In this document: piece by piece, positions 1-64,000 of the stretch
Layout of the letters: the number at the start of each line of letters is the position of its first letter
Position numbering within the stretch: position 1 is the stretch's first letter
NCBI RefSeq assembly: GCF_005405925.1
Contig: NZ_BJHV01000001.1
Coordinates: 10,850,001 to 10,914,000 of the forward strand
Direction of reading: 5' to 3'
DNA from: Streptomyces antimycoticus
GTDB lineage: Bacteria; Actinomycetota; Actinomycetes; Streptomycetales; Streptomycetaceae
Length of the DNA stretch: 64,000 nt
Position numbers and translations under genes: made by a program
The notes under the pieces: model-generated
What the model saw: only the letters and a program-made list of their open reading frames with translations
Database searches by the model: none
Told to the model about the DNA's origin: nothing

Positions 1-924
1 GACGATCCGCAGCGACTGCTCCATCTCGTGCAGCCGGATCAGGAACCGCCCGTAGGAGTCGCAGGTGTCGGCGGTCTCGACCTCGAAGTCGTAGCCCTCG
101 TAGCCACAGTACGGCTGCGACTTGCGCAGGTCGTGCGGCAGGCCGGTGGCCCGCAGGATCGGGCCGGTCGCGCCCAGCGCCATGCAGCCCGCCAGGTTCA
201 GATAGCCGACGTCCATCAGCCGGGCCTTGAAGACCGGGTTGTTGGTGGCGAGCTTGTCGTACTCGGGCAGCCGCGAGCGCAGCAGCCTCACGCCCTCACG
301 GATATCGTCCAGCGCGCGGGGCGGCAGGTCCTGCGCCAGCCCGCCGGGCCGCACGTAGCCGTGGTTCATGCGCAGGCCGGTGACCAGCTCGAAGATGTCG
401 AGGATGACCTCGCGATCACGGAAGCCGTAGACCATCAGCGTGGTGGAGCCGATCTCCATCCCGCCTGCGGCCACGGCGACCAGATGGGAGGAGATCCGGT
501 TGAGCTCCATCATCATCACGCGGATGACGCTCGCCCGCTCCGGGATGTGGTCGGTGATGCCCAGCAGCTTCTCCACCGCCAGGCAGTAGGCCGTCTCGTT
601 GAACAGCGGCATCAGGTAGTCCATGCGGGTCACGAACGTCGTGCCCTGGACCCAGTTGCGGAACTCCATGTTCTTCTCGATGCCGGTGTGCAGGTAGCCG
701 ATGCCGCAGCGGGCCTCCTTCACCGTCTCGCCGTCGATCTCCAGGATCAGCCGCAGCACACCGTGCGTGGACGGGTGCTGCGGACCCATGTTGACGATGA
801 TCCGCTCGTCGTCCGGCTTCTCCGCCGCGGAGAAGATCTCGTCCCAGTCGCCGCCGGTGATCGTGTAGGTGTGACCCTCGGTGGTGTCGCGGGCGCCTGC
901 CGGTTCATGCTCGGGGCTGCTCAT
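1..924 (-). CDS. nuoD: NADH-quinone oxidoreductase subunit D, 3' end beyond window
   Basis: Subunit D of respiratory complex I, the 49-kDa-type subunit that helps form the quinone-binding site in the peripheral arm. The reverse strand reads open from an ATG at 924 to the window edge (308 residues of about 400-440). Family landmarks are clear: [14 protein letters not shown] near residue 45, then [20 protein letters not shown] and [13 protein letters not shown] lies 11 bases before the ATG. The N-terminal extension ([14 protein letters not shown]) is typical of Streptomyces. Odd: the DNA upstream holds a permease relic instead of nuoC/nuoB, so the gene is either in the second, reorganised nuo locus of streptomycetes or next to a rearrangement junction. 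No defect is seen in the visible part. Confidence 0.93.
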
Positions 925-1011
925 CGGCTGTAGAACCTCCGGTGTGGTCGCCGATCGCGTCCGCGTGTGCGGGCTGCGCGCGACCAGACACATCATCCAG
1001 AATTGCGCATC

Positions 1012-1530
1012 TTCGGCAGGAATGCCCACCCGTCCTGGACCTGGCCCACAACGCCGCCCCCGGCACCCTGTACGCGATCTTCCAGCTCCTCACCGCGCTG
1101 CTGCTGCTCTCGGCCGCGTCCTCCTCCTTCCAGGTCGGGCCCGGCCTGCTGAAAGCACTGGCCCGCCACCACGGCCATGGCGGCACCGATGCCGGAATCC
1201 TGCCCGCCGTGTGGGGACGTACCAACTGCACCACGCCCCGTACTGGGGCGTGCTGCTCTGGCCGTCTCCGCGGTCGTGATCACCGCGGCCGGCGGTGACG
1301 ACCAGCGGCTGGTCCTGTTGCGCGAACGCCGCTTCGGACACGCGGCGGTCAACCTCGTGGGCGCGGTCGCCGTAGCCTTCGTGCTGGTGGTCAACCTCTC
1401 CCGGGGCGAGCCGATCGCCTCCCTGGTCGCCGCGGTCGCGATCGCCGCGGTCCTGCACCGGAGGTGGGTCAAGGCCGGACGCCCGCGCGGCATCCGCGAC
1501 GTCACGGCCGAGGCCGAAGCCGGCCACTGA
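1012..1530 (+). pseudogene. APC-type amino-acid permease, C-terminal relic
   Basis: Pieces of one membrane transporter read in three successive frames: a segment with [20 protein letters not shown] and FQVGPGLLKALARHHGH (about 1040-1180), then HHAPYWGVLLW, then LAVSAVVITAAGGDDQ. After GGDDQRLVL the reading jumps directly to RERRFGHAAVNLVGAVAVAF, so a transmembrane stretch of about 20 residues normally lying between these motifs appears deleted. The C-terminus (VLHRRWVKAGRPRGIRD) is intact to the TGA at 1530. At least two frameshifts plus a deletion make it non-functional. Assignment to the APC superfamily is from remembered streptomycete permeases, not from a search. Confidence 0.6.
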
Positions 1531-1545
1531 GCCCGCCCGGTCGCG

Positions 1546-1576
1546 TCAGGTCAGGTCAGGTCAGGTCAGGTCAGGG
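1546..1576. repeat. 5-base tandem repeat (tcagg)n
   Basis: Six consecutive TCAGG units lie just after the permease relic's stop codon. It is a simple slippage repeat with no coding role that I can see. Confidence 0.8.
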
Positions 1577-1934
1577 GATTCGGAGCGAATACCGAGCCGC
1601 ACAGGACGGGGTGCAGCATCGGGCCTTGGCGCCACTCCTCCGCCTGTCCCACACGCACGGCGCGTTCACGATCGAAGCAATCCACTGACACTTCCTGGCA
1701 GTACCACTGACGTTCTCGTGGCAGACGACATCGGCTACCGTCACTTGCGCTGCTTCAACGCCGACGTCGCTGCCCGGCTACGGGAGTTCTTCGCGACCCC
1801 AGGACTGCTGCTGAGGGCTCCGAGGATGTCGGCGATGCGAGGCTGCCGAGGAGCTCAGGCAGAGCCAGGGCAAGAAGACTCACCGCGGCCCTCTGGCCGT
1901 GCGCAGTCAGTCCCCATAGCCGTCCCCGTGGGAA
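1577..1934. other. no recognisable gene
   Basis: Frames here are short and low in recognisable motifs. An open frame starting at 1718 (107 codons) has no familiar signature, and I do not support it as a gene. Confidence 0.5.
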
Positions 1935-1968
1935 GAAGCCCCGGCAGACCGTGGCCTGCCGGGGCTTC
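1935..1968. terminator. 13-bp GC-rich hairpin
   Basis: GAAGCCCCGGCAG pairs perfectly with CTGCCGGGGCTTC around an 8-base loop. It sits just past the end of the reverse-strand gene fragment ending at 1982, as expected for its terminator. Confidence 0.65.
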
Positions 1969-1981
1969 TGATCGCCTGCCG

Positions 1982-2360
1982 CTACGGGGGAGGCGGCAGG
2001 CTGCTTTCTCCGGCGGAGCCGGTCTGGTCGATGTGCCGTAGTGCGTCGGACAGCTCGCCGGGGTCAACGAAACGGGGCTGGGTGGGGTGCGGGGTGCTGA
2101 GCCACGTGGCGGAGATGGACCCACGCTGGCCTGTCGGCATGAGCAGCCACGAGCCCGTCGTCAGGGAGCGGGTGCCGTGAGCGGTGCACCGGCGGGCGGT
2201 GCCGGCGGGGACGTGGACGATGAGCTCCTGGCGGACGTAGTCGGCCAGGACGGGATAGCCGCGGTCGATTGGGAGACTGAGGCGGGTGAGCGCGGCCAGG
2301 CCGCGCTGCAGCGGCGCGATGACGATGGCGTCCCACTCCAGGCCGCAGTCCACCAGCAGC
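1982..2360 (-). pseudogene. hypothetical protein, C-terminal fragment
   Basis: The last 120-odd codons of a reverse-strand protein read cleanly (VDCGLEWDAIVIAPL, GYPVLADYVRQELIVHVP, HPTQPRFVDPGELSDAL) to a stop at 1982, followed by a hairpin terminator. The composition resembles a streptomycete conserved hypothetical that I cannot name. Upstream, the same frame enters antisense pentapeptide-repeat DNA (proline-rich nonsense), so the true N-terminus has been lost at a fusion near 2360. Confidence 0.45.
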
Positions 2361-2699
2361 ACGGTGAGTTTCGGCGGCGCGACCTTCTCCGACGGCAGGC
2401 AGGTGTCCTTCAACGCCGCGACGTTCTCCGGCGGCGCGCTCAGCTTCGGGGGCGCGACGTTCTCCGGCGGCGCAGTGGTCTTCAGTGGCGCGACGTTCTC
2501 TGGCAGCCCGGTGTCCTTCCCCGGCGCGACCTTCTCCGACGGCGCGGTGTCCTTCAGTGGCGCGACGTTGTCCGGCGGCCACGTGAGCTTCGGCGGCGCG
2601 ACGGGTTCAGCTCCCTCTGGGCTGCTCGCTGCCGTCGAGAGTTCCTCTGTGAGGGTGGGGGTCACCCTTCCATCCGCTTGGCTGCCAGCGAGTCCGTAG
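2361..2699 (+). pseudogene. pentapeptide-repeat protein, truncated
   Basis: On the forward strand about nine pentapeptide pairs run in register: VSFGGATFSDG, VSFNAATFSGG, LSFGGATFSGG and so on, ending VSFGGATGSAP and a short tail (VTLPSAWLPASP) with TGA at 2699. Pentapeptide repeats fold into a right-handed beta helix; the function of this family is unknown. The N-terminal part is absent because unrelated reverse-strand coding sequence begins at about 2360. No ribosome site suits the internal ATG at 2286. Confidence 0.6.
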
Positions 2700-3150
2700 A
2701 AAAAAAGAGGGGCGAAAACGGTCGTCTACGCCCTCTCGCGGCGATCCAATGAGCAGAGACGGCGAAACCGGGCATGTCGGCATACCAGTCAATCGGTCCA
2801 CTCCGCAGTTTCGCCTCCCCGCTCAGCCCCTCCCGCGATGGAGTCCGTTCCACGCCGGGCAGGCGGGGAGGAGAAGGCCAGTTCAGCCCTGGGTGTCGAC
2901 GAAGCTTCGTTCCTACTCGACCGCCGGATCGTCCGAAGGGCGTGGCTCTTCGACATGGCGTATCTCCTCCAACCGCCTGGACGGCCCTGGTGCTGGCTGG
3001 CTATCGGGCGGCCCCTCCCTTGTGGCGGCCGTCCGCCGGCCAGCGCGGGTCTGCCTGGGGAATCAAGCTGAGCAACTCTGCGACGATACAGATCGAGGGG
3101 TGGGGAGATTCAGATATCGCCATCACCTGCACCACCTTGTCGGCCGCCCC
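2700..3150. other. no recognisable gene
   Basis: I see no supportable coding region or structured element. Forward frames are arginine-rich and look like shadows. Confidence 0.5.
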
Positions 3151-3152
3151 GA

Positions 3153-3560
3153 TCAGCTGTCCAGATTGCGGGACGCGATCAGCTGGTTGGTCAGCTCAAC
3201 CGTGGCCAGATACCACCAGAAGATCCAGTCGAGGAATGCTTCGTCGTATTCGCTGCGCTGGTCGGCCCGCCGGTGGCGTAGATCGAAGCCGTTGGCGATC
3301 TAAAAGAGGGCGCCTTCGTCCTTCCCGAGGTGCTCCTTGATGAGGGCACGGCGCTCCTCGAGGACGCGGGCGAGGTTGAAGATTGCTGACCTCATGCTCT
3401 CGGCAGACGTGTCGCGTCCTCGAAAGAGCGCGATGGAGTGGCGAATTCCGCTGGTGATGTCAGGCGGGCTGTCGTTGAGTGCGCGGTGCACCAGTGTGCT
3501 GCGGGCGTCGTCGGTGACGGCGACCAGGCGCCCGAGGTCCTCGCCTTCCTCAGCGCATTC
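3153..3560 (-). pseudogene. conserved hypothetical, nonsense mutation and lost N-terminus
   Basis: The reverse-strand frame reads LGRLVAVTDDARSTLVHRAL, then DITSGIRHSIALFRGRDTS, RVLEERRALIKEHL and KDEGALF, then an in-frame TAG (3300-3302). It continues in the same frame as IANGFDLRHRRADQ, FLDWIFWWYLATVELTNQL to a natural stop at 3153. I recall actinobacterial homologues with Gln at the stop position, so CAG to TAG is the likely lesion. The 5' end runs into the 3' end of the isochorismatase gene near 3560 and is truncated. The family's function is unknown to me. Confidence 0.6.
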
Positions 3561-4197
3561 GATCGATTACTTCGTCAGTCGACAGCAACGCATGGGCACA
3601 GAAACTGTAGTTGATGATCGCCGCCTGATAGCCGTCGCCCCAGACCGGGTGTCGGGGTCCAGCTGTTGCATCCCTGGCCACGGTGACCTCAAATCCCTCC
3701 TCGATGAGGTGACGCATATGGGACTCGACGCACATGTTCGCCAGCATCCCGCCAAGGATTATCCTTCCTATTCCCCGTTTGCGCAGTTGCAGTACCAAGT
3801 CGTTGGTTTCCGGTCCGAATACCTTGTGTGGGCTGGCGACCACCGTTTTGCCGTCTTCGATATAGGGCCTGAAGCGGTCCAGCCAGTCTGCGCCAGAGTT
3901 TCGGAATCCGGTCAGATCGAGCGGTCCCGTCCGTGCGAACGTGCGGGTCTCGAGCTCGTTTGTCTCGAGCGGCCCGTTCATTCGCCATCCATAGTCGACC
4001 GGGTAGAAGTAATGGGGCGAAATGAAGACCTCGTATCCGCCCGCCTTCGCCGCCTCGAAGATTCGCTCCATATTCTCGACGGTCCTGTTCTCTGTGACGC
4101 TCGCTCCCACCGCGTCCCAGCTCGTTCCCTCCTCGCTCAACACGTCGTTCTGCGGGTCAGTGAAGACAACCGCCGTGTCGATCTTCTTGATTTCCAT
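3550..4197 (-). CDS. isochorismatase-family cysteine hydrolase
   Basis: Cysteine hydrolase of the isochorismatase/nicotinamidase fold, acting on an amide or enol-ether substrate that cannot be told from sequence. The catalytic triad is visible: Asp in VVFTDPQNDVLS near the N-terminus, Lys in ASPHKVFGPETNDL, and the nucleophile Cys in GGMLANMCVESHMRHL, preceded by the usual cis-peptide region. Length is 215 residues, normal for the family. I chose the ATG at 4197 (MEIKKIDTAV) because AAGGAG lies 6 bases upstream; an earlier ATG at 4221 lacks a site. Its upstream neighbour on the same strand is a dead haloperoxidase, so the two may once have formed an operon. The coding sequence is less GC-extreme than its neighbours. 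Confidence 0.9.
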   Translation of the reverse strand: MEIKKIDTAVVFTDPQNDVLSEEGTSWDAVGASVTENRTVENMERIFEAAKAGGYEVFISPHYFYPVDYGWRMNGPLETNELETRTFARTGPLDLTGFRNSGADWLDRFRPYIEDGKTVVASPHKVFGPETNDLVLQLRKRGIGRIILGGMLANMCVESHMRHLIEEGFEVTVARDATAGPRHPVWGDGYQAAIINYSFCAHALLSTDEVIDRMR

Positions 4198-4249
4198 CTG
4201 GCGCTCCTTACGCGATAACACACCATTGGTGTGCCGGTACTGATTCGGA

Positions 4250-4985
4250 CTTTGAAAGTGTGCAGTCGCGCAAACCCGAGTTCGACGGATTTCTTGCCGG
4301 CCGCGACGATCGGAACGATCTGGTCATCGTCACTGTGCACGATCAGCGTCGGGACGTCGGTGCTCCCCAGGTCCTCCGTCAGGTCGGTCTCGGAGAATGC
4401 CTTGTCGGGGTCGTAGGCCGCCTTCAGGCCCACTGCCCACATCCGGAACATGTCCCGGACGCCCTGCGAGACCTACGAGCCCTTCCGGTAGGCCCTGTAG
4501 AAGCTCGCGCTCAGGTCGTAGAACTGCGAACGGTCGGTGGGGAGCCCGTTGCGGATCTCGTCGAACACCTCGATGGGCGTGCCTTCGGGGTTGTTATTCG
4601 GCGATCTGTATGAGCCGGGGGGATCGCGCTCAGCAACAGCACCTTGCACACCCTGGACGTACCGTGCCTGCCGATGTAGCGGGTCACCTCGCCGCCGGTG
4701 GTGGGGTGGCTCACGAGAATCGCGTCTCGCAGGTTCAGTTTCTCGATCAGCTGCGCGAGGTCGTCGGCGTATGTGTCGAGGTCGTTGCCGTCCCGCGACT
4801 GGCCCGCTCGCCTGCCACCCCTCCTCGCGCGGTAGCCGTTCCTCGCGAGGAGGTGCAACTGGTCGTCCCACGCGTCAGAGTAAAGCGGCCACCGTTGGCT
4901 GAACACGACCGGCCGATCGGTGCCCCAGTCATTGTAAGTAGCTTCGCGTGTTGTCCGTTCCGTGGTACTAAAGGTTTCCCATGAG
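4250..4985 (-). pseudogene. alpha/beta hydrolase (non-haem haloperoxidase type), broken
   Basis: Recognisable pieces in three frames: [13 protein letters not shown] and [20 protein letters not shown], then [15 protein letters not shown] and [15 protein letters not shown], then LKAAYDPDKAFSETDLTEDL and DVPTLIVHSDDDQIVPI. This is the order seen in cofactor-free chloroperoxidase-like hydrolases. There are several frameshifts. The nucleophile elbow reads SHPTTGGE where the family has GHSTGGGE, so the catalytic Ser is also lost. The ATG near 4983 is out of frame with the first segment. Confidence 0.75.
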
Positions 4986-5345
4986 CGGTTCCGTCCGGGG
5001 GGCCCGTGCGGCAAGTATTCGGTGCCTCGGATGTCCTCTCTCCGGCCGGTGCGAGGTCTTTTCCGGAGAGGTGCGGATTGTTCCGACGCTAAGCGATGCG
5101 GCTCGACGAAATACGAACCCTTCAACTCGAGTGCCGTACTCACCCTCGAGGTGTGTGCCCTGAGGACGCGCTGTCCCGGGCCGTTCGGCGCTCCAATTCA
5201 CGATGCCACATCGCGGGACGTTCCGCATCAGTGAATTGCTGCGCCTCGGTCGCCATCCCTGCCATCCCCGAGGTGTGAACGGTATGCGGGGATGATCCTT
5301 CCGCCTGCCGGGCTGATTTCGGTCCTCGAAGAGCGGGGGCGCCCT
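4986..5345. other. no recognisable gene
   Basis: No motif or convincing frame seen. The region separates the haloperoxidase relic from the IS1380 relic. Confidence 0.45.
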
Positions 5346-5370
5346 CTTGGGCTAACCTCGATTGTTCATG

Positions 5371-5401
5371 AGGGGCCGTCGGCTTGCTGATGGGCCCCTT
5401 T
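5371..5401. terminator. hairpin followed by T's
   Basis: AGGGGCC and GGCCCCT (5393-5399) form a 7-bp stem ending in TTT on the forward strand. It is located at the 3' side of the reverse-strand transposase relic. Confidence 0.45.
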
Positions 5402-5523
5402 GCGGTGGGGGTCGGTGGGGATTTCGGGGTCTGGCAGGTGTGCGCGGCTGTCGCGTCGGGTGTGCGCCGGGTTCCACGGTTCCGGTCGGGGTGGTGCTGC
5501 TCGCAGGGATGGGAAGGCGCTGG

Positions 5524-5770
5524 TCAGCCGGGGTTGGGGAGGGCTTGGAGTCGGTCCAGGGCAGGGTGATCACGTCGGTCCAGGGCCGATGCCGGGCAAG
5601 TCGGAGGTAGCGGCGGCTGGCGGTGACGAGCTGGGCGGCGGTGGAGAACAGTCGCAGCCGCAGGCGGCGGGGTTCCCAGAGCCGGGCTTTGCCGGTCGGG
5701 GCGAGCTCGGTCAGTTCCCGGCGGGCGGTCGCTGTACGATCCGACCTCTGGCGAACCTCGCACACACAGG
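5524..5770 (-). pseudogene. IS1380-family transposase, C-terminal scrap
   Basis: The reverse strand reads CEVRQRSDRTATARRELTEL, LWEPRRLRLRLFSTAAQLV, RRYLRLARHRPWTDVIT, then after a frame change ALDRLQALPNPG and a stop. This is the arrangement at the C-terminus of IS1380-type transposases as I remember them. No DDE residues and no inverted repeats remain. Dead. Confidence 0.55.
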
Positions 5771-5963
5771 CCCGGGTGTGAGCTGCCGCTTCTACTACGC
5801 CGGCTGCATCGCCTGCCCGGCGCCCCGACCCTGACTTGGTACTCCACGTGCTCGCGGCCCGGGACTCGCCCCGGGGCCCTGTCGGCCGCGGCGCGAAGCG
5901 GTGTTCGCGTCCACCCCCGCCATTGTCTCTGCTGTGGTGCCGGCAGAGACCCGCGGCGGGTGA

Positions 5964-6359
5964 TCAGCTTGACTGTGGGCGTCCGAAGAGCAGGTCGTAG
6001 CCCGGCGGGAGTTGAAGCAGGGTACGGTTCAGCAGGTCCTCACCCGCGACATCGGCCACGACGCTGAGTACCGCGCTGACGTCCCAGGTTGCGGTCTTCT
6101 CGGTGGCGCCTTCGACCCAGGCTGCGGTCGCCCGGATGAACCGCTCGGGTGACAGCGGTTCGTGCGCCTGGAGGGGACTGAGGAGGATCAGCGCCAGAGA
6201 TTCGGGCAGCCGGTCGGCCAACTCGGCGCGTACCTCACCCACCAGATGAGCGCCCAGCAGTGCCAAGACGACGCGGGAGGCTCGCTCTGCCTCCTGCGGT
6301 GTGGGATATTCGCCGCGTTCCTGGATCGTGGCGATGAACGCGTCCCAGCGGATGCGCAT
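5964..6359 (-). CDS. DUF2267 family protein
   Basis: Small soluble protein of 131 residues starting MRIRWDAFIATIQERGEY at an ATG at 6359 with GGAAGGGAAG just upstream. Features: AERASRVVLALLGAHLVGEV, LADRLPESLALILLS, EPLSPERFIRATAAWVEG and a C-terminal LQLPPGYDLLFGRP. This helical layout matches DUF2267 proteins (about 130 residues), whose function is unknown. Intact. It is isolated between relics, with no obvious operon partners. Confidence 0.8.
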   Translation of the reverse strand: MRIRWDAFIATIQERGEYPTPQEAERASRVVLALLGAHLVGEVRAELADRLPESLALILLSPLQAHEPLSPERFIRATAAWVEGATEKTATWDVSAVLSVVADVAGEDLLNRTLLQLPPGYDLLFGRPQSS

Positions 6360-6719
6360 AACGTCTTCCCTTCCGAATGGATGGCTGCACAGAGGCGGAG
6401 CACGCGGACGGAAGCCGCCGTGCCCATCTCCTGCTGCGGTCATCAGCCGCTGATGTACGTGTACGGGTCGCCGCCGCTGACGGCGATCTTGCGGGGCTTG
6501 GCCTGATCGGCGACCGGGATACACGGCCGCAGCACGCCCGTCCCGCGCGATGCGTCGACGCGATCATGGCTTTGCTGCCTCATGCGGTGCCGCGGTGCCT
6601 GGCACCTGCTGGTGTGAACCGGTCCAGCCCACGGAAGCGGTCGGTTCGCGCGAGCATCATCGATCTCCTCACTTACTCCCCTCGAAGATGGGACGGACTC
6701 CTCGACGCAGCCCTATCTT

Positions 6720-6763
6720 GCACCGTGGACCACGCCCGGCGGCGGCTCGACGCCGCGTGAGGT
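6720..6763. repeat. 44-bp dispersed repeat, copy 1
   Basis: The 44 bases here recur at 46125-46168 with one mismatch (the core includes GTGGACCACGCCCGGC and CGACGCCGCGTGAGGT). Copy 1 lies immediately beside the broken end of the MFS relic at 6775. Neither copy is inside an identifiable gene. Confidence 0.85.
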
Positions 6764-6775
6764 GATGCGGTGGTT

Positions 6776-7195
6776 GTGAACAGGCCGAAGGCGGCGCCCC
6801 CGGCTGCCGGCACCGGCAGGGCCGCCTTGCGTCCGGGCTCGGTGCCGATGAGCGGGGCGAGTGCCAGGGCCGTACCCGCCAGGACCAGGGCAGCGGCCGC
6901 GTCAGCACCATCGGGCCCAGGCGGTGGGAGAGGGCCGGTGCGGCGTGGCTGCCCAGGAGGGCCGCGGTGGCGAACGGCGCCGACATCAGCGCCGCGGATA
7001 TCGCCGGGTGCCCGAGGGCGGACTGCAGGTGCAGGAACAGCAGATAGGTGAACGAGGGCACCCGGCGTTGAACACGAACACCAGCAGCACGCCCTGCCGC
7101 GCGGCCGGAGCGGCGGTCTGCGCGATCGTGGCGTTGAGCAGTTGCACGAAGGTCGCACTCAGTACCACTGGCAGCAGGAACCGGCCGCCGTTCAC
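6776..7195 (-). pseudogene. MFS exporter remnant (copy A)
   Basis: GTG at 7195 (VNGGRFLLPVVLSATFVQLL) overlaps the upstream hydrolase stop (GTGA). After ATIAQTAAPA the frame jumps to RQGVLLVFVFNAG: about 230 codons present in copy B are missing, including most of the first six helices. A further one-base loss in a C run then shifts the frame (NAGCPRSP against NAGVPSFT in copy B). The C-terminal quarter is also gone, cut at 6775. Non-functional. Confidence 0.85.
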
Positions 7196-8040
7196 CGGAC
7201 CAGGGTCCCGGCGAGTTCCCGCGGCCGGGCGGCGGTCGGGCTGTGGCTGCCCGGCAGGGTGCGGTGGGTCAGTGGCTGGTCCGGTACGGGCCGGCCGGTC
7301 TGCGCGGTCATCAGGTCCTGTACGGCCGCCGGCAGCGCCCGGTTCTGCGCACAGCGCAGGAGGGCGCGCCGCATACGGCCCCACGGCGCGGCGGGCAGGG
7401 TGACGGGGGCCGCCGCCGGGAGGGCCGGCGGCAGGCCGGGGCTGAGCGCGGAGCGCCGACGGTCGAAACGGTCGGCGGGTGTGTCGTGGTATTGGGTCTG
7501 CCGCAACTCCTCGGCGTAGGCGGAATCCGGCCGGAGCGGGTCGGTCCGCACCGCATCCAGTGCCTGGGGATGACCGGGGTTGAGGCTCTGCTCCCGTACG
7601 GTGGCGTTCGCGGGGGCGCCGAGGTGGTCGCAGAGGCGGGGGCGGCCGGCGGGGAGGGATGTGGAGAGGCAGGCGATGGTGTCGGTCAGTTCGGGTGCGT
7701 ACGGTGTGGCCGGCGACGCGGGGGCGCCGCCCGTGCGGTGAGCGACGAGCCCGAGAGGGCCGTGGCGGCGGACCCGGCACAGCGTGTCCCGGACGGCATC
7801 GGCGCAGTCGCCGATCGTCAGGTCGGCCGGCTGCGGCCTCCCGGTCAGCGGCCCGGCCCGGCCAGGCAGCGGGTACCCGCTGGGCAGGGGAGCGCCGAAG
7901 CCGTGCCCGGGCAGGCCGGCGGCCACACTCGCGGCACCGGCACCGGTGAGTGGGGCGTGCTGTGTCGCCGCCCGCTGCCACGAGCGGTGCCGGGCGCCGT
8001 GGACGGACACGGAGGCGGTGTCGTTCACATCGGTGTTCAT
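7192..8040 (-). CDS. alpha/beta hydrolase-like protein (copy A), nucleophile missing
   Basis: Start MNTDVNDTASVSVHGARHR at 8040, 282 residues, with the stop overlapping the MFS start. It has an alpha/beta hydrolase layout: oxyanion-side HGARHRSWQ (family HGAWHGSW), LPGHGFGAPLPSGY, and late HTPDRFD-like QYHDTPADRFDRR. At the nucleophile elbow it reads VAHRTGGAPAS where active relatives have VAHSAGGGPAS, so the Ser is replaced by Arg. The ACYL pocket region is also unusually Arg/Pro-rich. The frame is open throughout, but an enzyme without its nucleophile is probably inactive. Copy B shares the same elbow, so the loss predates the duplication or was converted between copies. Confidence 0.6.
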   Translation of the reverse strand: MNTDVNDTASVSVHGARHRSWQRAATQHAPLTGAGAASVAAGLPGHGFGAPLPSGYPLPGRAGPLTGRPQPADLTIGDCADAVRDTLCRVRRHGPLGLVAHRTGGAPASPATPYAPELTDTIACLSTSLPAGRPRLCDHLGAPANATVREQSLNPGHPQALDAVRTDPLRPDSAYAEELRQTQYHDTPADRFDRRRSALSPGLPPALPAAAPVTLPAAPWGRMRRALLRCAQNRALPAAVQDLMTAQTGRPVPDQPLTHRTLPGSHSPTAARPRELAGTLVR

Positions 8041-8097
8041 GCAGGACGTCATGGCTTCCATTCCAGTCGGCGACGGCAGCGTCATTCACTGAAAGAT

Positions 8098-8114
8098 GTG
8101 ACAGGCGCGGTCAC
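8098..8114. promoter_or_regulatory. palindrome in hydrolase/LysR divergent promoter (copy A)
   Basis: GTGAC-N7-GTCAC lies between the divergent hydrolase and LysR starts and is conserved in copy B (49314-49330) although the spacer differs. Position and symmetry suit a LysR autoregulatory site; this is inference. Confidence 0.5.
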
Positions 8115-8143
8115 GATACTTTCCGGGTGTGGAAGGGGTGGTC

Positions 8144-9078
8144 ATGGAGGCGCGGCATCTGCGGTACGCGCTCACCCTCACCCTTGCCGAGCACGGACAC
8201 TTCGGCAGAGCAGCCGACGCACTGGGCATCGCGCAGCGCTCGCTGTCCAAACGGATCGCCGACCTGGGCGCGAGAGCGGCGCCCGGCTGTTCGACCGTAG
8301 GCGCCAGGGCGTGTTCCCGACCGCGGCGGGCGAGGCGTTCCTCACCGGGGCGCGGCGGGCGCTGGAGGAAATGGCGGCGGCCACCATCGACGCCGGGCGG
8401 GCGGCGCGCGGTGAGACGGGCCGACTGCGCCTGGGGTTCATCGCCTCCGTACTGCTCGACGCGCTGCCGGACGTCCTGGGCCGGTTCGGCCGTGAACGGC
8501 CCGATGTACGGCTGGAGTTGCGCGAGATGGCGTCCGGCCGCAGCGCCGCCGCTCTCCTGGCCGGAGAACTGGACGTGGCCGTCACCCTCGGACCGCCACG
8601 GGGAGCCGGGGTCGAGCACCTGGTGTCCGTCCCGGTCGGGCACGACCATCTCATCGCCGTCGTCAGCAGCGCGCACCCCTACCAAGGCCGGGTGTCGGTG
8701 AGTGTGGACCAGTGGCGGCGGCAGCCGCTGATCGTGGCCCCCGTGGAGGACGAGTCCGCGGTCGCCGCTGGGCTGCGCACCCTGCTCGGCGAGGATGCCG
8801 TAGCGCTGGACGGCGCGACCGTCGCCCGGGACGTGCATACCATCATCGGCCTGGCCGCCTGCGGGGTCGGCGTGGGCCTGGGGCCCTCCCGCATGTTGTC
8901 GGCCCCCCGCCCAGGCGTCTGGTTCTGCGAGGTGACCCCGCGCACGGCGCTCCCTGACCTGGTCCTGTCCTTCGCCGACCGGGACCGTTCCCCGGTGCTG
9001 GGCGCCTTCCTCGGCACTGTCCGCAGGAACTGCCCCGACGTCGGTGCCGCACTCGACCGCCGGTTCGGCCACGCATGA
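8144..9078 (+). pseudogene. LysR-family regulator (copy A), frameshifted
   Basis: ATG at 8144 (MEARHLRYALTLTLAEHGHF) with GGAAGGGG upstream. The helix-turn-helix runs to SLSKRIADL, where one base is missing relative to copy B near 8262-8270. The remainder (GARLFDRRRQGVFPTAAGEAF, then the effector domain to RRNCPDVGAALDRRFGHA, stop 9078) reads in the next frame. A 6-base duplication (LTLTLAEHG) is also present. It would have controlled the divergent hydrolase-MFS pair. Copy B is broken at a different base. Confidence 0.85.
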
Positions 9079-9135
9079 GTATCGGGAACCGGTTCCGCCT
9101 GTATCCCATCGAGCCCACCGCCGACGGTTGAACCG

Positions 9136-9285
9136 GTGATCCACTGGGCCTTGACGGCCCGTCGGATCCTGCGGAAGCTGATCACCCAGCTGTACAGCAA
9201 CGTCCAGACGTTGGAGTGGGAGTTGAACCGGATCCACGGCAACAAGGAGACGGAGACCGGTGAGAAGCAGGACGCGGCGCGCTGA
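9136..9285 (+). pseudogene. hypothetical protein fragment
   Basis: Open frame joined to the end of the duplicated segment: TARRILRKLITQLYSNVQ, LEWELNRIHGNKETETGEK, stop 9285. Charged and helical, with no known domain that I recognise. The 5' part before 9174 belongs to duplicated DNA, so the original start is lost. It is 11 bases upstream of the next small gene and in a different frame; the two may be parts of one protein. Confidence 0.35.
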
Positions 9286-9296
9286 GCTGGGACGCG

Positions 9297-9545
9297 GTGG
9301 AGCTCGACCTGCGGACGTCCGTGGACACCGGGTATGCCTTCGGCACCCCGTTCCTGCCGCTCGAAACGATCAAGAATCTGCACGAGGACGCGGAGAAGGC
9401 GATCGAAGCGCTGAAGGACGACAAGGACGCGGCGCAGATGGTGCTGGCCGACCTCGGCAAGATTCGGATGGCGTGCATCGAGCGGGTCGACTCGCTGGCG
9501 TGCACCGGTCTGCCCGCGCCGGTGGGCGGCGGGCGGACGGGCTGA
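9297..9545 (+). CDS. small hypothetical protein
   Basis: 82 residues from a GTG at 9297: an N-terminal LDLRTSVDTGYAFGTPFLPL, then a lysine/aspartate-rich helical stretch (LHEDAEKAIEALKDDKDAAQ) and a C-terminal MACIERVDSLACTG with two Cys. It ends directly before a strong hairpin terminator at 9553. Not recognised. It may be the C-terminal part of a larger protein whose N-terminal portion is the fragment just upstream. Confidence 0.4.
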   Translation: MELDLRTSVDTGYAFGTPFLPLETIKNLHEDAEKAIEALKDDKDAAQMVLADLGKIRMACIERVDSLACTGLPAPVGGGRTG

Positions 9546-9552
9546 AGCCGAT

Positions 9553-9594
9553 GGTTGAGGGGAACCCGGCAAATGTGCCGGGTTCCCCTCAACC
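9553..9594. terminator. 19-bp perfect hairpin, bidirectional
   Basis: Bases 9553-9571 pair perfectly with 9576-9594 around a 4-base loop. It sits between the forward small hypothetical and the convergent reverse frame, so it could terminate both. Confidence 0.8.
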
Positions 9595-10640
9595 ACGGGG
9601 GTTGTCCTCCACGATCTCGGCGTCAACGACGTCATCAGCTGGCACGGTGACCTTCGCGAGGATGCGGCCCGCCTTACGGAGCCGCTTTTGCAGGTGTTCG
9701 GCGTCGACGGCTGCCCGTCGCAGGGTGGCGCCCTCGTCCATCAACGCCTGGTTCAGTCGCTCCAGTGCCCGCTCTGCCGCGTCGGCGGCCCCCAGCACAG
9801 GGGGCCTGCTGTCTTGTTGGACTGAGAGGCCGACCGCGCGTTGCCGGGGGCCTTTGCCGGGGCCGGGATGGCCCGTTGCGGTGCATGGGGAGAAGCCGTT
9901 GTATGCCTCGACCTTGTTGGTCGTCGCGGTCACCCGGCGCCGCAGCGGGGCATCCGAAAGGTAGCGCAGCAACTGGACGGTGCGGATCACGCGGCCGACC
10001 TGACGGAACGCGGTGTAGGTGGCGTTCTTCCGCGAGCCTGAGTGCAGCCGCTTGAGCAGCGTGGACGAGGAGATCGCTCCCTCCCTGACGGAGATGGCCA
10101 CCCGCACCAGGTCCCGGAACTGCGACTCGGTCAGGTCCCAGTCGATTGTGCGCTGCCAGGCTCCGCGAACAGCGCGTCGATGTGCACGTACTCGGTGGGG
10201 CTTGCTGGGCCGGTAGAAGGTCAGGCCCTTCCAGTTCCTGATCCTGGGCATCAGGTCGAAGCCCAGCAGGTGCGCGAGCGCGAACACCGGCTGCGACTGG
10301 CCCTGGGTATCGGCGTGCACGGTGCTCGGCTTGACCTCGGAGGTGTTCTTGAGCAGGCCTTCGATGATGTGAACGGTCTCCCGCACCCCGCACGGGATGA
10401 AGTGTGTGAACAGTGCGATGTAGGTGTCGCAGATGTGGTGGTAGGCGATGCCGCGCGGCTTGCCGTATCTCACGGACGTCTCGGCGAGCAGGTTGTCGAG
10501 GTAGGTGTCCATGTGGGTGCCCTCCGCCGCGACGGTGGTGCCGTTGCCCCGTGCCTGCGGGATGTCGAGACGGACGTGGCCGCGCTGGAGGGCATGACGG
10601 GCCCACGCCGTGCCCTTCGACGACGACCGACAACGACCGT
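9589..10640 (-). pseudogene. Tn3-family transposase fragment fused to an unrelated tail
   Basis: The reverse strand carries the catalytic part of a Tn3-type (DDE_Tnp_Tn3) transposase: ARGNGTTVAAEGTHMDTYLD, RYGKPRGIAYHHI, FTHFIPCGVRETVHIIEGLL, VHADTQGQSQPVFALAHLLG, ISSSTLLKRLHSGSRKNATY, NKVEAYNGFS. Near 10150-10200 two compensating indels garble about 15 codons (the other frame still reads PTEYVHIDALFAEPG). After NGFS, near 9900, the frame enters an unrelated charged tail (AERALERLNQALMDEG, AKVTVPADDVVDAEIVEDN). The N-terminal two thirds and the terminal repeats are absent. Inactive. Confidence 0.8.
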
Positions 10641-10970
10641 CCGGCCGCAGGTCAGTTTTGGGCTGCGCGGCCCGATGACCGGAGGCGAATACGGGCCCGC
10701 CGGACCCAGCAGAAGAAGTAGGCGGCCGCCCGCCCGGCAGAGGTGTTCCGGGAGCTGAGGGGACAGATGCTGGCTGGCTGTCCTCATTTCTGGGACTCGC
10801 CGCAGTCTTGATTTCTGGGACTTGCCGCGGTCTTGGGCTGCTGCAAGCGGCTCCTCCGCCCCACCATGCGGGACACGGTGTTCAGCCACCGTCGTATCTC
10901 ATCTCGCCGCTGTCTGCGTACTTCTGACTGAGCGTCTACTGTGGCCTGGTCCAGATTGCGAGGGGGTCAC
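10641..10970. other. no recognisable gene; 25-bp tandem duplication
   Basis: Bases 10786-10810 and 10811-10835 are tandem copies of one 25-mer (starting ATTTCTGGGACT) with two mismatches. No other structure is seen before the kinase gene. Confidence 0.6.
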
Positions 10971-13001
10971 ATGCAAGGTGAAGACAGGGCCGCGGGCGGC
11001 GGTGGCCCCGACGACCACTGGGCGGGCAGCGCCCCTCAGCGTGCGGACTATGGGGCGACCCAGAGATGGCCCCGGACACCGCCCCACGGGGGCTCACCCG
11101 CGCCCGGCCGCCCGAATGTGGTGATCGAGGGTCGCTACGAGCTGCTGGAACCGATCGGCAGTGGTGGCATGGGCGAGGTGTGGAAGGCCCATGACCGGCG
11201 GCTGCGCCGATTCGTCGCCGTAAAAGGTCTGCTCGACCGGAAGGCGATGACCGCCGGCACCCAGGCCGCGGCGATACAGCGGGCGCGCCGGGAGGCGGAG
11301 GCGATCGCCAAAATCGAGCACCCGAACGTGGTGACGGTCCACGACCAGGTCGAGACCGACAACCAGGTCTGGATCGTGATGAAGTTGCTCGATGCCGGGT
11401 CCCTGGCGGATCTGCTGCGCAGGCAGAAGGTGCTCGCCGTGCCGAGGGCGGCGGACATCGGCCATCAGATCCTCCAAGGCTTGCGGGCGGTACACGCGGC
11501 GTCGGTCGTCCACCGCGATGTGAAGCCGGGCAACGTGCTGGTCCGGGACGACGGGCTCGTGATCCTGGTGGATTTCGGGATCGCGACGTTTGAGGGCGCC
11601 ACCCCGGTGACCCGGTCCGGCGGCGTCATCGGCACACCCCCGTACCTGGCGCCCGAACTCTTCGCACCCGGCTCCCGCGGCCCCACCCCCGCCTCCGACC
11701 TATGGGCGCTGGGAATCACGCTGTACGAGATGGTCGAGGGCCGCCTCCCCTTCGGCGGCAGCGAGGTCTGGGAGGTCCAGGAGAACATCCTGCAGTCGCC
11801 CAACCCGGTCCCGCAGTACGCCGGCCCCCTCGCCCCGGTGATCCAGGGGCTGCTGCGCACAAAACCCGACGAGCGCCTGGACGCGGCCACGGCGGACGCA
11901 ATGCTGCGCGAGGTGCTGGGCGACCCACCGAACGCGGCCTCGGCCAAGGCCGCGACGCACCCGCCGGCGCCCGTTCCCGGACCGGACCCTGCGCCGAGGG
12001 GCCCCGGTCCCGTCGCGTCTTCTCAGGCCTCGCCCGACCCAGCTCCACCCGCGGGAAAGCGCCTGCGGCCTGGCCTCCGGAAGAGACCGAAGGTGGTGGC
12101 GGCGGCTCTGTGCGTGGCGTTGCTGACCACCGCCGGCTGGCTCGTGGCGAACGGCTCCGGCTCGGGCAAGAAGGACAAAGACAGCAATACCACTGGCTCG
12201 GACTGCCGGGGCGGCGGCGCCGGGACGCAGACGTGGAAGAAAACGCATCCCAAACTGCGGATCGGCGTCAAAGATGATCAGCCGGGCCTGAGCGAACGGG
12301 TGAAGGGCGGGAAGGACAAGTACGTGGGCTACGACATCGACATGGCCTACAAGGTCGCCGCGTGCATGGGGTACACGAAAGATGACGTTGAGCTTGTCCC
12401 GGTCACAACCGAAAACCGGAGCAGCTACCTGGAAAGGAAGACGGTAGATCTCGTCATCGCCTCGTACAGCATCAGGATCGACAGCGAAGTCGACTTCGCC
12501 GGCCCGTACTACATGGCGGGCCGGGGGTTCCTGGTGCGCGAGAAGTCGAGCAAGTACACGATCAACGACCCCAGCGACCTGAAAGAACTGGGCGTGGAGG
12601 TGTGTACCGCTCGGGATTCGACGTACATGAAGGTGCTGCCCGGGCTTGGCTTCACCATGATGAAGTCGCCGCCCGCCACCTACCAGCGCTGCCTGGACCA
12701 GCTGCTGAACGAGAAGACGGACGTCTACGCGGTGGCCTCGGACGACGTCATTCTCGCAGGCTACGCCAAGAAGAACCCGGGCAAGGTGCGACGGCTGGAC
12801 AACATCAAAGGCACGGAGAAGTATGGCGTGGCGATGCTCCCCGGGCAGCCGGACCTGAAGAACGAGGTGTGCTCTGCAGTGAAGAAGATCCTGGCGGACA
12901 AGAAAGGCTGGGAGCTCATGTACAAGAAAAACCTGGCCGAACTGATCGGCATCAAGGACCCACCGGGCACCCCGGACCCGACGGAGTGCAAGGGCCACTG
13001 A
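10971..13001 (+). CDS. Ser/Thr protein kinase with extracellular solute-binding sensor
   Basis: Predicted membrane receptor kinase of 676 residues. ATG at 10971 follows GAGGGGG. Order: disordered N-terminus (1-55), Hanks-type kinase domain (about 56-320) with IGSGGMGEV glycine loop, VAVKGL lysine, VVHRDVKPGN catalytic loop, DFG, and GTPPYLAPE. Then a Pro-rich juxtamembrane linker, one transmembrane helix (VVAAALCVALLTTAGWLVA, about 374-394), a Ser/Gly/Lys linker, and a bacterial extracellular solute-binding family 3 domain (about 415-665; LRIGVKDDQPG, YVGYDIDMAYKVAACMGY, FAGPYYMAGRGFLV, DVYAVASDDVILAGYA). Family-3 domains bind polar amino acids, so the likely job is sensing an extracellular amino acid and phosphorylating cytoplasmic targets. 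The frame is fully intact amid decayed neighbours, suggesting selection. It stands alone, without transporter genes beside it. Confidence 0.92.
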   Translation: MQGEDRAAGGGGPDDHWAGSAPQRADYGATQRWPRTPPHGGSPAPGRPNVVIEGRYELLEPIGSGGMGEVWKAHDRRLRRFVAVKGLLDRKAMTAGTQAAAIQRARREAEAIAKIEHPNVVTVHDQVETDNQVWIVMKLLDAGSLADLLRRQKVLAVPRAADIGHQILQGLRAVHAASVVHRDVKPGNVLVRDDGLVILVDFGIATFEGATPVTRSGGVIGTPPYLAPELFAPGSRGPTPASDLWALGITLYEMVEGRLPFGGSEVWEVQENILQSPNPVPQYAGPLAPVIQGLLRTKPDERLDAATADAMLREVLGDPPNAASAKAATHPPAPVPGPDPAPRGPGPVASSQASPDPAPPAGKRLRPGLRKRPKVVAAALCVALLTTAGWLVANGSGSGKKDKDSNTTGSDCRGGGAGTQTWKKTHPKLRIGVKDDQPGLSERVKGGKDKYVGYDIDMAYKVAACMGYTKDDVELVPVTTENRSSYLERKTVDLVIASYSIRIDSEVDFAGPYYMAGRGFLVREKSSKYTINDPSDLKELGVEVCTARDSTYMKVLPGLGFTMMKSPPATYQRCLDQLLNEKTDVYAVASDDVILAGYAKKNPGKVRRLDNIKGTEKYGVAMLPGQPDLKNEVCSAVKKILADKKGWELMYKKNLAELIGIKDPPGTPDPTECKGH

Positions 13002-13085
13002 GAGGCCAACAGAAAGCTCCTTGAGGCCGTATCCCTTTCTGAGCGTTCGTTGAACGGGTCACGGGGGAGAGGAAGAGGCCTCCGT

Positions 13086-13140
13086 GAGTGGTGCCGGATG
13101 ACCTGTGGGGGCGTATGGAACCGTTACTGCCCGGCCGACC
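13086..13140 (+). pseudogene. IS5-type transposase N-terminal scrap
   Basis: A 17-codon stretch (VPDDLWGRMEPLLPGRP) is the canonical N-terminal start of IS5-type transposases, cut off abruptly at both sides. Confidence 0.5.
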
Positions 13141-13411
13141 GGTCCGCGATGCAGCCGGGAGACATCATCGCGGTGAGCGTCCCGGTGCTGCCGGACGGCA
13201 TCGTGGTCCGGGACGCGACCGACGTCGACGCGACCTCGCTGGAGCCGGTGATCCGGTCGGCTGACCCGGAAAACCCTGATGGCTCCTGGCGGGCGCTTCC
13301 CTCCCATGAGCGACCAGAGCCTCGATCCGGAGAGGCTCTCGTACGCGCCGGTGGTGGAGGAGCCCTCGTCCGGCGCGCTTGTCGGCGGCATTGTGGCTGC
13401 CGAAAACTCCA

Positions 13412-13547
13412 AAACGTTGTGGTGTAGTTCGAACTGGCGGAGAGCATGGCGCAGGTGGCGCTCGTTCCAGACGAGGGTGCGGTCCAGGAGTTCGTGGCGG
13501 CAGGTCTGGACCCAGCACTCCATAAGGAGGCGGTGCGCGCCGCGCAT
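13412..13547 (-). pseudogene. integrase-core transposase scrap (IS481/IS3 type)
   Basis: The reverse strand reads ECWVQTCRHELLDRTLVWNE, RHLRHALRQFELHHN, the region around the catalytic Glu near the C-terminus of rve-type transposases. The usual following HRPHQG motif is gone, replaced by unrelated sequence. No start, no repeats; dead. Confidence 0.6.
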
Positions 13548-13618
13548 GCCATTCAGAGCCGAAGCGGTCGGGCTTTGGCCCTTGCGGAGCTGGTCGGAGT
13601 GCTCGTCACAGTGCCGGT

Positions 13619-13990
13619 TCAGTCCGACAGTTCCCGCAGCCTTTCGGGGTGCAGTAGCGGCAGCCGGGCCAGGACCCGGGAGTCGAGCCGGTCGTTCTTG
13701 GCGTGCTTGGAGTAGTAGTCGCGCAGGTCAGCGGACTGCTCTGGCGGCGCTAGGACCACCTTGGCACCGTGGCACTGGAACCACGCGGCGAGCGGGACCC
13801 ACGCGTTGCGGGTCGGTTCCATGATGACGACGACGGCGTCGGTGGTGGGCAGACTGCCCCATAACCGTTCCAGGTCTGTGGGTATGGTGGTGAAGCGTCG
13901 GCCGGAGAAGTGGATCTCTCCGGTGGCGTCGGTGCAGGTGGCCCGGTGTGAGGCCCGGCAGGCCACGTCGATGCCCAGAGGCAGTCTCAA
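13619..13990 (-). pseudogene. IS110-family transposase, N-terminal third
   Basis: ATG at 13990 begins MRLPLGIDVACRASHRATC, with the DEDD-domain landmarks VVVIMEPTRNAWVPLAAWF and DYYSKHAKNDRLDSRVLARL, then stops at 13619 after LRELSD. IS110 transposases are about 340-410 residues; here only 123 remain, and the Ser-containing C-terminal transposase_20 domain is missing. Truncated. Confidence 0.8.
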
Positions 13991-14324
13991 CAGGGCTCCC
14001 GTCTGGCGCAGCGGCGGTTGACCGTTGTCCAGACCTCCGCCACAACCTGCTTGGCACGTGTTCCGCAGGGTTGTGCTGACCGGACATTCGGTAGCAGTGG
14101 TCCACGCTGGCCGTGGCCACGGGTTCCCAACAGGGACGCACGTGCGTCGGGAGGTTCGACCAGCCGTCGATCAGCGTTAAGAAGTCGCCTGCAAGGAGAC
14201 GCTTCGGTCAGTGATCCAGCCGTGCCGGAAGAACCGGACCCGACGCACCCTACCCGCAGCCCCCGAAGATCCCGCAGGGCCATGCCCCAAGCTCAATGTC
14301 AGTGTCGGCCTCTAGCGTCGCCGC
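13991..14324. other. no recognisable gene
   Basis: Probably the former upstream non-coding end of the IS110 element. No terminal structure is certain and no gene is seen. Confidence 0.4.
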
Positions 14325-15611
14325 ATGAGCTACCGCGACGTCGCCTCGAGGCAGGTCCTGATCTGGTCCTGCACCACCGTCGGCGCCCGCATGCCGGTGG
14401 CCATGGCCCCGTTGGCCCTGGTCTTCCTGGTGCGCGAACGCCCCGGCGGCTATTCCCTGGGCGCGATCCTCGCGGCGGCCTACGTCATCGGCGAGATCGC
14501 CGGCGCCCCCATTCTCGGGATGCGCATGCGCCCCGACCGAGCCCGCGCTCACCTGGCCGTCGGGCTCGCGGTCGGAGCCGCCGCCTTCGCGGGCCTCGGG
14601 GTGTTCCCCGACGCGTATCCGGCGGTCCTCGCCGGGTTTGCCTGTCTCGCCGGTGCCGCCCCGGCGGCTGTCACCGGTGGCCTGCGCACGCTGCTCACCG
14701 TGCTCGTCCCGGAGCGTGCGACAGCGCAGGCGCTGTCCGTCGAGTCGATACTGACGGCCGGCATCTGGGCCGTCTCCCCGGCCGCGGTTGCCGGTCTGGC
14801 CCTCGGTGTCGCATCGCCCGTCCCGCTGTTCCTCGGCGCCGCCCTGATGGCGTCGTCGATCGCGGGTCTGTGGCTGCTTCCGGCCGGCTGGGGCGCGGAC
14901 GATACGGGCGGTGAGGACCGGACGGGCGCGTCGCTGGTGCGACTCCTGACCGGCGCCTGGCCGGTGTACGTCATGGGCGCGGCCAGTCTGGCCCTGCTGG
15001 GTCTGGCCGAACTCGTGCTCCCGGCCCTGCTCGAACAGCGCGGCGTCGGCGTCGGCTGGTCCGGTCCGCTGCTGACCGGGATGGCGGTGGGTGGGGGGCT
15101 CGGCGCCTTCGTTCACGGTCTTCGGTCCTGGCCCGGGCGGCTGCGCATCCGCAGCGTGGTGCTGATGGCCGGGACATCGGCCTGCGTGGCCCTCACGGCG
15201 CTGACGCCTCACCCGGCCGGGATCACCGCCGCGCTGGTCGTGGGGGGCACGCTCCAGTCGTGCGCGATGCTCACCCGCAATCTGTCCCTGCGCGAGGCAC
15301 TTCCGCCGGGCGCTCTGGCCGCGGGTTACTCAGTGATGTACGCGGCGGCGGGTGCGGGTTACGCGGCGACAGGGTCGCTCGCCGGTGCGCTCCTGAAGGT
15401 GGTGGCACCGTCCACGGCCATCCTGGCCGGAGTCGGCCTCACCCTGGTGCTGACGGGGGTCGGCTGGTGGGGCGAGGTACGCCGGGCCGGCCGTTCAGCG
15501 CCGGGAGCCGACACCGCCGTCACTCTCGGCTCCGCCGCTTCCCATCCCGTCGTTCCCGGCCCGGAAAAGCCGGCGATAGGCGGTCGGGGTGACGCCGAGC
15601 GCCTGTTGTAG
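14325..15611 (+). CDS. MFS transporter
   Basis: Integral-membrane carrier of 428 residues with about 12 hydrophobic helices, for example PVAMAPLALVFLV, LGAILAAAYVIGEIAGAPIL, VLAGFACLAGAAPAAVTGGL and ITAALVVGGTLQSCAML. It has the short charged loop MRMRPDRARAH after helix 2. Proton-driven MFS carriers of this size export drugs or small metabolites; the substrate is not inferable. No strong Shine-Dalgarno precedes the ATG at 14325. The last 39 codons, after GVGWWGEVRRAGRS, overlap antisense AraC-type coding sequence and look like an acquired tail, so the original stop was probably lost. Confidence 0.8.
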   Translation: MSYRDVASRQVLIWSCTTVGARMPVAMAPLALVFLVRERPGGYSLGAILAAAYVIGEIAGAPILGMRMRPDRARAHLAVGLAVGAAAFAGLGVFPDAYPAVLAGFACLAGAAPAAVTGGLRTLLTVLVPERATAQALSVESILTAGIWAVSPAAVAGLALGVASPVPLFLGAALMASSIAGLWLLPAGWGADDTGGEDRTGASLVRLLTGAWPVYVMGAASLALLGLAELVLPALLEQRGVGVGWSGPLLTGMAVGGGLGAFVHGLRSWPGRLRIRSVVLMAGTSACVALTALTPHPAGITAALVVGGTLQSCAMLTRNLSLREALPPGALAAGYSVMYAAAGAGYAATGSLAGALLKVVAPSTAILAGVGLTLVLTGVGWWGEVRRAGRSAPGADTAVTLGSAASHPVVPGPEKPAIGGRGDAERLL

Positions 15612-15650
15612 GTGCTGCCGCATCGACTGGGCCGTGCCGAACACCAGCAA
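15495..15650 (-). pseudogene. AraC/GlxA-type regulator, C-terminal scrap
   Basis: The reverse strand reads LLVFGTAQSMRQHLQQALGV, TPTAYRRLFRAG to a stop at 15495. This is the second helix-turn-helix and the PxxYRRxF signature that ends AraC-family regulators. Everything N-terminal is missing. It overlaps the 3' end of the convergent MFS gene by about 117 bases. Confidence 0.7.
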
Positions 15651-15821
15651 CCAGGCCTCCTGATAGGGCTCTTTGAAATTGGCTCTGGCCGCAGTTCCGT
15701 GAAAGCGCAGGTCAGCGACGGAAATGTGACATCCTTCGCCTGGGTGTCCGCTTCGTGGTGATCATTCGGGGACGTATGGACAGCGGTCGGCTGTCTTGCG
15801 ATGTTCGATGACGTGGCCGGT

Positions 15822-16355
15822 TCACGCCTGGAACTCGGTGAGGTCGATGGTGTGAACGCGCAGCGGATAGGCATACACCGGGTGCGCCGTCTCTCGCTCG
15901 GGCACCATGCCGAGCTTGCGGATGACGTTCTCGGAGGCGTCGTCACCCACCCGGTTGATGCTGATGATGCGGTCGAGGCCGCGGTCCTGGAGCGCGAACT
16001 CCAGCGTGGCGTGGGCGGCTTCGGACGCGTATCCCTGGCCCCAGAACGGTGAGCCGAGTCGCCAGCTGATGGCCACGGCGGGCAGTACCTCCGGCAGGAA
16101 CTCGGGCACGGACAGACCCGTGAAGCCTGCCAGTTCACCCGAGGCCAGCAGTTCGACGGCGAAGAGTCCGAAGCCATCCTCGTCCCACTCCTCCTCCCAC
16201 CGCTCGATGGCCTCTGCCGTGTGGTCCAGGTCGCGCACCGAGCCGTCGTCAATCCAGCGCATGACCCGCGGGTCCGCGTTGATGTCCGCCATCGGCGCGA
16301 GGTCGTCGTCATGCCAGCGACGGAGGAGGAGGCGGGGTGTGCGGATCTCGGTCAT
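15822..16355 (-). CDS. GNAT family N-acetyltransferase
   Basis: 177-residue RimJ/RimL-like acetyltransferase: TPRLLLRRWHDDDLAPMAD at the N-terminus, beta strands VAISWRLGSPFWGQGYASEA (acetyl-CoA-binding motif A region, family consensus GxGxA) and IISINRVGDDASENVIRKLG in motif B, and ending in HTIDLTEFQA. Intact. ATG at 16355 is preferred; another ATG lies three codons upstream at 16364. The acceptor is unknown, either a ribosomal N-terminus or a small-molecule amine. It stands alone. Confidence 0.9.
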   Translation of the reverse strand: MTEIRTPRLLLRRWHDDDLAPMADINADPRVMRWIDDGSVRDLDHTAEAIERWEEEWDEDGFGLFAVELLASGELAGFTGLSVPEFLPEVLPAVAISWRLGSPFWGQGYASEAAHATLEFALQDRGLDRIISINRVGDDASENVIRKLGMVPERETAHPVYAYPLRVHTIDLTEFQA

Positions 16356-16570
16356 GGCGCCCATCCTGCCGAAGGCAACGGCCGCATCGGTAATCTGGCG
16401 CTCGCCCGTTGCTGCCGCTCCGGGACGCAGGGCATCAAGCCGCCTGCACCGCACACCGTGAAACGGATGAAACATCGAGCCGACGGCCGACAGATGACGC
16501 GCCACTTCGGCAACGAAAGCGGGGGAGGGCCTCGTACGTGGGCACGGCGATCTCCTCCGGGAAGCACGAA

Positions 16571-16592
16571 GCCCCCGGGCGGCGCCGGGGGC
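16571..16592. terminator. 8-bp GC hairpin
   Basis: GCCCCCGG (16571-16578) pairs with CCGGGGGC (16585-16592). It lies just before the frameshifted hypothetical gene. Confidence 0.45.
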
Positions 16593-16593
16593 G

Positions 16594-17143
16594 GTGCTGG
16601 TGCGCTGCGAACCGAACGCGATGCGCCGCACGCTCGTGGAGCGGGCGAAGATCCCGGCCCTGTTCCACCCGTGCGTCACGGAGGACAAGAACAGCCCGTC
16701 GGCCGTCGGCGGCTCGGGCTGTGTGTGCCACCGAGCCTTCTATGCCCCGAGTTCGGGCTGCCCGTCGTCGGCGAACACTTCAAACACGTCGGCGAGGGAG
16801 GCACGGACCAGTGGACCTACCAGACATACGCTCCGCTCGACCTGCGTCCCGACGACACCTTCAACCGCTTCATCACCGGCCGCAGCCTGTTCTGGGCCCA
16901 GACAGAGAAGGGGCTCCTGCCGATCCTGCCGCAGCGCAACGCCCTCGGCTACAACCTCGGCGGCCCGCACGCCCTGGCCGCCTACCTCACCCAAGTCGCC
17001 GACTCCGATGGAAGAACACGGCCGCTGGCGCCCCGTATGAGCAGGCGCACCCCGCGATCCTCGCCTGGACCGAGAGCAGCGCGGCCGACCGCGGCACGAA
17101 CGAATTGACGCTGCGCGACCTCAAGGCCATGCAGCAAAGCTGA
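16594..17143 (+). pseudogene. conserved hypothetical, frameshifted
   Basis: One protein is readable across three frames: VLVRCEPNAMRRTLVERAKI, PALFHPCVTEDKNSP; then FGLPVVGEHFKHVGEGGTDQ, WTYQTYAPLDLRPDDTFNRF, LFWAQTEKGLLPILPQRNAL; then YEQAHPAILAWTESSAADRG and ELTLRDLKAMQQS with a stop at 17143. The junctions are near 16740 and 17010. I do not recognise the family. A 12-bp hairpin terminator follows at once, so this was a real transcription unit end. Confidence 0.55.
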
Positions 17144-17157
17144 CCGACGCCACGCGC

Positions 17158-17190
17158 TGACGCCCACGGACCCGACGCCCGTGGGCGTCA
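17158..17190 (+). terminator. 12-bp perfect hairpin
   Basis: TGACGCCCACGG pairs with CCGTGGGCGTCA across a 9-base loop, 15 bases after the preceding stop codon. Confidence 0.75.
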
Positions 17191-17354
17191 GTGGCGACAC
17201 CACCTGGTACGCCGGGCCAGCGGCGCGCCCCGCCTCGCGGGACGGATGACGAGGCCGCCGGAGCACCTGCCGGGATGCGGCCGACGCGCACGTCCTGGAG
17301 GTGGCGGAGAGGGGTGAGGGTGCAGAGGACCAACACCCGAGCAGGGAGGCCCGC

Positions 17355-17669
17355 ATGGTTGACCCGGTCCCGCTGTACCTCTCGCCGGAGCGCCTGAAGC
17401 AACTCCAGCGATTCACCGACGCGATTCGGCTACGAGCGGCTCTGTACCCGCCCCCGAAGCCGCCGAAGCCGCCGAAACCGCGTAGCCGCTCGCGGCGCCA
17501 CCGACCGACCGAACCCCCCCGCGGACCGCTCTGCGTCGACGCCGCCAGGGTTGAGCGCGGGACTACCGGCGCACGTCCACTCGGCGTGACGCGAGCGGTG
17601 TGCGTCCATCCGCGTCTCGGGTGTGCACCGCGCACCCGATCCTCCCGGCCCCGTCGAATAGCTCACTGA
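17355..17669 (+). CDS. small basic hypothetical protein
   Basis: 104 residues from ATG 17355 behind AGGGAGG (6-base spacing): MVDPVPLYLSPERLKQLQRF, a helix (TDAIRLRAALYPP), a KPPKPPKP repeat and an Arg-rich C-terminus. The first 45 residues look genuine; the rest may be out of frame (Arg/Gly composition). Not recognised. Confidence 0.4.
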   Translation: MVDPVPLYLSPERLKQLQRFTDAIRLRAALYPPPKPPKPPKPRSRSRRHRPTEPPRGPLCVDAARVERGTTGARPLGVTRAVCVHPRLGCAPRTRSSRPRRIAH

Positions 17670-17800
17670 ACGCCACGGGCCCGGGGACGTGTACGGCGTC
17701 TGCCGGGCCCGTGGGGTTGAGGACCCGGCGTTTCAACAGCGCCGCAGGCGGGTTCCAGCGTTCTGCCTCGCGCCGTCGTGGCGCACGGGAGGATGCTGCC

Positions 17801-18316
17801 ATGCCCTCTGACCACATGATGGTGATGGAACTCCTGCACGCTTCCCACGCTGCTGCCGGCCAGCCCGAACCAGCCCGGCGCATCGATGCACCCGACTGCC
17901 AGGTCGTCAGCCGAGCCGCGCGAGCGGACGCGGACGAAGGCGGCATGCGACGAGTGGAGTTCCTCGCGATCGGTACCGCGATCTGCGCGCACGATCTGAC
18001 GACCGTCCTGGCCGGTCACAAGAACGTCTCCACCGAACAGCTCCTGGACGAACTCTCCGCTAGCCACCGCAACGCCGGCAGCGACAATCCGTTGCTCGGC
18101 CTGCTCCGCGCCATCCATGCCCAGGACATGCAACGCATGGCTGAACTCCTGGTGGATCTCTTCGGCCGCGACCAAGGCGCGTTCTTCGACCTGATCGTGG
18201 AACTGGGCCGCTACGCCGCCGACTGCGTGTCCATGCTGGAGATCCTCGGCATCAGCCCAGTCGCGGAGACCCTCACCGAGTTGGAGATCACCGTCAGGGA
18301 GTACGCCGACAGCTGA
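17801..18316 (+). CDS. hypothetical protein, alpha-helical
   Basis: 171 residues from ATG 17801, with GGGAGG eight bases upstream. Predicted soluble and mostly helical: SDHMMVMELLHASHAAAGQP, EFLAIGTAICAHDLTTVLAG, LLGLLRAIHAQDMQRMAELL, GAFFDLIVELGRYAADCVSM, SPVAETLTELEITVREYADS. The codon usage is strongly streptomycete and the frame is clean. I do not recognise the family and no neighbour suggests a role. Confidence 0.7.
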   Translation: MPSDHMMVMELLHASHAAAGQPEPARRIDAPDCQVVSRAARADADEGGMRRVEFLAIGTAICAHDLTTVLAGHKNVSTEQLLDELSASHRNAGSDNPLLGLLRAIHAQDMQRMAELLVDLFGRDQGAFFDLIVELGRYAADCVSMLEILGISPVAETLTELEITVREYADS

Positions 18317-18598
18317 TGGCAGCCGGGCCGGCCCCCGCCGCGCACGCCATCGTTGGACGGGCTGCTCCTGGGAGCCACGGGCTGGACGCCGGATGAGATC
18401 GCCACCGGCGCCGCCCTGCCCACCGAGCTCGGGCAATTCCCTGGTGGCCGTGCGCTGTACGATCTGCGACCCCGGTGACCCGCCCGCTTCAACTGGTCGG
18501 GTGGCGCCCCCTGACCACAGCACCAGGAAGCTGGGGATAGCGCAGGCCCGTGCGGCACCGGGAGGATGGGCGGGACGCCAGCCGACAGGAAGGGCGCG

Positions 18599-18954
18599 AT
18601 GGAGAGCTTCTTCGAACGCGTCGGGAGTATCTGGTCGGCGGGCTGAGGCGATCTGCACTGGCACATCCTGCCGACTCCGGATGAGCCCTCGCCGCGCCGT
18701 ACAAGGGATTAGCAGCCCCGCCGGGACTGCAGAGCGTGCCGGAGCAGGGTATGCACTGCACGCTCCTGCACGTCGTCGGACTGAGCAGCACCGACATCGA
18801 CACGGACGCGCTCCTCAAGGATGTCGGGAGCTACGCGCAGGTGGTGCGGCCGTTCACCTTGACGTTCGACCGGCCCGCGGTGGGCGCTGTCGCTGTGGAA
18901 ATCAGCGGATGGCCGCGAGATCCGTTCGCCGGGATCGTGGACGCCCTCGCCTAA
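18599..18954 (+). pseudogene. 2'-5' RNA ligase-like (2H phosphoesterase) gene, 5' half
   Basis: ATG 18599 with AGGAAGG upstream reads MESFFERVGSIWSAG, then an in-frame TGA, then DLHWHILPTPDEP (first HxH region), a frameshift, GMHCTLLHVVGLSSTDIDTD, VVRPFTLTFDRPAVGAVAVE, SGWPRDPFAGIVDALA. At 18951-18954 (CTAA) an IS element begins. The second catalytic motif (YPHMSVAY) is found 11 kb away at 29946, directly beyond the other edge of the IS nest. The gene carried a stop and a frameshift as well as the insertion. Confidence 0.75.
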
Positions 18955-19823
18955 AGGGTGTTGCAGAAGGCCGTGAACTGGCAGCCTGAGCTGCGGGGGC
19001 GGCGCGGTCTGCTCATGCGGTGAGGGCGAGGTTGTGCATGTGGGCGACGGCCTGGACAGCGTGATGGAGGCCGTTGCCGTGCTGTCGGCAGTCGCGGAGG
19101 ATCTTGTGGTTCTTCATCCGGCCGATCACATGCTCCACCCGAGCGCGGACCTTGCGGTGCGCGGCATTGTCCTCTTCCTCGCCCTTCAGTAGCGGCCGCC
19201 CGGGCCGTTTGCGATGAGGGACGATCAGGCCGGTGTTGATGTAGGCACCGTCACCGAGCACGGTCACACCCTCGCAGTGCTCGGCCAGACCGGACTCACG
19301 CCAGGCCTTCGCATCCGCCGTGGTGCCCGGCACCGGGCGAGCCGTAGCAATCACCAGGCGTGTGTCCGCGTCCACGATGACCTGCACGTTCGCCGAGAAC
19401 CGGTAGTTGCGCGAAGACGTGCCCACCGTCCGATCGCGGACCGGGACCAGTGTCCCGTCCACGATCCACAACCGGTCCGCCGCCTGCTGGGGGGGCCGCA
19501 CCGGCTCGAGCGCAAGGAGTGGTCCAAGGCGCTGGATGACCCGGCACACAGTGGCCGGCGAGATCCCGAACAAGGGCGCGAGCTGCCGCATGGTGAGGTT
19601 CGTGCGGTAGTACACGGCCACCAGCAGCACCCGTTCCGGCAACGGCAGCCGCCACGGGCGGCCCCACCCGCAGCCCTCACCACCACGCTCCCGGACCGCC
19701 CTCAGCAGCCGCCCGAACTGATCCACCCGCAAGCCGGTGAACGTCTCCACCCACACCCGCTCGGCCCTCAACACCCCAGCCATACACCAGAGATTCCCAG
19801 TTCACGGCCTTCTGCAACACGCT
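18955..19823. mobile_element. IS5-family element 'a', copy 1
   Basis: 869-bp element bounded by inverted repeats AGGGTGTTGCAGAAGGCCGT and its complement (right end reads ...AACACGCT, one mismatch). The flanks are CTAA on the left and TTAA on the right (shared with the next element). It is identical as far as I can compare to the copy at 20700-21568. One transposase gene fills it. Confidence 0.9.
19013..19783 (-). CDS. IS5-family transposase (element a, copy 1)
   Basis: 256-residue DDE transposase of the DDE_Tnp_4 (HARBI-like) type. N-terminal helix-turn-helix region NLTMRQLAPLFGISPATVCR; catalytic D in LWIVDGTLVPV, second D in VTVLGDGAYINTGL, E in RVEHVIGRMKNHKILRDCRQ. Cuts and pastes the element at TTAA/CTAA-like targets. 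Apparently intact; start MAGVLRAERVWVETF at 19783. Confidence 0.9.
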   Translation of the reverse strand: MAGVLRAERVWVETFTGLRVDQFGRLLRAVRERGGEGCGWGRPWRLPLPERVLLVAVYYRTNLTMRQLAPLFGISPATVCRVIQRLGPLLALEPVRPPQQAADRLWIVDGTLVPVRDRTVGTSSRNYRFSANVQVIVDADTRLVIATARPVPGTTADAKAWRESGLAEHCEGVTVLGDGAYINTGLIVPHRKRPGRPLLKGEEEDNAAHRKVRARVEHVIGRMKNHKILRDCRQHGNGLHHAVQAVAHMHNLALTA

Positions 19824-19827
19824 TTAA

Positions 19828-20695
19828 AGGGTGTTGCAGAAGGCCGTGATCAGGCAGGTCGGAGTGGTGATCGGAGGTGTGTGGTCATGCGGCGATGGCG
19901 AGGTTGTGCATGCGGGCGACGGCCTGGACGGCGTGGTGGAGGCCGTTGCCGCGTTGCCGACAGTCGCGGAGGATCTTGTAGTTCTTCATGCGGGAGAAGG
20001 TGTGCTCGACGCGGGCGCGGACCTTGCGATGCTGCGCGTTGTCCTCCTCCTCGCCCTTCAACAGCGGGCGTCCGGGGCGTTTACGGTGCGGGACAATCAG
20101 CCCGGTGTTGATATAGGCGCCGTCGCCGAGAACCGTCACGCCCTTGCAGTGCGCGGCCAGGCCGGAGTCCCGCCAGGCTTTCGCGTCCGCCGTGTTGCCG
20201 GGCACCGGCCGGGCCGCGGCCACCACCAGGCGCGTCTCCGCGTCCACGATGACCTGCACGTTCGCCGAGCACCGGTAGTTGCGCGAGGATGCTCCGACCT
20301 TGCGGTCACGGACCGGGACGAGAGTCCCGTCCACGATCCACAGCCGCTCGGCGGCATCGGTGGCGGCCCGGGCCGGCTCGAGCGCGAGCAGCGGACCGAG
20401 CCGCTGGATCACCCGGCACACCGTCGCCGGTGAGACGCCGAACAGCGGGGCGAGCTGCCGCATGGTGAGGTTCGTGCGGTAGTACACGGCCACCAGCAGC
20501 ACCCGCTCGGCCAGCGGCAGCCGCCACGGACGGCCCCAGCCGCAGCCCTCGCCACCACGTTCCCGGACGGCTTTCAGTAGCCGGCCGAACTGATCGACCC
20601 GCAACCCGGTGAACGTCTCCACCCACACCCGCTCGGCCCTCAACACCCCAGCCATACAGCGGATATGCCCTGATCACGGCCTTCTGCAACACCCT
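19828..20695. mobile_element. IS5-family element 'b', copy 1
   Basis: 868-bp relative of element a with the same 21-base ends (then TCAGG instead of ACTGG). A single TTAA separates it from element a on each side (19824-19827 and 20696-20699). A second copy lies inverted at 27383-28250. Confidence 0.9.
19885..20655 (-). CDS. IS5-family transposase (element b, copy 1)
   Basis: 256-residue paralogue of the element a transposase, about nine tenths identical by eye. Same catalytic D-D-E positions (IVDGTLVPVRDRKVG, GDGAYINTGL, RVEHTFSRMKNYKIL). The frame is intact. The 27423-28193 copy has the same protein sequence, indicating recent movement. Confidence 0.9.
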   Translation of the reverse strand: MAGVLRAERVWVETFTGLRVDQFGRLLKAVRERGGEGCGWGRPWRLPLAERVLLVAVYYRTNLTMRQLAPLFGVSPATVCRVIQRLGPLLALEPARAATDAAERLWIVDGTLVPVRDRKVGASSRNYRCSANVQVIVDAETRLVVAAARPVPGNTADAKAWRDSGLAAHCKGVTVLGDGAYINTGLIVPHRKRPGRPLLKGEEEDNAQHRKVRARVEHTFSRMKNYKILRDCRQRGNGLHHAVQAVARMHNLAIAA

Positions 20696-20699
20696 TTAA

Positions 20700-21568
20700 A
20701 GGGTGTTGCAGAAGGCCGTGAACTGGCAGCCTGAGCTGCGGGGGCGGCGCGGTCTGCTCATGCGGTGAGGGCGAGGTTGTGCATGTGGGCGACGGCCTGG
20801 ACAGCGTGATGGAGGCCGTTGCCGTGCTGTCGGCAGTCGCGGAGGATCTTGTGGTTCTTCATCCGGCCGATCACATGCTCCACCCGAGCGCGGACCTTGC
20901 GGTGCGCGGCATTGTCCTCTTCCTCGCCCTTCAGTAGCGGCCGCCCGGGCCGTTTGCGATGAGGGACGATCAGGCCGGTGTTGATGTAGGCACCGTCACC
21001 GAGCACGGTCACACCCTCGCAGTGCTCGGCCAGACCGGACTCACGCCAGGCCTTCGCATCCGCCGTGGTGCCCGGCACCGGGCGAGCCGTAGCAATCACC
21101 AGGCGTGTGTCCGCGTCCACGATGACCTGCACGTTCGCCGAGAACCGGTAGTTGCGCGAAGACGTGCCCACCGTCCGATCGCGGACCGGGACCAGTGTCC
21201 CGTCCACGATCCACAACCGGTCCGCCGCCTGCTGGGGGGGCCGCACCGGCTCGAGCGCAAGGAGTGGTCCAAGGCGCTGGATGACCCGGCACACAGTGGC
21301 CGGCGAGATCCCGAACAAGGGCGCGAGCTGCCGCATGGTGAGGTTCGTGCGGTAGTACACGGCCACCAGCAGCACCCGTTCCGGCAACGGCAGCCGCCAC
21401 GGGCGGCCCCACCCGCAGCCCTCACCACCACGCTCCCGGACCGCCCTCAGCAGCCGCCCGAACTGATCCACCCGCAAGCCGGTGAACGTCTCCACCCACA
21501 CCCGCTCGGCCCTCAACACCCCAGCCATACACCAGAGATTCCCAGTTCACGGCCTTCTGCAACACGCT
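20700..21568. mobile_element. IS5-family element 'a', copy 2
   Basis: Second copy of element a in the same orientation, so the order is a-b-a. The right flank TTA is interrupted by the TA target of the following IS630 element. Confidence 0.9.
20758..21528 (-). CDS. IS5-family transposase (element a, copy 2)
   Basis: Same 256-residue protein as at 19013-19783, with no difference seen along its length. Identical paralogues in direct orientation 0.9 kb apart could recombine and delete element b. Confidence 0.9.
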   Translation of the reverse strand: MAGVLRAERVWVETFTGLRVDQFGRLLRAVRERGGEGCGWGRPWRLPLPERVLLVAVYYRTNLTMRQLAPLFGISPATVCRVIQRLGPLLALEPVRPPQQAADRLWIVDGTLVPVRDRTVGTSSRNYRFSANVQVIVDADTRLVIATARPVPGTTADAKAWRESGLAEHCEGVTVLGDGAYINTGLIVPHRKRPGRPLLKGEEEDNAAHRKVRARVEHVIGRMKNHKILRDCRQHGNGLHHAVQAVAHMHNLALTA

Positions 21569-21571
21569 TTA

Positions 21572-22728
21572 CTGATCTTTTCGTAAGTTCGGTGGGTGTG
21601 CTGGCCTTGCGAGTGGGAGGCTTTCGGGGTGGCTTATCGACCCTCGCCTTCGGCTGCCGGCTCGTCTCTTCCTCCTTTGTCGCGGCCTCAGTTGGCGGAG
21701 GCACGGCGTGTTCGGGCGGTCGAGTTGTTCGAGGAGGGCGCCTCGAATGCGGAGATCGCGCGGGCGGTGGGTGTGTGTGCCGAGAGTGTGCGGCGTTGGC
21801 GTCGGGTGTGGAAGGAAGGCGGCGTTTGGGCCCTGCGGCGGCGTGCGGCCACCGGGCGCCCGCCCAAGCTGGACGACGCCCAGGTCGAGATGGTCCGGGC
21901 CGCGTTGGCGCGAGGTGCCCGGGCTCATGGTTTCGAGGCCGACCTGTGGACCCTGGAGCGAGTCGGCGCCGTCGTGGAGCAGAAAACGGGGGTGGTGTTG
22001 TCGAGGGCGTCGGTGTGGCGGCTGCTGACCGGCCGGCTCGGGTGGAGTCTGCAACGTCCCGAGCGGAGGGCGGTCGAGCGGGACGAGTCCGAGATCGCCC
22101 GCTGGGTCGCGCACGAGTGGCCGCGCATCAAAAAGGGGCCGTGAACACACGTGCCTGGATCGTGTTCCTCGACGAATCAGGTGTCTCCCTGCTGCCTCAG
22201 ATCCGCCGCACCTACGCACCCCGTGGCCGGACCCCGCTGCTGCGGCACCGCCTGAACTGGAAGCGGGCGTCGATGGCCGGGGCCCTGGGCTATCACTCCA
22301 CCGATCCCGAACGCGGGGCCCGTCTGTGCTTCCACCTCAAGCCCGGCAGCTACGACACCCCCGCGCTCATCGAGGTCCTGGAGTAGATGAAGGTATTCTA
22401 CCGCGGCGAGCAAGTGGTGCTGGTCCGAGACGGCCTGTCGGCCCACTGGAGCCGGGCGATGCGCGCCTGGGTCGCCGAGCAGGACTGGCTCACTCTGGAG
22501 CGATTACCCGCCTACGCTCCCGAGCTGAACCCGGTGGAACTGCTGTGGTCCTCGCTCAAGAAGCGTGAACTCGCCAACCTCGCCGGCGACCACCTCGCTG
22601 ACGTCACCGACGCCACCGAACAAGGCATCCACCGCATCAACCACAACCCACAACTGCCATGGTCCTTTCTCGCCCACACCGGCATGACCATCCACCCAAC
22701 ACACCCACCGAACTTACGAAAAGATCAG
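21572..22728. mobile_element. IS630-family element, copy 1
   Basis: 1157 bp with near-perfect terminal inverted repeats (CTGATCTTTTCGTAAGTTCG and complement) flanked by a TA duplication (21570-21571 and 22729-22730), the hallmark of IS630/Tc1-mariner transposition. It carries two overlapping frames. It is inserted into the TTAA flank of IS element a. Confidence 0.93.
21629..22144 (+). CDS. IS630 transposase orfA (DNA-binding part), copy 1
   Basis: GTG 21629 behind GGGAGG. Helix-turn-helix region LFEEGASNAEIARAVGVCAE, SVRRWRRVW, then GRPPKLDDAQVEMVRAALA and a winged segment (GVVLSRASVWRLLTGRLGWS). It ends KKGP at 22144. It overlaps orfB at an AAAAAGGGG stretch, which would permit a -1 ribosomal slip to make the full transposase, as in other IS630 elements. 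A 15-codon patch (RVWKEGGVWALRRR) differs sharply from copy 2. Confidence 0.85.
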   Translation: MAYRPSPSAAGSSLPPLSRPQLAEARRVRAVELFEEGASNAEIARAVGVCAESVRRWRRVWKEGGVWALRRRAATGRPPKLDDAQVEMVRAALARGARAHGFEADLWTLERVGAVVEQKTGVVLSRASVWRLLTGRLGWSLQRPERRAVERDESEIARWVAHEWPRIKKGP

Positions 22729-22731
22729 TAG
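22141..22731 (+). pseudogene. IS630 transposase orfB (catalytic part), copy 1, nonsense mutation
   Basis: Catalytic DDE half: D in IVFLDESGVSLLPQ, D in VLVRDGLSAHWSRAM, E in LNPVELLWSSLKKREL. An in-frame TAG at 22384-22386 sits between the first and second Asp, where copy 2 has CAG (EVLEQMKVFYRGEQ). This copy therefore cannot make a full transposase without suppression. The terminal stop (TAG 22729-22731) is formed by the duplicated target TA. Confidence 0.85.
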
Positions 22732-22870
22732 GGCGTGTTTCGAAAGTCAACGTCGGGACGGCGGTTTCCGCCATAGCGGTGGTTTGCCGTCCCGGCCGCC
22801 GTTCTGCCCGGTGCGCCGCCAGGACACTGGCCGGGGCGGCCGGGGGCCGCCGTGGAGGGCGGGAGAGCGC

Positions 22871-25282
22871 ATGGCCGACAGCAGGATCCTGGTCGCGGTA
22901 CCGGAACACCCTCGGGGCGAGGGCGCCGAGTCCCAGCAGTTACGGAAGATCCGGGACGCGATCGAGGCGGGCGGCTTCGAAGTCCGGTGGGTGGTAACGG
23001 CGGAGGACGCGGACGCGGTACTGCGCACCGAGGCTGGTCTGGCGGCGGCGCTGGTGGCCTGGGGCCTTCCCAGGGCCGCCGGTGACGGGCCCGGCGCCGC
23101 GCTCGCCGCGCCGGGAGGCACACTCGCCCGGCCGGGCAGCACCCTCGACGGGACCCCAGGCGGCGGCGCTGTGCTGCGCCGGATCGGCCGCCGATTCCGG
23201 GACCTGCCGGTCTTCTTGGTGATGGCCGACGAGGGCCTGGGGGACCTGCCGCTGTGGGTGTCCGAGTCGGTCGTGGGCTACGTCTGGCCGCTGGAGGACA
23301 CCCCGGGCTTCATCGCGGGCCGCATCACCACCGCCGCCCACGCCTACCGGGCATCCGTGCTGCCGCCGTTCTTCCGGGCACTGCGCCGGTTCGACGACGC
23401 CCACGAATACTCCTGGCACACCCCGGCCCACTCCGGCGGTGTCGCCTTCCTCAAGTCGCCGGCGGGACGCGCCTTCCACGACTACTTCGGAGAGCGGCTG
23501 CTGCGCAGCGACCTGTCGATCTCGGTCGAGGAACTGGGCTCGCTGTTCGAGCACACCGGCCCGATCGGCGAGGCGGAGCGCAACGCGGCCCGTGTGTTCG
23601 GCTCCGAACTCACCTACTTCGTGCTGCACGGCGACTCGACGTGCAATCGCCTGGTAGGCCATTTCAGCGTCACCCGCGACGAGATCGCGCTGGTGGACCG
23701 CAACTGCCACAAGTCCGTGCTGCACGGCCTGGTCGTCTCGGGTGCCCGGCCGGTCTACCTGGTCCCCACCCGTAACGGCTACGGCCTGGCGGGACCGCTG
23801 CCCCCGGCCGAGATCGCCGCGGACGCGGTGGCGGCCCGGATCGCCGCGCATCCGCTCACCGAGGGCGCGGTGTCCCCGCACCCGCAGTACGCGGTGTTCA
23901 CCAACTCCACTTACGACGGCCTGAGTTACGACGCCGTAGCCACCGCTCGCGCGTTCGCCGCCAGTACGCCCCGGGTGCACTTCGACGAGGCGTGGTTCGC
24001 GTACGCCCGTTTCCACCCGCTCTACGCCGGCCGTTACGGCATGTCGGTGGACGAGGATGCCTTCCCCGGCCCGGACCGCCCGACCGTGTTCGCCACCCAG
24101 TCCACGCACAAGCTGCTGGCGGCGCTGTCGCAGAGCGCGATGGTGCACATGCGATCCGCACCGCGGGCACCGGTGGAGCATGACCGGTTCAACGAGGCGC
24201 TGATGATGCACGGCACCACCTCGCCCCTCTACCCAATGATCGCCTCGCTCGACGTGGCGACGGCGATGATGGACGGCCCGCAGGGCGAGTGGCTGATCGA
24301 CGAGGCGGTGACCGAGGCGATCCGCTTCCGTCAGGAGACGGTGCGCCTGCGACGGCGGATCGAGAGCGCCGGGGACCGGCCGCCGTGGTTCTTCGGGGTG
24401 TGGCAGCCGGACACGGTCACCGACCCGGCGACCGGCGAACGGCTGCCGTTCGAGGAAGCCCCGCCGGAGCTGCTGCGCACCGAGCAGTCCTGCTGGCTGC
24501 TGGAGCCCGGCGCCGACTGGCACGGTTTCCCCGGGCTGACCGAGGGCCACTGCATGTTGGACCCCGTCAAGGTCACGCTGACCTGTCCGGGGATCAGCGC
24601 CACCGGCGAGATGGCCGAGGAGGGCATCCCGGCCCGGGTGCTCACCGCCTATCTGGCCACCCGGAAGATTGTGGTGGAGAAGACCGACAGTTACACCACG
24701 CTGATCCTGTTCTCCATGGGCATCACCAAGGGCAAGTGGGGCACCCTGCTGGACGCCCTGACGGATTTCAAGGCCCTCTACGACGCCGACGCCCCACTGG
24801 AGCGGGTCCTGCCGGAGGCCGTCGCCGCGCATCCCCGCCGGTACGCGGGCCTGACCCTGCGCGGGCTGTGCCAGGAGATGCACGAGCAACTGCGCTCGGT
24901 GCGCCTGGTGGAGCTTCTGGACACGGCCTTCCAGCAGCTCCCGCAGCCCGTGGCGCCACCTCAGCACTGTTATCAGCGGCTGGTGCGGGGTGACACCGAG
25001 CGGGTCCGGATCTCGGAGGCGGCGGGCCGGGTGGCGGCCGCCATGGTGACGGTCACCCCGCCTGGCATCCCGGTCCTGATGCCGGGCGAGTCCATCGGCG
25101 CACCCGACGGCCCGCTGCTGCGCTATCTCACCGCCCTGGAGTCCTTCGACCGCCGCTTCCCCGGCTTCCGCAGCGAGACCCACGGCGTGACCAACGACGA
25201 GGACACGGGCGACTACCTGATCGAGTGCCTGATCCAGGGCGCGGGGCAGATGCCGGGGCACTCGCCCGGGCGTATCGGTTAG
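22871..25282 (+). CDS. Orn/Lys/Arg decarboxylase (PLP fold type I)
   Basis: 803 residues, cytoplasmic, decarboxylating a basic amino acid to a polyamine precursor (agmatine, cadaverine or putrescine); the exact substrate cannot be told. ATG 22871 has GGGAGAG upstream. N-terminal wing (response-regulator-like, residues 1-160), then the PLP core: HGDSTCNRLVGHF, VDRNCHKSVLHGLVVSGARP, VHFDEAWFAYARFHPLY, and ATQSTHKLLAALSQ with the Schiff-base Lys at about 414; then a C-terminal domain (VLMPGESIG). Intact, and the only non-transposon gene in the IS nest. The stop TAG overlaps the first bases of the following IS5 element, so the native C-terminus may be slightly shortened. A role in acid resistance or polyamine supply is inference. 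Confidence 0.9.
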   Translation: MADSRILVAVPEHPRGEGAESQQLRKIRDAIEAGGFEVRWVVTAEDADAVLRTEAGLAAALVAWGLPRAAGDGPGAALAAPGGTLARPGSTLDGTPGGGAVLRRIGRRFRDLPVFLVMADEGLGDLPLWVSESVVGYVWPLEDTPGFIAGRITTAAHAYRASVLPPFFRALRRFDDAHEYSWHTPAHSGGVAFLKSPAGRAFHDYFGERLLRSDLSISVEELGSLFEHTGPIGEAERNAARVFGSELTYFVLHGDSTCNRLVGHFSVTRDEIALVDRNCHKSVLHGLVVSGARPVYLVPTRNGYGLAGPLPPAEIAADAVAARIAAHPLTEGAVSPHPQYAVFTNSTYDGLSYDAVATARAFAASTPRVHFDEAWFAYARFHPLYAGRYGMSVDEDAFPGPDRPTVFATQSTHKLLAALSQSAMVHMRSAPRAPVEHDRFNEALMMHGTTSPLYPMIASLDVATAMMDGPQGEWLIDEAVTEAIRFRQETVRLRRRIESAGDRPPWFFGVWQPDTVTDPATGERLPFEEAPPELLRTEQSCWLLEPGADWHGFPGLTEGHCMLDPVKVTLTCPGISATGEMAEEGIPARVLTAYLATRKIVVEKTDSYTTLILFSMGITKGKWGTLLDALTDFKALYDADAPLERVLPEAVAAHPRRYAGLTLRGLCQEMHEQLRSVRLVELLDTAFQQLPQPVAPPQHCYQRLVRGDTERVRISEAAGRVAAAMVTVTPPGIPVLMPGESIGAPDGPLLRYLTALESFDRRFPGFRSETHGVTNDEDTGDYLIECLIQGAGQMPGHSPGRIG

Positions 25283-26224
25283 GGTCTCTTGGGAAAGTGC
25301 TGGTCACAGCCACTCGTTGAGGACTGCGACCAGCACTGTCGCCTCGTAGCGGACGGCGAGCTTGTCGTACCTCGTGGCGACGGCCCGGTGGCGCTTGAAA
25401 CGATTGATTCCGCACTCGAGGGCATGGCGCTCGCGGTAGTCGGTCTTGTCGAACTTCGGCGGCCGACCGCCTCGGGAGCCTAGCTTCTGACGATTGCGGA
25501 CGCGGTCCGCCGGGACCGGGATGGTCGCCTTGATTCCGCGTCTTCGCAGGTACGCTCGGTTGCGGCGGGAGTCGTACGCCTTGTCAGCCCGCACCCGGTC
25601 CGGTCGACTGCGAGGCCGGCCAGGACCGAGTCGGGGCACCCGAATCGCCTCCAGGACCGGCCCGAACTGCGGCGAGTCACCCCGCTGCCCGGCCGTGATC
25701 AGTACAGACAGAGGCTTCTGCCCCTGTTCGACGGCGAGGTGGATCTTTGTGGTCAGCCCGCCCCGGGAACGTCGGAGGCCGTGGTCGGTCGGCTCGACGG
25801 CGATGCCGCCAGGCGGCTCCTTTTGCAGGCCCCCCTTTTCGACGCTCCGACGGCGTGCTGGTGAGCCCGGCACACGGTGGAGTCGACATTCACATCCCAG
25901 GTGATCAGGCCCTTCACGTCGGCCTCGGCCTGGAGCTGGGTGACGATCCGGGCCCAGGTGCCATCGCGCTGCCAGCGCCGGAACAGGTCGTAGGCCCGGT
26001 CCCACGGCCCGCAGCGTTCTGGCACATCACGCCAGGGAACACCGGTCCGGGTCCGCCACCGTATGCCGTCTATCAGCTGCCGCCGAGTCCATACCGGCGG
26101 ACGGCCCGGCTTGATGCCCCGCGGCAACAACGGCTCCAGCCGGGCCCACTGGCCATTCGTCAGATCACCACGCCCCACGGAACGTGATCATCCACGACCA
26201 AGATCCACTTTCGCAACAGACCCT
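25281..26224. mobile_element. IS5-family element 'c'
   Basis: 944 bp with terminal repeats AGGGTCTCTTGGGAAAGTG and, at the right end, the complement of AGGGTCTGTTGCGAAAGTG (2 mismatches). The left end abuts the decarboxylase stop codon; the right end shares two bases (CT) with the IS630 copy 2 end. No matching target duplication is seen. Confidence 0.88.
25304..26178 (-). CDS. IS5 (IS427-type) transposase, two overlapping frames
   Basis: First frame from ATG 26178: [54 protein letters not shown], and catalytic D in [16 protein letters not shown]. At AAAAGGGGGG (about 25820-25830) a -1 slip joins the second frame: [21 protein letters not shown] in [21 protein letters not shown] in [20 protein letters not shown], ending VAVLNEWL at 25304. 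This two-frame organisation with a slippery run is normal in this group, so the gene is probably functional, not broken. Confidence 0.85.
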
Positions 26225-26810
26225 GATCTTTTCGTAAGTTCGGTGGGTGTGGTGGGTGGATGGTCAGGCCGGTGTGGGCGAGAAAGGACCATGGCAGTCG
26301 GGGGTTGGCGTTGATGCGGTGGATGCCTTGTTCGGTGGCGTCGGCGACATCGGCGAGGTGGTCGCCGGCGAGGTTGGCGAGTTCACGCTTCTTGAGCGAG
26401 GACCACAGCAGTTCCACCGGGTTCAGCTCGGGAGCGTAGGCGGGTAATCGTTCCAGGGTTAGCCAGTCCTGTTCGGCGACCCAGGCGCGCATCGCCCGGC
26501 TCCAGTGGGCGGACAGGCCGTCCCAGACCAGCACCACTTGCTCGCCGCGGTAGAACACCTTCATCTGCTCCAGGACCTCGATGAGCGCGGTGGTGTCGTA
26601 GCTGCCGGGCTTGAGGTGGAAGCACAGACGGGCCCCGCGTTCGGGATCGGTGGAGTGATAGCCCAGGGCCCCGGCCATCGACGCCCGCTTCCAGTTCAGG
26701 CGGTGCCGCAGCAGCGGGGTCCGGCCACGGGGTGCGTAGGTGCGGCGGATCTGAGGCAGCAGGGAGACACCTGATTCGTCGAGGAACACGATCCAGGCAC
26801 GTGTGTTCAC
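26160..26810 (-). CDS. IS630 transposase orfB, copy 2 (stop codon lost, extended)
   Basis: Uninterrupted catalytic half: FLDESGVSLLPQ, VLVWDGLSAHWSRAM, LNPVELLWSSLKKREL. Because the TA target bases that normally complete the TAG stop are missing here, translation runs past NLRKDQ into element c for about 20 extra residues ([19 protein letters not shown]). Start GTG 26810 overlaps the orfA stop. It could still act in trans on copy 1. Confidence 0.8.
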   Translation of the reverse strand: MNTRAWIVFLDESGVSLLPQIRRTYAPRGRTPLLRHRLNWKRASMAGALGYHSTDPERGARLCFHLKPGSYDTTALIEVLEQMKVFYRGEQVVLVWDGLSAHWSRAMRAWVAEQDWLTLERLPAYAPELNPVELLWSSLKKRELANLAGDHLADVADATEQGIHRINANPRLPWSFLAHTGLTIHPPHPPNLRKDQGLLRKWILVVDDHVPWGVVI

Positions 26811-27379
26811 GGCCCCTTTTTGATGCGCGGCCACTCGTGCGCGATCCAGCGGGCGATCTCGGACTCGTCCCGCTCGACCGCCCTCCGCTCGGGACGTTGC
26901 AGACTCCACCCGAGCCGGCCGGTCAGCAGCCGCCACACCGACGCCCTCGACAACACCACCCCCGTTTTCTGCTCCACGACGGCGCCGACTCGCTCCAGGG
27001 TCCACAGGTCGGCCTCGAAACCATGAGCCCGGGCACCTCGCGCCAACGCGGCCCGGACCATCTCGACCTGGGCGTCGTCCAGCTTGGGCGGGCGCCCGGT
27101 GGCCGCACGCCGCCGCAGGCCCGAAGCACCGTCTTGCTCCCACACCCGACGCCAACGCCGCACACTCTCGGCACACACACCCACCGCCCGCGCGATCTCC
27201 GCATTCGAGGCGCCCTCCTCGAACAACTCGACCGCCCGAACACGCCGTGCCTCCGCCAACTGAGGCCGCGACAAAGGAGGAAGAGACGAGCCGGCAGCCG
27301 AAGGCGAGGGTCGATAAGCCACCCCGAAAGCCTCCCACTCGCAAGGCCAGCACACCCACCGAACTTACGAAAAGATCAG
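26223..27379. mobile_element. IS630-family element, copy 2 (inverted)
   Basis: 1157 bp, opposite orientation to copy 1, with the same terminal repeats. The right flank has TA (27380-27381), but the left flank is the last bases of element c, so the target duplication is broken on that side. This suggests deletion or rearrangement after insertion. Confidence 0.92.
26807..27322 (-). CDS. IS630 transposase orfA, copy 2
   Basis: GTG 27322 with GGGAGG upstream. DNA-binding half identical to copy 1 except in one short patch (RVWEQDGASGLRRR here) and a single V/I change near the end (ARWIAHEW). It ends in KKGP at 26807 and overlaps orfB at the same A/G slippery run. Confidence 0.85.
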   Translation of the reverse strand: MAYRPSPSAAGSSLPPLSRPQLAEARRVRAVELFEEGASNAEIARAVGVCAESVRRWRRVWEQDGASGLRRRAATGRPPKLDDAQVEMVRAALARGARAHGFEADLWTLERVGAVVEQKTGVVLSRASVWRLLTGRLGWSLQRPERRAVERDESEIARWIAHEWPRIKKGP

Positions 27380-27382
27380 TAA

Positions 27383-28250
27383 AGGGTGTTGCAGAAGGCC
27401 GTGATCAGGGCATATCCGCTGTATGGCTGGGGTGTTGAGGGCCGAGCGGGTGTGGGTGGAGACGTTCACCGGGTTGCGGGTCGATCAGTTCGGCCGGCTA
27501 CTGAAAGCCGTCCGGGAACGTGGTGGCGAGGGCTGCGGCTGGGGCCGTCCGTGGCGGCTGCCGCTGGCCGAGCGGGTGCTGCTGGTGGCCGTGTACTACC
27601 GCACGAACCTCACCATGCGGCAGCTCGCCCCGCTGTTCGGCGTCTCACCGGCGACGGTGTGCCGGGTGATCCAGCGGCTCGGTCCGCTGCTCGCGCTCGA
27701 GCCGGCCCGGGCCGCCACCGATGCCGCCGAGCGGCTGTGGATCGTGGACGGGACTCTCGTCCCGGTCCGTGACCGCAAGGTCGGAGCATCCTCGCGCAAC
27801 TACCGGTGCTCGGCGAACGTGCAGGTCATCGTGGACGCGGAGACGCGCCTGGTGGTGGCCGCGGCCCGGCCGGTGCCCGGCAACACGGCGGACGCGAAAG
27901 CCTGGCGGGACTCCGGCCTGGCCGCGCACTGCAAGGGCGTGACGGTTCTCGGCGACGGCGCCTATATCAACACCGGGCTGATTGTCCCGCACCGTAAACG
28001 CCCCGGACGCCCGCTGTTGAAGGGCGAGGAGGAGGACAACGCGCAGCATCGCAAGGTCCGCGCCCGCGTCGAGCACACCTTCTCCCGCATGAAGAACTAC
28101 AAGATCCTCCGCGACTGTCGGCAACGCGGCAACGGCCTCCACCACGCCGTCCAGGCCGTCGCCCGCATGCACAACCTCGCCATCGCCGCATGACCACACA
28201 CCTCCGATCACCACTCCGACCTGCCTGATCACGGCCTTCTGCAACACCCT
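27383..28250. mobile_element. IS5-family element 'b', copy 2 (inverted)
   Basis: Inverted duplicate of 19828-20695. Left flank TAA (including the IS630 target TA); right flank TTAG, which is also the left flank of the IS1182 element. Confidence 0.9.
27423..28193 (+). CDS. IS5-family transposase (element b, copy 2)
   Basis: Same 256-residue DDE transposase as copy 1 of element b, with no differences seen in the protein. The inverted pair 7 kb apart encloses element a, both IS630 copies, the decarboxylase gene and element c, so it could mobilise or invert that whole block. Confidence 0.9.
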   Translation: MAGVLRAERVWVETFTGLRVDQFGRLLKAVRERGGEGCGWGRPWRLPLAERVLLVAVYYRTNLTMRQLAPLFGVSPATVCRVIQRLGPLLALEPARAATDAAERLWIVDGTLVPVRDRKVGASSRNYRCSANVQVIVDAETRLVVAAARPVPGNTADAKAWRDSGLAAHCKGVTVLGDGAYINTGLIVPHRKRPGRPLLKGEEEDNAQHRKVRARVEHTFSRMKNYKILRDCRQRGNGLHHAVQAVARMHNLAIAA

Positions 28251-28254
28251 TTAG

Positions 28255-29941
28255 AAGACTGATGAAGATCTTGAGGTTCTGGCCTTGCGGTGTGAGTGGC
28301 AGGCCCAGACTCGTGTCGTGGCGATGGGTGAGTGGGTCGGGGAGACGGTCGGGCCGGACGTGTGGGAGACGTGTCGGGGTTTGATCCCAGTCGGGAGTGT
28401 GTTCGCGTTTCTGGCCGAGCATCGGGGGAGGCTGTTTCCGGCTCAGATGTTCGCGGACATGTATCCGTCGGCGAACGGGCGGCCGAGTATGCCGCCGCAG
28501 ATCCTGGCCGCTGCGATCACTCTGCAGGCCCTGCACGGGCTGTCGGATTACCAGACCGTGCAGGAATTGCGGTGTGACCTGCGGTGGAAGGCCGCGTGCG
28601 GGCTGGGCCTTTACGACATGGCGTTCGACCCGTCGCTGCTGGCCTACTTCCGCCGCCGGCTGGCCCGCTCCGCCCGTCCGAACCGGATCTTCGAGACCGT
28701 ACGCGAAGTCGTGAAGAGCACCGGAGTACTGAAAGGCAAGCACCGTCGGGCGCTGGACTCCACCGTGCTGGACGACGCGGTCGCCACCCAGGACACGGTC
28801 ACCCAGATCATCGCCGCCATCAGGACAGTCATCCGTGAGGTCCCACACGCGGCCGAACAAGCAGCAATCCAGTGCACCGCCCACGATTACACCGACCCGG
28901 GCAAACCCCGCATCGCCTGGAACGACGAGCAGGCCCGAGCCGACCTCATCGACGCACTGGTCACCGACGCGGTGCGGCTGCTGGGCCACCTGCCCGACCA
29001 ACAGCTCGGGGAGAAAGCCGCGAACGCGCTCGGCCTGCTGGCCCTGGTCGCAGGACAGGACGTCGAACCCGCCGAGGACTCCAACGGCCGTGACGGGCGT
29101 TGGCGCATCACTCAGGGCACCGCCTACGACCGGATGATCTCCACCGTCGACCCCGAAGCCCGCCACGTCCACAAGACCCGCACCCACCGGCAGGACGGCT
29201 TCAAGGCCCACCTGGCCGTCGAGCCCGAGACCGGCTTATACACCGCCCTCGCTCTGCGGCCGGCAACCGGAACCGAGCACCACGAGGCCACTGTCGGCAT
29301 CGACTTGCTCGCCGACGAAGACAGCCCGGTGGACGTCTTCGGCGACAGCGCCTACTCCACTGGCGACACCTGCCAGATCCTGCACCGAGCAGGACACCGA
29401 CTCTTCCTCAAGCCCGCCCCGCTGAAGACGGCTGTCCTTGGCGGGTTCAGCCTCGACGACTTCGCCATCAACACCGCGGGCAGCACGGTGACCTGCCCCG
29501 CCGGACACACCGTCCCGCTCAGCGAGCCGTCCGGGCGGCACATGCAACGCAAAGCGCTCTTCACCGACCAGTGCGCCAGCTGCCCCCTGCGCAAGCAGTG
29601 CACCACCGCCAAGACCGGCCGGATCGTCACCATCCGCCCCCACCACGACCTGCTCACCGCTGCCCGCCACCAGGCCAGCACCGACCCCGACTGGCAAGCC
29701 GCCTACCGACGATGGAGACCACCCGTCGAACGCGCCGTCGCCTGGCTCGTCGCCCACGGCAACCGCAGACTCCGCTACCGCGGCACCATCAAGAACAACG
29801 CCTGGCTCCACACCCGTGCCGCAGCCCTCAACCTGCGAACCCTGATCAACCTCGGACTCAACCACAACGGCGACACCTGGCACACCCCCGCTATCACCTG
29901 ACCACGGCAACCAGAATCACACCAAGATCTTCATCAGTCTT
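28255..29941. mobile_element. IS1182-family element
   Basis: 1687 bp bounded by AAGACTGATGAAGATCTTG and its complement. Flanks TTAG (28251-28254) and CTAG (29942-29945) fit a CTAG-type 4-bp target. It forms the right border of the IS nest; chromosomal DNA resumes at 29946 inside the 2'-5' RNA ligase relic. Confidence 0.9.
28285..29901 (+). CDS. IS1182-family transposase
   Basis: 538 residues. N-terminal domain VFAFLAEHRGRLFPAQMFAD, ILAAAITLQALHGLSDYQTV; catalytic D in RRALDSTVLDDAVATQD, D in VDVFGDSAYSTGDTCQI, Cys cluster CASCPLRKQC, and E in RWRPPVERAVAWLVAHGNRR. Complete frame, likely active. The first in-frame start is ambiguous; MGEWVGETVGPDVWE at 28324 is a good alternative. Confidence 0.9.
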   Translation: MRCEWQAQTRVVAMGEWVGETVGPDVWETCRGLIPVGSVFAFLAEHRGRLFPAQMFADMYPSANGRPSMPPQILAAAITLQALHGLSDYQTVQELRCDLRWKAACGLGLYDMAFDPSLLAYFRRRLARSARPNRIFETVREVVKSTGVLKGKHRRALDSTVLDDAVATQDTVTQIIAAIRTVIREVPHAAEQAAIQCTAHDYTDPGKPRIAWNDEQARADLIDALVTDAVRLLGHLPDQQLGEKAANALGLLALVAGQDVEPAEDSNGRDGRWRITQGTAYDRMISTVDPEARHVHKTRTHRQDGFKAHLAVEPETGLYTALALRPATGTEHHEATVGIDLLADEDSPVDVFGDSAYSTGDTCQILHRAGHRLFLKPAPLKTAVLGGFSLDDFAINTAGSTVTCPAGHTVPLSEPSGRHMQRKALFTDQCASCPLRKQCTTAKTGRIVTIRPHHDLLTAARHQASTDPDWQAAYRRWRPPVERAVAWLVAHGNRRLRYRGTIKNNAWLHTRAAALNLRTLINLGLNHNGDTWHTPAIT

Positions 29942-29945
29942 CTAG

Positions 29946-30084
29946 GCGATGGCCCGCACTGGCGCCGCCTTCACGGCCGCACCGAGCCGCTACCCCCACA
30001 TGTCCGTCGCCTACGACCTCGGACGGCGCTGAGGACGTCGACACGGTCACCCTCGAGGCCGCTCTGGCAGACATCGCGCAGCTC
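29946..30084 (+). pseudogene. 2'-5' RNA ligase-like gene, 3' half
   Basis: Directly after the IS1182 right flank the forward strand reads AMARTGAAFTAAPSRYPHMS, VAYDLG (second HxS motif of 2H phosphoesterases), a stop, and then in another frame AEDVDTVTLEAALADIAQLL. This continues the gene whose first half ends at 18954. The frame then runs on into an unidentified stretch (GTRPIHGDTVQLITDITS, ELTLPDADPQQPRFGE) ending at 30270. Confidence 0.7.
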
Positions 30085-30287
30085 TTGGCCGGGAACGATT
30101 TCCCCGGAACCCGCCCGATCCACGGTGACACCGTCCAGCTCATCACCGATATCACCTCGGTGACGGCCACCGGGAGCATCACCTGCCAAGGTGTCCTCCG
30201 CGAGGGCCGGGGGTTCGTTGAGCTCACCCTGCCCGACGCCGACCCGCAGCAGCCGCGCTTCGGCGAGTGACGCGCAGGAGGGGGCCA

Positions 30288-30965
30288 AGACGCGGGCCGC
30301 TTCTTGGCCGGAGCCTTTTTGGCGGTCTTCTTCGTCGCCTTCTTGGCGGGGGCCTTCTTCTTGGGCCGCATCTCCCGGACCTCGCCTTCGCCGACTTCCT
30401 CGCCGCGGCTCTGCTTGGCCGCTCGCACGCTGTCCTGGAGGGCGGACATCAGGTCCACGACCTTGCCCTTGGGCTCGGCCGGCGCCTCCGCGTGGGGTGG
30501 CTCGGCGCCTTCGCCGCCGTCGCGCTCGCGTCCGTGGAAGGCGAACTTCGCCACGGCCACCTTGTCGCTTCTTTTGAGTGCCTCGCGCAGCAGTACATAC
30601 GGTTTGGTGGCGACGACCCCGTTTCGCTCGAGGTAGTAGGGCTTGCCGTAGCGGATGGCATCGAGCCGCTCCTCGGGCACGAAGGCCTGCACATCGATCG
30701 CCTTCGCGGTCGGCAGGGGGAGCTGGTCGAGGTCTTCGTCGGTGATGGGGACGAGCTGGTCGCGCGAGACCTCGTAGGCGCGGCCGATCTCTTCTGGGGC
30801 GAGTTCGCGGTCTTCGATCTCGCACACCTTGCGGTTTCGGACGAGGCCGTGGTCGGGCATGTGAATCTGCCGGAACCGGATCGAATGATCTTCGGTTGCC
30901 GAATACATCTTGATGGGAATCGTCACCAGACCAAACGACACCGCACCGCTCCAAACGGGGCGCAT
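30288..30965 (-). pseudogene. ku: Ku DNA-end-binding protein, internal deletion
   Basis: Prokaryotic Ku binds DNA double-strand ends and recruits ligase D. ATG 30965 with GGAGG five bases upstream begins MRPVWSGAVSFGLVTIPIKM. The first 148 residues are good Ku (DQLVPITDEDLDQLPLPTAK, KPYVLLREALKRSDKVAVAK). Then HGRER is joined in frame to DGGEGAEPPHAEAPAEPKGK, skipping the stretch that in other Ku proteins (LGLLRVRDD onward, roughly 80-100 residues) completes the beta-barrel core. The C-terminal lysine-rich tail (KKAPAKKATKKTAKKAPAKK) is present, but the stop is lost at about 30287. No ligD gene lies nearby. Almost certainly inactive. Confidence 0.85.
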
Positions 30966-31069
30966 GGCTACCTCCACAGGCACCCCCCTGGGGTCTCCCA
31001 GCGTATGCGAGGTATGGCGGTGATTGTCCTGTGCCATCGAAGTTTGAGCTTGTGCCAGCGAAGTTTGAG

Positions 31070-31385
31070 TGGCCTGGGTCGCTTGGACTGGCGGGGTCTG
31101 ACTGACTTGGGCGCGCTGCTCGAAGGGCTCGGCCACACCCCCGCGCACGTCGCCGGCACGTCCTTCGGCGCGTCGGTCGTCCTCGGCCTGGCCGCACGTC
31201 GGCCCGAGCTGTTCCGCAGCATCGCGGTCCACGAGTCACCGCCGATGGAGGTCCTGGCCGACGGCCCGGCAGCCATGGAACAGCTGCAGCCGGCAATGGT
31301 CTCCATCGCTCCCGTGCTGGACCACCTCCGCAAGGCAGAGTCGGACTTGGCTGACCCCGCGAAGGTCGTCGCGCGGCTGCGCTGA
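31070..31385 (+). pseudogene. alpha/beta hydrolase, middle fragment
   Basis: LTDLGALLEGLGHTPAHVAG, TSFGASVVLGLAARRPELFR, SIAVHESPP, ending VVARLR at 31385. This is the nucleophile elbow (GTSFGAS) and the following strand-helix of an alpha/beta hydrolase. N-terminal strands, cap and catalytic His region are missing. Confidence 0.6.
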
Positions 31386-31387
31386 CG

Positions 31388-32011
31388 TCAGGTCGCCGCG
31401 TGGCGGCGCACGCGCTCGATCATCGCGGTCAGGACGGTTTCCAGGGCGACCGTGTCCTGACGGGCCTGGTTCATGAGCAGGCCGCCCTGGAGCGCGGTGA
31501 GCAGCGCGAGGGCCAGATAGCCGGGGTCGGCGTCCTCGGTCAGCTCGCCCCGGTCCCGCATCGCTTCGAGCCCGCGGCGGATGGCCTCCTCCCACTTGCC
31601 GTACACGGCGGCGAGTTCGGTGCGGGCCCGCGGGTCGCGGTCGGAGAGTTCGGCGGACAGTGAGCCGATCGGACAGCCTGAGTGATGCCCGCGCGCGAGC
31701 TGGGCGCCGACGATCGCGTCGCGCCAGGCTTCCAGGGCCTCGAAGCTGTCGAGCCGGCTCAGCAGCGGCCGCTGGAAGCCGAGGACGGACTCCGTCTGGT
31801 GCTCGATCACAGCCTGGACGAGGGCTCGTTTGTCGCTGAAGTAGTGGTAGAGCTGCGAGGGGCTGGCCACCCGCGCGGCCTTGAGGACGTTTTCCGTACT
31901 CGTGCCCGCCACGCCGCCCTCGAACATGAGCCCGGCCGCCGCAGCCACGATGCGGTCGCGGGTTGCCTGCCCCTTGGGGGTCAGTCGTCCGGATGTCGCA
32001 CCAGTGCTCAT
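31388..32011 (-). CDS. TetR family transcriptional regulator
   Basis: 207 residues. N-terminal TetR helix-turn-helix (GQATRDRIVAAAAGLMFEGG, TENVLKAARVASPSQLYHYF, SDKRALVQAVIEHQTE) and a C-terminal ligand domain (HHSGCPIGSLSAELSDRDP, similar to the TetR_C LmrA/YxaF-like group). Intact, start ATG 32011. Divergent from the peroxiredoxin gene, with a 120-bp AT-rich spacer containing an imperfect palindrome, so it probably represses itself and the peroxiredoxin/DUF417 pair. The Cys in SGCPIG could act as a redox sensor (inference). Confidence 0.9.
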   Translation of the reverse strand: MSTGATSGRLTPKGQATRDRIVAAAAGLMFEGGVAGTSTENVLKAARVASPSQLYHYFSDKRALVQAVIEHQTESVLGFQRPLLSRLDSFEALEAWRDAIVGAQLARGHHSGCPIGSLSAELSDRDPRARTELAAVYGKWEEAIRRGLEAMRDRGELTEDADPGYLALALLTALQGGLLMNQARQDTVALETVLTAMIERVRRHAAT

Positions 32012-32038
32012 GAGACAAACGGTATCAAAAATTGGAGT

Positions 32039-32083
32039 AAGCGATCTATATTTAGGTCACATTTAGATGGCTCGCTCTAAAAT
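32039..32083. promoter_or_regulatory. candidate TetR operator/promoter
   Basis: An AT-rich island in GC-rich DNA holds an imperfect inverted repeat (AGCGATCTA near 32040 against TAGATGGCT near 32063, central TATTTAGGTCACATTTAG) and a TAAAAT (32078-32083) suitable as a -10 for the rightward gene. Confidence 0.5.
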
Positions 32084-32131
32084 CAGGCTGCCGACGCGGA
32101 TCACCGACGCGGACCGGACGGAAACGAACTG

Positions 32132-32629
32132 ATGGAGAACTCCATGACATGGCTGAACGCGGGATCGCCCTTTCCGGATCTGACCGTCGACGTGGCCGGA
32201 CGCGGCCGTGTCTCCGTACGGGAGGAACTGGCGGGGGACTACGGCGTGGTGCTGATCTATCGCGGCTCGTGGTGCCCGTACTGCAACGCCCAGCTCAGGG
32301 CCTTCGAACGGGCGCGGGACACCCTCGCGGAACTCGGCGTCAAGGTGATCGCCCTCTCGGTGGACGACGAGGCGACGACCAAGGCCCTGGTGGCCAAGCT
32401 GCGCTTGACCTTCCCGGTCGCCCACGGGGCGGACGCCGACGCGGTATCGCGGGCGACGGGGGCCTTCGTCAACGCGGACCCCCCGTACCTGCAGTCGACC
32501 GGTTTCGTGCTCGACCCCTCGGGCGAGGTGGTGGTGTCGGTCTACTCCAGCGGAGCCATCGGCCGCCTGCTCCCGGAGGACGTCGCGGGCCTGATCCGCT
32601 ACATCAGGCAGAGCGCCGCCGATGCCTGA
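32132..32629 (+). CDS. peroxiredoxin (AhpC/TSA, thioredoxin-like fold)
   Basis: 165 residues; reduces peroxides through a redox-active Cys. Key motif VVLIYRGSWCPYCNAQL (CPYC) near residue 48, followed by LAELGVKVIALSVDD, LRLTFPVAHGADADAVS, and ATGAFVNADPPYLQSTGFVL. The WCPYC arrangement is that of the redoxin/AhpC-TSA subfamily common next to TetR regulators. ATG 32132 or the ATG at 32144 (MTWLNAGSPFPDL) could start. It overlaps the next gene's ATG (32622), suggesting coupling. Confidence 0.88.
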   Translation: MENSMTWLNAGSPFPDLTVDVAGRGRVSVREELAGDYGVVLIYRGSWCPYCNAQLRAFERARDTLAELGVKVIALSVDDEATTKALVAKLRLTFPVAHGADADAVSRATGAFVNADPPYLQSTGFVLDPSGEVVVSVYSSGAIGRLLPEDVAGLIRYIRQSAADA

Positions 32630-33120
32630 CGGCCCGCCTCTGAAGGCCGTCGGCGAACGGTTGAGCGGGGCCGGGGCGATAATCGCCCCGTTACGGTCTG
32701 GTCGTCGTCCTCGCCTGGATCGGGGCAGGCAAGTACGTGAAGATGGAGAGCCGGGTCCTCATCGAGGACAGTCCCCTGATGAGCTGGCTCTACGACATCT
32801 TCAGCTTCACGGCACTCGCCGACGCACTGGGCACGGTGGAGATCGCGGCGGCCGCCCTGATCGCGCTCCACCCGGTCTGGCCGCGCCTCTCGGCCGTCGG
32901 CAGCGCCCTCGCGGTTGTTCTCTTCCTCGGCACCGTCAGTTTTCTGTTCACCACGCCAGGAGTCGTCGGCATGTTCGCCAACGGCTTCCCCGTACTCTGG
33001 GCGAAGCCCGGCCAGTTCCTCCTCAAAGACCTGGTCCTCCTCGGTGTCTCGCTCTGGACACTCGGCGAAGCCCTTCAGAGGATCCACCGCGGACGGGCAG
33101 GTGTCCCCGGCCCGGAGTAG
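32622..33120 (+). pseudogene. DUF417 (YkgB-like) membrane protein, frameshifted
   Basis: Four-helix inner-membrane protein of unknown function, often induced by oxidants. The N-terminus reads LKAVGERLSGAGAIIAP in one frame, and near 32690 switches to VVVLAWIGAGKYVKMESRVL, then SPLMSWLYDIFSFTALADAL, VEIAAAALIALHPVWPRL, VLFLGTVSFLFTTPGVVGMF to a stop at 33120. One base change in length restores a single frame. The ATG overlaps the peroxiredoxin stop. An internal start at 32737 would lose helix 1. Confidence 0.75.
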
Positions 33121-33167
33121 AGCCCTTCCATCGTCGGCATCCGCCCGGTTTGAGCCGGGAAACAAGA

Positions 33168-33203
33168 AACCGCCCCCGGCCTGTTCGCAGGTCGAGGGCG
33201 GTT
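33168..33203 (+). terminator. 16-bp hairpin with TTCG loop
   Basis: Arms 33168-33183 and 33188-33203 pair with one mismatch and one G-T around a TTCG tetraloop, 48 bases after the DUF417 stop. A strong rho-independent-type terminator for the peroxiredoxin operon. Confidence 0.8.
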
Positions 33204-33299
33204 CGTGGCAGTAGCGGGCTGTGACTCCCGGGCCACGGCCCCTGTACGCCGCCCTCGAAGAACCCCAGGTCAAACGCTCCAGGATCCGGATCTGCGTAC

Positions 33300-33720
33300 G
33301 CATTCGCGAGCCGTCCCACCGCCACCCCTGACCATCAGCACCCCACCTTGATTGACAAGCCGGGCCCGGTGCTCGAGGTACATGCACGCCTGGAGCTCAG
33401 GGTGCTTGCCGTTCCGGAGCGCTGCCTGGTAGCTCGGGCTGTCGCTCGCGGCCGTGTGCGGGTCGAAGCCTCCCCCGCCGATTTCGCGTGCATAGCCCAG
33501 GGTCAGTTTGGGGTGCTCCCTGTATGCGTTGTAGAGAAGCGCCAGCGACTCCTCCGGGACCCTGGCGAAGAAGGTGCCGTTGTTGATCTGACGGTGGTAG
33601 GTCTTCGCAGCCTTGGCGCCTTCGCCGCCGGCTCGCTCCTTCTGGTGGATGAGCTTGACGAACTCGACTCCGTACGAGTGCCGCCACAGACCGATGAGAC
33701 GCGGTTCCGCGAAGGATCCA
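33300..33720 (-). pseudogene. unidentified conserved frame without a start
   Basis: The reverse strand reads one long clean frame: LWRHSYGVEFVKLIHQKERA, AAKTYHRQINNGTFFARVPE, ESLALLYNAYREHPKLTLGY, FDPHTAASDSPSYQAALRNG, QACMYLEHRARLVNQG. It has protein-like composition and good codon bias, but its 5' side joins the hydantoinase N-terminus in a different frame near 33720. I do not recognise it; it is a C-terminal fragment of some other protein. Confidence 0.4.
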
Positions 33721-33952
33721 AACCCCTTCTGAGCGATGACGTGGTGCCGTGCGCGATGTGATGCGTCTCGGCGAGCATCTCCTCCAGCGGCTTGCCGAGC
33801 TGCTCGGCAAGCCCACCCAGCACATTCAGCACTCCGCGGGAGTAGTCCGGCGGAGTCGACGGCGTCTTCGCCGCGATGATCGTCCCGGCATCGTCATCGA
33901 GCACAGCATCGGTGAACGTGCCTCCCACGTCCACGTCGATCACATACGCCAT
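33721..33952 (-). pseudogene. hydantoinase/oxoprolinase A-type protein, N-terminal fragment
   Basis: ATG 33952 behind AAGGAG reads MAYVIDVDVGGTFTDAVLDD (ATP-binding actin-fold start), KTPSTPPDYSRGVLNVLGGL, AETHHIAHGTTS, exactly the first 75 residues of hydantoinase/acetone-carboxylase beta-type subunits. After HGTTS it continues into unrelated DNA. Normal length is about 650-720 residues, so about 90 per cent is gone. Confidence 0.85.
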
Positions 33953-33954
33953 GG

Positions 33955-34309
33955 CCCACTCTCCTTGTCAAACATTGAACGACGTCAGCACGCCCATGCG
34001 GCCGGATTTAACGCTCGCGTCGATTCTTTGACGCATGCGTCGAGTCGGTCAAGACTGTGGACACGATGAATTCGACAACCCCGGCAACCTGGCGGCGTAC
34101 GTACCGTGCGGGCCCACGTCTGCAGTCACGAGTCCTGGATGCGTCCCGCCATCCGCGGCGCGCGCACGCCTCCTGGTGCACGACGAAGAGGGCGACGCGC
34201 GGCCGGCAGGGGTTCACGCCGATAGCTCTGCTCCCACGCCGGGAGACCGTAGACACATAATTGGGTTACTCCTCGCAAATGGAGCGCCCCACCATGCCGA
34301 GGAGGCACC
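33955..34309. other. intergenic; 12-bp palindrome
   Basis: No gene seen. GACGCATGCGTC at 34030-34041 is a perfect palindrome of possible operator type. Confidence 0.4.
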
Positions 34310-34990
34310 ATGAGCGCCCGCGCCGACCACACTCCCTGCCCGACTGATTCCCCTCCCAGCACTCCGGCCACCGCCGTGCTCGACAGCAAGGGAACGATCC
34401 TGTCCTGGTCCCGCGCAGCAACGGAGCTGCTGGACCGCACCAGCAGGGAAGTCTGTGGTCACCCTGTGTGGGAGCTACTCGCCAACGTGCCCGGCAGTCC
34501 CGGGGCTCTCACTGAGGAACGGATTCCAGCGGCAGGTGAGGCACATCTTCGCCACCGATCCGGGAGCACGGTCGACGTGCTCTTCCAGGTGCTGCCACTG
34601 GAGAAGGAGAAGCTGTTCGCCCTGGCAGTCCCAAGCCACCTCACGACGGACCAGCAGTGGAACGCCTCTCCACTACGCCAACTGTTCCCACAGGACCAGA
34701 TCGCCATCTGCGTCCACGACACCAACCTAGAGGTCATCGCAATCAACGGAGCCGTGGAGATGTTCGATGGGGCGCCCGTACCCTCCGGCAGCCACCTGCG
34801 GGACGTCATCTGCTCAGAAGACGCCGAAGCCGCCGAAGCGGCGCTCCAAGGCGTGCTCGATACGGGAACCCCACTCATCGGCCAGCAGCAACACATGCGG
34901 TTCCGGCCGCCCCCTGCGCGGCGGCGGACCCTGTCCCTGTCAGCCTTCCAGCTGCAAGATGCACCTGGACGCGTGTCCTTCTGCAAGGCA
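34310..34990 (+). pseudogene. PAS-domain sensor (SpoIIE-type regulator), truncated
   Basis: ATG 34310 behind GAGGAGG starts a two-PAS protein: TAVLDSKGTILSWSRAATEL, GHPVWELLANVPG, LRHRSGSTVDVLFQVLPLE; second PAS LFPQDQIAICVHDTNLEVIA, GSHLRDVICSEDAEAAEAAL, RTLSLSAFQLQDAPGR. The typical next step (phosphatase or ATPase part) never appears: reading breaks down near 34980. Probably the sensor half of a PP2C regulator like the one at 35410. Confidence 0.7.
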
Positions 34991-35154
34991 TCGGCCCGCT
35001 CGCCTGAGACGTCCTGCAGCCAGTCAGAGCGTCGCCCGAGCTGGGCCGTCTGTGGGCCGTCGAAGAGTGGCCCACAGCGACCATCAACCACCAATGACCA
35101 CCCCGCGAGCACAGGTCAGCGCTGCGCCCACGTCGATGGCGCGAGGTCGGTTCA

Positions 35155-35253
35155 GGCCGACGTCACTTCCTGCGCAACAAGCGCCAGGAGTGGGAGGAGT
35201 ACCGGTCCGAGATCACCGCGTTCGAGCTGCGGAAGAACCTGCCGGTGCTGTAG
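35155..35253 (+). pseudogene. glutamine-synthetase-like C-terminal scrap
   Basis: RRHFLRNKRQEWEEYRSEIT, AFELRKNLPVL, stop 35253. The KRxEWxxYxxxVTxxELxxxL pattern is how I remember the last residues of glutamine synthetase-like enzymes in Streptomyces. Only 32 codons remain. Confidence 0.5.
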
Positions 35254-35409
35254 GCGCAGGTCAGGGCGGGCTTCCGCCGAAACGATGCCTTGGGGCCGGC
35301 GGTCGCGGACCGTCGGCCCCGTCGCGTCTGCCGAGGGCTCGTGGGGCCGGCTGTGACTCCCCGCTCGTATCGTGAAAAGAGACAGAGTTGCGGGCAAGGC
35401 AGGGAAGTC

Positions 35410-36519
35410 ATGAAGGTACCGGCGATCGACTACGCGGCGGTGTTCCAGGCCCTTCCCGGGGCGGTGGCGCTAGTGACTCCGCAGCTGGTCTACGCGGACG
35501 CCAACGCGGAGTTCTTGCGCCTGCGGGGCCTTCCACGCGAACAAGTGATCGGTCACTTCGTGCCTGAGGACCACCCCGAAAAAGCCCGCGCCGAGCCTCT
35601 CCTGCTCAGAATCCTGGCGTCACTGCGCCAGGCGGCCGACACCGGTGAGCGCAGCATCGTAGCGTTGCAACGCCACGACAGGGAGGACCCCGATCAGCCC
35701 GGAGTGTGGCACGAGCGGTACTTCAACATGACCAACATTCCTGTGTTCGGACCGGATGGGCGGGTGGCGTTGCTGCTGCACCGGGCGGAGGACGTCACCG
35801 AGCTCATCCGCGCCCGGGAAGTCGCGCTGACCTTGCAGGAAGCCATGCTGCCCGCTCCCCGGCCGGTCGGCCGGCATCCGGCGGCCGTACGCTACCGGCC
35901 CGCCGCCGAAGCGCTGAACGTGGCCGGCGACTGGTACGACCTGGTTGATCTGCCCGGCGACCGCATCTCCGTCGCTGTCGGCGACGTCGTCGGCCACGGC
36001 CTGGCCGCCGCCGGCGTCATGGGACAACTGCGCAGCGCCCTCACCGCCGCCTCCCTCGTCGCCGAAGGACCCGCCCGCGCCCTGGAAGTCCTCGGGCTGT
36101 ACGCCCGCACCATCGACGGCGCCGAGAACACCACCGTGGCCACGGCATTCGTCGACTGGGAGACCCGCACCATCACCTACAGCAGCGCCGGCCACCCCCC
36201 GCCCGGGCTCCTGCAGAGGGACGGGACCGTCCAGTTCCTGGACCAGGCCACCGACCCGCCACTGGCCGCCCGCCCTCAGCACGCCCCCCGGGTCCAGGCC
36301 GTCACGGCCTTCCGCGAGGGCGCCGTTCTCGTGCTCTACACCGACGGCCTGATCGAACGCCGCCGCGAGGACATCGACACCGGCCTCGCCCGGCTCGCCG
36401 ACTCCCTGGCCCGCCACCGGGCGGAGGAGCCCGAAGCCGTCGCTGACGCCGTGCTCGACGACCTGCTCCCACCTGGTGGCGCCACCGACGACACCGCCCT
36501 GGTCATCGTGCGCCTGTGA
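35410..36519 (+). CDS. PAS-domain PP2C (SpoIIE-type) phosphatase
   Basis: 369 residues, cytosolic. N-terminal PAS (YAAVFQALPGAVALVTPQLV, FLRLRGLPREQVIGHFVPED), coiled linker (RAREVALTLQEAMLPAPRP), then a SpoIIE/RsbU phosphatase: VAGDWYDLVDLPGDRISVAV with the metal-binding GDWYD, GDVVGHGLAAAGVMGQLRSA, VLVLYTDGLIERRREDIDTG and a final GATDDTALVIVRL. All metal-binding Asp are present. Such enzymes dephosphorylate anti-anti-sigma factors to control stress sigma factors; the partner is not in this window. Intact, ATG 35410. Confidence 0.9.
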   Translation: MKVPAIDYAAVFQALPGAVALVTPQLVYADANAEFLRLRGLPREQVIGHFVPEDHPEKARAEPLLLRILASLRQAADTGERSIVALQRHDREDPDQPGVWHERYFNMTNIPVFGPDGRVALLLHRAEDVTELIRAREVALTLQEAMLPAPRPVGRHPAAVRYRPAAEALNVAGDWYDLVDLPGDRISVAVGDVVGHGLAAAGVMGQLRSALTAASLVAEGPARALEVLGLYARTIDGAENTTVATAFVDWETRTITYSSAGHPPPGLLQRDGTVQFLDQATDPPLAARPQHAPRVQAVTAFREGAVLVLYTDGLIERRREDIDTGLARLADSLARHRAEEPEAVADAVLDDLLPPGGATDDTALVIVRL

Positions 36520-36618
36520 ACCCGGCCCGCTGCGTTCGCCTCACGCCTCGGCCCGTTGGGTGATGGCTGCCTCGGTGCGGTCTCCCAGGAACTCGTACCA
36601 CCGGCGTTCCAGACAGAC

Positions 36619-37199
36619 CTAGCGCACGTCCGCCTCGACGAGGCTGAGGAAACCCGCCACGGTATCGGTGAGACGTCGCCGCAGCCCGGGGTCGGCCAGC
36701 GTTCCGTCCTCGGTGAAGGCCTGGTAGCTGTTGGCCACACTGAACATGTCCGGGTAGACGCGGGTGCCCAGGTGTTCCAGGGGGATCCTCAGGGCCCACA
36801 GCCCGCGGTTGCCGCCCACCAGGGACGGCGAGGCGGACACGAGCAGCGCGTGCTTGGTCTTGAACGGCTGCGGCCGGACACGGGAGACCCAGTCGATCGC
36901 GTTCTTCAGTACTCCCGGCACGGAGGCGTAGTACTCCGGCGAGGAGATGACGAAGGCGTCACTCCGGTCGAGTCGGTCGCGCAGGGCGAGGGCGCCGCGC
37001 GGCAGCCCCTCGCGGGCCTCCATGTCGCCGTCGTACAAGGGCATGTCGAAGTCGCGCATGGCGGCGAGGTCGACGGTGGCACCGGTGTCGGAGATGAGCC
37101 GGGCCACGAGTGAGGCGAGGCGGGCGTTGGCCGAATCGGCCCGCAGCGCCGCACCGAAGACCAGGAATCGCAGCGGTCCGGGAGACGCGTCCGTGGCAT
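36619..37199 (-). CDS. NADPH-dependent FMN reductase family protein, start uncertain
   Basis: Flavodoxin-fold reductase: RFLVFGAALRADSANARLAS (flavin phosphate loop), DTGATVDLAAMRDFDMPLYD, ALRDRLDRSDAFVISSPEYY, ASVPGVLKNAIDWVSR, KHALLVSASPSLVGGNRGLW, ending FLSLVEADVR at 36619. The ATG at 37199 has a purine-rich site upstream, but ATGCCACGGAC is one base short of joining the good frame (ATG-GCC-ACG-GAC would). In-frame starts farther upstream (37317) look poor. Either a frameshift in codon 2 has silenced it or a base call is wrong. Confidence 0.7.
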
Positions 37200-37688
37200 G
37201 GGTCCGTCCTCTTGTCGTGGGTACGCCCTTCCGACGAGGCGGCCCCGATGACCAGTGTGGTTCCGCGAGGGCCGACGCGCGACCGACAGCCCACCGGCCG
37301 GACCGATGGTTCGGCACCCGCAGAGGTACGACGCGTACTCCGTGTACACGAACACAGTGGGGCCAGAGGCCCGAACAGCCCCTGTGACTTCGAAAGGAAA
37401 CTGCTCAAGCAGCGTAGTTCCCCGAGCCGCCCCCGCCGGGAGAGCTTAGCCCCGGCAGGGGCGGCCCCAGTTCCAAGTACCTATGAGTGTCTCTGGCTAC
37501 GGGCGCTCAGCTCCTGATATGCGAGTCAGCCGAGAACTCATTGCCGACTTCCGGCCATGAGCATCGTCATCCGGGCATCCGGGCCAAGGGCTGGTTCACA
37601 GCACTTTCCCACGCCGAGGCAACGGTGCTTCACCCGCAGTCAGTTGTGTGTGAACCCTCACGGCTACGATGCCGGGCTCGCTGGCGTC
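37200..37688. other. no recognisable gene
   Basis: Nothing recognised on either strand. Confidence 0.4.
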
Positions 37689-37689
37689 C

Positions 37690-37853
37690 GCGGCCATGCT
37701 GGAGAGGCTGCGTACACTCGGTGCCGCCGCCTCGGGGATCCCATCCTGGCTGGAGGAGTGCTCGGAGCTGTACCGGTCGCGCTGGCGGGCAAGTACGTCC
37801 TGCTGGTGCTCGACAACGCGGCCACCGCGGGGCAGGTCCGCCCGCTGCTGTAG
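37690..37853 (+). pseudogene. NB-ARC (AfsR/SARP-type) ATPase scrap
   Basis: MLERLRTLGAAASGIPSWLE, ECSELYRS in one frame, then LAGKYVLLVLDNAATAGQVR, PLL in the next. This is the region around the Walker B motif (LLVLDNA) of the NB-ARC domain in AfsR-like regulators, with a one-base shift between the two parts. The rest is missing. Confidence 0.55.
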
Positions 37854-38271
37854 ACACCGTCGGCTGCTTGACGGTGTGCCGTGGCCGGAGTCGGCGTCTC
37901 GGCACAGGTCTGGCGGGAGTCGGGGCCGGCGGCTCCTCGGACCCGCTCGAGCTTGGCGCGTGGCGCCGACTTGATCTGCGTGGTGCCGGTGGGGGAGGGA
38001 GGCGGCCTCCCGTGGTGCCCCTCCGGGGGAGGCTTCGCAGGTCGCATGCTGCGGGGGCTGAGGCCCGGCCGGCGGGAGGGGCGAGCCGGTGGGGGCGGCC
38101 AGGTCGTGGTGCACGATGGTCAAGCTTCCGCCGTTCACCGTCATATGGCTTGTCATCGGGACGATGTGCACCGGTCGGCCACCGCGTCGGCGTGCCCGAA
38201 CGTGTGCGGGGCCGGGGCTGCGCCGGCATCTGTGGGGGAGCGGGTGTGGCTGCGCGTGCGGCCCCGAGCGC
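37854..38271. other. no recognisable gene
   Basis: Downstream side of mmsA on the reverse strand; GC-rich with no supportable frame. Confidence 0.4.
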
Positions 38272-39780
38272 TCAGCGGGATGTGGGGAAACGCAGGTCCG
38301 GACCGGCCGGCGCCTCGGCCGTGTCCGGCCAGCGGGTTGTGATGACCTTGCCCCGCGTGTAGAAGTGTATGGCTTCGCTGCCGTACATGCGGTGGTCGCC
38401 GAAGGCGGAGTCTTTCCAGCCCCCGAAGGAGTGGTGGCCCACCGGCACCGGCATCGGTACGTTCACGCCGACCATGCCGGTCTCGACCTCCAGCTGGAAC
38501 CGGCGGGCCGCGCCGCCGTCGCGGGTGAAGATCGAGCTGGCGTTGCCGAACGGGGAACCGTTGATGACGCGCATGGCCTCCTCGTAGGTCCCCGCGCGGA
38601 GCACACACAGGACCGGGCCGAAAATCTCGTTCCGGTAGGCCTCCGAGTCGGTGCTGACCTTGTCCAGAAGCGAGATGCCCATCCAGTGCCCGTTCTCGAG
38701 GCCGTCGACGGTGAAGTCCCTGCCGTCGAGCACCACGTCGGCTCCCTGGGCGGCCGCGCCCGCGACATAGTTGGCCACCTCGTCGCGATGTGTCTTGGTG
38801 ACGAGCGGGCCCATCTGGGAGGTCGGGTCATTGCCCGGGCCGATCTTGACCTTCGTGGCCCGCTCGGCGATGCGGGATACCAGCGCGTCGCCGGCCGAGC
38901 CGACCGCGACCACAACGGAGACTGCCATGCACCGCTGGCCTGCGGAGCCGTAGGCGGCGGTCACGGCGGCGTCGGCGGCCGCATCGAGGTCGGCGTCGGG
39001 CAGTACCAGCATGTGGTTCTTCGCGCCGCCGAGCGCCTGGACACGCTTGCCGCTGGCGGACGCCCTGCTGTAGACGTGGCGGGCGACCGGCGTGGAGCCC
39101 ACGAATGACACGGCCGCCACGTCCGGGTGGTCGAGCAGCGCGTTCACCGCGACCTCGTCGCCGTGGACGATGTTGAGCACACCGTCGGGCACCCCGGCCT
39201 CGGCCGCGAGTTCTGCCAGCAGCATGGACGCGGACGGGGCTTTGCTGCTCGGCTTGTGCACGAAGGTGTTCCCGCAGGCGATCGCCATGGGAAACATCCA
39301 CATGCTGATCATCGCGGGGAAGTTGAACGGTGAGATGCCGGCGATCACACCGAGGGGCTGGCGGACCGACTCCACGTCGACGTGGCTGGACACCTCCGTG
39401 GACGTGTCGCCCTTGAGCGCCATGCCGAGCCCGCAGGCCAGTTCGACGATCTCCAGGCCCCGGGCCACCTCGCCCAGCGCGTCCGCGTGGACCTTACCCT
39501 GCTCGGCGGTGATGAGCGCGGCGAGGTCGTCGCGGCGCGCGTTCAGTAGCTCGCGGTAGCGGAAGAGGATCGCGGTCCGCTGCGCGAGCGAGGACGTGCG
39601 CCAGGTGGCGTAGGCCTCATTCGCTGCGGCGACCGCGGCGTCGACCTCGTCGGCGCCGGCCATCGCGACCTGCGCAGTGACCTCTCCGGTCGCGGGGTCG
39701 GTCACGGGGCCCCAGGCGCCGGAGGAGCCTGCAGGGTCTCCGAGGGGCTTGCCACCGATCCAGTGGGTGACGGTCTTCAT
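38272..39780 (-). CDS. mmsA: methylmalonate-semialdehyde dehydrogenase (CoA-acylating)
   Basis: 502 residues. Oxidises methylmalonate or malonate semialdehyde to propionyl- or acetyl-CoA in valine and inositol breakdown. N-terminus VTHWIGGKPLGDPAGSSGAW; NAD-binding GVIAGISPFNFPAMISMWMF and FVHKPSSKAPSASMLLAE; FVGSTPVARHVYSRASASGK; nucleophile Cys in GSAGQRCMAVSVVVAV; C-terminal NVPMPVPVGHHSFGGWKDS, the CoA-acylating family signature. ATG 39780 has GAAGGAG upstream. Length and all motifs are normal; intact. The usual neighbours in streptomycetes (PucR-like regulator, aminotransferase) are absent. Confidence 0.95.
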   Translation of the reverse strand: MKTVTHWIGGKPLGDPAGSSGAWGPVTDPATGEVTAQVAMAGADEVDAAVAAANEAYATWRTSSLAQRTAILFRYRELLNARRDDLAALITAEQGKVHADALGEVARGLEIVELACGLGMALKGDTSTEVSSHVDVESVRQPLGVIAGISPFNFPAMISMWMFPMAIACGNTFVHKPSSKAPSASMLLAELAAEAGVPDGVLNIVHGDEVAVNALLDHPDVAAVSFVGSTPVARHVYSRASASGKRVQALGGAKNHMLVLPDADLDAAADAAVTAAYGSAGQRCMAVSVVVAVGSAGDALVSRIAERATKVKIGPGNDPTSQMGPLVTKTHRDEVANYVAGAAAQGADVVLDGRDFTVDGLENGHWMGISLLDKVSTDSEAYRNEIFGPVLCVLRAGTYEEAMRVINGSPFGNASSIFTRDGGAARRFQLEVETGMVGVNVPMPVPVGHHSFGGWKDSAFGDHRMYGSEAIHFYTRGKVITTRWPDTAEAPAGPDLRFPTSR

Positions 39781-39784
39781 CGGC

Positions 39785-40255
39785 GGAACTCCTTCAAAGC
39801 TGGCGGCGGTCAGTGAGGCTCCTGTCGTTCACCTCACGGGCCTTGACTTCAGCCGGACGGTCCGCGGTCTCGGCCACGGATACGCCTGCACCGCCCGGGA
39901 GAGTGTGACTGCTGATAGCGAAGCTACTTCTCTGATCCGCGCATACAAGCGCTTGGGAGTCTCGCGGCCCGAAGTGCCTCCCTTGTGTCCCGGAGTGTCG
40001 TGGGGTGGATCACTCAGATGCCGAGCGCGCCGCGTTCGCCTCGACACCAGCGGCTTCGCCGTGCAGGAGTCCTCGGCGGCTCGGAAGCAGGTTGTTGGCT
40101 TCGTCCATCCCCAAGGACGGCGTTTGCCGACGGATATCGACGGCAGTTGTTGATCAACCTCGCCCAGATGTTCATGACCGATGACGGCGGTGCCGTGGCG
40201 GGCACGGCCCGATGTTTGTGCCTCAGCTGCAGTCGTCGGCCGATGCGGCCTCGCG
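39785..40255. other. no recognisable gene
   Basis: Upstream region of mmsA. No regulator gene or clear motif found. Confidence 0.4.
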
Positions 40256-40257
40256 GG

Positions 40258-40545
40258 TCATATGTAGGGGGTTGGCAGCCGCCCTCGCCAGAGGTATCGC
40301 TCGCCTGTGATCTCAAAGCCGTGGCGTTGGTAGAAGCGGAGCGCGCGTTCGTCGCAGTCGGGGACCCCCGGGCGGATGCGGGCAGGTCCTGCCCAGGTGA
40401 GGAACTCGGTCATCATGTGGCCACCGAGTCCGTGACCCTGGGCGTGGTCGGGCAATACATCGGTGCGAGGGTGACCGATTCCGATTCGTCCCGGCGGCCG
40501 CAGAGACAGCCGACGATCTCCGTCCCGGACCGGACGGCTTGAGAA
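40258..40545 (-). pseudogene. GNAT acetyltransferase, C-terminal part, frameshifted
   Basis: The reverse strand reads SGTEIVGCLCGRRDESESVT, LAPMY, then one frame over LPDHAQGHGLGGHMMTEFLT (acetyl-CoA loop, family QGxGxG), CDERALRFYQRHGFEITGER, YLWRGRLPTPYI, stop 40258. The first half of the domain is missing and a frameshift near 40455 breaks the rest. Confidence 0.65.
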
Positions 40546-40854
40546 CGCCCCCTTCGTGACCGGTGAGATTCCACGTCGACGGTGATCAGAAGGTCGGTTT
40601 CTGAAATACCAGCTGCCGGGCGGTGAGACCGCCGGCGTTCCGCCTTCCAGCGACAGGAAGTTCTTCGTCTCCTGCTACGCCGACACGGGACTTCCGTCGG
40701 TCCCGTTCAGCATCGTGCTTTGCCATCTCGCCTTCGAAGCCACGGTGCGTTTTCGCGGCGGTGCTCTCCGCCGGGCTGCTCTCGCAGTCGTGGCGGCGCT
40801 CGGCACCCAAGGCGCCGTCGACTCGGTGCCGAGGGGCTCCCGGGAAATGGTCTG
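40546..40854. other. no recognisable gene
   Basis: A forward frame (SSDRKFFVSCYADTGLPSVP) looks protein-like for about 25 codons but cannot be identified. Confidence 0.35.
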
Positions 40855-41586
40855 GAATTCGGCCTCAACGAGTGGGTTGTGTACGAACAGTACGAGCGGT
40901 ACCTGCGCGATCCGGGCTCGGTCGACGGGACACGTGAGGGATCTCTCCACCTCTCCCGGCGACGCTGCGGAGGGGCGGGCACGGGATGACGCGACCGTGG
41001 TGAGTGACCAGGCGGAAGAGGCGGCGGGCAAGGCGGTCCGCATCGCGGCGCTGATCCATACGTATCGCGTGGGCGGAACGCTGATGGCCGATACCCGACC
41101 CGCGTGCGTCAGAACGGGGGGCGCACACCCGGAGACGTCACGGCGTTCCGGCTCGGCGAAGAAGACCTGGATAGAACCTTCGTCGTTGCACATCCAAAGC
41201 TCCGAAGTGGGAAGGCGCCTGTCGCGCCCTGAATGCCCGGCACCATCGCCGTCTCCGTCGTGGCGGACCCCTCGCATGTGGAGATCGTCGGTCCGGTGGC
41301 TCAGGGGGTGGTCCGGGCCGTGATCGTCCGCGTGGAGCGTCTCTACCGGTTCCCGGAGCAGGAGCTCGGCGCGGAACTCGCGCGTTTCCCCCACGACGTT
41401 GAGGTGCGGTGGGTGCAGGAGGAGTCGGGGCCAAGGAGCCTGGTCCTTGGTGGCACCGCACGTGCACCGGGTGGCGAGCCGCCCGGTCGGATGCGTCAGC
41501 AGGCCGCCGGCGTCGGCCCCCCGGTGGGTTCTGCCCGGCGGCACGCCGGAGAGCAGAAGGATCTCGTGGCATCTGCCTTCCGCTGA
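40855..41586 (+). pseudogene. kgd: kgd/sucA-type 2-oxoglutarate dehydrogenase, collapsed relic
   Basis: Both ends of a normally about 1,200-residue enzyme lie within 730 bp. N-terminal pieces: FGLNEWVVYEQYERYLRDPG, SVDG (40858 on), then KAVRIAALIHTYRVGGTLMA, DTRP, then DVTAFRLGEEDLDRTFVV in another frame. C-terminal pieces: AVIVRVERLYRFPEQELGAE, LARFPHDVEVRWVQEE, then after a shift GAWSLVAPHVHRV, then GSARRHAGEQKDLVASAFR, stop 41586. The succinyltransferase, ThDP and transketolase core (about 3 kb) is gone. Frameshifts are present in both remaining parts. Motif assignment is from memory of actinobacterial Kgd. Confidence 0.7.
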
Positions 41587-41825
41587 CCGTGCCGCCTGCC
41601 ACGGCACGGAAAGCGGGCTCCCGCGCTACAGCGCGACCCGCTGTCGTGGAGCCCTCTCGGCCGCACCCGAGGGGGCCACGTGTGTGGGGCCTTCGGCGCC
41701 AGTGCCGTGCCCCGCCAGTGCCGTGCCGCGATGGCGCCGTAACTACCCGGCGGCCGCCAGGCCGGTCCACCGCGGCCGGGAGTTCATCGCGGCGAACACC
41801 GCATGGGGCGCTGATTCGGCCGGCA

Positions 41826-43256
41826 TCACGAGTTCGCTTTCCGTGCCGTCGGGTGGATCCCGATGTAGCCGAGCACCGCGCCGGAGGCCGTCACGCCAGC
41901 GGCGATGGCGAAGCTGAAGGCATAACCGTGTGCGGTGGCGGTCATCGGGTCGGCGCCTGCGTGCTGCAGCACGGTGGCGTGGCTGGTGCCCAGTGAGACC
42001 AGGGCGGCCAGACCGATGGCGCTGCCGACCTGCATGGACGCATTGTTCATGCTGGTGGCGATGCCCGCGTCCTCACCTGTGGCGCCGTCCACTCCGGCGA
42101 CGGTGGATCCGACGAGGACCAGGCCGCCTCCCAGGGGCACGAGGATGAGTCCGGGCAGTACATCGGCCAGATAGGTGCCGTGGGTGCTCAGCCCGGCAAG
42201 GAGGATGTAGCCGACTGTGGTGATGGCAAGTCCGCCTCCGTTCAGCGCCCGCAGTCCGAACCGGGGAAGGAGGCGCGGTGCCACCATGGTGGCACTGAAC
42301 AGAATGACCGCCCCGAACGGCACAAAGGCGAATCCGGTCGCCAGTGCGGAGAAATGCAGTATGTGCTGCACATACAGGCTCAGTGAGAAAAACAGGGTGG
42401 CGAAACCGACGTAATAGCAGATACGGACGGCGTTGGCGATGCTCCGGTTGCGTGAGCGCAGGAACGTGAGGGGTACCAGGGGCTGGGCTACTCGGGCCTC
42501 GACCAGCACGAAACCGATCAAGCAGAGCACACCGATGGCCACGCAACCCAGGACCAGGAACGACAGCCAGGGATGGGTGTCTTTCTCCAGCAGGCCGAAC
42601 ACGACCAAAAGCAGGCCGAGAGTCACCAGGACGGCGCCCAGGACATCAGGCCGGCCGCGCTTGGCGGCCCGGCTCTCGGAGATGAGCGGGAAGGTGGCGA
42701 GAAACGCGAAGACAGCGATGGGCAGGTTGATGAAGAATATCCAACGCCAGGAGGTGATGGTGGTCAGGACGCCTGAGAGCACGACGCCCAGGGCCACGCC
42801 GACTCCGGCCAGGCCGCTCCAGATGGCCATGGCTCGTGCCCTTTCCTGCCGTTGTGTGAACAGCAGCGTCACCATCGACAGGGCTGCCGGGCTGACGAGT
42901 GCCGCGCCGATGCCCTGGACGAAGCGGCTGGCGACCAGTACACCGGCTTGCTGGGCCACCCCGGCGCTCGCCGATGACAGCGCGAAGATCGCCAAGCCGG
43001 TCAGGAAGAGGCGCCTGCGGCCCAGTAGATCACCCAGACGCCCGCCAAGCATCAGCACTCCGCCGTAGGTGACGGTGTATCCGTTGACGACCCACGCCAG
43101 GCCGGTGGTCGTCAGGTCAAGGTCCCGCTGGATGGGGGGCAGCGCGACATTGACCACGGTCACATCGAGCAACAGCATCACCTGTACCAGGCAGATGATC
43201 CCGAGCGCGCGCCACCTGCGCGGATCCGGTTCGGGAGTGGGACTGATCGATGTCAT
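41826..43256 (-). CDS. MFS exporter, DHA2 (EmrB/QacA, 14-TM) family
   Basis: 476 residues, proton-coupled drug exporter. ATG 43256 follows AAGGAG. Landmarks: LLLDVTVVNVALPPIQRDLD (motif D1), WVVNGYTVTYGGVLMLGGRL, GDLLGRRRLFLTGLAIF (motif A), SRFVQGIGAALVSPAALSMV (motif B), GLAGVGVALGVVLSGVLTTI (motif C), WRWIFFINLPIAVFAFLATF, and a late GEDAGIATSMNNASMQVGSA. 14 helices are visible. Intact. The regulator usually beside such genes is not found. Confidence 0.92.
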   Translation of the reverse strand: MTSISPTPEPDPRRWRALGIICLVQVMLLLDVTVVNVALPPIQRDLDLTTTGLAWVVNGYTVTYGGVLMLGGRLGDLLGRRRLFLTGLAIFALSSASAGVAQQAGVLVASRFVQGIGAALVSPAALSMVTLLFTQRQERARAMAIWSGLAGVGVALGVVLSGVLTTITSWRWIFFINLPIAVFAFLATFPLISESRAAKRGRPDVLGAVLVTLGLLLVVFGLLEKDTHPWLSFLVLGCVAIGVLCLIGFVLVEARVAQPLVPLTFLRSRNRSIANAVRICYYVGFATLFFSLSLYVQHILHFSALATGFAFVPFGAVILFSATMVAPRLLPRFGLRALNGGGLAITTVGYILLAGLSTHGTYLADVLPGLILVPLGGGLVLVGSTVAGVDGATGEDAGIATSMNNASMQVGSAIGLAALVSLGTSHATVLQHAGADPMTATAHGYAFSFAIAAGVTASGAVLGYIGIHPTARKANS

Positions 43257-43585
43257 TGCTGATCTCCTTAGGGTCGGCCGGGACGTAGCCGTGCTCCTCA
43301 GCGGTGGTGGGAGGCAAGCCCCAGGCCGCCTGGTCCGTGGACACTTCTTGACGCGTTCAACGCAAGGGGGCTGCCTGTGCCTGGCCGCAACTGAGGACAG
43401 CGAGGGTGCACATTCGGTCCTCTCGCGGCGGACGAGCCGCATGCGCGGGGAGCCGGCCGGAGATCAGATCGCCGTTGTGTCACTGCCTGCACGCACCGTG
43501 TCGCACCGCGTCTCGCCCGGCCGACGAAGGGCTCCACATCGACGACGTGGACCGTCTCTGGGGAGCTGCTTCTGATTCCGAAGGT
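43257..43585. other. no recognisable gene
   Basis: Upstream of the exporter; no regulator remains. Confidence 0.4.
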
Positions 43586-43885
43586 CTAGATGTGCTGACC
43601 GGACAGGTTGGTGACGCGGCTGGCTGGGGTGTGGCCGCTGATTCCGGTGTGGGGTCGGTGGTGGTTGTACCAGTCCAGCCAGTCGGGGAACGCTGCCTGG
43701 CGTTCGCTTTCTGAGGTGTAGGGCTGCTGGTAGGCCCATTCGTCCAGCAGGGTGCGGTGGAAGCGTTCGACTTTGCCGTTTGTCTGTGGTCGCCAGGGGC
43801 GGGTCCAGCGGGGGCTGATGCCCAGGTCGCGGCAGGTCTGCTGCCAGGTGTTCTTGCTGTAGGCCCAGGCGTTGTCGGTCAGCAC
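43586..43885 (-). pseudogene. IS481-type transposase, C-terminal fragment
   Basis: LTDNAWAYSKNTWQQTCRDL, GISPRWTRPWRPQTNGKVER, FHRTLLDEWAYQQPYTSESE, DWYNHHRPHTGISGHTPASR, stop 43586. This contains the second Asp (TDN) and the catalytic Glu (KVER) of an integrase-core transposase; the N-terminal two thirds, first Asp and both ends are missing. Confidence 0.85.
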
Positions 43886-43970
43886 CGCTCGCCCACGTGG
43901 TCGCGGATGCGCTCAGCTACCCGGGCCGCTTTTTGATGCAGCAAGCACCGGGCACCGGGATCGTGGCCCC

Positions 43971-43992
43971 CTGCCTGCCTGCCTGCCTGCCC
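43971..43992. repeat. (cctg)n simple repeat
   Basis: Five CTGC/CCTG units in tandem. It has no coding value. Confidence 0.6.
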
Positions 43993-44676
43993 GCCCGTGA
44001 CGAACGCCGTCCAGCAGCGGGATGCTGGACGGCTTGCTACTTCTGTCCGTACGCCTGTGGTGGCACCCCTACGGGGAGAGCGTCTGCCTCTCGATGCCGA
44101 CGGCGCATACCTCGCCGGCACCTGGTCTGCGCCCCGGGATCCGTCCACGCCCGCGTGACCGCTGGCGGCCGGGGGCTGGCAGGCCGGGGGAGCGGGGCCT
44201 GCTCGGGTGGTTTCGCATCGGGGTCCGGGGCCGCCGCCCCAGGCCGCGATGATGGCGGCCCGGGGCGGACATCGCTCACCGGGCTGGTGTCTTCCGGGTC
44301 CGAGCCCTGCCAAAGGGGGTGAGGCGGGAGAGTCCCGCGGTGATCGTTCGGCTTCTGGGCGGTCCGTTCGCCGGCCGTGGGCTGGCCCACCGCCACGGGC
44401 CGGTGGGCCAGGGCATCACGCGGTGGCAGGTTGAGGTTTCTCCGGGATGTTGGCGTGGTCTGGGTGTCTGGGTGCGCGGGTGTCTGGGTTTCTGGGTGTC
44501 TGGGTGTGTGGTGGTCGTTTGGGGCCGGGGTGGGGGGTGTCGCTGGCCCCCTTGGGGGTGCGGGGGCTGGCCCCCGGTGTGGCCGGGGTGTTGACGCCAT
44601 GGCGCGGCATGGTCTCCGGTCCGTACGTTTAAGCAGGTCAGAGCGTTGCTGCCCGATTCGCTGACCGGAGTCCTCT
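43993..44676. other. no recognisable gene; hairpin and TGTCTGGG repeats
   Basis: An 11-bp hairpin (44006-44016 with 44023-44033) and a degenerate TGTCTGGG/TTCTGGG repeat block at about 44460-44512 are present. No gene could be supported up to the desaturase start. Confidence 0.5.
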
Positions 44677-45729
44677 ATGTCTGAGACCGCCGCGCTGTCT
44701 GTGTTCACCGGACCCGGTGGCGCCACCGGGCAGCAGGGGAGTGAGTTCACCCCCCTGCTGCGGAAAGTCAAAGGACAGGGGCTGCTGGAGCGTCGCAGGG
44801 GCTGGTACGCGCGGATGATCAGCGTGAACCTCCTGGCCCTGGCCGCGGTGGTGACAGGGTTCGTCCTGGCCGGGGGCACCTGGTGGACGCTGCTGCTCGC
44901 TGTGCCGCTGGCTGTCCTGTCCGCCCGCACCGCCTACGTCGGCCATGACGCCGGGCACGCCCAGATCGCCGTCGGCCGCCGGGCGAACCGCGCGCTCGGG
45001 CTCCTGCACGGCAATCTGCTCCTGGGCATGAGTTACGCGTGGTGGAACGACAAGCACAACCGGCACCACGCCAACCCCAACCACGTCGAGAAGGACCCGG
45101 ACGTCGGTGCCGGCGCGCTGGTGTGGACTGCGGAGCAGGCGGCTGTGCGCCGCGGGTTCGCCCGCTGGGTCACCCGCCACCAGGCGTGGCTGTTCTTCCC
45201 GATGCTGCTGCTGGAAGGCATCGCCCTGAAGGTGAGCAGTGTCCGGGACCTGCGGCGGCAGCCGGTGCGTGAGCGGGCGGTGGAGGGCGTGCTGCTGGTG
45301 TTGCATGCGGCTGGTTACGGCGCGCTGCTGCTGGCCTGCCTGCCGGTGGGGAAGGCTGTCGTGTTCGCGCTGCTCCATCAGGCGCTCTTCGGGCTCCACC
45401 TGGGAATGGCCTTCGCGCCCAACCACAAGGGCATGGACATGCCCGGCCCGGCGGGGGAGCGGTGGGGTCATCTGCGCCGCCAGGTCCTGACCTCGCGTAA
45501 CGTCCGGGGCGGGCCGGTCACGGACTGGCTTCTGGGCGGGCTGAACTACCAGATCGAGCACCACCTCTTCCCGAACATGCCCAGGTGCCATCTCAGGCTC
45601 GTACAGCCTCTGGTCCGGGAACACTGCCGCAGCCTCAAGCTCCCGTACGCCGAGACCGGACTGCTCGACTCCTACCGGCAAGGGCTGCGGCACATGCACA
45701 CGGTCGGCGGTGCGGCCCGGCCGGAATGA
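44677..45729 (+). CDS. membrane fatty-acid desaturase (acyl-lipid type)
   Basis: 350 residues, di-iron membrane desaturase introducing a double bond into lipid-bound acyl chains. The three histidine boxes are all present: HDAGH (GHDAGHAQIAVGRR), HNRHH (WNDKHNRHHANPNHVEKDPD), and QIEHH (LNYQIEHHLFPNMPR); the Gln in the last box is typical of front-end (delta-6-like) desaturases. Four hydrophobic helices (for example LLALAAVVTGFVLAG). ATG 44677 (MSETAALSVFTGPGG). Intact. No cytochrome b5 domain, so ferredoxin is the likely electron donor. Confidence 0.92.
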   Translation: MSETAALSVFTGPGGATGQQGSEFTPLLRKVKGQGLLERRRGWYARMISVNLLALAAVVTGFVLAGGTWWTLLLAVPLAVLSARTAYVGHDAGHAQIAVGRRANRALGLLHGNLLLGMSYAWWNDKHNRHHANPNHVEKDPDVGAGALVWTAEQAAVRRGFARWVTRHQAWLFFPMLLLEGIALKVSSVRDLRRQPVRERAVEGVLLVLHAAGYGALLLACLPVGKAVVFALLHQALFGLHLGMAFAPNHKGMDMPGPAGERWGHLRRQVLTSRNVRGGPVTDWLLGGLNYQIEHHLFPNMPRCHLRLVQPLVREHCRSLKLPYAETGLLDSYRQGLRHMHTVGGAARPE

Positions 45730-47003
45730 GAGCGCCGGCGGCTGCGGGGCCACGGAGCCACTCCGGGCGCGTGGCGGTCGCGTGGGGTGAACGGGGCGAC
45801 CCGGCGCGGCGCTGTCCTCGCCCGTGCGGACGTGGCCGGCGAGCTGGGCGATGACCTGTCCGGGCCGGAGACGGGCTCGGGCTGCGATGGGATGGCACGC
45901 ACGCATGCGGCGGCTGGTGTCGGCGGACAGCCGGGCCCGAGCCCGCAGTTGGTCTTTCACATCACGCCGCTCCCGTACCCACGGGGGCGGAGCGGAAGGT
46001 GTCCACCCGGCCCGCCCCGAAATCCGCACAGGCCCAGGTGAAATATTCCCAGTTCGGACCGGGCGCGGCCTGGCTCGCGTTGCGGTGCCCGTGCACACCG
46101 TCCCCCCCGGCGGTGGCCGGTCCGGCACCGTGGACCACGCCCGGCGACGGCTCGACGCCGCGTGAGGTCATGCTCGACCGCCGCTGTGGTGAACGGCTGC
46201 TCCAGTCGCACGCGGGCCTGTGGCGACGCCCCTGGCTGGAGTGGACCCCTCGAAGGCGTTGGGAGGCGTATGGTCCGACGTCCTGGACCAGGCCGAGCGT
46301 GTGCTGCCCGTCGGGTTCGAAGAGGCTGAGGCGGTCGGCGGGGACAGCCCGCTGCAGAGCATGCCGCCAATGACCGCGGCGGCCCGGCGAGCCGCGGCCG
46401 GAAGCCATCTCGGGGCGGCGGCAACACCCCTCGGCTGCGGCGAGACCCTCGCCCAGCCCCTGCAGATGCCGCCCGCTGCACCGGACCGCTGGTTCTGGTG
46501 CTGCTCGCTGTATCGGGCCGCTGCTCCTGGTGCTGCTCGTGCTCGTGCTGCTTGGCTGCTGCCCGGTGGGCCGGGCGTGCGTCGTGATCTGTAAAAAGCA
46601 CGCCTGTGCCTTCACCGCGGGCGGGGGATGCGCGTGCCGCGCTGGTCGGCCTGCTCGGCAGCTGCGCCTGGTACGCGGCGGCTTCCGGCGCGGACGGCCC
46701 GCTCGCGGATAGGGCGACGATGGTGGGCATGGCCTGCGGACGTACCGGTGGATGCGGTGTACCCGCTGCGCTGGGGTGGGGGTGGCCGTCGGGGTGTTTC
46801 ACGGGGCGGCCGTTGTGTGCTTGACGCTGCGGATGGCCGGCGGCCGCTACGGGCTCAACACGCCGGGGCCGCACGGTGCCGATGGCATGGCCCGGTCCGG
46901 CGACAGTTCGTGCGATGCTCCGTCATGACCCCATGCCATGGGTTTTTGCGGCCGCTGGTTCACCTGTCCCGGCGTCGGCGCGTGAGGCAACCCGGGGTGA
47001 TGT
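45730..47003. other. long stretch without a supportable gene
   Basis: 1.27 kb in which all frames are Arg/Ala/Gly-rich with no recognisable motif. It holds copy 2 of the 44-bp repeat (46125-46168). Probably decayed DNA. Confidence 0.5.
46125..46168. repeat. 44-bp dispersed repeat, copy 2
   Basis: Matches 6720-6763 with one mismatch. Like copy 1 it lies at the MFS side of a copy of the duplicated cassette, here about 0.8 kb beyond the MFS stop. Confidence 0.85.
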
Positions 47004-48401
47004 CTACGCGCGGGGACTTCTCGTACCGCTCGGTGGTGGGAGGCTCCGGGTAGGGCTCGTGGTCTGTCGCAGTGGGAGGGCGATCAATGCCGTGAGCAGG
47101 AAGATCGCGGCTTCGTAGGCCATGGCGTGGCCGAACGCCGTGTTGGCAGTGTCCGCCGGCGCGTAGTAGGCCAGTCCGGCCGCTGTCACCCCGATTGATC
47201 CGCCGAGTTGCTGGGCTGTGGGCAGCAGCCCGGATACCGAGTCCGCCGCGGCGCCGCGCACGCCTGCCAGTACCAGAGTGAACACGGCGGCTGTGAACAG
47301 GCCGAACGCGGCGCCCCCGGCTGCCAGTACCGGCAGGGCCGCCCGGCGTCCGGGTTCGGTGCCGATGAGCGGGGCGAGTGCCAGGGCCGTACCCGCCAGG
47401 ACCAGCGCAGCGGCCGTCAGCACCATCGGGCCCAGGCGGCGGGAGAGGGCCGGTGCGGTGTGGCTGCCCAGGACGGCCGCGGCGGCGAACGGCGCCGACG
47501 CCAGTGCCGCGGATATCGCCGGGTACCCGAGGGCGGACTGCAGGTGCAGGAAGAGCAGATAGGTGAACGACGGCACCCCGGCGTTGAACACGAACACCAG
47601 CAGCACGCCCCGTCGCGCGGCCCGATCCCGCAGGACCGATGGGTGGACCAGGGGGGCCGGGCGGTGTCTGAGGGTGAGGGTGAAGCAGGTCAGGGCGGCG
47701 GCGGCCGTGGCGAAGGAGGCCCACGTCCACCAGGGCCGGCCGGCTTCCCGGCCCAGTGCGCACGGCAGGACCAGTGCGCCGAAGCCAGTGGTGGCCACAG
47801 CTGCCCCGGCCCAGTCCACGCGCTGGTGCCCCGTACCGCGCGTGCGGGGCAGCAGGGCAGCCCCCGCCAGCGAGAGAGCTGCCACCGGCACCGTGACCAG
47901 GAAGACCGCGCGCCAGCCGGCGCCGAAGAGGTCGGCGCCGACGAGAAGTCCACCGATGAGCGGCCCGGCCAGTGAGGCCACGCCCATCGTCGCACCGTAC
48001 AGGGCCAGGGCTCGTGGGCGGCGTTGTGGGGATTCGCCGGTGCGGATGAGCGAGAGCACCTGTGGGGCGACCAGGCCGCTGCCTGCGCCCTGCACCAGCC
48101 GGGCCGCGATCAGCCATCTGGCGTCCGGGGCGGCGGCGCAGGTCACCGAGCCGATGGTGAACACCACGGTGCCCAGCACGAACAGCCGCCGGTAACCGTA
48201 GCGGTCGCCCAGCCGTGCGGCGGTGATGAGCAGGCACGCGTACGCCAGGGTGTACCCGGCCAGGACGAGCTGCACCGCGCCGGGGCCGGCCCCGAGGCCG
48301 GACTGGATGGCCGGAGCGGCGGTCTGCGCGATCGTGGCGTTGAGCAGTTGCACGAAGGTCGCACTCAGTACCACTGGCAGCAGGAACCGGCCGCCGTTCA
48401 C
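47004..48401 (-). CDS. MFS exporter, DHA2-like (copy B, complete)
   Basis: 465 residues. GTG 48401 (VNGGRFLLPVVLSATFVQLL) overlaps the hydrolase stop region (GTGA). Landmarks: LAGYTLAYACLLITAARLGD RY (motif A follows), LIAARLVQGAGSGLVAPQVL, GATMGVASLAGPLIGGLLVG, WRAVFLVTVPVAALSLAG, and late AADSVSGLLPTAQQLGGSIG. About 14 helices. Frame open to the stop at 47004. The upstream hydrolase frame is shifted and reads straight through into this gene, so translation may now enter as a fusion. This is the only functional-looking gene of either cassette copy. Confidence 0.85.
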   Translation of the reverse strand: MNGGRFLLPVVLSATFVQLLNATIAQTAAPAIQSGLGAGPGAVQLVLAGYTLAYACLLITAARLGDRYGYRRLFVLGTVVFTIGSVTCAAAPDARWLIAARLVQGAGSGLVAPQVLSLIRTGESPQRRPRALALYGATMGVASLAGPLIGGLLVGADLFGAGWRAVFLVTVPVAALSLAGAALLPRTRGTGHQRVDWAGAAVATTGFGALVLPCALGREAGRPWWTWASFATAAAALTCFTLTLRHRPAPLVHPSVLRDRAARRGVLLVFVFNAGVPSFTYLLFLHLQSALGYPAISAALASAPFAAAAVLGSHTAPALSRRLGPMVLTAAALVLAGTALALAPLIGTEPGRRAALPVLAAGGAAFGLFTAAVFTLVLAGVRGAAADSVSGLLPTAQQLGGSIGVTAAGLAYYAPADTANTAFGHAMAYEAAIFLLTALIALPLRQTTSPTRSLPPPSGTRSPRA

Positions 48402-48407
48402 CGGACC

Positions 48408-49256
48408 AGGGTCCCGGCGAGTTCCCGCGGCCGGGCGGCGGTCGGGCTGTGGCTGCCCGGCGGGGTGCGGACGGTCAATGGCTCGCCCGGCACGGTCCGG
48501 CCGGCCTCCGCGGTCATCAGGTCCTGTACGGCCCCCGGCGGTGGCCGGGTTCTGCGCACAGCGCAGGAGGGCGCGCCGCATACGGCCCCACCGCGCGGCG
48601 GTCAGGGTGACCGGGGCCGCGGGGACGGCCGGCGGCAGGCCGGGGCTGAGCGCGGAGCGCCGACGGTCGAAACGGTCGGCGGGTGTGTCGTGGTATTGGG
48701 TCTGCCGCAACTCCTCGGCGTAGGCGGAATCCGGCCGGAGCGGGTCGGTCCGCACCGCATCCAGTGCCTGGGGATGACCGGGGTTGAGGCTCTGCTCCCG
48801 TGCGGTGGCGTTCGCGGGGGCGCCGAGGTGGTCGGAGAGGCGGGGGCGGCCGGCGGGGAGAGATGTGGAGAGGCAGGCGATGGTGTCGGTCAGTTCGGGT
48901 GCGTACGGTGTGGCCGGCGACGCGGGGGCGCCGCCCGTGCGGTGAGCGACGATCAGGAGAGGGCCGTGGCGGCGGACCCGGCGCAGCGTGTCCCAGAGGC
49001 CATCGGCGCAGTCGCCCATCGTCACGTCGGCCGGCTGTGGCCTCCCGGTCAGCGGCCCGGCCCGGCCACGTAGCAGGTACCCGCTGGGCAGGGGAGCGCC
49101 GAAGCCGTGCCCGGGCAGGCCGGCGGCCACACTCGCGGCACCGGCACCGGCACCGGCACCGGCGAGTGGGGCGTGCTGTGTCGCCGCCCGCTGCCACGAG
49201 CCGTGCCGGGCGCCGTGGACGAGAACGAAAGCGGTGTCGCTCACATCGGTGTTCAT
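48408..49256 (-). pseudogene. alpha/beta hydrolase-like protein (copy B), frameshifted
   Basis: MNTDVSDTAFVLVHGARHGS at 49256, closer to the family consensus than copy A. One extra base in a C-run near 48535 shifts the frame after RCAQN, so the native end (RELAGTLVR in the other frame) is lost and the frame enters the MFS gene. The nucleophile elbow is VAHRTGGAPAS, Arg in place of Ser, as in copy A. A GGCACC microsatellite (49137-49160) expands an Ala/Gly run (AGAGAGAGAA). Confidence 0.8.
49137..49160. repeat. GGCACC hexamer microsatellite
   Basis: Four CACCGG units against two in copy A, adding four residues to the hydrolase. A length-variable site. Confidence 0.7.
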
Positions 49257-49313
49257 GCAGGACGTCATGGCGTCCATCCCAGTCGGCGACGGCAGCGTCA
49301 TCCACTGAAAGAT

Positions 49314-49330
49314 GTGACAGGCTCGGTCAC
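49314..49330. promoter_or_regulatory. palindrome in hydrolase/LysR divergent promoter (copy B)
   Basis: GTGAC-N7-GTCAC, conserved with copy A (8098-8114). Confidence 0.5.
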
Positions 49331-49359
49331 GATACTTTTCGGATATGGAAGGGGTGGTC

Positions 49360-50288
49360 ATGGAGGCGCGGCATCTGCGGTACGCGCTCACCCTCGCCGA
49401 GCACGGACACTTCGGCCAAGCAGCCCACGCGCTGGCATCGCGCAGCCCCCGCTGTCCAAACAGATCGCCGACCTGGAGCGTGAGACCGGCGCCCGGCTGT
49501 TCGACCGTACGCGCCAGGGCGTGTTCCCGACCGCCGCGGGCGAGGCGTTCCTCACCCGGGCGCGGCGGGCGCTGGAGGAGATGACGGCGGCCACCATCGA
49601 CGCCGGACGGGCGGCGCGCGGTGAGACGGGCCGACTGCGCCTGGGGTTCATCGCCTCCGCACTGCTCGACCCGCTGCCGGACGTCCTGGGCCGGTTCGGC
49701 CGCGAACGGCCCGATGTACGGCTGGAGTTGCACGAGATGGCGTCCGGCCGCAGCGCCGCCGCTCTCCTGGCCGGAGAACTGGACGCGGCCGTCACCCTCG
49801 GACCGCCACGGGGAGCCGGGGTCGAGCACCTGGTGTCCGTCCCGGTCGGGCACGACCATCTCATCGCCGTTGTCGGCAGCGCGCACCCCTACGCAGGCCA
49901 GGCGTCGGTGAGTGTGGACCAGCTGCGGCGGCAGCCGCTGATCGTGGCCCCCGTGGAGGACGAGTCCGCGGTCGCCGCTGGGCTGCGCACCCTGCTCGGC
50001 GAGGATGCCGTAGCGCTGGACGGCGCGACCGTCGCCCGGGACGTGCATACCATCATCGGCCTGGCCGCCTGCGGGGTCGGCGTGGGCCTGGGGCCCTCCC
50101 GCATGTTGTCGGCCCCCCGCCCAGGCGTCTGGTTCTGCGAGGTGACCCCGCGCACGGCGCTCCCTGACCTGGTCCTGTCCTTCGCCGACCGGGACCGTTC
50201 CCCGGTGCTGGGCGCCTTCCTCGGCACTGTCCGCAGGAACTGCCCCGACGTCGGTGCCGCACTCGACCGCCGGTTCGGCCACGCATGA
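49360..50288 (+). pseudogene. LysR-family regulator (copy B), frameshifted
   Basis: ATG 49360, MEARHLRYALTLAEHGHFGQ, then one base is lost near 49435 inside the helix-turn-helix (ALASRSP instead of ALGIAQPPLSKQ). The rest reads cleanly in the next frame: GIAQPPLSKQIADLERETGA, effector domain to ALDRRFGHA, stop 50288. The lesion differs from copy A, so each copy was broken independently. Confidence 0.85.
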
Positions 50289-50384
50289 GTATCGGGAACC
50301 GGTTCCGCCTGCATCCCATCGAGCCCACCGCCGACGGTTGAACCGGTGATCCACTCGGCCTCGACGGCCCGTCGGATCCTGCGG

Positions 50385-50759
50385 CGGGCCGACAAGGTCC
50401 CCCAGAGGCGGATGAGTCGGGGATGAGGCCGTCGTCCTCCGCGGCCGACCCGCGAGGCTGTACGCCACGTAGCCCCGGCGGCTGCCGACGCCGGCGTCGA
50501 CGGGGTTCTCGGCCGGCGCTGAGGCCTGCGTCCGTGTCCGGCCCCGGACGCGTGTCCTGCCCGAATACGAGGACATCGCCACAGGCGCAGAAGGACTGAG
50601 ATCCACCCGCCACTTGCTACAGCGTCCCGCAGAGAAAAGCAGAGAAAACATGTTGTCCCCGGGGGCCGAGTCGGATCCTTGGCGTGTGGTCGTCCGCCTT
50701 GGTAGAACGAATTGCTGAACCTGAGCGTGCTCGACTGCGTGATGGCCGTCTTGCCCAGA
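50385..50759. other. no recognisable gene
   Basis: Unique DNA after the duplication end; nothing recognised. Confidence 0.4.
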
Positions 50760-51226
50760 TCAAAGAAGACCACTGTGCTGGGGCACGGGGCCGGCGACCC
50801 GTAGTGCCCCCGGAGAAGATCGATCTGCGGCTTTCCGCGGCCAGGCGAGCGTTTCTAACGTCTCCGTTGGAACCGGCCCGAGGATGGCATAGGGCACGGT
50901 GACGTGGACCCCGTATGCCGTTCCCCCGTCGAACTCCCCGTCACGTAACGGCCCAAGCGGAGCAAGCTGAGCGACGGCTCCTTCCACCACCGTGTCAGGC
51001 ACTTTGCCTACCTGGCGTACAGTCTTGTAACGATGGATCTCGTCGCTGCCCTTCATTACGTGGTACGCGACCCGCGCTCTTACGACGTCCATGTGAGGGA
51101 GCAGCACCACCGCGTATATTTCGCTGCCCAACAGGGACTTGAGGATGTCGATCTTGACGTTCCTCGCGATCCGATTCAGGTGGCCCTTGGTGTGAGCGTT
51201 TGTAAGAGTGCACAGCCTTGAACTCC
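50760..51226 (-). pseudogene. hypothetical protein, 5' truncated
   Basis: The reverse strand reads CTLTNAHTKGHLNRIARNVK, IDILKSLLGSEIYAVVLLPH, RVAYHVMKGSDEIHRYKTVR, VVEGAVAQLAPLGPLRDGEF, AYGVHVTVPYAI in one frame. Upstream, FKAVHSYKRSHQG in another frame may be its earlier part. It resembles a phage/plasmid hypothetical with codon use less GC-biased than neighbours. Function unknown; the C-terminal 40 residues may be read-through. Confidence 0.4.
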
Positions 51227-51269
51227 ACTACACCGTGCAGCGGGTCGGGGTAGCGGCGGCGGCGCTTAG

Positions 51270-52715
51270 TACTCCAGTGCGGTTTCGTGATCTATCCAGC
51301 GGGTCCGTCGGTGGAGCGTCGTTGGTAGTGGCTGCGTCGGGCTGCGGCCTGGTGGCGTCTGCGCCAGGTGGACCAGTGCAGCAGTCTGGCGGCAGTCATG
51401 GCCGGTGGGGCGAAGACGGCGACGAGCAGGTGACGGATCTCCGGGACGGTCAGGATGATCGGGTCGTGGCTGCGGTCGGGATGTTGCGGATCGGCAGGCC
51501 GGGCGGGGTTCGCGTCGGCGGCGAGAGCGGTCAGGAAGGCCAGGGCCAGCATGGCGAGCGTGATGTGCCGGTGCCATGAGGTCCAGTGCCTGACCTGGTA
51601 GTGATCCAGGCCGACCTGGCTCTTGGCGGCCTGGAAGCACTCCTCGACGCTCCAGCGGACACCGGCGACGCGGACGAGCTCGTGCAGGGTGATCTGGGTG
51701 GGTGACCAGCACAGGTAGAAGGCGAGTTCACCGGTGGTCCGGTTGCGGCGGATCAGCAGGTGACGATGGACGCCGGTGCCGATGTGGATCCAGGCCCAGT
51801 CGTAGTAGCGCGGGCCCTTCGCGCCGGCTCCGGCGCTGTGCCGCTGCCAGGCAGAGGCGGGCAAGCGGTCGGCGAGGACATCGGCGCGGACAGGGGTGCG
51901 GCCCTGGTTGATCCGGACCCGGGTGGAGCAGGCGACGGCCATCACGTAGCCGATGCCGATCCGCTCCAGGCGTGCGCGTAACTGCGGGTCCTGGCCGTAG
52001 GCTTCGTCGCCGGTCACCCACGATGCAGTCACTCCGGCGTCCAACGCGGCGACGATCATCTCCTCGGCCAGCCGGGGCTTGGTCGCGAAGGGTAGGTCCT
52101 CGGGCACCCCGGCAGCATGGCGGCGCTCGGGATCGGAGCACCAGGACCGCTCGGGCAGGTAGAGCCGTCGGTCGATCAGCGCGCGTCCCCGCTCAGTGGC
52201 GTAGGCGAGGAACACGCCGACCTGGGAGTTCTCGATCCGGCCAGCTGTGCCGGTGTACTGGCGTTGCACCCCCGCCGACATGCTGCCTTTCTTCACGAAG
52301 CCGGTCTCGTCCACGATGAGAACGCCGTCGTCGCCGAGGTGGTCGACAACGTAGGCGCGGACATCGTCACGGAGGGCGTCGGCATCCCAGCGGGCATAGC
52401 GCAGCAGGCGCTGCATCGGCCCGGGCCGGGCCAGGCCGGCCTGTTCAGCCAGTTGCCAGCAGTTCTTCCGCTCGGTAGCCGACAGCAGCCCGAGCAAGTA
52501 GGCGCGGGCCGTGGCCCGAGGCTCAACTCGGCCGAACCGCCCGGCGATACGAGCCATGGCCTGGTCGAACAACACCCGCCAGCGGGCAGGGTCTACGCTA
52601 TGGTCCGCGGCCACCGCACGATCTTCGTTTGTCCACACACCAACCGATGATCACGCGGTGGCCGTACCCGTTCCCAGCCGGGTTCGCCACAAGATCGCGA
52701 AGTCAGACTGGAGTA
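51270..52715. mobile_element. IS701-family element, complete
   Basis: 1446 bp, ends TACTCCAGT and complement, flanked by a perfect 4-bp target duplication TTAG (51266-51269 and 52716-52719), which fits the CTAG-like target of IS701. Confidence 0.9.
51292..52638 (-). CDS. IS701-family transposase
   Basis: 448 residues, DDE: D in GVLIVDETGFVKKGSMSAG, D in SWVTGDEAYGQDPQLRARLE, E in RWSVEECFQAAKSQVGLDHY. Early LLGLLSATERKNCWQLAEQA and GPMQRLLRYARWDADALRDD are family-typical. Complete frame; an internal ATG at 52551 (MARIAGRFGRVEP) could also serve as start. Likely active. Confidence 0.92.
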   Translation of the reverse strand: MWTNEDRAVAADHSVDPARWRVLFDQAMARIAGRFGRVEPRATARAYLLGLLSATERKNCWQLAEQAGLARPGPMQRLLRYARWDADALRDDVRAYVVDHLGDDGVLIVDETGFVKKGSMSAGVQRQYTGTAGRIENSQVGVFLAYATERGRALIDRRLYLPERSWCSDPERRHAAGVPEDLPFATKPRLAEEMIVAALDAGVTASWVTGDEAYGQDPQLRARLERIGIGYVMAVACSTRVRINQGRTPVRADVLADRLPASAWQRHSAGAGAKGPRYYDWAWIHIGTGVHRHLLIRRNRTTGELAFYLCWSPTQITLHELVRVAGVRWSVEECFQAAKSQVGLDHYQVRHWTSWHRHITLAMLALAFLTALAADANPARPADPQHPDRSHDPIILTVPEIRHLLVAVFAPPAMTAARLLHWSTWRRRHQAAARRSHYQRRSTDGPAG

Positions 52716-52800
52716 TTAGGCCGCTCGACCACCGCGAGGTACACGGCGGAGCAGTTGTGGGAGGTTGGGGCTGTGGTGGTCTCATGAGGGAAGGCGTGTG

Positions 52801-54923
52801 TCAGGTGGGTGGTCTGTGGTGCTTTGTGTGGGCGGTGGTCTGGTGGTGGTCGTCGGCGGGTTGTGTCCGGGCTATGAGGAGCGCGATGTCGTCCTCTGGG
52901 GAAGTGTTCGTGGTCATTTTCGCGATGACGTGGGAGCAGGTGTCCTCCAGGCTCGTGGAGGGGGGCTGCAGTGTGGTGAGCAGGCGGTTGAGTCCGGTGT
53001 CGATGTCGCAGTGCCGGGACTCGACCAGCCCGTCGGTGTAGAGGGCGAGCAGGGTGCCCTGGGACAGCTCCAGCTCGATGGATTCGTAGCCTCCGATGCC
53101 GGTCCCGACCGGCGGGCCCACCGGTGTGTCGGCGATATGGGCGTGGCCCTCGGGTGTCACCAGCATCGGTGGTGGGTGTCCGGCGCGTGCCAGGTCGCAG
53201 ACCCGGGTGGCCGGGTCGTAGACGGCGTAGATGCAGGTACCGCCGGTGACCGATGAGTACCCGTGGGACCAGGTGGCCGTCTCGGCGAGCTGGGAGGTGA
53301 CTTTGTCCAGGTGGTCGAGCAGTTGTGCGGGGGCTGGTCGAGGGTGGCGAGGGTGTGGATCGCGGTGCGCATCCTGCCCATGGCGGCGGCGGCGTTGATG
53401 CCATGGCCGACGACGTCGCCGATGACCAGGGCGATCCGGCCGCCCGGCAGCTCGATGGCGTCCATCCAGTCCCCGCCGACTCCTTCGTGGCGGTCTGACG
53501 GCAGATAGCGGCCGGCCAGGTCCATCGCGGCGCCGCCTGACAGCCTCTGCGGCAGGAGACTGCGCTGCAGGGCGAGGGCGGCGGCCCGCTCCCGTGTGTA
53601 GCGGCGGGCGTTGTCCAGGCTCAGCGCCGCTTGGACGCAGAGTTCCTCGGCCAGCAGCAGATCGTCCCGGGAGAAGGGCACGGCGTTGTCGGTCCGCGTG
53701 AACACGGCGATGCCGAGGATGGTGCCGCGGGCTCTGAGCGGGATCATCATCACCGAGTGCATACCGGTGTCATGGATGAGCTGCCTGCGCCGGGGGTCGA
53801 GCCAGGTCCCCGGGCCGGTTTTCATGGCGGGCTCGAAGTAGGACTGGTCCCCGTACAGGGCGGTGAGGAACGGCGATCCGGGGGGTACGTACACCACATC
53901 CCCCACCAGGAAGGCGGCCTCGGGCATGTCTGCGTGGATGGAGGACTGACCCGCGCGGCGGAAGACGGGGATGCCGGAGGGGGCCTTGGACATCCGTTTC
54001 AGTGGCTCCCCGCCCAGCGGGACGGCATCGGCCAGATCCACTGTGACGTAGTCGGCGAGGGCGGGGACGGCCATGTCCGCGAGTTCTTGCGCGGTCGTCA
54101 TCACATCGAGCGTGGTGCCGATCCGGTTGGCCGCTGTGCCGAGCAGCGCCAGCCGTTCGCGCTCCCCGCTCTTGGTGATCGCGGAGACGGTGCACACGCC
54201 CAGTGGACCACCGTTCAGGGGGGCGAGCGGAAAGACGGAGGAGGAGAAGACCACCTCCCGGCCGTGCTCCGGGGGCGCCCACCGCAGCACGTGGTCGCCC
54301 ACCGGCTCCCGCGAGGTCAGCACCTGCCGTATCACCGGTTCGATGGTGGCCCGGTCGACATCACACAGGGTGCGGCGCGTCGACCGGGTGGGCGGGTCCG
54401 CCTCGGAGCGGCCCGCGATCTCCCGGCAGGCTCGGTTCGACCACAGGAGCCGCGTGCGCGTGTCCCACACCGCCACGGCCAGTGGTGACCGGTCCAGGAG
54501 CGCGGCTTCGGCGTCGGCGGTCCGTACGCCGTCCGGCGCCTCCACAACGGCGACGAACCAGCAGGTCTCACCGTCTTCGCCGGTCAGCGCGATGGTCTCT
54601 ACCGCCAGGCGGAGGCTCATGCCCTCCCGGTGTCTGACCTCTACGACGGCGTTGACGGCCCGCCGGTCGCCGCGCTGTCCCACGTCTCCCCGGGCCGGGG
54701 ACCATCGCACCGCCTCCGCGGGGGTCTTCAGCAGCCGCTGCACCGGCAGCCTGACGACGTCCTCCGCGCGGTGGCCGAGCAGCCGCCGGCAGCCCTCCCC
54801 CCACGCCAGGATGGTGCCGTCGGAGCCCAGCAGAGCGACCGCCGGAGCGGGTGCCTCAGGCGCCTGTCCGAAGCCGGCCGGTATCCGCCTCGTCTCGGAA
54901 CCGGCCCCGGGTCTGCGCGCCAT
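52801..54923 (-). pseudogene. PAS-PAS-GAF PP2C (SpoIIE-type) phosphatase, single frameshift
   Basis: ATG 54923 (GGAGG upstream) opens a protein of 707 expected residues: PAS 1 (VALLGSDGTILAWGEGCRRL), PAS 2 (LDRSPLAVAVWDTRTRLLWS), GAF (LGTAANRIGTTLDVMTTAQE, FLVGDVVYVPPGSPFLTALY, MIPLRARGTILGIAVFTR), then phosphatase: LQRSLLPQRLSGGAAMDLAG, GVGGDWMDAIELPGGRIALV, GDVVGHGINAAAAMGRMRTA. Near 53330 one base is missing in CAGCCCCCGCAC; the rest (AQLLDHLDKVTSQLAETATW, LARAGHPPPMLVTPEGHAHI, GTLLALYTDGLVESR, EDDIALLIARTQ) follows in the next frame to the stop at 52801. Every domain is otherwise complete, so this may be a very recent lesion or a base-call error. Confidence 0.85.
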
Positions 54924-55124
54924 CCCGACACCTCCGTAGCAACCGATATCGGTCGGTGTACCCCAAAAAGGGTAACGTGCCCGCCCGGACAGCGGTCGGG
55001 GGCTTTCCGGGGCCCGACCGGAGTGACCGGCCACCGATGAGTGCGGCCACCGATGAGTGCGGCGGCCGCGCGGGGTCCGCACCTGCACACCACAAGCCAC
55101 CACCTGATCAGTGAGGACCATGAC

Positions 55125-55245
55125 ATGACCGCCAACGCACTGCCGTCCGTCGTGGACGCCGATACCTGGCAGCGTGAGCTCGAAGCGCTGCGCGCCCGGG
55201 GAGAGGGCCGCGACCCGCAAGCTCGGCGTGATCGCCGCCCAGCGC
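55125..55245 (+). pseudogene. DUF899 (thioredoxin-like) N-terminal scrap
   Basis: ATG 55125, MTANALPSVVDADTWQRELE, ALRAR, then in the next frame ERAATRKLGVIAAQR: the first 37 residues of DUF899 proteins. Nothing beyond remains. Confidence 0.6.
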
Positions 55246-55370
55246 GTAGTGCGCGCAGCAGATCCAGGGCGGCCAGGTCCGGGCGCTCGGGCCGGCCGGT
55301 GGAGTCGGGGCCAGTAGAGCCCGCCTGCCTTGCGGGCATAGGGGCGTGAGGTTTCCGGTTGTGCCGGGCT

Positions 55371-55760
55371 TTTCTCTGGCGAGTCCAGGCTCGGGCAGTC
55401 CCATCGGTGCGGCCGGGTAGCGATGGCGTAGGCAGCTCCGTCGTCTCGCTGCCGCTTCCGACGGTCGATGTCCTTGCGGGCCTCCTCCTCGGCGCGGCCG
55501 GTTTCCTCACAGATGCGGCAGAGACCCTTGGTGTGTCCGTATGAACACTCACCGCACCGCCCGCACGGGACGCACCCGTGCGTACGCCCGTTCCTGCGAC
55601 AACGGTGCCGGCGGACCAGGATGCCGGGTTGCCGACCATGGTGCGGCCCAGTCTCGGCGACCCCGGCATCGACCAGCTCATCAACGAACGGCCGTACCTG
55701 CTGCACGTCCTCCAGCCCAATCGGCCGGGCCACGTCTTCCGTGGTGATCCCGTCGTCCAC
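55371..55760 (-). CDS. hypothetical, winged-helix-like plus Cys motif, 3' end unclear
   Basis: Reverse frame from about 55760: MDDGITTEDVARPIGLEDVQ, QVRPFVDELVDAGVAETGPH (looks like a winged-helix DNA-binding segment), then HGCVPCGRCGECSYGHTKGL, CRICEETGRAEEEARKDIDR with six Cys in a zinc-ribbon-like pattern, YAIATRPHRWDCPSLDSPEK. The frame has no stop of its own and runs on into other DNA, so the 3' end is unclear or lost. Not recognised; the domain reading is inference. Confidence 0.35.
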
Positions 55761-55778
55761 TCGGGCCTGTGGCAGTAG

Positions 55779-56243
55779 CTAGCTGGCTCGGGAGTCCTGA
55801 GGGTCTGCGCCGCGGCGCCGGGCGATGAGTTCGTGCTCGATGCGCCGGAGTGTGGCGTTGACGGTCTCGATGGTGGCGGGGTCGTCGACGATGCCCCGGA
55901 GGGTCTGGTCCCAGTTGTCGCGGAGGTATTGCAGATTCTGGTAGGCCTTTTCCGTGGGGTACAGGCACACGCCTCGCGCGTTGCCGCTGTCCACCACGCG
56001 GTCCACCAGGCCCCTTTTCTCCAAGCCGCGCAGTACGCGGCTGAAGTTGCTCGAGGGGAGCAGGGCCGCCTCCGCCGCGGCACGCGCCGAGGTGCCGGGG
56101 TGGTGGTGGATGTACCGCATGACGCTGATCTCGATCGGCGTGCACGGCTCGAACGAGGGATCGGTCGGGGGGCGCAGCTGTCGCCCCACGGCGAAGATCA
56201 GGTCGGCCAGCTCGTGGAGGCCGGCGGCTTCGACATCGCTCAT
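55779..56243 (-). CDS. MarR family transcriptional regulator
   Basis: 154 residues. Winged helix: CTPIEISVMRYIHHHPGTSA, AAEAALLPSSNFSRVLRGLE, KRGLVDRVVDSGNARGVCLY, with flanking dimer helices (LHELADLIFAVGRQL; IETVNATLRRIEHELIARRR). ATG 56243. Divergent from the SDR gene with a clear palindromic site between. Probably represses both. Intact. Confidence 0.92.
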   Translation of the reverse strand: MSDVEAAGLHELADLIFAVGRQLRPPTDPSFEPCTPIEISVMRYIHHHPGTSARAAAEAALLPSSNFSRVLRGLEKRGLVDRVVDSGNARGVCLYPTEKAYQNLQYLRDNWDQTLRGIVDDPATIETVNATLRRIEHELIARRRGADPQDSRAS

Positions 56244-56263
56244 ACCGTGACGACGCCCTTCCT

Positions 56264-56296
56264 ATTGCGTGATAGCTATCGCGTGATAGCGTCAAT
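56264..56296. promoter_or_regulatory. MarR operator candidate
   Basis: ATTGCGTGATAGCTATCGCG followed by TGATAGCGTCAAT: GATAGCTATC is a perfect palindrome, CTATC-GCGT-GATAG a second overlapping one, and the outer ATTG/CAAT also pair. Located 20 bases from the MarR start and about 80 from the SDR start. Confidence 0.75.
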
Positions 56297-56376
56297 GGTG
56301 AGTGTACCGAACGATCTGGCGCCATAGCCATCGCTTCTTCCGGGGAACTCCCCGGTCCACACAGGAGGAACCGTTC

Positions 56377-57114
56377 ATGGACATCAAAGGATCCGTCGTG
56401 CTTGTGACCGGAGCGTCGTCGGGCATCGGAGCGGCCACTGCCCGAGCCGCCTCCCTGGCCGGGGCGCGAGTGGTCCTCATCGCACGCCGCGAGGAGCGCA
56501 TCCGGCAGCTCGCTGAGGAACTGGGCGAGGACGTGGCCCTGGCCGTGCCGTGCGACGTGACGGACCGAACTCAGGTCGAGGCGGCCGTACGTGCAGCGAC
56601 CGGGAAGTTCGGGCGGATCGATGTGCTGGTGAACAATGCCGGCCAGGGGCTGCAGGCCACTGTTGACGCCATCGACCCCGACGACTTCCGGGCTCTCCTC
56701 GAGCTCAATCTCATCGCGCCCCTGGTGCTGATGCAGGCGGTCCTTCCGCAGATGCGCGAGCGGGAAAGGGGAGCCATCGTCAACGTGAGCTCTGGCATCA
56801 CCTGGTCGACACTGCCCGGGTCCGGTGCGTATGCCGCATCCAAGGCGGCTCTGCAGAAGCTCTCGGCCATCGCCCGCGCCGAGGCCGCCGACGCCGGCAT
56901 CGCCGTGTCGTTGATGTTCCCGTCGATCACCAAGACCGAGTTCGTCGGGACGGTCCGCGGCAGCGTCGAGGACGCGCTGCAGATGGAAGCCTCCAGTGGA
57001 CTGCAACCGCAGTCGCCCGAGGGTGTTGCCGACGCGATCCTCGACCTGATCAGGAGCGGCGACGAGCAGGCCGACTTGGTTCCGGAGATGTTCGGCGGCA
57101 CGGTCAAGGGCTGA
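56377..57114 (+). CDS. short-chain dehydrogenase/reductase
   Basis: 245 residues, classical SDR using NAD(P)H. Rossmann motif VVLVTGASSGIGAATARAAS, NNAGQGL, Ser in IVNVSSGITW, catalytic Tyr/Lys in GAYAASKAALQ. ATG 56377 sits behind ACAGGAGGAACC. Intact. The RRxE following strand 2 (ARREERI) suggests NADP(H) preference. Under control of the divergent MarR gene, a common detoxification pairing. Confidence 0.93.
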   Translation: MDIKGSVVLVTGASSGIGAATARAASLAGARVVLIARREERIRQLAEELGEDVALAVPCDVTDRTQVEAAVRAATGKFGRIDVLVNNAGQGLQATVDAIDPDDFRALLELNLIAPLVLMQAVLPQMRERERGAIVNVSSGITWSTLPGSGAYAASKAALQKLSAIARAEAADAGIAVSLMFPSITKTEFVGTVRGSVEDALQMEASSGLQPQSPEGVADAILDLIRSGDEQADLVPEMFGGTVKG

Positions 57115-57271
57115 CCCGTCACGAGCCGGAAGCGCCCTCAGCACACGACACAGGCGCGGTGAGCCGCGCCCGCGGCCAGGGCAGATCGTCCGCCTCGCCT
57201 GCTGCTGACGAATCGCGCCTGTCAGCAGGTGCGGGCGGCATCACATCCAGGCCGATCCGAAGGAGGAAACG

Positions 57272-58164
57272 GTGGAGATCGGGATAGGGCTGCCCGGTCA
57301 CGTCACAGGGGTCGAGGGACACACCTTGGCGGCGTGGGCGCGGCGGGCCGAGGAACGGAAATTCGCCTCACTGATCGCCAGTGACCGTCTGGCCTGGAGC
57401 ACCCCGGAGCCTTTGATCACGTTGGCCGCGGCAGCCGGGGCCACCGGAGGCATCCGGTTGGTCACCAGCGTGCTGATCGCCCCGCTGCACACCAACCCCG
57501 CGCTGTTCGCCAAGGCGGCGGCGACCTTGGACCGGATCGCCGGCCCCGGGCGGCTGCATCTGGGCGTTGCTCCCGGAGCCAGGGAGGACGACTACCGGGC
57601 AAGCGGCCTGGACTTCACGGCCCGAGGACGCGCCTTGGACCTGCTGGTGGAACGCGTCGCCGCCATCTGGCGAGGCGAACAGGAGGTGGGGCCGGCCCCG
57701 GTCACCCCCGGGGGGCCGGCATGATGGTTCGGGGTACCTCCCAGGCGACACTGCGACGCATCGCCTCCCACGGAACCGGATGGATCGCCGGAAACGGCGA
57801 CATCGACGAATTCACCGCCTTCGCCGCCCGCGTCCGCGGCCAGTGGGCGCAGGCAGGCAGACAAGGCCGCCCGCGTACCAGAGCCACGGTGATGTTCGCC
57901 CTCGGCGACCACGCCCACACGTCGCTCGCTCGCGCCGTCAGCGACTACTACGCCTTCGCCGGCCCCGACTACGTCCGGCACGTCATCGACACGGCGGCCA
58001 CCACCCCCGACCAGATCCGCGCAACCATCGCCGCCTACGACGCAGCCGGACTCGACGAACTCGTCTTCGTGGGCAACGACGTCAATCCCCGGCAGATCGA
58101 CCTGCTCGCCGACCTCCTCGGCGACGAACTCACATCCCGGATACCCCCAGTGCGCACGGGCTGA
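57272..58164 (+). pseudogene. LLM-class flavin-dependent oxidoreductase, split in two frames
   Basis: GTG 57272 behind AAGGAGG: MEIGIGLPGHVTGVEGHTLA, RLAWSTPEPLITLAAAAGAT, GAREDDYRASGLDFTARGRA, then TPGGPA and TGA at 57722-57724. The continuation is one frame over from ATG 57721 (MVRGTSQATLRRIASHGTGW), HVIDTAATTPDQIRATIAAY to 58164. Family consensus has a continuous TPGGPPLMFGG here, so one base was lost. The stop and restart overlap as ATGA, so the two halves could still be co-translated. Confidence 0.8.
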
Positions 58165-58304
58165 CCCGGCACCCCAGAGGCCCTCGGCCAATGACAGGAG
58201 ACCGGCACACCCGGCCTCGCAGCCACCGCGGACCGACAGCCCTCGGCGGCACGGTGCGCTCTCTCCCGTCGGTGCGGGCCCACTCCCACTCTCAAGGAGC
58301 CGAA

Positions 58305-58702
58305 ATGGCACATGCGTTGAACCACATCATCGTCCATTGCCGCAACCGGCGAGAGTCCGCCGCGTTTCTTGCCGACCTGATGCACGCCCCACTCCCCTGA
58401 ACTGGGGTCGATTCACCCAGGTCACCACGGCGAACAACGTCAGCATCGACTTCGCCGACGACCTGGTCCCCCACGATCGAATCAACGAAAGCCACATCGC
58501 CTTCCTCGTGACCGACGAAGAGTTCGACACGGTCCTGGCCTGCCTGAAGAAGAACGACGTCCCTTTCTGGCCGGACCCGGGCAAATCCCGTGAGGGCAAG
58601 ATCAACCACAATGACGGCGGTCGTGGGCTCTACACCCTCGACCCCGGCGGAACGGTCCTGGCCGAGTTCATCACCACGCCCTACGGCGAGGGACCGGCTT
58701 AA
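58305..58702 (+). pseudogene. VOC-family (glyoxalase-like) protein, frameshifted
   Basis: ATG 58305 behind AAGGAG: MAHALNHIIVHCRNRRESAA, FLADLMHAPLP, stop. One base over: LNWGRFTQVTTANNVSIDFA, INESHIAFLVTDEEFDTVLA, GRGLYTLDPGGTVLAEFITT, stop 58702. Metal-site His (NHIIVH, ESHIAF) and Glu (AEFITT) are all present, so a single lost base near 58395 is the only lesion. Substrate unknown. Confidence 0.8.
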
Positions 58703-58845
58703 TACGCGCCGGTCGCCCGCAGTCCAGCGGGAACAGCGGCTGCTCGGTCTCGCCGGCGAAGTCCGGCGCGTCCCGTGTGCCGGGGCGTCCACGACGGGAC
58801 AGGAGGTCCGTCCTCGGCCTTCGAGACCAGGGAAGGGTGAAGGCC

Positions 58846-59307
58846 ATGGCCGGTGCAAGGGCGGGCGTTTTCGGCGCCCTGACCAAGGACCACCGCGACC
58901 AGCTCATGTCACTCGCCCGTGAGGTGTCCTTCGAGACGGGCGAGCGTGTCTTCGACGAGGGTGGCAAGGCCGACCGCTTCTGGATCATCCACACGGGGAC
59001 GGTCGCCCTCGATCTTCACGTGCCGGGTCGGCGTGCGGCGGTCGTCGAGACCCTCGGTGCCGGGAAAATGCTGGGCTGGTCCTGGTTCGTCGCTCCCCGG
59101 CGCTGGCACCTGGGAGCCGAGGCGAGCAGCCCGGCCCGTGCCTACGAGTTCGATGCGGAGGCGGTCCGTGAGCTGTGCCAGAAGGACCCGGCGCTTGATC
59201 ACGTCCTGTGTTCCTATGTGGCCGGGGTGATAGCGGACCGGCTCAGGGCGGCCCGGGTGTGGTTGCTGGGCCTGTACGCGCCCTATGGCGCAGGCGACGT
59301 GTCCTGA
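58846..59307 (+). CDS. cyclic-nucleotide-binding domain protein
   Basis: 153 residues, a lone cNMP-binding beta-roll: FGALTKDHRDQLMSLAREVS, FETGERVFDEGGKADRFWII, HTGTVALDLHVPGRRAAVVE, TLGAGKMLGWSWFVAPRRWH (phosphate cassette region, family GExxGExALL is not conserved, so binding is doubtful), ARAYEFDAEAVRELCQKDPA. No helix-turn-helix follows, unlike Crp. ATG 58846 with GGAAGG nine bases upstream. Intact. Confidence 0.85.
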   Translation: MAGARAGVFGALTKDHRDQLMSLAREVSFETGERVFDEGGKADRFWIIHTGTVALDLHVPGRRAAVVETLGAGKMLGWSWFVAPRRWHLGAEASSPARAYEFDAEAVRELCQKDPALDHVLCSYVAGVIADRLRAARVWLLGLYAPYGAGDVS

Positions 59308-59487
59308 AGGCGATGGGCGGAGGTCTCAGGTGCCCGAGACTCCGCCGGCGCGTCCGGCATCCCGGCCGGACCTGAGGGACGGTGGTGCCGCGGACAGCCC
59401 GACTGACACCGTAGGAGCCATGGGAGCAGAAGGAACGACGCCGGGACCGGAAGCCCTCCTGCACAGTGGCCTGACAACTCTGGGGAG

Positions 59488-59943
59488 GTGGCGTGCCGCT
59501 ATCAGGCGGATGAGATATGCCCCGAGGATCTGCCGGTGATCGCTGCTGAGGCCCTCGCGGCCGGTCTGGACAGCCCGACGCTGTGCGAACTCGCCGGTTG
59601 GCCTCGTCATGCGGATGCCCGCGATATCCGCGACGCGTTCGAGCAAGCACTCGCCGAGTCCGGAATCGAGTTGCCTGATCCCAGCCTGGCACGGCGCCAC
59701 GCTCTGCGCCGGCTGGCCGCGAGACTCATCGATGGAGAAACCGCTCCCGCCGACCTGGTGACGGACGACTGGTGGGAGACCGAGGTCGAGACCGCGGCCG
59801 AGCGATCGTTCGTGGCGCTGATCCCGCAATGCGAGTGCTGCATCGAGTACACGCTGGGGCTTGACCAGCAGACGTGGACGGCCCAGCTGCGGATTGCCGC
59901 CCTGGCCCTGACATCGTCTCCGCCGATCGGCCCCGGATGCTGA
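59488..59943 (+). CDS. conserved hypothetical protein
   Basis: 151 residues from GTG 59488: YQADEICPEDLPVIAAEALA, AGLDSPTLCELAGWPRHADA, RDAFEQALAESGIELPDPSL, ARRHALRRLAARLIDGETAP. This resembles a helical streptomycete family of unknown function (DICPDDLP...LDSPAL...LAG). GGGGAG lies directly before the GTG, an unusually short spacing. The C-terminal 30 residues may be shifted. Confidence 0.55.
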   Translation: MACRYQADEICPEDLPVIAAEALAAGLDSPTLCELAGWPRHADARDIRDAFEQALAESGIELPDPSLARRHALRRLAARLIDGETAPADLVTDDWWETEVETAAERSFVALIPQCECCIEYTLGLDQQTWTAQLRIAALALTSSPPIGPGC

Positions 59944-60194
59944 CTCTGCCCGGCATGCTCACCGTCGACAATGCCTGAGGAGCTGAGCGCCTGTGTGCGA
60001 TCTCTTGGGTTGGTGTCGGTGGTGGTGAGAGTCGGTCGCGCTGGTCCGGGGGTTGGTGTTACGGGGCTGGTCAGTGGGTGTTTGCGGGTGGGTGGTCCGC
60101 TGTCATGAGATGAGAGATTGATGGGTGGGATCGCTGTCGTGGGGCTTTATCGCATGGCAGCTGATGCGGTCTCAGGTTCGAGAGTTCTTATGCG

Positions 60195-61457
60195 GTGAGG
60201 TGGGCCGGGCCGTGTGATCGTGGGGTGGATCAACAGGTAGAGGCCGGTCGTGGGCCTGTGCTGCCCAGGGAGTTGGTGGTGCGTCGTCTGCTGGAGCGGC
60301 AGCAGGCGGGGGAGCTGGCCACGCGGCATGTGCGTGCGGTCGCTGAGACGGTGGGTGTCTCGGAGCGTACGGTGTGGCGCCGGCTGGAGCAGGCCAAGAC
60401 GACCGGGCAGGTGGAGGCGCCGGTCCGGCAGGGGTATGCGGTGTCGGACGAGGTGTGGGCGCTGCCGGGCGAGGTGGGAGGGAATGTCGCTGAGCTGAGG
60501 CGCCGGCTGGCCACGGCTGGCGGCGGGGCGTCGGTTCCGCCGGCGTCGACGCTGCACCGGGTGATCCGCAGGGACCGCCGGGCGGGCCGGGCGTTGATGG
60601 TCGAGCGGGAGCCTGAGGTGGCCGGGTCACGCAGGCCCGATCCGCTCAGCGAGCTCGGCCTGAACGTCGTGGCCGGCCAAGGTACAGGCGGGCAGGTTTT
60701 TCTGCGGGAGCAGAAGCATCTGGCGCAGGTCCCGGTCCTGGTGCCGGGCGCGCAGGTGGTGCACACGCCTGCTGTGCGGTCGGTGCTGCGGACGGTCGCG
60801 CACGCGGCCGCGGTCGGGGCGGTGGCGTGTCTGTACGGCGATGCCGGCCAGGGCAAGACTGTCGCGTTGCAGTACGCCCTGTCGCAGCTGCCGCACCCGG
60901 CCCGGGTCCGTCGGGTCCATGTCGGTGTGCACCCGACGGTTCCCGAGCTGCGCCGGGTGCTCGCGGACGCCCTGGAGCTGGGCAGGCGTCTGCCGCGCGG
61001 GGCGGGAGAGGCCGATCTGATGCTGGTGAACGCGCTACGGCAGCCTCGTGTGCTGGTGCTGGACGAGGCACAGCGCCTTCCGGGGCCTGCGCTGGAGTTT
61101 CTGCGTGGGTTGTGGGACCACCCGGACACGGACACGGCACTTGTGCTCGCGGGTGCGGGCGGCGAACGGGCGCTGCGCCGTGTGCCTGCGCTGGCCTCTC
61201 GGGTGCTGACCTGGGAGCTGGTGCCGCGCCTTGGTCCGCGCGAGGTGGCCACCGTGATGGCTGCCTTCCACCCGCTGTGGGAGGACGTGAGCGAGGACGA
61301 TGTCGCGTGGGTGGACGAGCATGTGGGACACGGCAACTTCCGGACCTGGGCGAAGCTGACCTCGCACCTGACCGCCGAGACCTATGGCAAGAGCCGGGCG
61401 GTGGTGGACCGCCAGATGCTGGAGCGGGCCTGCGCACGGCTCATGGGGTCGCTGTGA
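60195..61457 (+). CDS. TniB-type AAA+ ATPase fused to a transposase-like DNA-binding N-terminus
   Basis: 420 residues (410 if the GTG at 60225 is used). Part 1 (about 28-165): helix-turn-helix LATRHVRAVAETVGVSERTV, WRRLEQAK, then VPPASTLHRVIRRDRRAGRA; the next gene, a TniA-type transposase, has the same series (TTRHVRLMADSLEVTERTVW, PTLHRAIHRD). Part 2 (about 170-420): AAA+ ATPase with Walker A LYGDAGQGKTVALQYALSQL, Walker B RVLVLDEAQRLPGPALEFLR, sensor region DTALVLAGAGGERALRR, ending FRTWAKLTSHLTAETYG. TniB/TnsC ATPases pick target DNA and activate the transposase. No catalytic DDE core is present. Frame intact; stop overlaps the next start (GTGA). Confidence 0.85.
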   Translation: MRWAGPCDRGVDQQVEAGRGPVLPRELVVRRLLERQQAGELATRHVRAVAETVGVSERTVWRRLEQAKTTGQVEAPVRQGYAVSDEVWALPGEVGGNVAELRRRLATAGGGASVPPASTLHRVIRRDRRAGRALMVEREPEVAGSRRPDPLSELGLNVVAGQGTGGQVFLREQKHLAQVPVLVPGAQVVHTPAVRSVLRTVAHAAAVGAVACLYGDAGQGKTVALQYALSQLPHPARVRRVHVGVHPTVPELRRVLADALELGRRLPRGAGEADLMLVNALRQPRVLVLDEAQRLPGPALEFLRGLWDHPDTDTALVLAGAGGERALRRVPALASRVLTWELVPRLGPREVATVMAAFHPLWEDVSEDDVAWVDEHVGHGNFRTWAKLTSHLTAETYGKSRAVVDRQMLERACARLMGSL

Positions 61458-63065
61458 CTGGCGCAGCCGGGCGGCCGGAACAGGGCGCTTCCCGCTCCGG
61501 TGCGCATGGGGAGAGCGGGGGCGTGCGGGGAGGCCTGCCTTCTTCCTCCCTGTCGGCGCTGCGCGGCCCTGCCGTGCGCAGGCTGCTAGCCCTGCGGCAG
61601 GAACAGAGACTGACGACCCGACACGTACGGCTGATGGCGGACTCGTTGGAAGTGACTGAGCGCACGGTGTGGCGGTGGCTGGCCGCTGCCGAGCGCGATG
61701 AAGCCGCCGCTGAGGAGCCCGGGGCGCGGGCCCAGAGCCGGGACCGCTTCTCTGTCACCCCCGAAGTGCGCCGCCTGCTGGCCTTGTGGAAGGGCAACGT
61801 CGCGGCGGTCCATCGTGAGCTGACCGCTCGCGCGGCCAGGGGCGAGGGGGCCCGCCTCCGTCGATTCCGACGCTGCACCGGGCGATCCACCGTGATCTGA
61901 CGCCGGGGGAGCGGGCCGGACTTGCGGGTGGGGAGCGGGCGGCACGTAAGCACGATGTGTTCCTGGCCCGGCCGCGGGGTTGGCGCAACCAGGTGTGGGA
62001 GACCGACCACGTGCAGGCCCCGGTTCTGGTCGACGTTGATGGCAGGGCCCGCCGGCCGTGGATCACCTGGTTCACCGACTGCGCCACCAACGCGATCACC
62101 GGTGTCGCGGTGACACCGGTGCATCCGTCGCGGGAGTCGGTGCTGTCCGCGCTGCGCTCCGCAGTCCTGCGCGAGGACCCCTACGGCCCGTTCGGCGGCC
62201 TGCCCGAGAAAGTACGTGTCGACCGTGGCAAGGACTTCCTGTCCCGGACGGTAACCGCCGCGTTCGACCTCCTGGACGTGACGGTGGAGGACCTGCCCGC
62301 CTACACCCCCACCTCAAGGGCACTGTGGAGGGGCTGAACCGGGCGGTGGAGAGCATGTTCCTGGCCGCGCTGCCCGGCTATGCCCGCCAGCCGCGCCCCG
62401 GCAAACGGCCTTCCCGCCCGAAGGACGAGGTGCTGCTCGGCTTCGAGGACTTCACCGCCCGGCTGCTGGACTGGACACGGTGGTGGAACACCGAACACTG
62501 CCCCGCACCCCTGCGGGGCAGGACTCCACTTGAAGTGTGGCAGGACGATCCCACCCCGCTGCGGGACGTGCCGGCCGCGGATCTGTGGACGTTCACCCTG
62601 GAGGACGCCGGCACCCGCACGCTGACCACCCGCGGCATCCGCTTCAGGAAACGCGACTACGTGGGGCCGTGGATGACCGGCCAGGCCGGAACCCAGGTCC
62701 GCATCCGCTTCATGCCCCACCACGACCACCGCATCGAGGTCTACCACGCCGCCACCGGCCGCTACCTCGGACCCGCGGACCTGGCCGACCAGGCCACTGA
62801 GGAACAGGTCAGCGCCGTACGGCGAGCCCGGGCCGCCCGCAGCCGCCGTCTGAAGAAGGACCTCGAAGCTGCCCAGCGCGAGCGCTACGCCGCCGCTACC
62901 CAGGCCGAACCCCCTCGGCGGCTCGGCGCACTGACCGGTGCACAGGCCGACACCGAACTCGCCCGGAACGCCGACACCAGCCTGTCGCAGCTCGCGCTGC
63001 CGGACGTCATCCCGCCCGCCGCGCCCCGGCCGACTGGCGTACCCCGCCATCCCTGGCCGCGCTGA
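61454..63065 (+). pseudogene. TniA/TnsB-type (Mu-like) DDE transposase, two frameshifts
   Basis: GTG 61454 overlaps the preceding stop. N-terminal HTH TTRHVRLMADSLEVTERTVW, LLALWKGNVAAVHRELTARA; a one-base slip near 61850; then TLHRAIHRDLTPGERAGLAG, catalytic D in VWETDHVQAPVLVDVDGRAR, D in EKVRVDRGKDFLSRTVTAAF; a second slip near 62315 in a C-run; then HLKGTVEGLNRAVESMF with the Glu, WWNTEHCPAPLRGRTPLEVW, and the Mu-type C-terminal barrel (RGIRFRKRDYVGPWMTGQAG) to 63065. With two bases restored it would be 537 residues with a complete D-D-E. Confidence 0.85.
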
Positions 63066-63180
63066 CCACGACGGCCCGCCCCGCCCCGCTCCCGCCAGGC
63101 CGTGACTCCGCCCCCGCAGTCCCCGACGGCCCGGCCGGACGGGCCGTACCCTCCACCACCGACGAAGACGGAGACGCCTC

Positions 63181-63925
63181 GTGACCGCGGCCACCTACCA
63201 GTACGTCGACCTGCCCGACGCCTCCGTGGTCACCACCCGCGCCCTGCTCACCGCCCGCGAGAACATCACCGACACCGTCGCCGCCCGCGCGATGATGTGC
63301 ATCCACGGCGGCGCCGGCTTCGGCAAAACCCTCGCCGTCAACACCTGCCTGCGCGAACTCGAACCCGCCGGCGAGGACGTCCGCAAGATCACCTTCCGGG
63401 CCCGGCCCACCGCCCGAGCGGTGTGCTATGAACTGTTCACCGCCCTCGACCTGGCCGGCGAGCCACCGCGCCACCCAGCGAATTCGACCGCCTGCTGAAG
63501 ACCGCCCTGGCCGAACGCCCCCGCACTTTCCTCGTCGACGAGGCCCAGTGGCTCAACGGCGAGGCGTTCGAGTACTTCCGCTACCTGTGGGACGAACCCT
63601 CCACCCAGCTCGCGATCATCTTCGTCGGCGGCGAGGGCTGCCACACCGTGCTGCGCCGCGAACCGATGCTCTCCTCCCGCATCTTCATCTGGCAGCACTT
63701 CACCCGCCTCACACCCAGCGAAGTCCTCGACGTCATCCCTCTGTTCCACCCCATCTGGGCCGACGCCGACCCCGACGACATCACCTTCGCCGACAGCCAC
63801 GCCGCACACGGCAACTTCCGCGCCTGGGCCCAACTGACCGCCCACACCCGCACCGCCCTGGCCCGCACCGGCCGCCCCGCGTCGACCAGGAACTGCTGCG
63901 CTGGGCCTTCAGCCGCCTCGCCTGA
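63181..63925 (+). pseudogene. second TniB-type AAA+ ATPase, frameshifted
   Basis: GTG 63181: YQYVDLPDASVVTTRALLTA, Walker A CIHGGAGFGKTLAVNTCLRE, then a frame change near 63480; EFDRLLKTALAERPRTFLVD with Walker B FLVDEAQWLNGEAFEYFRYL, IIFVGGEGCHTVLRREPMLS, DSHAAHGNFRAWAQLTAHTR; another change near 63880 to RVDQELLRWAFSRLA, stop 63925. Without the HTH it is the plain TniB length (about 250). It aligns by eye with the C-terminal ATPase part of the gene at 60195. Confidence 0.85.
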
Positions 63926-63938
63926 CCACCCCACCGCC

Positions 63939-64000
63939 ATGCCCCTCGCCGCGCCACCGCCGCCCGTCACCGTGGTCATCGACCGCCATGACGACGCGAT
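63939..64000 (+). CDS. start of a further gene, cut by window end
   Basis: ATG 63939 reads MPLAAPPPPVTVVIDRHDDA to the edge. Too short to identify; in TniA-TniB modules the next gene is often tniQ, which is only a position-based guess. Confidence 0.25.
   Translation, partial: MPLAAPPPPVTVVIDRHDDA

Follow-up and report, generated by a model that had tools for sequence, protein, structure and literature searches.

Near the right end of its contig, Streptomyces antimycoticus carries a gene for a chimaeric protein in which the DNA-binding N-terminus of a transposase is joined to a TniB/TnsC-type ATPase. Its first third is, with high confidence, homologous to the double HTH at the N-terminus of the neighbouring Mu/TniA-type transposase, and the remainder to the TniB encoded in the same module. 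Its assignment as an additional, specialised TnsC/MuB-like ATPase, belonging to a telomere-associated family of MuA/TniA-type elements in the Streptomycetaceae, is supported by homology, by gene order and by position. The stretch of DNA analysed, referred to here as the window, is 64,000 nucleotides long (bases 10,850,001–10,914,000 of a 10,917,594-base contig, in a genome of 11.17 Mb). The features of the gene and its neighbours are collected in the table.

Positions of the fusion gene, its domains and the neighbouring parts of the element in the window
Feature	Position	Strand	Remarks
Left end of element (TGCGATCTCTTGGG...); recurring GTGAGAG-type motifs; likely to hold the promoter of the fusion gene	59996..60224	+	homology start in 13 other loci
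ORF, 420 aa, as in the original prediction	60195-61457	+	ORF found in sequence
Fusion gene: double HTH and TnsC/TniB/MuB-type AAA+ ATPase, 410 aa	60225..61457	+	start fitted to relatives
HTH 1, residues 25-70 (420-aa numbering); recognition helix ..RTVWR(W)L, residue 63 being R here	60267..60404	+	
HTH 2, residues 85-130; STLHRVIRRD, residues 91 and 116 being P here	60447..60584	+	
AAA+ domain, residues 183-417	60741..61445	+	PF13401, PHROG, folds
Walker A of the fusion, GDAGQGKT	60837-60860	+	
Walker B of the fusion, VLDEAQ	61056-61073	+	
TniA/MuA-type DDE transposase	61454..63184	+	start overlaps fusion stop (GTGA); one-base indels near 61846, 62306 and 63024 here, none in left copy
Ordinary TniB-type ATPase, 248 aa in left copy	63181..63925	+	overlaps TniA stop (GTGA); indels near 63474 and 63875 in right copy only
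orf4 start (369 aa in L018)	63939..64000	+	runs off window

A transposase module on a TniB-like ATPase

The original prediction had read the two halves of the protein from shared motifs, and profile–profile comparison with hhalign places the chimaera far beyond chance. The N-terminal parts of 64 fusions match the N-termini of 42 TniA sequences over 116 columns with a probability of 99.8 (E 2.2e-28), a significant match to transposase DNA-binding domains, and the C-terminal part matches TniB with a probability of 100 (E 5.5e-57); the control comparison of the N-terminal part with TniB gave a probability of 0.1. The same relationship is seen within the genome. In a search with the protein, residues 27–133 of the fusion were 44% identical to the N-terminus of the transposase of its own module (E 3.0e-11), and residues 181–416 were 40% identical to the TniB of that module (E 3.5e-47), both as encoded in the copy near the left contig end (see below). 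The helix RTVWRWL is common to the fusion N-domain and the transposase paralogues.

The ATPase half agrees with the predicted TniB/TnsC type. PF13401 was detected in the window fusion at 51.3 bits (Pfam cut-off 27), and the ATPase part matched the PHROG family 'DNA transposition protein' at 6.9e-20. The best fold matches, by Foldseek and by VIA, were MuB and TnsC; in sequence or fold this half lies closest to MuB, TnsC and TniB, a family missing from the fold list not being counted as truly absent. Against NCBIfam the best E for the window fusion was only 0.14, and the N-domain profile found nothing among PDB sequences better than E 0.56. The GTG at 60225 (VDQQVEAGRG...) is more likely than 60195 to be the start, as judged from its fit to relatives, and residues 1–10 of the longer version are probably untranslated.

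The Walker A lysine, K221, and D290 are present in all 69 aligned fusions. The second acid of Walker B, by contrast, varies, being glutamate in 25 rows and aspartate in the other 44. Fusions taken from loci have DEAQ in 32 cases, DDAQ in 24 and DDVQ in 12, with the pattern unmatched in 3 of the 71, and their partner TniBs have DEAQ in 63 of 66, with 3 unmatched. The D-type rows fall, as read by eye, in one part of the ATPase tree. The aspartate in that part of the family suggests proteins which may bind ATP and hydrolyse it slowly.

An element near chromosome ends

A copy encoding an identical protein lies near the left contig end (21,493–22,752, opposite strand), within a segment, 15,334–38,439, that matches the right end in inverted orientation at 99.8% identity; the two differ by 2 mismatches and by 38 gaps totalling 39 bases. 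These 23 kb form a terminal inverted repeat of the kind found on linear chromosomes. TniA and TniB are both open in the left copy of the repeat. Runs of at least two equal bases hold 37 of the 39 gap bases, and runs of at least three hold 29; the five indels which break TniA and TniB in the window sit in runs of 4–6. Because the left genes are open and the indels lie in homopolymer runs, the frameshifts are most simply explained as errors made in sequencing or assembling the right copy. The earlier argument, that being the intact gene of its module speaks for selection on the fusion, is not upheld, and the broken neighbours were discarded as a sign of such selection.

The gene order of the element is fusion, TniA, TniB and orf4, and the TniA start lies inside the fusion stop in locus L018, an intact relative, as it does in the window. 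In fifty-seven named loci the fusion aligned unbroken on the + strand; 48 of these have 3 kb of room and 38 have 4.5 kb. TniA follows the fusion in 47 of the 48, and TniB in 45; L027 has neither, and L061 and L087 are without TniB. The reading of the fusion as the TniB of its module needs correction: its ATPase is of the TnsC/TniB/MuB type, but it is a second ATPase, placed upstream of TniA, with an ordinary TniB downstream. Among the 38 loci with more room, orf4 was found in 30, a convergent Tpg-like gene in 24 and Tap in 11.

The TniA of L018 matches Mu-transpos_C at 43.2 bits and the PHROG transposase family at 1e-57, its TniB matches AAA_22 at 59.4 bits, and NCBIfam identifies a Tap (1122, cut-off 600) and two Tpg proteins (299.5 and 180, cut-off 90). 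The convergent Tpg-like gene after orf4 (L018:12836-13348, − strand) is 43% identical to the element's Tpg and separate from the Tap–Tpg pair. TniQ had no match among the six L018 element proteins scanned (Pfam, E 0.1) and none in the window fusion (Pfam, E 1). The L018 orf4 had no match in Pfam, NCBIfam or PHROGs at E 0.1, and its best PDB sequence match, at E 0.11, is not telling. The idea that orf4 is a TnsF-like inactive tyrosine recombinase was an alignment guess on which these three collections are silent, and was rejected.

On the left, homology to 13 other loci starts at 59,996 or up to 9 bases before it, and the flanks differ. All 14 loci compared, the window included, have TGCGA at the left end, these loci coming from the closer sequence group and the later-starting L014, L016, L022, L023 and L054 being among those left out. 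The repeated GTGAGAG-type motifs there offer a weak lead. A right transposon end was sought and not found. The conserved sequence upstream of the Tpg-like gene may simply be the promoter of that gene; by eye, it holds GTGRGAGA-like words on the other strand. In L012 (7609-7795) the left end of the element directly adjoins an orf4 fragment from another copy, which looks like an insertion of one element into a sibling.

The window copy itself looks degraded. Its fusion carries W63R, L91P and S116P where the 68 other rows of one alignment keep the usual residue in 68, 68 and 67 cases, respectively, and departs also at P419; seven of the 69 rows, including that of the window, have at least three such N-domain departures. 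Homology to the element breaks off within orf4, at window coordinate 64282 and hence beyond the window, in a 274-aa frame the rest of which is unlike orf4, and a complete transposon was accordingly rejected for this copy. Cut off within orf4, it has no telomere-protein genes aboard. Since it is right-truncated and changed at three conserved N-domain sites, the window element is probably a relic and its fusion inactive.

The genus search gave 29 near-full-length copies on contigs of at least 150 kb. Of these, 27 are no more than 50 kb from a contig end, and for 26 of the 27 transcription runs towards that end; some of the contigs are drafts whose ends need not be telomeres, and copies at both ends of one repeat are not independent. 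The exceptions are both copies in G007, which are internal and whose contig may have been cut open elsewhere, and one of the two in G083, which points inward. Six more near-full-length copies (four in G732, the contig sizes of which were inferred from the symmetry of its copies, and one each in G860 and G844) fit the pattern, as does a shorter one in G785 (positions 4–325). Copies in G662, G701, G797, G809, G810 and G811, for which the distance to a contig end was not determinable, were not counted, nor were partial copies farther in (G732 C2 at 59 kb; two pieces in G384 at 92 kb). In G067 and G732 both a chromosome and a second contig bear copies at either end. A rough control comes from the TniB-like rows for which no fusion is listed: these too often stand close to a contig end, but those of G049 and G129 point inward. 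Proximity to an end is thus not special to the fusion, and the direction of transcription may be.

By eye, the contigs of L121, L126 and L127 end in telomere-like palindromes, and in several loci other genes stand between the element and the end. Helicase-like ORFs were seen, again by eye, between a Tpg-like gene and the contig end at L122:602-3220, L128:927-2287 and L130:615-3623. In the genome of the window, no telomere-like palindrome was found in the first 240 bases of the left contig end. A different TniA/TniB-like module, followed by a TniQ-like ORF of 446 aa, occupies the very left contig end there and is transcribed inwards (G000:C1:9-4534, L008; by eye). The only match in this genome over the Tpg cut-off (305 bits) is 470 kb from the left contig end (G000:C1:470251-470793), and a weak partial match lies at 82 kb (81603-81791). 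The element is called telomere-associated here, and not a proven telomeric transposon, as the telomere is a candidate for its second boundary.

Possible roles of the fused ATPase

The best explanation overall, plausible but somewhat short of probable, is that the ATPase is tethered to the ends of the element. As RTVWRWL is nearly identical in the two families, the fused ATPase would most likely bind the same end repeats as TniA, and would then be held at the element's own end. From there it could nucleate the TniB assembly or become part of it, and guide TniA, either in target engagement or in marking self-DNA for immunity. The D-type fusions would serve as stable tethers, with the partner TniB retaining DEAQ. 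The more specific picture can be offered only tentatively: an ATPase reading the transposon's own ends via a duplicate end-binding module, with hydrolysis probably impaired in one part of the family, and acting in target engagement or self-recognition at chromosome ends without TniQ.

The main rival, which we consider rather unlikely, makes the fusion a target selector. Its HTH module would recognise telomeric or subtelomeric DNA and its ATPase pass the site to TniB/TniA, replacing TniQ/TnsD. This would suit both the lack of a TniQ match in the proteins scanned and the copies at both ends of replicons in G067 and G732, and a CRISPR classification paper describes a CAST found with telomeric transposons that is likewise without TniQ/TnsD. 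However, the recognition helix has been kept transposase-like, without divergence, orf4 is an equally good candidate for the selector, and the TniB-like rows near contig ends include those without a listed fusion.

The fusion is also the first gene of its operon, and in the window 229 bp separate its start from the left end. This would fit an autoregulator: bound through its HTH module to the left end, which is probably the promoter as well, the protein would control expression and its ATPase would be secondary. Such a role is improbable given the constraint on the ATPase half, which is the stronger (omega 0.06–0.17, against 0.18–0.46 for the N-domain, in 14 pairs sharing sequences), and the presence of the Walker A lysine in every row. 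It is distinctly improbable, too, that the N-domain is a protein–protein or dimerisation module and not a DNA binder. IstB offers a precedent, dimerising via its N-terminal domain (PMC11208146), but the two HTHs of the fusion are homologous to the transposase module and keep RTVWR and the conserved arginines.

Origin of the fusion and relation to known systems

The architecture recurs in other genomes as a family under purifying selection, omega being below 0.5 in both halves. Related proteins number 102 among 7992 candidates scored, fragments or chimaeras included. Near-full-length fusions, defined in the genus search as spanning model positions from 47 or lower to at least 350, are present in 28 of 392 genomes, counted from the rows listed; the overall tally of 119 in that search includes TniB-only matches. 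A family search of 150 genomes added genera g139, g141, g143 and g150 and, in part, g147. The class search found near-full-length fusions in 6 of 394 genomes, all from the genus of the window, and the 9 genomes with matches outside that genus gave only TniA- or TniB-like pieces.

Fusion ATPase domains form a single clade (18 rows, support 97/92), and so do fusion N-domains (17 rows, support 100/99). Thinning by identity gave the ATPase tree 16 of 64 fusion C-terminal parts, 18 of 62 TniBs and 17 others, and the N-domain tree 17 fusions (of 64, thinned to 21), 9 TniAs (of 42, thinned to 10) and 5 others; rows that lacked the expected pattern were dropped. The long branches of L132, L151, L152 and L158 limit the deeper order in these trees. 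As both halves form single clades, the fusion would have had a single origin: a TniB paralogue gained a copy of the transposase double-HTH module, most simply in one event. A one-off deletion product between TniA and TniB can be dismissed as exceedingly improbable, for although later fusion/TniB chimaeras do occur, the relatives are many, each tree holds one clade, TniA and TniB are both still present separately in the module, and omega stays below that bound.

The secondary chimaeras, P0025 of Streptomyces tendae and L033, join a fusion front to a TniB end and apparently arose by recombination between the two ATPase domains. Other variants were noted. L132 (G199) has a divergent HTH–ATPase with Walker B DDIQ downstream of TniB (order TniA–TniB–variant), whose match to the fusion N-domain profile is confined to the first part, and L055 has a second fusion-like match after TniB. 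From 7470 onwards, L074 encodes an ATPase which groups with the fusions and has an N-part without a match to that profile, a domain swap or decay. L151 (G095) has a tandem pair of TniB-like genes, the second of which is, on a long branch, the closest row to the fusion ATPase clade, a possible ancestral two-ATPase state; tandem TniB-like genes are found in other Streptomyces modules too (rows G332, G100, G293 and G351).

Hsieh et al. (Science 2025) have reportedly described telomeric transposons of linear bacterial genomes. The present family resembles these in lying near the ends of linear Streptomyces replicons, in having one specific end, in the telomere-protein genes of relatives and in the lack of a TniQ match in L018, and differs in that the telomere is only a candidate for the second boundary of this element. 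With phage Mu it shares matches to the two PHROG families, 'transposase' and 'DNA transposition protein', which we take to be Mu-type, and MuB is among the top folds. The N-terminal domain of MuB is an HTH of another type. Here, by contrast, the extension duplicates the N-domain of the element's transposase and sits on a second ATPase beside a plain one. An N-terminal extension of MuB is described in PMC11208146.

Tn7-like systems (TnsB/TnsC/TniQ) and the Tn5053 type (TniA/TniB/TniQ) likewise combine a TnsB-like DDE transposase bearing Mu-transpos_C with a TnsC-like ATPase; this element has two ATPases, and no TniQ was matched in the six L018 proteins and the window fusion. A figure legend in a survey includes a ring marking loci with an additional distinct tnsC, and the accessible portion of that survey makes no mention of an HTH fusion to TnsC (PMC10293859). 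In IS21, IstA has two HTH domains and its ATPase partner IstB a small N-terminal extension, which dimerises and is not described as a transposase HTH module in the excerpt available (PMC11208146).

The component parts are of known kinds. No fusion of a TnsC/TniB with a transposase N-domain was found in the literature, in so far as the sources were accessible; Hsieh et al., who may already have described it, lie outside that scope, so no claim of an unpublished architecture is made. For Mu, Tn7 and CRISPR-guided transposons alike, a central question is how TnsC/MuB-type ATPases distinguish the ends of their own element from a target. To our knowledge, the ATPase of known systems meets the ends only through the transposase. 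Part of the present family may, as the Walker B aspartate suggests, have slowed ATP hydrolysis, with the catalytic residue kept in the partner ATPase. A natural ATPase with an end-binding module would make end-tethering directly testable, in elements of chromosome ends some of which carry telomere-protein genes.
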